Assembly: GCA_011051615.1 (NCBI GenBank)
Contig: DRKU01000107.1
Location: forward strand, 1-33,196
Length of the DNA stretch: 33,196 bases
Reading direction: 5' to 3'
Source of the DNA: Gammaproteobacteria bacterium
GTDB lineage: Bacteria > Pseudomonadota > Gammaproteobacteria > CAMYNG01
Made by a program: the position numbers and the translations under genes. A model generated the notes under the pieces. It was given only the letters and a program-made list of their open reading frames with translations. It had not been told where the DNA came from and did no database searches. Shown here piece after piece: positions 1 to 33,196 of this stretch (positions within the stretch are counted from its first letter, which is position 1; every line of letters starts with the position of its first letter).

Positions 1-9
1 CCCGCAGGG

Positions 10-57
10 CGCAGGCCAGGGATGGCCTGCGTCAACCGGCACGGGGGAGTGCCGGTT
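10..57. repeat. Twin hairpins with AGGGAT and GGGGGA loops
   Basis: Two perfect adjacent stem-loops lie beyond the tRNA-Leu terminator. The first has 8-bp arms (10-17 with 24-31) closing on the loop AGGGAT. The second has 9-bp arms (34-42 with 49-57) closing on GGGGGA. No coding sequence is seen here. The paired layout resembles the interior of the palindromic element at 32659-32762, but any outer arm would lie outside the window. Function is unknown; they could be part of a dispersed intergenic element. Confidence 0.6.
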
Positions 58-71
58 CGTATCACGCAGGC

Positions 72-99
72 AAAAAAAACCACGGTAAAAACCGTGGTT
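72..99 (-). terminator. Intrinsic terminator after tRNA-Leu
   Basis: On the minus strand a perfect 9-bp stem (arms 78-86 and 91-99, 4-nt loop) is followed by an eight-base T run. It begins 8 nt after the tRNA CCA end, so it probably ends the secG-tRNA-Leu transcript. Confidence 0.9.
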
Positions 100-106
100 C
101 TGTTTA

Positions 107-191
107 TGGTGCCGAAGGCCGGACTCGAACCGGCACGGCTTTCGCCACTACCCCCTCAAGATAGCGTGTCTACCAGTTCCACCACTTCGGC
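107..191 (-). tRNA. leuU: tRNA-Leu(GAG)
   Basis: This 85-nt class II tRNA gene has an encoded CCA end. The 7-bp acceptor stem starts GCCGAAG. The anticodon stem CTATC/GGTAG closes a 7-nt loop with anticodon GAG, which reads CUU/CUC leucine codons. A short variable arm and a normal T arm (GGTTCGAGTCC) follow. It lies 26 bp after secG and before a strong terminator, so it is probably co-transcribed with secG. The secG-tRNA-Leu linkage is common in gammaproteobacteria and often precedes the nuo operon, which would lie off the left edge. Confidence 0.95.
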
Positions 192-217
192 AATATTTCG
201 TTGTCACTCCGGGCCGC

Positions 218-613
218 TCAATCGGCGGTGGGGACGCCTTCCGTCGGCGCCACGCCCGCATCCGTACCCGGTGCAGCCTCGGGGGCCGGGGCTTCAGCCG
301 GTGCCGGTGCTTCGACCGGAACCGTGACCTCGGCGTCCGGGGTCTCCGGGGCAACCGTGTCCACCACGCTCTCGCCACCGGCGAGCTGCTTGGCCAGCAC
401 CGCCAGGCTCAGGCTGGTGACGAAGAACAGGGTCGCCAGTACGGCGGTAACACGGGTAAGAAAATTACCCGAACCCCGCGCACCGAAGACGGTGGCCGAG
501 GCCCCGCTGCCAAAGGCAGCACCCGCATCGGCACCCTTGCCCTGCTGCAACAGCACCAGCCCCACCACGGCAATGGCGAGGATGACATGAAAGACCAGAA
601 TCGTGTTGTACAT
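218..613 (-). CDS. secG: Preprotein translocase subunit SecG
   Basis: SecG is the small auxiliary membrane subunit of the SecYEG channel and aids SecA-driven export across the inner membrane. The 131-aa product starts MYNTILVFHVILAIAVVGLVLLQQGKGAD. It has a first membrane helix at about residues 2-22, the conserved LLQQGKGAD stretch, a Gly/Ser-rich loop, and a second helix at about 52-72. The C-terminal ~50 residues are a low-complexity Pro/Ala/Glu-rich tail, typical in length and composition for proteobacterial SecG. The frame stays open for 94 codons upstream but there overlaps tpiA, so the ATG at 611-613 was chosen. It lies 35 bp after tpiA and 26 bp before tRNA-Leu. Confidence 0.95.
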   Translation of the reverse strand: MYNTILVFHVILAIAVVGLVLLQQGKGADAGAAFGSGASATVFGARGSGNFLTRVTAVLATLFFVTSLSLAVLAKQLAGGESVVDTVAPETPDAEVTVPVEAPAPAEAPAPEAAPGTDAGVAPTEGVPTAD

Positions 614-648
614 CGTGGGTATTGAAACCTGTTCCCGGCCGCGGTGCC

Positions 649-1401
649 TTAGCCCGCTGCCTTGCAAATGGTCAGAAATTCCGCGGCATCGAGGGAGGCG
701 CCACCGATGAGGCCGCCGTCGATATCGGGCTGGGCCAGCAGCTCGGCGGCATTGGTGCCCTTCATACTGCCACCATACTGGATGACCAGGCCTTCCGCCA
801 CGGCGGCATCCTGCGCGGCGATCATGCCACGGATGAAGGCGTGCACCTCCTGGGCCTGCTCGGGGCTGGCGGTCTTGCCGGTACCAATGGCCCACACGGG
901 CTCGTAGGCCACCACGGCGTCGGCCAGCGCACCCACACCTTCGGCATCGAGCACGGCCTGCAACTGGCGTGCTACGACCTTCTCGGTAATGCCGGCTTCG
1001 CGCTCTTCGAGGGTCTCACCCACACACAGGATGGGCGTCATGCCAGCCGCACGCACGCGGGCAAACTTGGCCGCCACCAGGGCATCGTCCTCACCATAGA
1101 GGCTGCGACGCTCCGAGTGGCCGACGATGACGTAGCCACAATTGAAGTCCTGCAGCATGGAAACGGCGATCTCGCCGGTGAAGGCGCCCTTCTCGTGCTC
1201 ACTGACATTCTGCGCGCCCCAGGCCACCGGGCTGCCGACGAGCTGCTCGCTGACCTGCTGGAGATAGACGAAGGGTGCGCACACGGCAACGGAGGCGGTG
1301 TTGACCTCACCAATGCCGTCGAGGATCCCGCCGAGCAGGGCCCGAATACTGTCCCGGGAACCGTTCATCTTCCAGTTACCTGCTACCAGCGACTTGCGCA
1401 T
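649..1401 (-). CDS. tpiA: Triosephosphate isomerase
   Basis: TpiA interconverts dihydroxyacetone phosphate and glyceraldehyde 3-phosphate in cytoplasmic glycolysis and gluconeogenesis. The 250-aa protein is full length for the family. It carries the catalytic residues in their usual motifs: Lys11 in GNWKMNG, His95 in IVGHSERR and Glu167 in AYEPVWAIGTG. The phosphate-binding YGGS and GGAS motifs lie near the C-terminus. The ATG at 1399-1401 has a strong GGAGG 3-4 nt upstream; the frame extends 17 codons further but the extension has no family similarity. It lies between glmM and secG in a tight minus-strand cluster. Confidence 0.97.
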   Translation of the reverse strand: MRKSLVAGNWKMNGSRDSIRALLGGILDGIGEVNTASVAVCAPFVYLQQVSEQLVGSPVAWGAQNVSEHEKGAFTGEIAVSMLQDFNCGYVIVGHSERRSLYGEDDALVAAKFARVRAAGMTPILCVGETLEEREAGITEKVVARQLQAVLDAEGVGALADAVVAYEPVWAIGTGKTASPEQAQEVHAFIRGMIAAQDAAVAEGLVIQYGGSMKGTNAAELLAQPDIDGGLIGGASLDAAEFLTICKAAG

Positions 1402-1523
1402 GTTTCCTCCAAGAATGTCCTGCGGTGACAAAGCGCGAAAGGGTAGCGCCATCAGGCCAATAAATCAATCGTGACGGGCCCGCCACGGGCGATTTCGGCG
1501 CCTCAAGCTACGGAAAAAACGGG

Positions 1524-1543
1524 AAAAACGCCCCTCAGGCGCT
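1524..1543 (-). terminator. Possible weak terminator at the end of glmM
   Basis: A 6-bp stem (538-543 region pairing with 1527-1532, including G-T pairs) overlaps the glmM stop codon and is followed by a five-T run on the minus strand. It is weak. It may reduce read-through into tpiA, or it may have no role. Confidence 0.4.
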
Positions 1544-2875
1544 GACGGCGTCCTGAACCACGCCGGCCAGTTGCTCGGCCAGTTTGCGGACCTGGTGGCC
1601 GTCTCGGCCCTCGACCATGACGCGAATGAGGGGCTCGGTCCCCGAGGGCCGCAACAGCACGCGGCCGGAGCCGTTGAGTTCGGCCTCGGCGTCGCGCACC
1701 GCGCTCTGGATGGCCTCGGAACTGCCGGGGTCGAAACGGGAGGCGAGACGCACATTGACCATGTGCTGGGGATATTTCTGCATGTCCTGGCGCAGCTCAT
1801 GGAGATCCTTGCCGCTGGTGACCATGGCCGAGAGTACCTGCAGACCCGAGACGATCCCGTCACCGGTGCTGGTGCGATCCAGGCAGATGATGTGCCCGGA
1901 GGATTCGCCACCGAGGTACCACTGCTCCCGCAGCAGCTTCTCCATCACGTAGCGGTCACCCACTTTCGCCCGCGCAAAGGGAATGTCGTGCCCGGCGAAG
2001 GCATGCTCCAGCCCGAGGTTGGTCATCTGCGTACCCACCACGCCGCCTTCGAGGGTACCGTTGCGCTGGCGGTCCATGGCAATGATATACAGCAGTTCGT
2101 CGCCATCCACCTCGTGACCATGACGATCGACCATGATGACGCGGTCGCCGTCACCATCGAAGGCGATCCCCACGTCGGCGCCGCGGGCGATCACTTCCGC
2201 ACGCAAGGCCTTGATATTGGTCGAACCCACGCCCTCGTTGATATTGACGCCGTCGGGTTCGGTCCCCAGCGTGGAGATATCGGCACCCAGTTCGCTGAAC
2301 ACCGCCGGCGCCACGTGGTAGGTGGCGCCATGACCGCAGTCCACCACCATGCGCAGGCCGGACAGGTTGACCCGGTGCGGAATGGTGCTCTTGCAGAATT
2401 CGATATAACGCCCGGGCGCATCCACCACGCGCACCGCCTTGCCCAGGTGGGCCGAGTCGTTGCACATCATGTCGCGATCCAGCTCGGCCTCGATGGCCAG
2501 CTCGATGTCGTCGGCAAGCTTGGTGCCTTCGGCGGAAAAGAACTTGATGCCATTGTCATAGTAGGGATTGTGCGAGGCGCTGATGACGATGCCCGCCTGG
2601 GCATGCAGGGTGCGCGTCAGGTAGGCGATGGCCGGAGTCGGCATGGGACCGAGCAGGTGAATATCCACGCCCGCGGCGGACAGGCCCGCTTCCAGTGCCG
2701 ATTCGAACATGTAGCCGGAGATACGCGTGTCCTTGCCGATGAGCACCCGGCTGTTGCCCTCGTTGGCCAGTACGCGACCCACCGCCCAGCCCAGCTTGAG
2801 CACGAAGTCCGGGGTAATGGGTGCTTCCCCCACCTTGCCGCGAATGCCGTCGGTACCAAAATATTTACGCGTCAT
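1535..2875 (-). CDS. glmM: Phosphoglucosamine mutase
   Basis: GlmM converts glucosamine 6-phosphate to glucosamine 1-phosphate for UDP-GlcNAc synthesis, feeding peptidoglycan and LPS. The 446-aa protein has the four phosphohexomutase domains. The phosphorylated serine is Ser101 in [13 protein letters not shown]. The metal-binding loop is FDGDGDR, the sugar-binding loop is GGESSGH, and the C-terminal phosphate-binding loop is [15 protein letters not shown]. The N-terminal [13 protein letters not shown] is diagnostic of GlmM. It overlaps folP by 11 bp, the classic folP-glmM coupling, so the two are probably translated together. Confidence 0.97.
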
Positions 2876-3779
2876 TATGCTGTTCTCTGTTTTCCTGCGG
2901 TGCCCTTCTCCCGGCCGCCAGCGCCTGGCAGACCTTCACCACATCCACGGTCGCCGCCACATCATGCACGCGCAGAATGCGCGCCCCCTTCTCCAGTGCC
3001 AGCGCCGCCAGTGCCAGGCTGCCGTAGAGGCGCTCATCGGCCGTCCTGTCGAGGATTGTACCAAGCATGGACTTGCGTGAAACGCCCACCAGAACGGCTA
3101 AGCCCATGCGGCTAAACGCCGGTAAGCCGCGAAACAGGGCCAGGTTCTGCTCGAGATTCTTGCCGAAGCCGAAGCCGGGATCGATGATCAGGTCCGCCTG
3201 CGGGATCCCCGCTTCACGACAGGCCGCCACACGCTCCTGCAGGAAGGCCATGACCTCCGCGCATACATCAGTATAGACCGGTGCCTCCTGCATGGTACGC
3301 GGCTCACCGCGCATGTGCATGAGACACACCGGCACACCGGCAGCACGTGCCACGGCCAGCGCACCGTCGGCACGCAGCGCGTTCACGTCGTTGATCATGT
3401 CGGCACCGGCGGCGACCGCGGCACGCATGACACCGGCCTTGCTGGTATCGATGGAAAGTGGAATATCGAGTCGTGCCCGCAACGCCTCGATAACCGGGAT
3501 CACGCGCGCCAGTTCATCGGCCTCGCTGACTGCCGTGGCGCCAGGGCGCGTGGACTCACCACCGATATCGATGATGTCGGCCCCCTCGGCGGCCATCTGC
3601 TCGGCGTGACGCACGGCGGCATCGAGGGCGGTATAGCGGCCACCATCGGAAAACGAGTCCGGCGTGACATTGAGAATGCCCATCACCAGCGGACGCGTGT
3701 CGTGCAGGGCACGGCGCAGTCGCGCGGTGGAAGCACGCCCATGCGGATTCGAAACTTCGGAATTGCCTGCGCTGTTCAT
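2865..3779 (-). CDS. folP: Dihydropteroate synthase
   Basis: FolP condenses p-aminobenzoate with dihydropterin pyrophosphate in folate synthesis and is the sulfonamide target. The 304-aa TIM-barrel protein has the pterin-site motifs [16 protein letters not shown] and [12 protein letters not shown], then [32 protein letters not shown] and the C-terminal RVHDV. I chose the ATG at 3777-3779. A GTG 27 bp upstream would put the start inside a GC-rich hairpin and add residues with no family similarity. It lies 69 bp after ftsH and overlaps glmM by 11 bp. Confidence 0.95.
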
Positions 3780-3800
3780 ACGAATGCGGGTCCGTAAACG

Positions 3801-3826
3801 ACACACCCCGCTGCCGCGGGGTGTGT
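3801..3826 (-). terminator. GC-rich hairpin between ftsH and folP
   Basis: A perfect 11-bp stem (3801-3811 with 3816-3826) with a TGCC-type loop starts 22 nt after the ftsH stop. No T run follows on the minus strand (only GTTT). It may be a partial terminator or an mRNA 3'-end stabiliser rather than a clean intrinsic terminator. Confidence 0.5.
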
Positions 3827-3848
3827 CGGATCATGATCTGTCAGATGT

Positions 3849-5813
3849 TCAGTGCTCGCCGGCCGGATCGCCCAGTGGTCCCTTGCCTTCATCGCTCACC
3901 TTGTCCTTGTCCTTGTCCTTGTCCTTGTCCTTGTCTTCGGCCCTGTCACCGGAATCACTGCCGCCACCGCTGCCTGGGGGGATATCGTTCCAGGCGGCAG
4001 GCGGCTGCGGTTCCTTGCCGGCCATGATGTCGGCAATCTGATCCTTGTCGATGGTTTCGTACTTCATCAACGCGCCAGCCATGGCATGCAGCTTGTCGAT
4101 GTTGTCCTCGAGGATCTGCCGGGCACGTTTGTAATTGCGATCGACGATGGCGCGTACTTCCTCATCAATGATGTGCGCCGTCTCATCGGAGACATTCTTG
4201 TGCTGGGTCACCGAATGACCGAGAAAGACCTCGCCCTCCTCCTCGCTGTAGGTCAGCGGACCAAGGCGCTCGGACAGCCCCCACTTGGTAACCATGTTGC
4301 GCGCCAGCTCGGTAGTACGCTGGATATCGTTGGAGGCCCCGGTGGTGACCTTGTCCTTGCCAAAGATCAGCTCCTCGGCAATACGCCCGCCGAACAGGCT
4401 GCAAATGGAACTCTCCAGCCGTTCCTTGCTGAAACTGTAGCGATCTTCCTCGGGCAGGAACATGGTCACGCCCAGCGCACGACCACGCGGGATGATGGTG
4501 ACCTTGTAGACCATGTCGTGCGAGGGCACACTCAGGCCGACAATGGCATGGCCCGCCTCGTGATAGGCGGTGAGGCGTTTTTCCTCCTCGCTCATGACCA
4601 TGGACTTGCGTTCGGCGCCCATCATGATCTTGTCCTTGGCCTTCTCGAAGTCCTCCATGTCCACCGTGCGCTTGTTGGCGCGCGCAGCAAACAGGGCCGC
4701 CTCGTTGACCAGATTGGCCAGATCGGCGCCCGAGAAACCGGGCGTGCCACGGGCGATATAGATGGGTTCCACGTCGCTGCCCAGCGGCACCTTGCGCATG
4801 TGTACCTTGAGGATCTGTTCGCGGCCACGCAGGTCGGGCAGCGGCACCACTACCTGGCGGTCGAAACGGCCCGGGCGCAGCAGGGCCGGGTCGAGAACGT
4901 CGGGGCGGTTGGTGGCGGCGATGACGATGACGCCCTCGTTGCCTTCGAAGCCGTCCATCTCCACCAGCAACTGGTTGAGGGTCTGTTCACGTTCGTCGTG
5001 CCCGCCACCGAGACCGGCACCGCGATGGCGACCGACGGCATCGATTTCATCGATGAAGATGATGCAGGGGGCATGCTTCTTGGCCTGTTCGAACATATCG
5101 CGCACGCGCGAGGCGCCGACACCGACGAACATCTCGACGAAGTCGGAACCGGAAATGGTGAAGAACGGCACCTTGGCCTCGCCGGCAATGGCCTTGGCAA
5201 GCAGGGTCTTGCCGGTACCGGGCGGGCCGACGAGCAGCACACCGCGCGGGATCTTGCCGCCCAGTTTCTGGAACTTGCCCGGGTCGCGCAGGAATTCCAC
5301 CAGTTCGGCGACTTCTTCCTTGGCCTCCTCGACGCCGGCCACGTCGCTGAAAGTCACACGCACCTGGTCTTCGCTGAGCAGGCGCGCACGGCTCTTGCCG
5401 AAGGACAGCGCGCCACGCCCGCCACCGCCGCCCTGCATCTGCCGCATGAAGAAGATCCACACACCGATGATCAACAGGAAGGGGAACAGGCTGGAGATGA
5501 GCGGCCACAGGAAGGACTGCTCCACCGGCCGAGCCTTGATTTCCACGCCGGCCTTGCGCAGCTCGCCGATGAGCACGGTATTGTCAGTCTCGGGACTGTA
5601 GGTCGAATAGCGGGATCCGTCCTTGAGCGTGCCGGTGATGATCTTCTCCTGCAGGACCACATCCGATACCTGCCGCTGGTCGACAAGCTGAAGGAACTGG
5701 GAGTAGCTGATCTCGCTACTGTCCACCGCATGCCGACTCAGGTTCTGGAAAACCATCATCAGGATGATCGCGATGATCACCCACAAAAGTACATTTTTTG
5801 CCAAGTCGCTCAA
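3849..5813 (-). CDS. ftsH: ATP-dependent zinc metalloprotease FtsH
   Basis: FtsH is the essential inner-membrane AAA+ protease that degrades misfolded membrane proteins and, in E. coli, sigma-32 and LpxC. The 654-aa product has a first membrane helix at about residues 7-22, a periplasmic segment, and a second helix at about 102-122. The AAA domain has Walker A GPPGTGKT (196-203), Walker [10 protein letters not shown] (251-259), pore loop FVGVG (229-233) and arginine fingers in RPGRFDR. The zinc-protease motif is HEAGH (418-422). The C-terminus carries an unusual run of alternating Asp-Lys encoded by a hexanucleotide repeat. rlmE lies 105 bp upstream, the usual FtsJ-FtsH pairing. Confidence 0.98.
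3901..3936. repeat. Hexanucleotide tandem repeat inside ftsH
   Basis: Five perfect copies of TTGTCC (3901-3930) are followed by one variant TTGTCT (3931-3936). On the minus strand they encode a [10 protein letters not shown]-type acidic/basic run in the FtsH tail, after the conserved domains. Because the unit is 6 bp, copy-number change would alter tail length without a frameshift. Confidence 0.9.
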
Positions 5814-5867
5814 CCTCTTGAACCCGCCTGTCAGTCCGGCCGGACTGCCCGGCCGGGATGTCCATAT

Positions 5868-5888
5868 TATTCGACCAATATTCGACCA
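5868..5888. promoter_or_regulatory. Tandem 10-bp direct repeat upstream of ftsH
   Basis: The 10-mer TATTCGACCA occurs at 5868-5877 and again at 5879-5888, an 11-bp period close to one helical turn. It lies 55-75 bp upstream of the ftsH start, next to a minus-strand TAATAT (5864-5869) that could serve as a -10. A repeated site on one DNA face suits an operator, but no regulator is recognised. Confidence 0.4.
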
Positions 5889-5918
5889 GTGTTCGCTTAG
5901 AACCCTTCTACAAGCCTA

Positions 5919-6545
5919 CTATACCCCGCCTCGATAGTCCCGTGCCAGCAGGTACTGTTCCGTCGATCGCGGCCGCGAGGCCTGCGGTTTACGGGTGATC
6001 AGCTTGCCAAAAGCCCCCTTACAGCGGGCCCGGAAATCGTCGATGCCCTCGCCCTGAAAGACCTTGGTGAGAAAATCCCCGCCCGGGCGCAACACCCGTT
6101 CCGCCAGATCCAGCGCCAGTTCGGCCAGATACATGGCGCGTGGCTGATCCACAACACGGTTACCACTTAGATTGGGGGCCATATCCGACAACACAAGGTC
6201 CACGCGCGAATCTCCCAGCAGGGCCAGCAGGTCGTCCAGGGCCGCCTGCTCGGTGAAATCCCCCTCCAGCACCTCCACGCCGGCGATGCTGTCCATGGGC
6301 AGGATATCCAGCGCAATGACCCGCCCGCGGCCATTGAGCCGCTTTGCCGCATACTGGGACCAGCCCCCGGGAGCGGCGCCCAGGTCGACGATGGTCATGC
6401 CCGGGCGGATGAGGCGGTCGCGCTCGTCGATTTCCTGGAGCTTGTACACCGCCCGCGAGCGATAGCCCTCCTTCTGGGCGCGCTTGACCCAGGCATCGTC
6501 GAAATGTTCGCGCAACCAGCGGTGGCTACTCTTTGATCGTCCCAT
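5919..6545 (-). CDS. rlmE: 23S rRNA 2'-O-ribose methyltransferase RlmE (FtsJ/RrmJ)
   Basis: RlmE methylates the 2'-OH of U2552 in the A loop of 23S rRNA during late 50S assembly and is heat-shock linked in E. coli. The 208-aa protein has the SAM-binding [13 protein letters not shown] (53-65) and the catalytic tetrad Lys35, Asp121 (SDMAPN), Lys161 (LTKVFQG) and Glu196 (STEQYL). Length and N-terminus ([15 protein letters not shown]) match the family. It is upstream of ftsH on the same strand and divergent from yhbY across a 362-bp spacer. Confidence 0.97.
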
Positions 6546-6654
6546 GGTTCTGTCTCTTGCCAGAGGTTATCGGTTACCGATGAGAAGAGTTTACCCGGCC
6601 CGATGACGTGTTCCGAGCAGCCTTTCATCCAGGCAGCTCACTATGAACCGGTAA

Positions 6655-6740
6655 GCTACTGTCGGCATCCCTTCGGCAGCACCGTTGGCCGCAGGGATGC
6701 CGGTTTTTGCGTGTCCTGACGAAGGGATGCCGACAGTAGC
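6655..6740. repeat. Perfect 21-bp inverted repeat with a competing inner hairpin
   Basis: This occupies the rlmE-yhbY spacer (6546-6907). Arms 6655-6675 and 6720-6740 are perfectly complementary over 21 bp. The left arm can instead pair with an inner copy: GGCATCCCT at 6664-6672 with AGGGATGCC at 6693-6701, followed by GGTTTTT. That alternative is a terminator-like hairpin on the plus strand. The interior contains CCGCAGGGATG and GCGTGTCC, both also found inside the palindrome at 32659-32762. The rest of the spacer shows no gene; promoters for rlmE and yhbY must lie there but I could not place them reliably. Confidence 0.8.
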
Positions 6741-6907
6741 CCGGTTACCAGGATTTTCACTCAGGCAAAATCGAGTTCAGGCCGGAAGGCTGCTCGGAAC
6801 GCCTCATCGGGCAATCATCCGCTCGGACAGGTGACGCGGCCCGCCGGTCCGGGTACACTGCGCGCGCCGACCACTGCCGATAGACCCGATACCTGCATCA
6901 TTTGCCC

Positions 6908-7204
6908 ATGCCCCTGTCCAGTTCGCAACGCAAATTCCTGCGCGCTCGCGCCCATGCCCTCAGGCCGGTGGTGATCATCGGCGCCAACGGGCTGCACGAG
7001 GCCGTACTGGCGGAGATCGGTCAGGCCCTGGCCCACCATGAACTCATCAAGGTGCGTTTCAACTGTGGCGACCGGGATGAACGCCAGGCCATGCAGGAGA
7101 CGGTGCGGGACCAGTGCCGGGCGGAGCTGGTCCAGACCATCGGCCATATCGGGGTGTTCTATCGCCGCGCCGAGAAACCACGCATCACCCTGCCCCGCCG
7201 CTGA
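6908..7204 (+). CDS. yhbY: YhbY-family CRM-domain RNA-binding protein
   Basis: This 98-aa protein is a single CRM domain, associated in bacteria with pre-50S ribosomal particles. The pattern MPLSSSQRKFLRARAHALRPVVIIGANGLHEAVLAEIGQALAHHELIKVRF contains the CRM-typical glycine turn (here GANG) and the HELIKVR strand. The C-terminal half ends VQTIGHIGVFYRRAEKPRITLPRR, as in YhbY. The ATG at 6908 is preferred over an in-frame TTG two codons earlier. It converges with the DUF4149 gene, leaving 22 bp between stops. Other bacteria often place yhbY next to rlmE or greA, as here. Confidence 0.92.
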   Translation: MPLSSSQRKFLRARAHALRPVVIIGANGLHEAVLAEIGQALAHHELIKVRFNCGDRDERQAMQETVRDQCRAELVQTIGHIGVFYRRAEKPRITLPRR

Positions 7205-7226
7205 AACACCGGCGGCACCCAGTCGC

Positions 7227-7676
7227 TCAGGGCAGCTCGGCCGCCCGCAGGCCGGCCACCACCAGTGTCAGGCCGGCAAGGCTGTTGAACAGAAACAGGA
7301 TCGATGCGACCCCGTGCAGGCGCCCGAAACTGGTAGCGTGCTCACCGTCCAGCCCCGCGGCCTTGAGTTCGGCCATCATGGGCTGGAGCACGAACTGGCC
7401 CACCAGCACCACCGCCAGCATGGCGACCAGCAGCCAGAAACGCCACGCACGCAGCACCTCGACACCCAGTGCCGACCACTGGCCGCTGAGGAGCAGCACC
7501 GCACACACCAGGCCGATATAACTCATGATGGTGAACATCTGCCCGGCGAGATTGCCGGCCAGCATGCGGTCGTCGAGGGTCCTGAACAGCACCGGTGCCA
7601 CCACGTAGCCGACGATCCACATGCCACCGACCCACAGGGTCAGGGCGATCTGCTCGCCGATGAGGAGGGATTTCAT
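7227..7676 (-). CDS. DUF4149-domain membrane protein
   Basis: This is a 149-aa integral membrane protein with four predicted helices, at about residues 10-32, 50-68, 80-98 and 124-146. Its start MKSLLIGEQIALTLWVGGMWIVGYVVAPVLF and its HGVASILFLFNSLAGLTLV segment resemble the DUF4149 family. No function is established for that family. It is 10 bp downstream of greA in the carAB-greA transcript, a placement I recall from other gammaproteobacteria. It may be co-expressed with greA; no enzymatic motif is visible. Confidence 0.8.
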   Translation of the reverse strand: MKSLLIGEQIALTLWVGGMWIVGYVVAPVLFRTLDDRMLAGNLAGQMFTIMSYIGLVCAVLLLSGQWSALGVEVLRAWRFWLLVAMLAVVLVGQFVLQPMMAELKAAGLDGEHATSFGRLHGVASILFLFNSLAGLTLVVAGLRAAELP

Positions 7677-7686
7677 CGCTGCGCGC

Positions 7687-8159
7687 TCAGATGTACTTCA
7701 CCGCGAGGATCTCGAACTCCTTCACCCCGCCCGGTGTCTTGACCGTGGCGATGTCACCCTCGCGCTTGCCGATGAGGGCGCGCGCAATGGGCGAGTTGAC
7801 CGACAGCAGGCCGGCCTTGATGTCGGCCTCGTCCTCACCGACGATCTGGTAGGTAACCTCGTCGCCGGTCTCCTCGTCGGCCAACTCCACCGTCGCGCCA
7901 AAAATGATCTTGCCACCAGCATCGAGCCTGGTGACATCGATGATCTCGGCGTTGCTCAGCTTGGCCTCGATGTCCTGAATACGGCCCTCGATAAAGCTCT
8001 GCTGTTCACGCGCGGCATGGTACTCGGCATTCTCCTTGAGATCGCCGTGCTCGCGCGCCTCGGCAATGGCCTTGATGACCTTTGGCCGGGCCACGGACTT
8101 GAGTTCCCTGAGTTCCTCGCGCAGCTTGTCGGCGCCACGCTGGGTCAACGGTACCTTGC

Positions 8160-8163
<4 letters not shown>
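7687..8163 (-). CDS. greA: Transcription elongation factor GreA
   Basis: GreA enters the RNA polymerase secondary channel and stimulates cleavage of backtracked RNA. The 158-aa length is canonical. The N-terminal coiled coil starts [51 protein letters not shown] and carries the acidic D-E tip ([12 protein letters not shown]). The C-terminal FKBP-like domain includes [15 protein letters not shown]. The start ATG overlaps the carB stop (ATGA, 4 bp), indicating translational coupling with carB. Confidence 0.97.
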
Positions 8164-11381
<3,218 letters not shown>

Positions 11382-11402
11382 GGAGTCTAACTGCGTCCTG
11401 GT

Positions 11403-12554
11403 TCAGTGCTGGTGTTGCCGATGCTGGTCGATGAGTTCGATGAAGTCATCGAACAGGGGCGCCACATCGTGCGGCCCGGGGCTGGCCTCCGGGTGACCCT
11501 GGAAACTGAAGGCCGGCACGTCGGTGCGCGCCACACCCTGCAGGGAACCGTCGAACAGGGACTTGTGGGTGGCGCGCAGGGTGTCGGGCAGGCTGTCCTC
11601 GTCCACGGCGAAACCGTGATTCTGGCTGGTGATCAGGACCCGGCCGGAGTCGAGGTCCTGCACCGGGTGGTTGGCACCATGATGGCCGAACTTCATCTTC
11701 ACCGTGCGCGCACCGCTGGCCAGTGACAGCAACTGGTGACCGAGACAGATACCAAACACGGGCACGCCCGCAGCGGTGATGGCGCGGATGGCCTCGATGG
11801 CATAGGCGCAGGGTTCGGGATCGCCCGGGCCATTGGAGAGAAACACGCCATCGGGATTCATGGCCAGCACCTCGGCGGCCGGGGTGGTGGCGGGCACCAC
11901 GGTCACCTGGCAGTCGCGCTCCGCCAGCATGCGCAGGATGTTGCGCTTGACGCCGAAGTCATAGGCCACCACGCGACGCGTGCCGGTGCCGTGGCGGTCA
12001 TGGTCCTCGGGCAGGCCGCCGGCCAGTGACCATTCCCCCCAGGGCCAGTCGTAGCGCGCCTCGGTGGTCACCTCGCGTGCCAGGTCCATGCCCTTGAGGC
12101 CGGGGAAGTCCCGCGCCGCGGCCACCGCGGCGTCTTCATCGATGGACTCACCGGCGACGATGCAACCGTTCTGGGAACCCTTCTCGCGCAGGATGCGCGT
12201 CAGGCGGCGGGTGTCGATGCCACTGATGGCCACCACGCCCTGGCGTGCCAGGTACTCGGCGAGACCCTCCTCGGCACGCCAGCTGGACATGAGCGCCGGC
12301 AGGTCGCGAATGACGAGCCCGGCGGCATGCACGACATCGGATTCCGCGTCTTCATGATTGGTGCCCACGTTACCGATATGTGGACAGGTCAGGGTAACGA
12401 TCTGGCGGGCGTAGGAGGGATCCGTGAGGATCTCCTGATAACCGGTCATGGCAGTGTTGAACACCACCTCCCCCACTGTCTGGCCGTCGATACCAATGGC
12501 TTCGCCACGGAACAGGCTACCGTCTTCGAGTGCAAGCAGGGCCGGTTTTCTCAA
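11403..12554 (-). CDS. carA: Carbamoyl-phosphate synthase small subunit (glutamine amidotransferase)
   Basis: CarA hydrolyses glutamine and channels ammonia to CarB. The 383-aa protein has an N-terminal CarA-specific domain ([48 protein letters not shown]) and a C-terminal class I glutaminase. The glutaminase has the nucleophile Cys in [15 protein letters not shown] and the His/Glu pair in [13 protein letters not shown]. The start is a TTG at 12552-12554, supported by a near-perfect GAGGAGGT ribosome site 3-4 nt upstream and by family alignment. It is first in a carA-carB-greA-DUF4149 operon and is preceded by a terminator-like leader structure. Confidence 0.97.
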
Positions 12555-12588
12555 GAGACCTCCTCATCCGGGCATAAACGGGACGTGC

Positions 12589-12623
12589 AAAAAACGGGAG
12601 GCATCCCCCAGGGGAGCTCCCGT
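12589..12623 (-). terminator. Attenuator-like intrinsic terminator in the carA leader
   Basis: On the minus strand a 7-bp ACGGGAG/CTCCCGT stem (617-623 with 594-600), with internal C/G pairing, is followed by six T. It ends only 34 nt before the carA TTG. Three small hairpins lie just upstream: GCCC-GAAA-GGGC at 12633-12644, one at 12649-12660 and one at 12659-12679. This suits either termination of dapB read-through or premature termination controlling carAB, which is pyrimidine/arginine regulated in many bacteria. No leader peptide or known riboswitch was recognised. Confidence 0.75.
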
Positions 12624-12684
12624 CAGATTCGTGCCCGAAAGGGCGTATGGAACTGGTTCCAGCCCCGTCTTCAGGCTGGCGGCC

Positions 12685-12713
12685 ATTCTACCCAATTTCG
12701 CCGCGCGTCACCA
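12685..12713 (-). promoter_or_regulatory. Candidate carA promoter
   Basis: A minus-strand TAGAAT (-10, 12685-12690) lies 17 bp from a poor TGGTGA (-35, 12708-12713). Initiation there would give a leader of roughly 125 nt containing the small hairpins and the terminator-like structure. The -35 matches consensus at only three positions. Confidence 0.35.
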
Positions 12714-12782
12714 GATCCGGATGGCTTGGCGTGGCGCCCGCGACGTGTGTGCAGAAAGCCATGGAGCGGGGCTGTTGGGCCT

Positions 12783-12856
12783 GGTGCCGGTGGGGTGAGT
12801 CCCGAAGCGCGACTCACGCAGGGCCGGAGCGCGGAGGGACCCACCGCACCGGCACC
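12783..12856. repeat. Stem-loop element after dapB
   Basis: Outer arms pair 10 bp perfectly (783-792 with 847-856) and continue with 4 more bp after a bulge. Inside is a 6-bp hairpin TGAGTC/GACTCA (796-801 with 811-816). The structure starts 8 nt after the dapB stop and lacks a T run, so it could stabilise or punctuate the dapB mRNA end. It lies in the 310-bp dapB-carA spacer, whose other contents are the carA leader structures; about 70 bp in the middle show nothing recognisable. Confidence 0.65.
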
Positions 12857-12864
12857 TACAGCAT

Positions 12865-13722
<858 letters not shown>

Positions 13723-13761
13723 CTATGGCCTGTCGCCACTGGCAATGGTATCCGCGATGGC

Positions 13762-14895
13762 CTAGAACTTCATGTCCTCGAAGAACTTCTTCACGCCGTC
13801 GAGCCAGGAAGACTCGCGCGGGCTGTGGCTGACCTTGCTGGTCTTGAGCGAGTCACCCAGCTGTTGCATGAGTTCCTTCTGCTGTTTGGTCAGGTTGACC
13901 GGCGTCTCGACCATGACGCGGCACAGCAGGTCGCCGGTGGCACCACCGCGCACCGAGGTCACGCCCTTGCCACGCAGGCGAAATAGCTTGCCCGACTGGG
14001 TCTCGGCGGGGATCTTGAGTTTCACGCGGCCATCGAGGGTCGGCACTTCCAGTTCACCGCCCAGTGCGGCGGTGACCATGTTGATGGGGACCTCGCAATA
14101 GAGGTCGTTGCCCTCGCGTTCGAAGATGGGATGCGGCTGGACGTGGACATGCACATAGAGATCGCCCGCCGGACCGCCGTTTTCACCGGCCTCCCCCTCG
14201 CCCTGCAGGCGAATGCGATCACCGGTATCGACCCCGGCGGGGATGCGCACCGAGAGGGTCTTGTGCTCCTCGACGCGACCGTGGCCGCGGCACTTGCTAC
14301 AGGGATCGGAAATGGTCTTGCCGCTGCCATGACAGGTGGGACAGGTCTGCTGCAGGGAGAAGAATCCCTGTTGCATGCGCACCTGGCCGTAGCCGCCACA
14401 GGTAGAACAGGTGGTGGGACTGGTACCCTTGCGCGCACCACTGCCGCCACAGGCGTCACACACCACCATGGTGGGTACGCGGATCTTCTGCGTCGTGCCC
14501 TTGACGGCCTCTTCGAGGCTCAACTCCAGGTTGTAGCGCAGATCGGCGCCACGGTAGACACGTTGTCCGCCTCGGGCACCACCACCGCCGCCGAAGATGT
14601 CACCAAAGACATCACCGAAGATATCGGAGAAACTGGCACCACCGCCAAAGCCCCCACCCCCAGCGGAAGGATCCACGCCGGCATGACCAAACTGGTCATA
14701 GGCGGCACGTTTCTGTGCATCGGCCAGAACCTCGTAGGCCTCCTTGGCCTCCTTGAAACGTTCCTCGGCATCGCTGTCGTCGGGATTGCGATCCGGATGG
14801 TATTTCATCGCCATGCGCTTGAAGGCCTTCTTGATCTCGGCCTCGCTGGCATTTTTGCTGACACCCAGCACTTCGTAATAGTCACGCTTTGACAT
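13762..14895 (-). CDS. dnaJ: Co-chaperone DnaJ
   Basis: DnaJ delivers unfolded clients to DnaK and stimulates its ATPase. The 377-aa protein has a J domain with HPD at residues 33-35, then a Gly/Phe-rich region ([30 protein letters not shown] interrupted by charged residues). Four CxxCxGxG zinc repeats follow ([32 protein letters not shown]), then the C-terminal substrate-binding domains. The ATG at 14893-14895 gives [14 protein letters not shown]. The frame opens 41 codons further upstream but that part is spacer after dnaK. It lies 173 bp downstream of dnaK. Confidence 0.97.
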
Positions 14896-14980
14896 AAATA
14901 CAGCCGCCTTGCGGGGAACAGGTATGCCACCAGGCAGCCTGCCCTTGTTATTGATTCCCGGATAAGGTGGACGGCGCCGG

Positions 14981-15038
14981 CAAAAAACCGTACCGCCCAA
15001 ACGGCGCAATCCCGGCAAGCCATGCTGGCCTGCCGGGA
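14981..15038 (-). terminator. Hairpin and T-run region after dnaK
   Basis: On the minus-strand RNA a 13-bp stem (15026-15038 with 15010-15022, one G-U pair) closes on a 3-nt loop about 30 nt after the dnaK stop. A weaker hairpin and a six-T run (14982-14987) follow 23-28 nt later. It is a plausible partial terminator that would lower dnaJ relative to dnaK. Confidence 0.5.
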
Positions 15039-15068
15039 CGCCCGGTTACCCCATCCTTTTGTAACCCG

Positions 15069-17018
15069 TTACTTCTTGTCGTCGTTGACTTCCTCGAATT
15101 CGGCATCGACGACTTCATCACCGGCCTCGGCGCTGGCGCCCGCTTCGGCACTGCCACCGGCGTCACCGCCTGCCGCCGCACCGCCCTGCTGCTGGGCCTT
15201 TTCGGCATAGAGGCGCTCGGCGAGCTTCGCCGAGGCCTCGCTGAGCGCCTTGGTGGCCGCTTCGATGGCGTCCTTGTCCTCGCCCTTGAGCACTTCTTCG
15301 AGCTTCTTGATGGCCGCCTCGATGGCTTCCTTCTCGGTCGCTTCGATCTTGTCTTCGCCCAGTTCCTCCATGGACTTGCGCGTGGCATGGATGAGGGCAT
15401 CACCCTGGTTGCGCGCATCGACCAGTTCGTGGAAGGCCTTGTCCTCGGCGGCGTGCGCCTCGGCATCCTTGACCATGCGTTCCACTTCGTCGTCGGACAG
15501 GCCGCTGGAGGCCTTGATGACGATGGACTGTTCCTTGCCGGTGGCCTTGTCCTTCGCCGAAACGTTGAGAATACCGTTGGCGTCGATATCGAAGGTTACC
15601 TCGATCTGCGGTACGCCACGCGGCGCCGGCGGAATATCGGACAGGTCGAAACGTCCCAGCGACTTGTTGGCATCGGCACGCTCGCGCTCACCCTGCAGGA
15701 CATGCACGGTCACCGCGGTCTGGTTGTCGTCGGCGGTGGAGAACACCTGCGTCGCCTTGGTGGGGATAGTGGTGTTCTTCTCGATGAGTTTGGTCATGAC
15801 GCCGCCCATGGTCTCGATACCCAGCGACAGCGGGGTCACGTCGAGCAGCAGCACGTCCTTGACCTCGCCACCGAGGACACCGGCCTGAATAGCTGCACCC
15901 ACGGCCACGGCTTCATCGGGGTTGACGTCCTTGCGCGGTTCCTTGCCGAAAAATTCGGCCACCGCTTCCTGCACCTTGGGCATGCGGGTCTGGCCACCAA
16001 CGAGGATGACGTCGTCGATCTCGGAAGCCGACAGGCCGGCGTCCTTGAGCGCCACCTTGCAGGGTTCGATGGAACGCGCAATAAGATCTTCCACCAGTGA
16101 TTCCAGCTTGGCGCGGGTCAGCTTGATGTTGAGATGCTTCGGACCCGCGGCATCGGCCGTGATGTACGGCAGGTTGACGTCGGTCTGCTGGCTGGAGGAC
16201 AGCTCGATCTTGGCCTTTTCCGCCGCTTCCTTGAGGCGCTGCATGGCCAGCGGATCACCCTTGAGATCGATGCCCTGGTCCTTCTTGAATTCCTCGGTCA
16301 GGTAATCGATGACACGCATGTCGAAGTCTTCACCACCGAGGAAGGTGTCGCCATTGGTGGATAACACTTCGATCTGATGTTCACCGTCGATATCGGCGAT
16401 CTCAATAATGGAGATATCGAAGGTACCACCACCGAGATCGTAGACGGCGATCTTGCGATCCCCTTCCTTCTTGTCCAGCCCGTAGGCCAGCGCCGCGGCG
16501 GTCGGCTCGTTGATGATGCGCTTGACCTCGAGTCCGGCAATCTTGCCGGCATCCTTGGTGGCCTGGCGCTGCGAATCGTTGAAGTAGGCCGGTACGGTGA
16601 TGACCGCTTCGGTGACTTCTTCGCCGAGATAGTCCTCGGCGGTCTTCTTCATCTTCATCAGGACGCGCGCGGAGATCTCCGGCGGTGCCATCTTCTTGCC
16701 ATTGACCTCGACCCAGGCGTCACCGTTGTCAGCCTTGATGATCTTGTAGGGCACCATGTCGATGTCCTTCTGCACCTCGGCGTCCTCGAACTTGCGGCCG
16801 ATGAGGCGCTTGATGGCGAACAGCGTATTGTGCGGGTTGGTTACCGCCTGACGCTTGGCGGACTGGCCAGTGAGAACCTCACCGTCCGCAGTGAATGCCA
16901 CGATCGACGGGGTCGTCCGATCACCTTCACTGTTTTCGATGACCTTGGGTTTGCCACCTTCCATCACTGCGACGCAGGAGTTGGTCGTTCCCAGGTCTAT
17001 GCCAATGATTTTTCCCAT
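15069..17018 (-). CDS. dnaK: Molecular chaperone DnaK (Hsp70)
   Basis: DnaK is the ATP-dependent Hsp70 that binds exposed hydrophobic segments, working with DnaJ and GrpE. The 649-aa protein has the signatures [17 protein letters not shown] at the N-terminus, [15 protein letters not shown], and [15 protein letters not shown] substrate-binding domain and helical lid follow, then a Gly/Ala-rich tail ending in an acidic EEVNDDKK like the EEVKDKK of E. coli. A sigma-32-like promoter lies just upstream and overlaps the grpE stop, so dnaK can be transcribed separately from hrcA-grpE. Confidence 0.98.
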
Positions 17019-17070
17019 GATTGGTTGTTCTCCGAGTAAATTAAACGTTCAAATTCTGCTACTAACTGCC

Positions 17071-17099
17071 TAGATTGGGGTTGATACCCTGAACTCAAG
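17071..17099 (-). promoter_or_regulatory. Sigma-32-type heat-shock promoter for dnaK
   Basis: The minus strand reads CTTGAGT (17093-17099), 12 bp, then CCCCAATCTA (17071-17080). This is close to the RpoH consensus CTTGAAA and CCCCATNT at near-canonical spacing. Predicted initiation is about 45-50 nt before the dnaK ATG. The -35 overlaps the grpE TGA stop. Confidence 0.75.
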
Positions 17100-17682
17100 C
17101 CTTTTCATCCACTTTTGTCTCATCGGCGCCCTCGGTGGCCTTGCTGACCACCACCATGGCGGGCCGGATCAGGCGGTCATTGAGGGTATAGCCCTTCTGC
17201 ATCACGGACAGCACGGTGTTGGGGGCCTTGTCGGGGCTTTCCAGCATGCTCATGGCCTGGTGCTGTTCGGGGTCGAAGGGCTCGTCCTGGGGGTTGATCT
17301 CACTGATACCAAAGCGTTCCATGACGTCACTGAGCATCTTCAGGGTCAGCTCGACGCCCTCGCGCAGCTTGTCGGCATCAGTCTGGCCGCTCTCGATGGC
17401 CGCCTGCAGGCCCAGTTCCAGGCTGTCACGCACTGGCAGCAGCTCGCGGGCGAATTTCTCCAGTGCGTACTTGTGGGCATTCTCCAGTTCGCGTTCGCTA
17501 CGGCGGCGCAGGTTTTCCAGCTCCGCGCGGGCGCGCAACACCTGCTCCCAGTTCTCCGCGGCTTTGGCCTCGGCGGCCGCCAGTTGGCTGGCCGGATCGC
17601 CGGCGGGCTCTTCGCCACCCTTGTCGGGCGCGTCGCTGGCGGTCACGTCTTCTTCCGTGCTGGCTTCGATTTCGTCATTCAT
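17095..17682 (-). CDS. grpE: Nucleotide exchange factor GrpE
   Basis: GrpE releases ADP from DnaK. The 195-aa protein has an acidic, disordered N-terminus and a long coiled coil (AEAKAAENWEQVLRARAELENLRRRSERELENAHKYALEKFARELLPVRDSLELGL). The C-terminal beta domain ends DEPFDPEQHQAMSMLESPDKAPNTVLSVMQKGYTLNDRLIRPAMVVVSKA, the GrpE signature. It lies between hrcA (112 bp away) and dnaK (76 bp) in the order hrcA-grpE-dnaK-dnaJ, so the CIRCE operator upstream of hrcA should reach it too. Confidence 0.97.
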   Translation of the reverse strand: MNDEIEASTEEDVTASDAPDKGGEEPAGDPASQLAAAEAKAAENWEQVLRARAELENLRRRSERELENAHKYALEKFARELLPVRDSLELGLQAAIESGQTDADKLREGVELTLKMLSDVMERFGISEINPQDEPFDPEQHQAMSMLESPDKAPNTVLSVMQKGYTLNDRLIRPAMVVVSKATEGADETKVDEKA

Positions 17683-17794
17683 TCACGTCAACTCCGTTAG
17701 CTACGGGCCCCGGTGTCAGCACCGCGGACCCCTCTCCCTCCCCCCGGGGAGGCATTTCAGGCAATAAATTCCCGGTTAATCAATATGGGTACGC

Positions 17795-18832
17795 TTATTC
17801 CGATGACAAGGCGGAACCCAGAAGTTTTGCCGTCACGTCCACCACCGGGATGACACGGTCGTAGGCCATGCGCGTGGGGCCGATGACCCCCAGCACGCCG
17901 ACGATGCGATCATCCACCCGGTATGGTGCGGTCACCACCGAACAGGTATCCAGGCCCGCACGACCCGATTCCTCGCCGATGAAGATCTGGATGCCGTCGG
18001 CATCGATGGAGCGGTCCAGCAGGTGCAGGATATCGCGCTTGGTGTTGAAGGCCTCGAACAGCTGGCGTAATTTGTCGATATCGGCCATTTCCTGATAACC
18101 CATCAGGTTATTCTGGCCTGCGACGACGAAATCGTCGTCTTCCGCTTCGTGAAAAACCCGGTCGGCCACGTCCAGTGCCGTGGCCATGATGCTCTGCATG
18201 TCGGCGCGGGCACGTTCGATGCCGGCCAGCACCTGCGCCCGCACCTCGCGCAGGTCGGCGCCGCTGAATTCCTGGTTGAGATAATTGGCCATGCGTTCCA
18301 GCTCGGCCTTCGAATACTGGCGATCGGTCATGATGACGCGATTCTGCACCTCGTGGTCGTTGAGGATCAGGATGACCAGGATGCGATTGCCGCCCAGCGG
18401 CATAAACTCGATCTGGCGCAGGGTGCAGATCTCACGGCGCGGCAGCATGACGATGCCCGCCATGTGGGTAAAACTGGACAGCAGGCTGGAGGCCGACTGC
18501 AACAGGCTGCCTGGCTCCACCTGCGCCCCCTCGAGTTCCTTCTGCAGGCGCTCGACGGTGTTGCGGCGCAGGGGCTTGACGGTCAGCAGGGTATCGACGA
18601 ACAGGCGATAACCGCGCGCGGTGGGGACGCGCCCGGCGGAAGTATGCGGCGAGACGACGAGGCCCATTTCTTCGAGATCGGCCATGACGTTGCGGATGGT
18701 GGCAGGGCTGAGCGACAGCGGAGTGTCGCGCGCGAGGGTTCGCGAGCCCACGGGCTGACCGTCGCGGATATACCGCTCCACCAGCGCCTTGAGCAGGCTT
18801 TCCGCCCGTTCGGAGAGTATCTTTTCAGTCAC
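17795..18832 (-). CDS. hrcA: Heat-inducible transcription repressor HrcA
   Basis: HrcA binds CIRCE operators and represses chaperone genes, with activity dependent on GroEL in characterised systems. The 345-aa protein starts VTEKILSERAESLLKALVERYIRDGQPVGSRTLA. An N-terminal winged helix includes LSPATIRNVMADLEEMGLVVSPHTSAGRVPTARGYRLFVD. The GAF-like and inserted domains follow, ending IGVLGVIGPTRMAYDRVIPVVDVTAKLL. The GTG at 18830-18832 has a strong GGAGG about 7 nt upstream. An ATG 10 codons earlier has poor spacing and adds nonconserved residues. It is first of the hrcA-grpE-dnaK-dnaJ cluster and probably self-repressed. Confidence 0.96.
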   Translation of the reverse strand: MTEKILSERAESLLKALVERYIRDGQPVGSRTLARDTPLSLSPATIRNVMADLEEMGLVVSPHTSAGRVPTARGYRLFVDTLLTVKPLRRNTVERLQKELEGAQVEPGSLLQSASSLLSSFTHMAGIVMLPRREICTLRQIEFMPLGGNRILVILILNDHEVQNRVIMTDRQYSKAELERMANYLNQEFSGADLREVRAQVLAGIERARADMQSIMATALDVADRVFHEAEDDDFVVAGQNNLMGYQEMADIDKLRQLFEAFNTKRDILHLLDRSIDADGIQIFIGEESGRAGLDTCSVVTAPYRVDDRIVGVLGVIGPTRMAYDRVIPVVDVTAKLLGSALSSE

Positions 18833-18881
18833 AACGCCTCCGCACCCGATTAATCCGGCCATTGCCCCTCGCGCAGGCAGA

Positions 18882-18908
18882 CTGGCACTCACCCTGTCCG
18901 AGTGCCAA
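18882..18908. promoter_or_regulatory. CIRCE operator (HrcA binding site)
   Basis: Read on the minus strand it is TTGGCACTC, 9 bp, GAGTGCCAG, against the CIRCE consensus TTAGCACTC-N9-GAGTGCTAA. The arms differ from consensus at only a few positions and the 9-bp spacer is exact. It lies 49 bp before the hrcA GTG in the hrcA-nadK divergent spacer. Confidence 0.95.
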
Positions 18909-18936
18909 TTTTAGTCACTTCGGCCGTGCTTGTGTA
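18908..18936 (-). promoter_or_regulatory. Candidate hrcA operon promoter
   Basis: The minus strand carries TAAAAT (-10, 18908-18913) 17 bp from TACACA (-35, 18931-18936). Predicted initiation falls inside the CIRCE element, the usual promoter/operator geometry. The -35 matches consensus at four of six positions. Confidence 0.55.
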
Positions 18937-18996
18937 GTGGCTTGAGGGCCGTTTTCTAGAAGCCACGGCGGCACCTGTGCTAGGGTTGAGCCGCAT

Positions 18997-19869
18997 ATGA
19001 ACAGGACTTTCAATACGATTGGGCTGATTGGCAAGTTTGCCAACCCCGCCGTCAACGACACGGTACTGGCCCTGGCGCGCCATCTGCAGGAGCGCGAGAA
19101 GCGCGTCATCCTCGATGCGTCCACCGCCGAGACCCTCGGCGAGGCGGGTTTCGAGACCGGCGACCGCCAGCACCTGGGCAGCCACTGTGACCTGGCCATC
19201 GTCGTCGGCGGCGATGGGACCCTGCTCAATGCCGCACGCGGGCTGGTGATCCACGACGTGCCCCTGCTGGGTATCAATCTCGGCCGGCTGGGTTTCCTGG
19301 TGGATATCTCGCCCGATGGCATGCTTGACACGCTCGACGAGATCCTCGCCGGGCACTACCGCGAAGAACATCGCCTGCTGTTGCACGCCGAGGTCTTTCA
19401 CGAGGGTGACAAGGTCAGCGAAAGCGACGCCTTCAACGACGTGGTCGTCCACAAGTGGGAAGTGGCGCGCATGATCGAGACCGAGACCTACATCGACGGC
19501 CAGTTGCTGTCGGTGATGCGCTCCGACGGCCTCATCGTTTCGACGCCCACCGGTTCCACCGCCTACGCCCTCTCCGGCGGCGGACCCATTCTGCACCCGA
19601 CGCTCAATGCCATGGTCATGGTGCCCATCTGTCCGCATTCCATGAGCTATCGACCTTATGTCACCGACGGCGACACGCATATCGAGATCGTCGTCACCGA
19701 AACGGCCCATTCCCATGCGCAGGTCACCTGCGACGGGCAGATCAACCTTGGCATCGTCACCGGCGACCGCGTGCGCATCTCGCGCCACGACAAGGCGGTT
19801 CGCCTCATTCACCCGATGCAATACAATTTCTACGAGATCCTGCGCGCCAAGCTGAACTGGGGAGGATAG
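18997..19869 (+). CDS. nadK: NAD kinase
   Basis: NadK phosphorylates NAD to NADP in the cytoplasm. The 290-aa protein starts MNRTFNTIGLIGKFANP. It has the catalytic and diphosphate-binding VVGGDGTLLNAAR motif, the INLGRLGFL segment, the NE/D-type substrate loop (here FNDVVVHK), and the glycine-rich STPTGSTAYALSGGGPI. Length is normal. It is divergent from hrcA and 28 bp upstream of recN, the conserved nadK-recN pair. Confidence 0.97.
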   Translation: MNRTFNTIGLIGKFANPAVNDTVLALARHLQEREKRVILDASTAETLGEAGFETGDRQHLGSHCDLAIVVGGDGTLLNAARGLVIHDVPLLGINLGRLGFLVDISPDGMLDTLDEILAGHYREEHRLLLHAEVFHEGDKVSESDAFNDVVVHKWEVARMIETETYIDGQLLSVMRSDGLIVSTPTGSTAYALSGGGPILHPTLNAMVMVPICPHSMSYRPYVTDGDTHIEIVVTETAHSHAQVTCDGQINLGIVTGDRVRISRHDKAVRLIHPMQYNFYEILRAKLNWGG

Positions 19870-19897
19870 ACGGGCTCATGCCCGGGATGCCGCTGCC

Positions 19898-21574
19898 ATG
19901 CTGACACACATCCTCGTGAGAAACTTCGCCATCGTCGAGGCACTGGAGCTGGAGTTCCACGACGGCCTCACCGTGCTCACCGGCGAGACCGGCGCGGGCA
20001 AATCCATCCTGCTCGATGCCCTCGGCCTCGCGCTGGGTGATCGCGCCGACAGCGGTCTCATTCGCCACGGTGCCGAGCGTGCCGAAGTAGCGGTGAGCTT
20101 CGATATCAGCCACCAGGCCGGTGTGCTCGGCTGGTTGAAGGAACACGAACTGGACAGTGGCGACGAATGCATCATCCGCCGCACCGTCAATCGCAAGGGT
20201 CCGTCGCGCGCCTATATCAATGGTCAGTCGAGCACCGTACAGACGCTGCGCGAACTGGGCGAACAACTGGTGGACCTCCACGGCCAGCATGAACACCAGT
20301 CGCTGCTCAAGCGCGCCAGTCAGCGCCAGATCCTTGACAGCTATGCCGGCAACGTGGAACTGCTCGACCAGTTGCGTGGGATCCACGATGCCTGGCAACA
20401 CACACAGGCGGACTTCGATCAGCTGGCCAATGCCCACCAGGAGCGCGCCGCGCGTCTCGACCTGCTGCGTTTCCAGGTCGATGAAATGGAACAGCTCGAG
20501 TTGCGCGAAGACGAGATGGCCGGTCTCGAGACCGATCACAAACGCCTTGCCAATGCCAGTGAACTGGCCAGTGGCTGCACACGCCTGCTGACGCTCATCG
20601 CCGACGACGACGAGATCTCCATCCAGAGCCTGCTAAACCAGGCGCGCCACGAATTGCAGCAGCTCGCCGACACCGATGCCAGCCTCGGTGACAAGCTGCC
20701 CATGCTCGAAGAGGCCGACATCCAGTTACAGGAACTGGCCAGCGATCTGCGTCACTACCAGGATCAACTGGCACCCGATCCCGCGCGTCTTACCGCGCTG
20801 GAAGAACGCCTGTCACTGCTCCATCAGCTGTCGCGCAAACACAACACGCCAGTGGAAGAATTGCCCGCCCTGCTCGCGCGCATGCAGGCGGAACTGGCGG
20901 AGCTGGAGAACAGCGACATCCGCCTCGAGGAACTCGAACAGCGACTGGCCGAACAACAGAAGGAATACCGCCAACTGGCCACGCGCCTGCACGAACGTCG
21001 CCAGCGTGCGGCGGCAGAACTCAGCACGTCCATTACCGCGGCCATGCAGGAGCTGGGTATGGAGGGTGGTCACTTCGATATCCAGGTGAACTTCGACGAG
21101 GACGCACCGTTCAGCCGCCACGGACTGGACCGTATCGAGTTCCTTGTCAGTGCCAATGCCGGGCAACCGGCCGCGACGCTCGGCCGCGTGGCCTCGGGCG
21201 GTGAGCTGTCACGTATCAGCCTGGCCATCCAGGTCAATGCCGTCGAAGGCATGCCCATCCCGACACTGATCTTCGATGAAGTGGATGTGGGGATCGGCGG
21301 GCGCGTGGCGGAGATCGTCGGACGTAAGCTGCGTGGGCTGGCGGCGCAACGCCAGGTGATCTGCGTCACCCATCTGCCACAGGTGGCGGCGCTGGGCCAT
21401 AACCACATGCAGGTGAGCAAGCAGACCGCTGACCAGATCACCGTCACCCAGATCCACGCCCTGTCGGCGGATCAACGCGTGGATGAAATAGCGCGCATGC
21501 TGGGTGGCCTGGAAATCACGGAGCAGACGGTATCCCACGCGCGCGAACTCATCGAGCGCGCCGACGCCGTCTAG
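19898..21574 (+). CDS. recN: DNA repair protein RecN
   Basis: RecN is an SMC-like ATPase acting in recombinational repair of double-strand breaks. The 558-aa protein has an N-terminal Walker A in TGETGAGKSILLDAL and the conserved MLTHILVRNFAIVEALELEF start. A central antiparallel coiled coil spans roughly residues 170-370, with many Glu/Gln/Leu heptads. The C-terminal ATPase half has the signature VASGGELSRISLAIQ, Walker B LIFDEVDVGIGG and VTHLPQVAALG. It follows nadK closely and converges with fur, with 4 bp between their ends. No clear LexA box was found. Confidence 0.97.
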   Translation: MLTHILVRNFAIVEALELEFHDGLTVLTGETGAGKSILLDALGLALGDRADSGLIRHGAERAEVAVSFDISHQAGVLGWLKEHELDSGDECIIRRTVNRKGPSRAYINGQSSTVQTLRELGEQLVDLHGQHEHQSLLKRASQRQILDSYAGNVELLDQLRGIHDAWQHTQADFDQLANAHQERAARLDLLRFQVDEMEQLELREDEMAGLETDHKRLANASELASGCTRLLTLIADDDEISIQSLLNQARHELQQLADTDASLGDKLPMLEEADIQLQELASDLRHYQDQLAPDPARLTALEERLSLLHQLSRKHNTPVEELPALLARMQAELAELENSDIRLEELEQRLAEQQKEYRQLATRLHERRQRAAAELSTSITAAMQELGMEGGHFDIQVNFDEDAPFSRHGLDRIEFLVSANAGQPAATLGRVASGGELSRISLAIQVNAVEGMPIPTLIFDEVDVGIGGRVAEIVGRKLRGLAAQRQVICVTHLPQVAALGHNHMQVSKQTADQITVTQIHALSADQRVDEIARMLGGLEITEQTVSHARELIERADAV

Positions 21575-21578
21575 CCGC

Positions 21579-21992
21579 TCAGCCTTTCTGGCAGCTCGGA
21601 CAGATCCCGTAGATATAGAGGGAGTGGTCGGTCATGGTGTAACCGGCATTCTGCGCGATACTGCGCTGGCGCTCCTCGATGACCTCGTCGAAGAACTCGT
21701 CCACGCGTCCGCACTTGACGCACAGGATGTGGTCGTGGTGTTCGCCCAGTTCCAGTTCGAACACCGAGTGGCCCTCGTCGAAGTGATGGCGCCGCACCAG
21801 GCCGGCCGCCTCGAACTGGGTCAGTACCCGATAGACCGTAGCCAGGCCCACGTCTTCGCCGCCCTCGAGCAGGGCCTTGAAGACATCTTCAGCGCTGAGA
21901 TGGCGCTGACGGCTGTTCTCAAGGATATCGAGGATCTTGATCCGTGGCAGGGTGGCCTTGAGGCCGGCTTTCTTGAGGTCCTGGCTTTCCAT
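21579..21992 (-). CDS. fur: Ferric uptake regulator Fur
   Basis: Fur is the iron-responsive transcriptional repressor. The 137-aa protein has the winged-helix domain (MESQDLKKAGLKATLPRIKILDILENS then LSAEDVFKALLEGGEDVGLATVYRVLTQFEAAGLV). Metal sites follow: His-rich RHHFDEGHSVFELELGEHHDHILC, a CVKC pair (structural zinc) and a C-terminal CPSC. The ATG at 21990-21992 gives the family N-terminus. The frame opens 45 codons further, but that part crosses the divergent bamE promoter. Divergent from bamE, convergent with recN. Confidence 0.97.
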   Translation of the reverse strand: MESQDLKKAGLKATLPRIKILDILENSRQRHLSAEDVFKALLEGGEDVGLATVYRVLTQFEAAGLVRRHHFDEGHSVFELELGEHHDHILCVKCGRVDEFFDEVIEERQRSIAQNAGYTMTDHSLYIYGICPSCQKG

Positions 21993-22043
21993 TGGCGTGT
22001 CGCTATACGCACCCGCGGGTGCTGGGTTATCATTCGTGGCCCA

Positions 22044-22049
22044 ATTATA
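22044..22049 (-). promoter_or_regulatory. Candidate fur -10 box
   Basis: A perfect TATAAT on the minus strand lies 51 bp before the fur ATG. The -35 region at consistent spacing (about 22067-22072) is poor but abuts the Fur-box-like sequence. Confidence 0.45.
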
Positions 22050-22067
22050 GTCGTAACGAGCATGCAA

Positions 22068-22373
22068 ATGCGAATACTTCTCATTATCCTGATCGCCCTG
22101 CTTGGCAGCGCCTGCAGCATCTATCAACCCGACTTACAACAGGGAAATGTGCTGGAGGCCGAAAAGGTCGCGAAGCTGAATCCCGGCATGACCCGCCGCC
22201 AGGTGCTGTTCGTGCTCGGCACACCGATGCTGAAAAACCCCTTCGAGCGTAACCGCTGGGACTATGTGTACCTGCACATCGATCGTGAACATGAGAAGCG
22301 CGAGTACCATCGCCTGACCCTGTACTTCGAGGGCGATACGCTGGCGCGCATCGACAGGTCACAATTTGAGTGA
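22068..22373 (+). CDS. bamE: Outer membrane assembly lipoprotein BamE (SmpA)
   Basis: BamE is a small lipoprotein of the BAM complex, which inserts beta-barrel proteins into the outer membrane. The 101-aa precursor has a short hydrophobic signal (MRILLIILIALLGSAC) with a lipobox Leu-Gly-Ser-Ala-Cys, then YQPDLQQGN, LNPGMTRRQVLFVLGTPM and a C-terminal RLTLYFEGDTLARID strand, all typical of BamE. An ATG two codons earlier (22062) is equally possible; the later one has slightly better ribosome-site spacing. The fur-bamE divergent arrangement near rnfH-ratA is conserved in gammaproteobacteria. Confidence 0.94.
   Translation: MRILLIILIALLGSACSIYQPDLQQGNVLEAEKVAKLNPGMTRRQVLFVLGTPMLKNPFERNRWDYVYLHIDREHEKREYHRLTLYFEGDTLARIDRSQFE
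22070..22088 (-). promoter_or_regulatory. Fur-box-like sequence upstream of fur
   Basis: The minus-strand 19-mer GATAATGAGAAGTATTCGC matches 14 of 19 positions of the E. coli Fur box GATAATGATAATCATTATC. It overlaps the start of bamE and the expected -35 of the fur promoter, a position suited to autoregulation. Confidence 0.5.
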
Positions 22374-22412
22374 ATAACCCGGCCGCGCAAGGCGGCATGG
22401 GCGAGACGTGAC

Positions 22413-22724
22413 TCAGGCCGGGGGCGCGGCCTTTTTCTCCTTTTTGGCGGCGCGCTTCTTGCGCGAGGTCTTTGGATCGGCGATCAGCGGACGGTAAATT
22501 TCGATACGGTCACGTTCGCGTGGTACGCTGTCGAGCTTGACCAGCTTGCCGTAAATCCCCACCTTGTTGACCGCGAGATCGATCTCGGGAAACTTCTCCA
22601 GTATGCCGGACAGTTCGATGGCCTCCCGCACCGTGCTCCCCTCCGGCACCTTTTCCTCGACAATGAGCTGCCGATCCGATCGGGCATAAGCGACTTCCAC
22701 GCTGATAAGCTTGCGGTTATCCAT
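22413..22724 (-). CDS. rnfH: RnfH family ubiquitin-like protein (RatB)
   Basis: This 103-aa protein has a beta-grasp ubiquitin-like fold. The pattern ISVEVAYARSDRQLIVEEKVPEGSTVREAIELSGILEKFPEIDLAVNKVGIYGKLVKLDSVPRERDRIEIYRPLIADPK is characteristic of RnfH. The C-terminus is a Lys/Arg/Ala-rich tail. The cellular role is not firmly established; it is regularly paired with ratA. The ATG at 22722-22724 has AGGA 5 nt upstream and overlaps the ratA end by 8 bp; an ATG two codons earlier is also in frame. Confidence 0.92.
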   Translation of the reverse strand: MDNRKLISVEVAYARSDRQLIVEEKVPEGSTVREAIELSGILEKFPEIDLAVNKVGIYGKLVKLDSVPRERDRIEIYRPLIADPKTSRKKRAAKKEKKAAPPA

Positions 22725-23148
22725 AGACATCCTGGGCGCGCTTGACGAAGGCATCGATAAGGGTAGTAGCGATCTTGTTAAACATCTTGCCGAAGGTCAA
22801 GCTCATGAGTCGGCTGGAAAATTCGAACTCGAGATCCAGTGTCACCTTGCAGCCCTCCCCGCCAAGCGAATGAAACTGCCAATGGCCATCCAGAAAACGG
22901 AATGGACCTTCCAGCAGACGCATGTGGATCTTCTCGCCCTCCTGAAGGGTGTTGCGCGTGGTAAACGCCTGACGAATGCCGCTGTAGGCGATCTCGACAC
23001 TGGCCACGATATAGTCTTCACCGGACTCCACGACACGCGCGGCACTGCACCAGGGCAGAAAATCCGGGTAAGCCGGAATATCATTGACCAGGGCATACAT
23101 TTGTGACGGGCTGTAGGGAACCAGCGCGGTACGACTGACTTTGGCCAT
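22717..23148 (-). CDS. ratA: RatA family START-domain protein (Coq10-like)
   Basis: The 143-aa protein is a polyketide-cyclase/START-like domain beginning MAKVSRTALVPYSPSQMYALVNDIPAYPDFLPWCSAARVV, with GPFRFLDGHWQF and a C-terminal helix LMSLTFGKMFNKIATTLIDAFVKRAQDVYG. E. coli RatA was described as an inhibitor of 70S ribosome association. The family is also homologous to mitochondrial Coq10, which binds ubiquinone, so either role is possible. It starts 3 bp after the NSS transporter stop and overlaps rnfH, so transcription from the transporter genes is likely. Confidence 0.93.
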   Translation of the reverse strand: MAKVSRTALVPYSPSQMYALVNDIPAYPDFLPWCSAARVVESGEDYIVASVEIAYSGIRQAFTTRNTLQEGEKIHMRLLEGPFRFLDGHWQFHSLGGEGCKVTLDLEFEFSSRLMSLTFGKMFNKIATTLIDAFVKRAQDVYG

Positions 23149-23151
23149 GGG

Positions 23152-24648
23152 CTATGCTGACGAGGGATGAGGCACGAGGCGATAGAGAAAGACGAAAACG
23201 ATCGCCAGCGGTGTCACGTAGCGGATCAGTATCCGCCACAGGGTCAGTACGAATGTCCGTTCTGCCGCCAGTTCGGCCTGGATGGATTCACGCCGCATCA
23301 CCCAGGCGGCAAAAATGATCATCGCCAGGCCACCCAGTGGCAACATGATGTTTGCGGTGGCAAAGTCGATGATATTGAACAGGTTCAGCGAGAAGAACTT
23401 GCCGGTAAAGCGGGCGTCTTCGATCCCGAACCAGCCGGCCACGCTTTCGAAGACATCTCGCAGGGTGGTACCCGAAGTGGCAAACACGGAGATGATCCCC
23501 AGTAACCAGATGATGACACCAATCCAGCTCGCCGCGGCGGCACGATCGAAACGTTTGCTACGGTTTTCACTCAACCAGGCCACCGCCGGTTCCATCAGGG
23601 AGATGGCCGAACTCCAGGCGGCGAACAGCAAGAGCAGGAAGAACAGCATACCGAACAGGCTGCCGCCCGGCATGGTGCCGAAGGCCAGCGGCAGGGTGAG
23701 AAAGATCAGGTCGGGTCCCTGCGCCGGCGCCAGGTCGGCGGTAAACACCAGCGGGAAGATGGCCAGCCCGGCGAGGATCGCCACCAGCGTGTCGGCGGCG
23801 ACGATGGCCAATGTCACGCGGGAAATGGAGGCCTCGCGGCCAAGGTAGGAACCATAAACCATGATGGCGCCCATACCGAGACTGAGGGTAAAGAATGAAT
23901 GTCCCATGGCGACCATCACCGGCGTCCAGGTGAAGACCCGCTGACCGGCTTCATCGAGAACGAACTTGCCGTGTGCATCCTGCAGGTAGAACAGCTTGTC
24001 GAAATCCGGTTCGAAAAGAAAGTTGACCGCCTGGCCGAAGCCTTTCAGGCTCATGGCATAGCCGACCAGGATCACCAGCAGAATGAACAACGCTGGCATC
24101 AACCAGCGCACCGTACGCTCCAGCCCCAGGCGCACACCGCGCGCCACCACCACGGTGGTAAGCACCATGAAGATAGTATGCCAGGCAAGCAGTTTCTCCG
24201 GCTCGCTGACGAAGTCCGTGAGGATGGCACGAATACCATCGGCGGTCTGGTTGTCGAATGCCCCGCTACCGGCACGAAACACGTAAGCCATGACCTCACC
24301 GGCGACGACACTGTAGTAAGACAGGATGAGAAAACCGGCCACCATGCCAAACCAGCCCACGTAACGCCAGGCGGCACTCTGCCCCGCCTGCATTGCCAGT
24401 GTCTGCATGGTGCCGACAGGATTCTGACGGCCACGGCGACCCAGCATGATCTCTGTCATCATTACCGGCATGCCGATGATAAGGATGAACACGAGGTAGA
24501 CGAGGATAAAGGCGCCGCCGCCGTACATGCCGACGATATAGGGAAACTTCCAGATGTTGCCCAGCCCGATGGCAGAGCCCACCGCGGCAAGAATAAAGGC
24601 CATGCGCGTGGACCACTGGCCACGATGATTGATGCTCACTGTATCCAT
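23152..24648 (-). CDS. Sodium-dependent transporter, NSS family
   Basis: This 498-aa inner-membrane protein belongs to the neurotransmitter:sodium symporter (SNF/LeuT) family. The N-terminal WSTRMAFILAAVGSAIGLGNIWKFPYIVGMYGGGAFILVYL is the diagnostic TM1-TM2 segment, with the unwound Gly-rich sodium/substrate site in TM1. About 12 hydrophobic helices are visible, including TM6-like MGHSFFTLSLGMGAIMVYGSYL. The substrate cannot be told from sequence; amino acids are usual. It lies 14 bp after an AGCS symporter and directly precedes ratA. Confidence 0.93.
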   Translation of the reverse strand: MDTVSINHRGQWSTRMAFILAAVGSAIGLGNIWKFPYIVGMYGGGAFILVYLVFILIIGMPVMMTEIMLGRRGRQNPVGTMQTLAMQAGQSAAWRYVGWFGMVAGFLILSYYSVVAGEVMAYVFRAGSGAFDNQTADGIRAILTDFVSEPEKLLAWHTIFMVLTTVVVARGVRLGLERTVRWLMPALFILLVILVGYAMSLKGFGQAVNFLFEPDFDKLFYLQDAHGKFVLDEAGQRVFTWTPVMVAMGHSFFTLSLGMGAIMVYGSYLGREASISRVTLAIVAADTLVAILAGLAIFPLVFTADLAPAQGPDLIFLTLPLAFGTMPGGSLFGMLFFLLLLFAAWSSAISLMEPAVAWLSENRSKRFDRAAAASWIGVIIWLLGIISVFATSGTTLRDVFESVAGWFGIEDARFTGKFFSLNLFNIIDFATANIMLPLGGLAMIIFAAWVMRRESIQAELAAERTFVLTLWRILIRYVTPLAIVFVFLYRLVPHPSSA

Positions 24649-24662
24649 GGCAGGCCAGGCGC

Positions 24663-26201
24663 TCAGGGCTGGACCTCAAACTCGCGGCGCCTCAGCTTGC
24701 CCAGGTATTCCTTCAGTGCCATGCGCACCTTGCCATGCAAGACATAGAGGGCAATGAAATTGGGGAAGGCCATACCCAGGATCATCAGATCGCTGAACTC
24801 GAGAATATTACTGGCGCTGGTCATGGAGCCGATGACGACGAAGATCACGAAAATGATACGAAATGCCAGCGTCGCTCTTTCACCAAACATGAAGGTCCAG
24901 CAACGCTCACCATAGTACGACCAGGAGATCATCGTACTGTAAGCAAACAGCACCACCGACATGGAAAGGATGATCGGAAACCAGTCGATGACGGTGCCAA
25001 AGGCTGCCGCCGTGAGACTGGCGCCGTGATTGCTTGCAATCAGGCCGGCATACTGCGGATCACTGTAGACCCCGGTGATAACAATGACCAGCGCAGTCAT
25101 GGTACATATGACGATGGTATCGATGAACGGTTCCATGAGGGCCACGATGCCCTGACGGACAGGATAGGCAACCTTCGCCGTGGCGTGGGCAATGGCCGCC
25201 GAGCCGATACCGGCTTCGCTGGAGAAGGCCGCACGTTTGAAGCCCTGTACCAGCACACCGATGAGGCCACCGAGTCCCGCTTCGAGACTGAAGGCCCTGG
25301 TAAAGATGAGCGTCAAGGCCTCTGGCACTTCGCTGGCATGACTGAGGATGATCCACAGGCAGGCAAGAATATAGATGACCACCATGGTGGGCACGATGGC
25401 CTCGGCGGTGTGAGCGATACGGCGGATACCGCCGATGATCACCACGCCGACCAGGGTCGCCATGATCAGCCCGTAGAGCCAGGGGTTGGCATCGAAGAAG
25501 GTGATCTGCTGCTTGACCGCGCCCAGCGACTGGCTCACCTGGAAGGCATTGCCGGCACCCAGTGCACCACCGATGGTCATGACACTGAAGACGATGGCAA
25601 GTACCTTGCCCGTCTGTGACCAGCCTTTCTCTGCCAGGCCGCGAGACAGGTATTCCATGGCGCCGCCCATGATGTGCCCGTCCGGGCGTATCTCGCGATA
25701 CATCTGCGCCAGTGTGGCCTCGGTAAACTTGGTGGTCATGCCGAGGAAACCGGCGACGATCATCCAGAACACCGCACCCGGTCCACCGATCCCCACGGCA
25801 ATGGCAACACCGGCAATATTGCCCAGGCCAACCGTCGCCGACAGTGCCGTGGTCAGGGCCTGGAATGGCGTTACTTCACCGGTGGCGGTCTTGACCTGGT
25901 ACTTGCCGCGCAGGATATGGTAGGCATGGCGAAACATACGCAGGTTGATGAAGCCCATGCGGATGGTCAGAAAGAGTGCGCCGAGCACCAGCCAGGCCAC
26001 GACAAATGGCATCTCACCCTTGCCGGGCATCACGTCATAGAACAGGATGGCGGCCAGAAAACCGTTGAGTGCGCCAAAGTAATCATTGAGCGTGCGTGTC
26101 GCCGCATTGGGTTCCTGCGCCACCGCCAGAAATGGCAACAGGGCCAGGCCCATGCACAGGATCAACCGAAAGGGAATGTGAAACCGGGGAGCAATACGCA
26201 T
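24663..26201 (-). CDS. Sodium:alanine/glycine symporter, AGCS family
   Basis: This 512-aa polytopic membrane protein resembles sodium:alanine symporters (AlsT/DagA/AgcS). Signature segments are FQALTTALSATVGLGNIAGVAIAVGIGGPGAVFWMIVAGFLGMTTKFTEATLAQMYR, GFKRAAFSSEAGIGSAAIAHATAKV and the C-terminal AYSTMISWSYYGERCWTFMFG. The N-terminus (about 28 residues ending AVAQ) looks like a cleavable signal or an extra helix. Together with the NSS gene it forms a two-transporter unit for sodium-coupled amino-acid uptake between smpB and ratA. Confidence 0.94.
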   Translation of the reverse strand: MRIAPRFHIPFRLILCMGLALLPFLAVAQEPNAATRTLNDYFGALNGFLAAILFYDVMPGKGEMPFVVAWLVLGALFLTIRMGFINLRMFRHAYHILRGKYQVKTATGEVTPFQALTTALSATVGLGNIAGVAIAVGIGGPGAVFWMIVAGFLGMTTKFTEATLAQMYREIRPDGHIMGGAMEYLSRGLAEKGWSQTGKVLAIVFSVMTIGGALGAGNAFQVSQSLGAVKQQITFFDANPWLYGLIMATLVGVVIIGGIRRIAHTAEAIVPTMVVIYILACLWIILSHASEVPEALTLIFTRAFSLEAGLGGLIGVLVQGFKRAAFSSEAGIGSAAIAHATAKVAYPVRQGIVALMEPFIDTIVICTMTALVIVITGVYSDPQYAGLIASNHGASLTAAAFGTVIDWFPIILSMSVVLFAYSTMISWSYYGERCWTFMFGERATLAFRIIFVIFVVIGSMTSASNILEFSDLMILGMAFPNFIALYVLHGKVRMALKEYLGKLRRREFEVQP

Positions 26202-26323
26202 GGGACCCTCGTTATTCTATTATTAATGCCTGCCACAGCTTGTATTATCAGGAAACTGGCCCGTTTGCTCAACTATTCCCCGCCGGGAAACGCGGCAGGG
26301 TTCGGATTTGTGATCCCGGCAGG

Positions 26324-26329
26324 TATAAT
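26324..26329 (+). promoter_or_regulatory. Perfect -10 box abutting smpB
   Basis: A consensus TATAAT ends 8 nt before the smpB ATG, so initiation 6-8 nt downstream would fall at or next to the start codon. No convincing -35 (TTCGGA at 26301-26306) and no ribosome-binding site between box and ATG are seen. Confidence 0.5.
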
Positions 26330-26337
26330 GCCCGCCC

Positions 26338-26817
26338 ATGGGCAAGAAAAAATCCGCCAGAACCGCTAATTCCAGCACCATCATCCTCAATCGGAAAGCA
26401 CGCCACGACTATCAACTGGGCGAAAAATTCGAAGCCGGACTGGTCCTCGAAGGCTGGGAAGTGAAAAGTCTGCGTGCCAACAAGGTCCAGATCCGTGATG
26501 CCTATATCCTGCTCAAGGATGGCGAAGCCTGGCTGCTGGGCGCCGTGATCACGCCACTGGCCACGGCCTCGACCCATATCAAGCCCGATCCACAGCGCAC
26601 GCGCAAGCTGCTGCTCAACCGCCAGGAACTCAACCAGTTGCTGGGCGCCACCGAACGCAAGGGTTACACCCTGATCCCCACCGCCATGTACTGGAAACGC
26701 GGGCGTGCAAAACTGGAGATCGCCCTGGCCAAAGGCAAGCAACAACACGACAAGCGCGCAACGGAAAAGGACCGCGACTGGCAACGTGATCGCCAGCGCA
26801 TCATGAAACGCGGCTGA
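26338..26817 (+). CDS. smpB: SsrA-binding protein SmpB
   Basis: SmpB binds tmRNA and delivers it to stalled ribosomes for trans-translation. The 159-aa protein starts [57 protein letters not shown] and has [13 protein letters not shown] and [14 protein letters not shown]. The C-terminal basic tail, which enters the mRNA channel, has [26 protein letters not shown]. Its partner ssrA is about 5.2 kb to the right, separated by a three-gene signalling cassette. The ATG matches the family start even though no ribosome site precedes it. Confidence 0.97.
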
Positions 26818-26823
26818 GCCGAT

Positions 26824-29655
26824 TCAGCGTTTCTCCAGCATATCGGCAATAGCCGTCTCCACCGCCAGCATGCGCGCACGAATGGCATCTATGTCCGCGG
26901 CATGCAGGGCCGCCTGCAATTCCCGCGTGGCCGCGGCCAGGGCGTCGATACCAAAATAGCCGCACAGGCCATACAACTGATGAGCATGTTCCCGCATCAG
27001 GGGGATGTCTTCCTCCATGAGGGCTGCCACCAGGTTGTCGCGCTGCACCGGCAGTTCTGCATAGAGTTTTTCCACCAGGTGCGGTGGTATATCCGGACTC
27101 GCACCATTGCCCTTTTTCTGTCGCTCGGTCGATGCCCCGTCCTGCTTTCCGGAATTTTCCGCGCTGCTGTCGGCATAAAACACCGTCTCGCCACTGCTAT
27201 CCACGTTTTCACGCGCCTCGACCTCTTCCTGCGGCGCGTCGAAGACTGCATCACTGCCGGTATGGCGAAAAATCACGGAGACCAGTTCTTCTATCTTGAT
27301 CGGCTTGTAGACGAAATCGGCGAAGTTGCGAATATTGGTCTTCTCCGTGTTACGCACGAAGACATCAGCCGTCATGGCAATCAACGGGATCTGGGCATAA
27401 TAATCATTGAGATCACGGATCTTCTCCGCCGCCTGGACGCCATCCATTACCGGCATATGAATGTCGAGAAAGATGATATCGTATTCCCTGCTACCTGCCG
27501 CGGCCACTGCCTCGGCACCGTTCTCAACCAGATCCACATCCACACCCAGCTTGTGCATGTAAGCCTCGACCAGTGAGCGGTTGAAGGCATTGTCTTCCGC
27601 CGCAAGCACCTTGAGGTGTTTGAATCCAGCGGACAGCGGCTCGATTTCACCGGAGATCTCGGCACTGAGCGGTTCGTCGGCCTCACCCAACAGCCCCTTG
27701 ATGGTCAGCAGGAGTCCATCCCGTCGCACCGGTTTACTCAACACCTGGCACTTGGCGTCACGGTCTGCACGCAGGATCTGTTCGCCACCATGGCTGCTCA
27801 CCAGGATCAACAATTCATCCGCGTAGTATTTGCGCAAGCGCGTGTAGGTGCGGTCTATCTGTTCAGTAGTCGAATGCTGCGGAGACAGGCCCACGACCAG
27901 TAGATCATACTCCTCTTCGCTTCCGGCTACTGCCGAGAGCATTTTCTGCAGCCGCGAGATACTGCCGGTGGTATAAACACTGGCATTGAGACGCAACAGG
28001 GTATTGCGTACCGCACGCCGCGTGTAAGGATTAGCCTCGCAAACAAGAATTTTGCGACCCGCCAGCGCACCGGTTTCCTGGGTCTGGAACTTCCTGTCCA
28101 CCCTGACCGGAATAGTGACCCAGAAGGTAGACCCCATGCCGTATTCACTATCGACGCCGATCTCACCACCCATCAGTTCCGCCAGCCGCTTGCAAATGCT
28201 CAACCCCAGTCCGGTACCACCGAAGCGGCGACTGATGGAACTGTCCGCCTGCGAGAACGGCTTGTAGAGATTGGCCTTGTCCTCCTCGGTCATACCGATC
28301 CCCGTATCGGATACCGCAAGACGGATGAAGGTCTGTTCACCCTCCTCGTGATCGACGCTGACCTGCATGGTGATACCACCATCACTGGTAAACTTGATGG
28401 CATTATTGATGAAATTGGTGGCGATCTGATTGATACGCACGGGATCGCCATAGATCATCTGCGGAACTTCCGAGTGGATGAGCAGGGAGATCTCCAGTTT
28501 CTTGTCATGCGCCGCCGGTGAAAGCATGCAAATGGTGTCTTCCAGGCTGGAATGCAGGTCGAAAGAGATGTTCTCCAGTTGCAGGTTACCGGATTCAAGA
28601 CGTTCAAAATTGAGAATATCATCGATGACCGATACCAGCAGGGACGCTGACTGGCTGATGGTGCGCGTATAGTCGCGCTGTTCACGCGTCAGGCTGGTTT
28701 CCTGCAACAGGCGTGTATAACCGACCACCGCATTGAGCGGGGTACGGATCTCGTGGCTCATGTTGGCAAGAAAATCAGATTTGACCTTACCTGCCTTGAG
28801 AGCCTCCTTGCGCGCCGCCTCCAGATCCGCATTACGCTCTTCGAGGATCTTCACCGTCTGCCGCAGCTCACGCGTAGCGTCATTGACCTTGTATTGCAGC
28901 GCCTGCTGCGCCGCCTGCATGCGGAAGGCCATGGCATTGATCCATTCTTCGAGCAGACCGATCTCGCCACCGGAACGGACTTCGACACGTGCATCCAGTT
29001 CACCATTGCGCAGACGCATGACGGTTTCCACCAGGCGCAACATGGGCTCGACGACACTTTCCCCGATGCGCAGAGCGAGAAAGGCCGACAGGAACAGGCC
29101 GACACCAATGAGCAGAATGCCATTGATGATGATCTCGGTTTCCCGGCTCTGGAGACTGGCCGTAGAGATCCGCACCACGGCCCAGCCCAGGGTCTTCGCC
29201 TCCTCCGGCGCCGCGGCCTCCACATCACGCAAGGTGTCTTCTTCGATCACATCGACGACCGACACCGTGGAAACGCCGATGGGCTCTTCGAACTCCATGA
29301 AGTTTTCTTCGTCGTCCGCGTTGACCGTGGCAGTGGTGTCATTGGTGACATTGAGGATCACCTCGCGTTGCTCGTCGAGGATACGCACCGAGATGACATC
29401 CGGCTCACGCGCAATGCCCGTCGCCAGGCTGCGTAGCACCTCCATGTTTCCCGCGAACAGGGGGAACTCGCTGGCCGGCGCCAGGTGCTCGACCAGCAGA
29501 CGGCCACGTTCCTCGAGCTGCTGGTAGGCCGTCTTGACCCGCTCGGAGATCATGTAAGTGCCAAGCAGGGTGGAAATGGTCACCAGCGGCACCATCGCCA
29601 GCACCATGACGCGGCGCTGGATCCCCCAGTTCTGGATATCGAGGGGCTTAATCAT
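26824..29655 (-). CDS. BarA/GacS-like hybrid sensor histidine kinase
   Basis: This is a 943-aa tripartite membrane kinase. Order: TM1 (about 15-38), periplasmic domain, TM2 (about 175-197), HAMP, coiled coil, HisKA with phospho-His in [16 protein letters not shown], and HATPase with [14 protein letters not shown] and [19 protein letters not shown]. Next is a degenerate receiver ([15 protein letters not shown]; acceptor Asp replaced in LLVVGLSPQ), a full receiver ([11 protein letters not shown]; acceptor Asp in [13 protein letters not shown]) and an Hpt domain (phospho-His in [13 protein letters not shown]). This pseudo-receiver, receiver and Hpt layout is that of BarA/GacS. It overlaps the binding-protein gene by 8 bp, so that protein is probably its sensory partner. 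The ligand is unknown. Confidence 0.93.
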
Positions 29656-30661
29656 GCACGTACCCCTTGTAGTACTTCTTCAGCGTTTCGACCGAGGGAA
29701 TATGAAAACGCAGCGAACGCGCCAGGCGACGATTGAACTCGATGGTAAACTGGCGCGGGTAGTAGCGTTTACCGCCTTGCCAGCCCCTGCCCTTGATCAT
29801 ATCAAGCAGTAACTCTGCGCCCTGGCGGCCGATCATCTCCGGTGTAGAGTAGATGGAAGCCAGCGCACCGGCGCGGACGAAGGCCTGCGAGAAACCGATT
29901 ACCGGCTTGCGTTGCTGGAAGGCGGTGTACAGCAACCAGCGCGCGGTACGATTGTTCATGATCACCGGATCGTAGACCGCGAGGATGACATCGCTCTCCG
30001 CCACCAGGTCGGTGATCTGTGCTGCGGCATCTTCGGGATCATGGATCACCGCCACGTTGAGCTTGAATCCATGGGCGCGCGCCACGGGCTTGAGCTCGAA
30101 CAGCCTGGGCAGACCACGTGTACCAAGCACGACACCGATGCGGCGTGCCTCGGGGATGATCTTGCCGATGACGGAAAACAGCCGGTCGGAAGGCTGGTCC
30201 AGATAGATGGCACTGAAGTTATCCAGCGAGGTACCCACGCCGACATCGGGGTTGGATTCCGTCAGCCGTTCGATGGTGACTTCCGGTACCAGCAGGCTCA
30301 GCACTGGTGCAAAATCGTTCTCCCGCAACGCGGCCTCGGTTGCACGCGCACCCACCGCCACGGCGAGGGTATAATCCTGCCCATCCACGTAGCTGCGTGG
30401 CAGGGCACCGCTGTTATCGAGTTTGATCACCGACAGGCGTACCTGTGCATCGGAGGCCTGCGCCAGGCGTTCCTCGAAACCACGCTGCGCCTCGAGATGG
30501 ATACGCCCCTCGCGGCTGAGGATCATGGCCACATGCGCCCCCTGCGCATGGGCCACGCCACCCGCCAGCAGGAACAGGACTGCCAGCAGCAGGACATGCG
30601 TGCTACACCGGCGCGCGCGCAGCCGAAACAGGGGGGTGAATTGTCGCGCAGAAGAATTCAT
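29648..30661 (-). CDS. Periplasmic binding protein, ABC_sub_bind-like
   Basis: The 337-aa protein has a signal peptide with a basic n-region, hydrophobic LLLAVLFLLAGG and cleavage after AHA (about residue 39). A two-lobed binding-protein fold follows: VAVGARATEAAL, the lobe-crossing RRIGVVLGTRGLPRLFELKPVARAHGFKLNVAVI, DVILAVYDPVIMNN, KPVIGFSQAFVRAGALASIYSTPEMIGRQGAELLLDMI. This resembles the ABC-transporter substrate-binding family pfam04392. No permease or ATPase is adjacent. It instead overlaps the hybrid kinase gene, suggesting ligand sensing rather than transport. Confidence 0.85.
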   Translation of the reverse strand: MNSSARQFTPLFRLRARRCSTHVLLLAVLFLLAGGVAHAQGAHVAMILSREGRIHLEAQRGFEERLAQASDAQVRLSVIKLDNSGALPRSYVDGQDYTLAVAVGARATEAALRENDFAPVLSLLVPEVTIERLTESNPDVGVGTSLDNFSAIYLDQPSDRLFSVIGKIIPEARRIGVVLGTRGLPRLFELKPVARAHGFKLNVAVIHDPEDAAAQITDLVAESDVILAVYDPVIMNNRTARWLLYTAFQQRKPVIGFSQAFVRAGALASIYSTPEMIGRQGAELLLDMIKGRGWQGGKRYYPRQFTIEFNRRLARSLRFHIPSVETLKKYYKGYVHD

Positions 30662-30839
30662 GTCGTTGTCAGGCCGTCACACCACGCAGGCCGCGGCAGA
30701 TAGACGGATGCAAAAGACCGGGAACCGATGATTGCCCATGGACGCAGGAGCCGGGGGGCGTCGTGTGGGACGAAAAACTGCAATACCGAATCGTTCCGGG
30801 CAGGATAGCGCGTTACCTCACGTGTAGCGAAACAGGCCC

Positions 30840-30848
30840 AGTATACCA
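30840..30848 (-). promoter_or_regulatory. Extended -10 promoter candidate for the binding protein/kinase pair
   Basis: The minus strand reads TGGTATACT, an extended -10 (TGn plus TATACT), in the 254-bp gap after the response regulator stop. Initiation there would leave a leader of about 170 nt. No good -35 is seen, which extended -10 promoters tolerate. Confidence 0.45.
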
Positions 30849-30915
30849 ATCCCGATTGTGGATAAGTCCCGGAGATTTCGCAACGGCCGACGCGAGTGAG
30901 GTGGATCGAGGACTC

Positions 30916-31593
30916 CTAGCGCGCGACGCTGGACAGGTCCAGGGTCTGTGCAATGATCCCCGCCTGGGTGCGGTTGGAGACGTTGAGTACCTTGAGGATG
31001 GCCGTGACATGGATCTTGACGGTATTTTCGGACAGGCCCAGGTCGCGGGCGATTTCCTTGTTGGATTTGCCCTGCCCCAGCATCAGCAGTACGTCCAGCT
31101 GGCGACTGGTCAGCTCGGGCGGGATGGCCACCTTGGGACGGGAATTGCCCAGCAGATCGCCACCAAGACCGAAACCGGTATCGCCACGCTCGCCATCGGA
31201 CTGCAACATGGCCGGAGGGATGTAGACACCGCCGGAAAGCACCAGCTTGACGGCGGACAGCATGACGTCACGACTGGCGGACTTGGGGATATAGCCCGAT
31301 GCGCCGTAGTCGATGACCTTGCGCATGTGATCGGGGTCTTCGGAGGCCGACATCAGGATGACCGGGATATCGGGAAATTTTTCACAAACCTTGATGAGCA
31401 ATTCGAAACCATTGGCGCCGGGCATGATCAGGTCGAGGATGGCCACATCCAGATCCGGGTTACCGCCCAGTACATCAAGCACCTGCTCGGCATTCTCAGC
31501 CTCGAGGATCTCGATATCCTGCGCCAGCTCGCCCAGGGAATGGCGCATTCCTTCGCGCACCAGTACGTGGTCATCTGCAATGAGTAGTTTCAA
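30916..31593 (-). CDS. NarL/LuxR-family response regulator
   Basis: This 225-aa regulator has a receiver (MKLLIADDHVLVREG acidic pocket; phospho-acceptor Asp54 in VAILDLIMPG; Lys in SGYIPKSAS). A C-terminal LuxR helix-turn-helix follows: LTSRQLDVLLMLGQGKSNKEIARDLGLSENTVKIHVTAILKVLNVSNRTQA. The start is a TTG at 31591-31593, supported by a GAGGAA site 6 nt upstream and by the alignment of the first strand. It precedes the binding protein and BarA-like kinase on the same strand. The Hpt of that kinase is its likely phosphodonor, though it is not an obvious UvrY/GacA orthologue. Confidence 0.93.
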   Translation of the reverse strand: MKLLIADDHVLVREGMRHSLGELAQDIEILEAENAEQVLDVLGGNPDLDVAILDLIMPGANGFELLIKVCEKFPDIPVILMSASEDPDHMRKVIDYGASGYIPKSASRDVMLSAVKLVLSGGVYIPPAMLQSDGERGDTGFGLGGDLLGNSRPKVAIPPELTSRQLDVLLMLGQGKSNKEIARDLGLSENTVKIHVTAILKVLNVSNRTQAGIIAQTLDLSSVAR

Positions 31594-31881
31594 GATTTCT
31601 TCCTCAGTTTCTTGCGTCTCGTGGCAATGCCGACCGCTCCCCGCAGACCCATTCCTGACACGGTTTCCGGCTTTTAATTAGCTTACGATTGTAGTGGACT
31701 CCGGGCCCCGATTTCGTTAGCCCCGTCGTACTAATACTAATCTAATACGTCTGCCGGATAGACGATCCCCGAGCCAGAACACACAATATGCCCACATTGA
31801 GGACGAACGCGGTGCCCACCCCCACGGGTCCCTGCCGACGCCATCAATGGTTCCTCTTCTTCCTGAACTATTTAGGTCGTA

Positions 31882-31907
31882 GGGGTGCCTCGGCACCCCG
31901 TCTTTTT
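31882..31907 (+). terminator. Orphan intrinsic terminator upstream of ssrA
   Basis: A 7-bp GGGGTGC/GCACCCC stem closed by a CTCG tetraloop is followed by GTCTTTTT on the plus strand. No plus-strand gene ends here. It could terminate an unannotated small RNA or insulate ssrA. Confidence 0.7.
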
Positions 31908-31985
31908 CCGCCTCCCCGGGCCTGCCGGCCTTGAATTGTCGCCTTCGTGCCGCCATTTTATCCGCATTGGCGCCCGACTCTACGC

Positions 31986-31991
31986 TATACT
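31986..31991 (+). promoter_or_regulatory. Candidate ssrA -10 box
   Basis: TATACT lies 19 nt before the mature tmRNA 5' end, leaving room for a short leader removed by RNase P. No good -35 at 16-18 bp is seen. Confidence 0.5.
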
Positions 31992-32010
31992 AGGCGCTTA
32001 GACCCGAAAC

Positions 32011-32375
32011 GGGGGCGACATGGCTTCGACGTGGATCGCGAAACCCGAGGGGCATGCCGAGGTGCGGATTACCTCGTAAAACCATCTGCAAATCATATAG
32101 TTGCCAACGACGACAACTACGCACTAGCTGCTTAAAAACCAGCCTGGTGCCCTCTGGCCGGCGGCGTGCCTGTGCGCACCGGATCCCAGGGGTCATCCCA
32201 CACAGGATCGCGCCAAAGCTCGTCCGGGGCAGCGGCGTTAAAACCTTACCGGACTCGCCAGTGGTTTTCCCCGCCCGCCGGGTAACTGCTGGTCAAATCA
32301 ATAGGCGTGGATAAGCATGTAGATCCGAAGGCAGAGGATTTGCGGACGCGGGTTCGATTCCCGCCGCCTCCACCA
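32011..32375 (+). ncRNA. ssrA: Transfer-messenger RNA (tmRNA, SsrA)
   Basis: tmRNA rescues stalled ribosomes with SmpB and tags the nascent protein for proteolysis. The 5' end GGGGGCGACATGGCTTCGAC is the standard tmRNA start. Its acceptor arm GGGGGCG pairs with CGCCTCC before the encoded ACCA at 32372-32375. The tag reading frame at 32103-32135 encodes ANDDNYALAA then TAA, one residue different from E. coli ANDENYALAA. GC-rich pseudoknot segments follow, and the T arm is GCGGGTTCGATTCCCGC. Length (365 nt) is normal. A displaced copy of the last 22 nt lies downstream. Confidence 0.98.
32354..32375 (+). repeat. Attachment-site-like direct repeat, copy 1 (in ssrA)
   Basis: These are the last 22 nt of tmRNA, from the T loop to CCA. 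The identical 22 bases recur at 32508-32529. A T-loop-to-3'-end block is the typical core for tyrosine-recombinase integration into tRNA and tmRNA genes. Confidence 0.8.
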
Positions 32376-32383
32376 GACAAACA

Positions 32384-32410
32384 AGGGTTGCCGTCAGGCA
32401 GCCCTTTTTT
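32384..32410 (+). terminator. ssrA intrinsic terminator
   Basis: A 9-bp stem (384-392 with 397-405, one G-T pair) with a GTCA loop runs into six T, starting 8 nt after the tmRNA 3' end. Confidence 0.9.
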
Positions 32411-32465
32411 GTTTGTGGTGGTGGTGCGGATGAGAATCCGCGTGGTGCGGGTTGCCGTAGCGAAG

Positions 32466-32507
32466 CGGAGGTACACTTGATGAACCTCCGACAGGAGGTT
32501 CTAAGTG
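32466..32507. repeat. Mutually exclusive hairpins before the second att-like copy
   Basis: ACCTCC (32484-32489) can pair either with GGAGGT at 32467-32472 or with GGAGGT at 32494-32499. The second option extends to a longer stem through CACTT (32474-32478) and AAGTG (32503-32507). The structure abuts the second att-like copy directly. It may be recombinase arm or core-flanking DNA, or an RNA structure. Confidence 0.55.
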
Positions 32508-32529
32508 TCGATTCCCGCCGCCTCCACCA
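32508..32529 (+). repeat. Attachment-site-like direct repeat, copy 2
   Basis: This is a perfect copy of the terminal 22 nt of ssrA, 154 bp downstream of the first. It lacks the 5' half of the T stem, so it is not part of a functional tRNA-like domain. It is best explained as the distal site of a past integration or excision. Confidence 0.8.
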
Positions 32530-32587
32530 ATGATTGACTGCCAGATACCTCGGGGCACGAGATCGATGACCCGACACATGGGGGAGA

Positions 32588-32607
32588 ACGTGTCGCGATA
32601 GACACGT
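32588..32607. repeat. Small perfect hairpin ACGTGTC/GACACGT
   Basis: A 7-bp stem (588-594 with 601-607) with a 6-nt loop lies 8 bp before the left terminal repeat of the MITE-like element. No T run follows. Confidence 0.6.
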
Positions 32608-32615
32608 GACACTCC

Positions 32616-32820
32616 TAAATACGTGTTCCAAATTCCACTACAGTTTACAGACATCAGGCTCTCACCGGGGCGGCGTTTACGGACCGTCAGCCGCAGGGAT
32701 GCGGCTGTCGAGCGTACAGGGATGTATTTACCGCGTGTCCGTAAACGCCGCCCCGGTGAGAGACAGGCAAATGATGTAATCCGTTGTTTCATGTGATCGG
32801 GGATTTGGAACACGTATTTA
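32616..32820. mobile_element. MITE-like element with 18-bp terminal inverted repeats
   Basis: TAAATACGTGTTCCAAAT at 32616-32633 is perfectly inverted at 32803-32820, bounding 205 bp with no coding capacity. Inside is a second perfect 26-bp inverted repeat. No obvious target-site duplication was seen (CTCC on the left, ACAA on the right). It inserts between the ssrA att-like region and thpR, ending 14 bp before the thpR ATG. A non-autonomous transposon is the simplest reading; a regulatory palindrome is the alternative. Confidence 0.7.
32659..32762. repeat. 26-bp palindrome with two AGGGAT-loop hairpins
   Basis: Arms 32659-32684 and 32737-32762 are perfectly complementary over 26 bp. The 52-nt interior forms a 7-bp hairpin (688-694 with 701-707) with loop AGGGAT and a 3-bp hairpin (715-717 with 724-726) with the same loop. 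The second reads GTACAGGGATGT, a full match to the CsrA SELEX consensus RUACARGGAUGU. CCGCAGGGATG and GCGTGTCC are shared with the element at 6655-6740. Confidence 0.85.
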
Positions 32821-32834
32821 ACAAGGAAAGGGAA

Positions 32835-33196
32835 ATGCGCTGCTTTTTCGCCATTTATCCGGACATCCGGCTACTCGTACAGCTACGCGATCTTCGTCAC
32901 CAGTTGCGTAAACAGTTGCCCGACGACGAAATACGCTGGATACAGGAAGATGCCCTGCACCTGACGCTGGCCTTTTGCGCGGAAATCGAAGACGAGCAGG
33001 CCGAACGTGTATGGAACATATTGCAACCACGACTTGCCCGGCAGTCACCCTTTGATATCCGCCTAACCGAGATTGGCCCTTTCCCCGCACGACGACCGCT
33101 TGTCGTGGCACTGGGACTGGAAAGACCCCCGGCCCTGCAAACGCTGGACTTGACCATCCAGGCGGCGCTGGAAGAAGTCGGCCTGCCACGCAGCAC
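32835..33196 (+). CDS. thpR: RNA 2',3'-cyclic phosphodiesterase ThpR (2'-5' RNA ligase), 5' part
   Basis: ThpR is a two-histidine phosphoesterase that acts on 2',3'-cyclic RNA ends and ligates tRNA halves in vitro. The first 120 residues are present: MRCFFAIYPDIRLLVQLRDLRHQL, then RWIQEDALHLTLAFCAEI with the first HxTx motif (HLTL), then FDIRLTEIGPFPARRPLVVALGLERPPALQTLDLTIQAALEEVGLP. The second HxTx motif should follow just past the window edge. AGGAAAGGG lies 3-11 nt before the ATG. The upstream MITE-like element ends so close to the start that it supplies the 5' untranslated region. Confidence 0.9.
   Translation, partial: MRCFFAIYPDIRLLVQLRDLRHQLRKQLPDDEIRWIQEDALHLTLAFCAEIEDEQAERVWNILQPRLARQSPFDIRLTEIGPFPARRPLVVALGLERPPALQTLDLTIQAALEEVGLPRS

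Follow-up and report, generated by a model that had tools for sequence, protein, structure and literature searches.

A conserved terminator in the carA leader, most likely a pyrimidine-responsive attenuator of carAB

The carAB genes feed both arginine and pyrimidine synthesis. Their control has been worked out in Escherichia coli and, in part, in Pseudomonas; Vibrio is known to have a 3' UTR RNA. For Pseudomonas syringae, PMC4997734 reports a single carA start site 118 bases before carA and a 3' end mapped just after the terminator. In the full fusion, loss of the hairpin raises expression and uracil lowers it; arginine is described as raising expression, arginine and uracil together have little effect, and qRT-PCR gave no change (PMC4997734). 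The same source cites Kwon 1994 for P. aeruginosa, in which a hairpin and a leader peptide were described and the pyrimidine response was lost on removal of the hairpin. In Polynucleobacter a carA motif, SRC-12-1, is reported, for which PMC8632094 suggests translation control and a riboswitch. CarZ of Vibrio cholerae is a 3' UTR sRNA acting on carA (PMC7398697). The carA gene goes unmentioned in the main texts of Naville 2010 and of PMC8297930, a 3'-end mapping paper, and no paper on the element described here across these groups was found in searches of an open-access library.

The window, i.e. the whole stretch of 33,196 nucleotides analysed here, carries on its minus strand the gene order dapB (12865-13668), a gap of 310 nt, carA with a TTG start at 12554, carB and greA, the start of greA overlapping the stop of carB. 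The features of the locus are as follows.

12708-12713, minus strand: candidate -35 hexamer TGGTGA, 17 nt before the -10 (sequence; weak, three of six consensus bases)
12685-12690, minus strand: candidate -10 hexamer TAGAAT of the carA promoter (sequence; kept in L010, TACAAT in L011 and L012)
12633-12679, minus strand: upstream part of the leader with three small inverted repeats, kept at genus level only (sequence, fold, by-eye comparison)
12594-12623, minus strand: terminator hairpin with CGGGA...TCCCG base, the putative attenuator core (terminator scan, fold, alignment, match to model R1 at 32.0 bits, the locus being in the training set)
12589-12594, minus strand: U-tract of six T (terminator scan, sequence)
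12579-12588, minus strand: downstream flank GCACGTCCCG (sequence, flanks of relatives)
12559-12565, minus strand: Shine-Dalgarno of carA, GAGGAGG (sequence)
11403-12554, minus strand: carA, carbamoyl-phosphate synthase small subunit, TTG start (TIGR01368, 481 bits)
8160-11381, minus strand: carB (NF003671, 1774 bits)
7687-8163, minus strand: greA, last gene of the apparent operon (NF001264, 265 bits)

As read from the sequence, the carA leader forms the stem-loop ACGGGAGCTCCCCTGGGGGATGCCTCCCGT at 12623-12594, with the six U (12594-12589) set directly on the hairpin and a further 34 nt (12588-12555) leading to the carA start. The minimum free energy of the hairpin is -19.3 kcal/mol, with a z value of -3.1 against dinucleotide shuffles. 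Coordinates and folding energy confirm the original prediction of an intrinsic terminator with six T placed 34 nt before the TTG of carA. A terminator scan of 11500-13200 returned four terminator-like rows versus 0.5 expected, two of the four being this same hairpin. The folding z value is -2.76 for the 93-nt carA leader and -0.13 for the 181-nt stretch 12720-12540.

Three small hairpins had also been predicted upstream. As sequence they are present (12679-12659, 12660-12649 and 12644-12633), but the first two overlap by two bases, and the predicted fold puts one longer imperfect hairpin in place of two of the three. On inspection by eye they recur in L010, a genome of the same genus, and are absent in two other family members, L011 and L012. 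They look like a genus-level, incidental feature, and a regulatory role for them is not borne out. The absence of a known riboswitch signature agrees with an Rfam scan of the window leader, which gave no family at the gathering cut-off; at E values up to 10 the scan returned only four microRNA families, all far below their own cut-offs. Elsewhere in the window a tmRNA gene lies at 32011-32375 on the plus strand (Rfam RF00023, 236 bits), and a long GC-rich inverted repeat occupies 12770-12860 between dapB and the carA promoter; part of this repeat matches eight further places in the genome and is REP-like.

For comparison, the first carA loci from 37 genomes called relatives and from 80 named records were used, 109 of 110 loci being scanned (L038 was left out). 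Terminators of the same look before carA passed the pick at 59 of the 109 loci, and more with shorter U-tracts were seen on a second look. The alignment holds 62 leaders (59 picked, nine dropped, 12 added by hand). Because this set was hand-picked for CG[GA]G stems, model R1 is tuned to such stems and the stem base must be judged on other data. In the 62 aligned leaders a helix of 12 pairs is paired at 90.1%, with changes on both sides in nine of the 12 pairs. The covariation score is 0.496 versus 0.240 in shuffles and is reached by none of 500 shuffles; the count of pairs with both-side change, taken alone, is reached by 68 of 500. Sliding the partner drops the score to 0.19 or less. The check put forward with the original prediction, an alignment of carA leaders from relatives, delivers a covarying helix; antiterminator pairing across relatives is at chance level.

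Model R1 was run with strict filters on 229 genomes of the class, and its matches were set against the places of carA. The 32.0-bit match in the window is the top match of its own genome. Beyond the first 37 genomes there are 105 R1 rows, of which 54 share the strand of carA and stand 4-122 nt before it, seven are found there on the opposite strand and 44 lie elsewhere; at 30 bits or more, 37 are at carA and 16 elsewhere. A carA gene is found in 194 of the 229 genomes; less 29 of the first set these give 165, of which the best 132 were used for the pairing, ORF, -10 and dapB counts. Removal of seven that repeat or resemble training loci leaves 125 independent genomes. Among these 125 (from the best 132 of 165), R1 matches just upstream of carA in 49 and is unmatched at E ≤ 0.01 in 76, and the strict element is present in 70.

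Judged on these further leaders, again from the best 132 of 165, the CGGGA stem base occurs in 62 of 101 leader terminators versus 6 of 470 other terminators. An alternating pyrimidine-purine (YR) flank, a pattern set after the leaders had been viewed, occurs in 58 of 101 versus 10 of 470; the 470 controls were drawn from the 80 named loci rather than the 125 genomes. On inspection the flank of the window fits this pattern in part, and its first five bases, GCACG, are common to L010-L012. Outside the training set, the same-family genome G003 carries the flank CTTTGCACATCTG and an R1 match of 34.2 bits, the top in its genome. By eye the YR flank ends in CUG about 11-13 nt past CCCG in many leaders, a spacing like the one at the his pause and other hairpin-stabilised pauses. 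T predominates at the first three positions after the stem (75, 74 and 64 of 75, the first two being partly required by the pattern). In 55 of 133 element leaders only three T follow the last paired base, and such sites would terminate weakly. The apical parts of the hairpin are variable, and the most conserved positions belong to the stem base or the U-tract.

The same stem-base signature is found at seven Pseudomonas loci (L077, L085, L091, L098, L109, L111 and L115), and one alignment and model covers both the window and the Pseudomonas leaders, both being in the training set. With a slightly looser pattern the element stands before carA in 31 of 50 Burkholderiales loci (the best 30 of 78 plus 20 chosen; L303 repeats training locus L073). 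It was not found at 10 of 11 Vibrionaceae, four Aeromonas and six Enterobacterales loci, and the single hit, at Vibrio L051, was dropped as spurious. Sequence comparison thus indicates that a terminator before carA is conserved in many related bacteria. A wider regulon was sought at 18 further R1 places in the 37 relatives and rejected: one (L165) is the carA leader of G003, and by eye the other 17 are without a recognised pyrimidine gene, many of them resembling gene-end terminators. One place in G007 (C11:17328-17401, L151), flanked by two genes without relation to carA, is strongly matched on either strand, at 32.8 and 29.6 bits; in the carA leader of G007 (L024) the element was not found.

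In the window TAGAAT (12690-12685) is followed by 61 nt and then the hairpin, and in L011 TGGTCA stands at the same -35 spacing (by eye). Since a promoter scan of 11500-13200 gave no hit, the promoter call rests on TAGAAT, its conservation in L010-L012 and the statistics of the family; a carA start site near 12678 appears plausible from this position. The best 132 of 165 leaders show an excess of -10-like hexamers at 21-60 nt upstream of the hairpin (counts of 23, 31, 14 and 25 in the ten-base bins versus about 5), and between hairpin and start codon there are 15 versus 17.8 in shuffles; the controls here, as for pairing and ORFs, are single-base shuffles. The TAGAAT of the window, which begins at a distance of 67 nt, falls slightly beyond the family peak, in a bin with 9 versus 5.3 shuffled. 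From the -10 geometry the hairpin is therefore promoter-proximal and most likely part of the carA transcript. The case named as refuting the original prediction, a promoter downstream of the hairpin, finds no support, as the hexamers are enriched upstream and not between hairpin and start.

With a terminator between candidate promoter and carA, a covarying helix, and a Pseudomonas counterpart with a mapped 3' end and a uracil effect (PMC4997734), the predicted controlled premature termination of carAB is supported. We consider it probable that the element attenuates transcription of the carA-carB-greA operon in cis, serving pyrimidine feedback and acting at the terminator itself. RNA polymerase would begin near 12678, some 55 nt ahead of the hairpin. 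At the U-tract a share of the complexes would stop and release a roughly 90-nt leader RNA, the others continuing into carA. The stopped fraction would rise with plentiful pyrimidine nucleotides and fall when they are scarce, the outcome being feedback on carbamoyl phosphate synthesis. The switch would lie at the terminator itself, by way of RNA polymerase or a bound factor, and not in a leader peptide or a competing antiterminator; we infer a sensor of this kind in the present organism.

More tentatively, there may be one carAB attenuator family across Gammaproteobacteria including Burkholderiales, marked by a promoter-proximal hairpin with a near-invariant CGGGA base, a short U-tract and the YR flank, which would sense pyrimidines at RNA polymerase or via one bound factor, with neither leader peptide nor alternative fold, and whose feedback would extend to GreA. 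The greA gene, last in the apparent operon behind the leader terminator, codes for a transcript-cleavage factor, and a feedback on termination is possible.

A rather unlikely version of the sensor, overlapping with the attenuator at the terminator itself, is that PyrR charged with UMP binds the hairpin and promotes termination. PyrR is encoded in the same genome (G000:C50, NF003545) in a ruvX-pyrR-pyrB cluster (neighbours named by eye), and it accompanies the element: it is present in 67 of 70 element genomes versus 45 of 55 others (from the best 132 of 165; odds ratio 5.0, p 0.017, kinship ignored), and in 15 of 21 versus 3 of 29 among 50 named genomes chosen of 80 (odds ratio 21.7). However, six named genomes (four Halomonadaceae, Gilvimarinus and Pseudoalteromonas) carry the element without PyrR, as do G168, G171, G184, G022 and G012, of which G022, G171 and G184 are near-complete, and the less complete G003 and G010. 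On account of such exceptions PyrR as the sole sensor was rejected. Furthermore, by eye a terminator before pyrR was not seen in the same genome, the apical parts of the hairpin vary among leaders, and the PyrR-site RNA family held by Rfam is unmatched in the window leader up to E 10. From its distribution PyrR would be a candidate sensor, not a requirement.

Distinctly less probable is an unregulated, constitutive partial terminator which closes the dapB transcript or sets a fixed low level of carA. In its favour, dapB precedes the element in the window, and a terminator needs no sensor to act. Yet a dapB end within 450 nt is no commoner in leaders with the element (24 of 74) than without (19 of 56; best 132 of 165, by a rough motif search that may miss dapB), and the idea of a dapB terminator was rejected on this lack of association. 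G079 has three tRNA genes ahead of carA, on the carA strand (L199 217-506, minus strand), with the element still present. The -10-like signal upstream of the element, the sequence kept beyond the needs of a terminator and the uracil effect in P. syringae (PMC4997734) also speak against it.

It is quite improbable that the hairpin instead controls stability or translation, by protecting the 5' end of the mRNA or through competition of its 3' arm for the Shine-Dalgarno. In Burkholderiales the gap from -10 to hairpin is 15-18 nt in 18 of the 29 cases with a -10 found, which would place the hairpin right at the 5' end. Between the 3' arm and the downstream region pairing is somewhat above chance (-8.99 versus -7.96 kcal/mol, with 14 of 133 leaders at p ≤ 0.05), but the Shine-Dalgarno yields part of this signal trivially. 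The 3' flank likewise pairs with downstream sequence above chance (13 of 133 at p ≤ 0.05), an effect attributed to the self-complementarity of the flank and its position within the stretch compared. The T-rich positions after the stem, and the 3' end mapped there in P. syringae (PMC4997734), speak against this reading.

Signals for an alternative fold or a leader peptide were at chance level. For the 5' arm and the 60 nt preceding it, the mean pairing energy is -9.40 versus -9.41 kcal/mol in shuffles (5 of 132 at p ≤ 0.05; best 132 of 165), and the 3' flank likewise pairs with the upstream leader at chance level. ORFs entering the hairpin occur in 88 of 126 leaders versus 93.4 shuffled, and those with a Shine-Dalgarno-like sequence in 15 versus 25.7 (both from the best 132 of 165). 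The layouts of the classical trp, Bacillus PyrR and E. coli pyrBI attenuators, which have an antiterminator or a leader peptide, are therefore a misfit.

A metabolite riboswitch with its aptamer upstream of or inside the hairpin is very improbable; PMC8632094 puts forward a carA motif of beta-proteobacteria as a candidate riboswitch, but here the upstream leader is not kept in L011 and L012, the apical part is variable, the conserved positions are those of stem base and U-tract, and Rfam gave no match. Attenuation of the pyrBI type, in which a translated leader peptide couples the position of the ribosome to UTP-dependent pausing, is hardly credible. PMC4997734 cites a report of a leader peptide in P. 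aeruginosa, but from 12680 to the hairpin the window lacks any ATG, GTG or TTG, leader ORFs are at chance, the Burkholderiales spacing leaves little room, and in P. syringae a start codon was not found (PMC4997734).

A conserved leader terminator thus most likely attenuates carAB in response to pyrimidines, a response that we infer here. The kind of attenuator is already known from Pseudomonas; its breadth and shared signature were not found in print. The points of interest are this breadth, the signature and the apparent absence of peptide and antiterminator, which raises the question of how a bare terminator might sense pyrimidines.

Compared with known systems, the Bacillus PyrR-dependent attenuators and E. 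coli pyrBI share premature termination in a pyrimidine leader, whereas the present element is without antiterminator signal, leader-ORF signal or PyrR-site match. CarZ shares RNA-level feedback on carAB but base-pairs from the 3' end (PMC7398697), in a group where the element was not found. SRC-12-1 of Polynucleobacter, as described in PMC8632094, is alike in the hairpin directly before carA and in the promoter upstream, which in the window is a candidate. Rfam RF01676 (P31 sRNA) matches Pseudomonas L077 over the terminator (2406-2483, minus strand) at 56.3 bits on the strand opposite to carA; on the carA strand of L077 it reaches 25.2 bits, below the cut-off of 40, and it is unmatched in the window. 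In seven relatives Rfam gave only P31 and tRNAs. The experimental P32 RNA reads in the direction of carA (PMC4997734), and the Rfam P31 match is on the opposite strand.

The upstream leader of the window looks unrelated to that of Pseudomonas. The window differs from P. aeruginosa in having no leader-peptide start codon; such a codon was not found in P. syringae either (PMC4997734), and the leader peptide is therefore doubtful as a defining feature. An element common to carA leaders over much of Gammaproteobacteria would bring together the stem-loop of P. aeruginosa, the P32 RNA and perhaps the motif of Polynucleobacter. The likeness to the Pseudomonas carAB leader and the P32 RNA of P. syringae lies in the dapB-carA gap and in the order of promoter (a candidate in the window), terminator and carA-carB-greA (PMC4997734).

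Follow-up and report, generated by a model that had tools for sequence, protein, structure and literature searches.

It is moderately likely that positions 32376–32529 of the window (the whole stretch of 33,196 nucleotides analysed, an entire contig of a draft genome of 2.68 Mb in 245 contigs, here G000) are a miniature mobile element: a gene-free, non-autonomous unit integrated site-specifically at the 3' end of the tmRNA gene ssrA and mobilised in trans. At the level of sequence, the comparisons behind this reading show a precise integration point, conserved modules, a patchy presence and a divergence incompatible with vertical descent, together with terminators on the far side of the unit in other hosts and a tandem arrangement with an island in the genome G240.

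The integration target, ssrA, was placed at 32011–32375 on the plus strand by ARAGORN and Rfam (RF00023), with an intact 3' end and the tag peptide ANDDNYALAA. It is a standard one-piece tmRNA, whose acceptor does not precede the coding part as in the permuted form (in the Rfam scan the permuted model RF04321 gave no more than a below-threshold match), and it is uninterrupted, whereas the T-loop of the sister genome G001 is split as by a group I intron. A repeat search of the window located TCGATTCCCGCCGCCTCCACCA as two exact direct copies on the plus strand, at 32354–32375 (copy 1, the ssrA end itself, attL-like) and 32508–32529 (copy 2, the displaced end, attR-like), with an identity of 100% and a start-to-start spacing of 154. 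This confirms the original prediction that the terminal 22 nt of ssrA recur 154 bp downstream and that the second copy comes without the rest of the T arm, the 5' half of the T-stem being indeed missing. A chance repeat was rejected, as the 20-nt core, with at most 3 mismatches allowed, has two sites in the window, and no third, against a chance expectation of 0.02; the equal arrangement in the assemblies of other genomes makes an artefact of assembly improbable.

The unit (32376–32529, plus strand), homologues of which lie directly 3' of ssrA elsewhere, is made up of a terminator, the ssrA end in an imperfect inverted form, hairpins and copy 2. The 132-bp spacer between the two copies is non-coding, and Rfam gave no family besides tmRNA at gathering thresholds in this region. 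An intrinsic terminator that would serve ssrA (AAGGGTTGCC GTCA GGCAGCCC T6) occupies 32383–32415 on the plus strand and is kept in all full-unit hosts, with one compensatory pair change in the comparison of alignment and structure. When the spacer was aligned locally with ssrA in reverse complement, an inverted and imperfect copy of the gene's 3' end, covering acceptor and T-arm, emerged at about 32416–32443 on the minus strand. Shuffled sequences aligned equally well in 17 of 1000 cases for the window, which is individually modest, and in 0 of 1000 and 2 of 1000 for the homologous units of Candidatus Tenderia and G245. In a long stem the inverted copy is the 5' strand and copy 2 its partner, and the ssrA ends follow one another in the order direct, inverted, direct; when compared with terminal inverted repeats, the left edge of the unit is the terminator and the partner of the inverted copy is copy 2. 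Within the long stem, folding and alignment place two hairpins on the plus strand (32450–32507), at about 32450–32472 and 32474–32507 (CACTTGATGAACCTCC GACA GGAGGTTCTAAGTG), both beyond the terminator. Across 6 related sequences 96% of the cells were paired and 4 pairs had changed on both sides, among them an A-U to G-C change in G245 at a pair between the inverted copy and copy 2. The compensatory changes and the pairing lend support, not strong, to the folding of the unit.

A search of 369 gammaproteobacterial genomes with positions 32376–32612 found the spacer and copy 2 directly 3' of ssrA in G240 and G273 (86–88% identity) and in G245 (81%). Longer or decayed variants turned up in G136, G337 and G128 (Thiohalophilus thiocyanatoxydans DSM 16326). 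Of the 212 genomes that this query matched, about 30 have at least two matches, and few of these were read. A scan of 84,980 species with an internal motif added the unit of Candidatus Tenderia, which is also the one seen in G383 and is counted once. Full units are therefore known from the window and four other gammaproteobacterial genomes (G240, G273, G245 and Tenderia), which belong to three further families, four families overall. The distance from ssrA end to displaced end is nearly constant, at 154 in the window, 151 in G240, 154 in G273, 160 in G245 and 156 in Tenderia. In the motif scan all four gammaproteobacterial matches were linked to ssrA; the other 13 (12 from other phyla and one alphaproteobacterial, with Gluconacetobacter, Bradyrhizobium and Caulobacterales among the 13) had no flanking unit sequence on reading.

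With a covariance model of the unit core there was one match in its own genome (124 bits), two in G240 and a single one in each of G273, G245 and Tenderia, all at known sites, so that full units are restricted to ssrA itself and, in G240, to the distal border of its ssrA island, while partial hairpins are dispersed in G337 and, weakly, in G187. With an E value of 1e-6 and strict filters the same model did not find the unit in 397 further Pseudomonadota genomes, and it was absent from the viral contigs and the phage and plasmid collections searched, which gave no relevant source match. By these searches the unit is rare. Several further candidates were set aside: a single viral motif match had no unit sequence around the motif, a tRNA-linked copy in G307 proved to be merely a similar terminator beside tRNA-Ser, and a pattern search of the 369 genomes for short spacings gave ssrA-located matches only in G044, G240, G273 and G383, the remaining matches listed looking, from their unannotated sequence, like chance GC-rich stretches.

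The terminators offer a record of the insertion. The one in the spacer is conserved along with the unit across families, and all the other full-unit hosts (G240, G273, G245 and Tenderia) have a second terminator, of the ordinary kind, after copy 2. In Tenderia this second terminator starts with ATATTAAGCCC and resembles those found directly after ssrA in unit-free members of its family, which start with ATACCAAGCC in G340 and ACACTAAGCC in G387. The presence of a second terminator beyond copy 2 therefore makes it most likely that the insertion split ssrA from its native terminator and substituted its own. The spacer had been described as 132 bp containing the native terminator and hairpins; the length and the hairpins stand, but the terminator is probably not native, since in other families it moves with the unit and a further one lies beyond copy 2. 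No displaced terminator could be recognised after copy 2 in the window, where it has probably decayed or been lost around a MITE. This MITE (32614–32820, neither strand assigned) is 207 bp long, with nested perfect inverted repeats and many copies in its own genome; it lies outside the unit, after 84 bp without recognisable features, and its 58-bp palindromic core is also found alone. It is followed by thpR, of the 2'-5' RNA ligase family (32835–33196, plus strand; Pfam LigT_PEase, 4e-13), which is cut by the contig end at 33196.

Larger elements are also found at this site. G031 contains an ordinary 14 kb ssrA island, in which 44 bp separate a tyrosine integrase gene from the displaced copy, and G314 a 2.65 kb island with the ssrA end at its borders. 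The order in G240 is ssrA, one unit, an island of about 8.8 kb with the type I restriction genes hsdM, hsdS and hsdR, and a second unit; no integrase was recognised in the island between the two units, and CAGCACCA, which precedes the left edge of the second one, may represent an ssrA end that has been damaged. G136 shows two displaced CCTCCACCA ends in succession, and a terminator comes after each. A non-coding stretch of about 200 bp following the ssrA end or copy 1 is common to G005, of the window's family, and G240, of another (L053 1–350 and L076 15160–15365, both minus strand), and may form the left border of a further ssrA island.

Such islands bring forward the rival that survives best, although it is unlikely: that the unit is the scar of a larger, integrase-bearing ssrA island of one family, in which an internal deletion left the two ends (the terminator on the left, the hairpins on the right) and the displaced 22-bp copy. 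Full islands bounded by the ssrA end do occur in the class, as in G031 and G314, and tandem ssrA islands with 20-bp repeats are known in Dehalococcoides (PMC3146451). Against this, the scar would need deletions ending at identical bases in several lineages, and no genome was seen with genes separating the terminator part from the hairpin part. The proposal of a scar or minimal island was accordingly close in its second half, and its reading as the remnant of a collapsed element is probably wrong, because five genomes from four families would not be left with the same stretch of about 150 bp by random collapse. Nor is the site empty, as had also been suggested; it is taken by a very small occupant. 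That an integration event took place at ssrA is borne out by the single-copy relatives (G001, G126, G384, G381 and others) and by the larger repeat-bounded islands of G031 and G314, the two kinds of genome that the original prediction had proposed to look for; copy 2 is not conserved in all relatives, and islands do lie between such copies.

Indications of transfer come from the comparison of the unit with its hosts. G240 and G273, of different families, share a unit that is 96.1% identical over 129 nt, against 78.3% for the body of ssrA (last 22 nt excluded) and 67.2% for the neighbouring smpB reading frame. The reverse is seen for G245 and Tenderia, of one genus, with 82.3% for the unit and 95.9% for ssrA. 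The Fisher tests of these contrasts (p = 7e-7 and p = 8e-6, respectively) assume independent sites, and their values serve as a guide only; the sample consists of five full-unit genomes, with short alignments and mostly draft assemblies. Presence among close relatives is patchy. The sister genome G001 has an ssrA 97% identical to that of the window and no unit; in the order of G240 the unit occurs in one of 11 genomes (two of the ten without it gave no ssrA match, and several of the loci were read); in the genus g206 G245 and G383 have units, and G384 and G381 have none. With a similarity that contradicts the relatedness of the hosts in both directions, and with its absence from close relatives, the unit behaves like something that moves and not like an inherited sequence.

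The same data bear on a second alternative, that of a conserved RNA module for tmRNA maturation or termination, kept by selection and inherited vertically with many losses. The strong structure described above, with its paired cells and compensatory changes, speaks for such a module, but vertical inheritance conflicts with both directions of the host comparison, most ssrA genes, those of congeners included, manage without the unit, and the hairpins sit beyond the terminator, which together make this explanation very improbable. Also very improbable is an origin from inserted REP-like hairpin repeats, or from a polymerase that switched template at the terminator hairpin and copied the ssrA end first inverted and then direct: the dispersal of the hairpin part in G337 and G187, the direct-inverted-direct order and an independent case in G044 fit it, but a local event cannot yield units 96% identical in hosts whose ssrA genes are 78% identical, and no full unit was seen away from ssrA other than the one that closes the G240 island. 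The G044 case (L149 8077–8226) is a short ssrA duplication with a spacing of 139 bp and a different unit, whose spacer holds an 18-nt near-exact inverted copy of the T-arm.

Under the favoured reading of a miniature mobile element, recombination would take place at the 22-bp ssrA end, as in larger ssrA islands; integration would rebuild ssrA and supply the unit's own terminator, and the old gene end with its old terminator would be left displaced on the far side. The recombinase acting at the 22-bp repeat would be supplied in trans and is most likely a tyrosine integrase like those of ssrA islands; no recombinase gene was found within or adjoining the unit, and no candidate enzyme was linked to it. 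A rather doubtful extension, drawn by analogy, is that the unit inserts as a folded single strand. Folded attC sites and the genome of the CTX phage are inserted in this way, and here the duplex of 32416–32443 with 32508–32529 could mimic a double-stranded ssrA end and be accepted by an ssrA-specific integrase. If this were true, a minimal mobile element would need only a folded mimic of its target and a spare terminator.

By analogy, the unit behaves like an ssrA island reduced to its attachment site, or like a CIME without cargo. Genomic islands integrated at ssrA include the enterobacterial elements of the CP4-57 type. Like these islands, the unit is inserted at the 3' end of ssrA, rebuilds the gene, leaves a displaced copy of about 20 bp, can occur in tandem and shows empty and occupied sites among relatives; unlike them, it measures about 150 bp, has no genes or integrase, and contains the target end in inverted form as well. 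Conserved terminator sequences at attachment sites were reportedly noted in the 2003 survey of ssrA elements by Williams. The vcr islands of Dehalococcoides are likewise integrated at ssrA (PMC3146451). With CIMEs and other non-autonomous derivatives of integrative elements, which have att sites but no integrase and are moved in trans or by accretion, the unit shares flanking att repeats, the absence of recombinase and transfer genes and, in G240, a position adjoining another island, but it has no cargo, and its near-constant size and sequence across families make it behave as a family of its own. MITEs are also short, non-coding and palindromic, and presumably moved by an enzyme encoded elsewhere; they are many and dispersed, whereas the unit has one fixed target, one or two copies per genome (one in its own) and full copies at ssrA loci only. 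An integron cassette with its attC offers a further parallel, being short, with an imperfect palindrome at the end and a folded strand that recreates a duplex, and several hosts of the unit carry an integron integrase. An attC site, and with it an integron version of the folded-strand idea, was rejected, as RYYYAAC and GTTRRRY are absent from both strands of the unit and no similarity was found near integron integrase genes. These integron-type genes were recognised in G240 by TIGR02249 and in Tenderia, G245 and G136 by sequence resemblance (L171, L169, L175, L176).

The same short piece of ssrA is the target of the group I introns already known in the tmRNA T-loop (PMC11915505), whereas the unit follows the gene. 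Group I-like introns split the T-loop after GGTTCGAT in G001 (L003 1849–2106), G336, G375 and G387 (other loci L105, L109 and L142), exon 2 being TCCCGCCGCCTCCACCA. Rfam did not flag the G001 insert, and the group I-like assignment follows from the boundaries and the likeness among the loci. A gene for a LAGLIDADG endonuclease was seen outside the intron, past exon 2 and the terminator that follows it (L142 674–1135, minus strand; L051 46–480, plus strand), whereas a 2025 tmRNA survey places such genes inside it. The gene is intact in G387 (Pfam 1.2e-8) and apparently frameshifted in G001, with suspected remnants in G336, G371 and G126.

In the literature searched, which left most subscription journals outside its scope, no published account of a gene-free ssrA unit was found. 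The present findings suggest that ssrA, a classic landing site of large islands, also hosts gene-free elements of about 150 bases, which annotation pipelines would skip as intergenic DNA. Tandem arrays could start from units of this kind, as in G240, where a restriction-modification island lies between two of them; they could also give passing cargo extra recombination sites and alter the terminator of an important gene. In a search for the enzyme that mobilises non-autonomous ssrA elements, the unit would further serve as a compact substrate.
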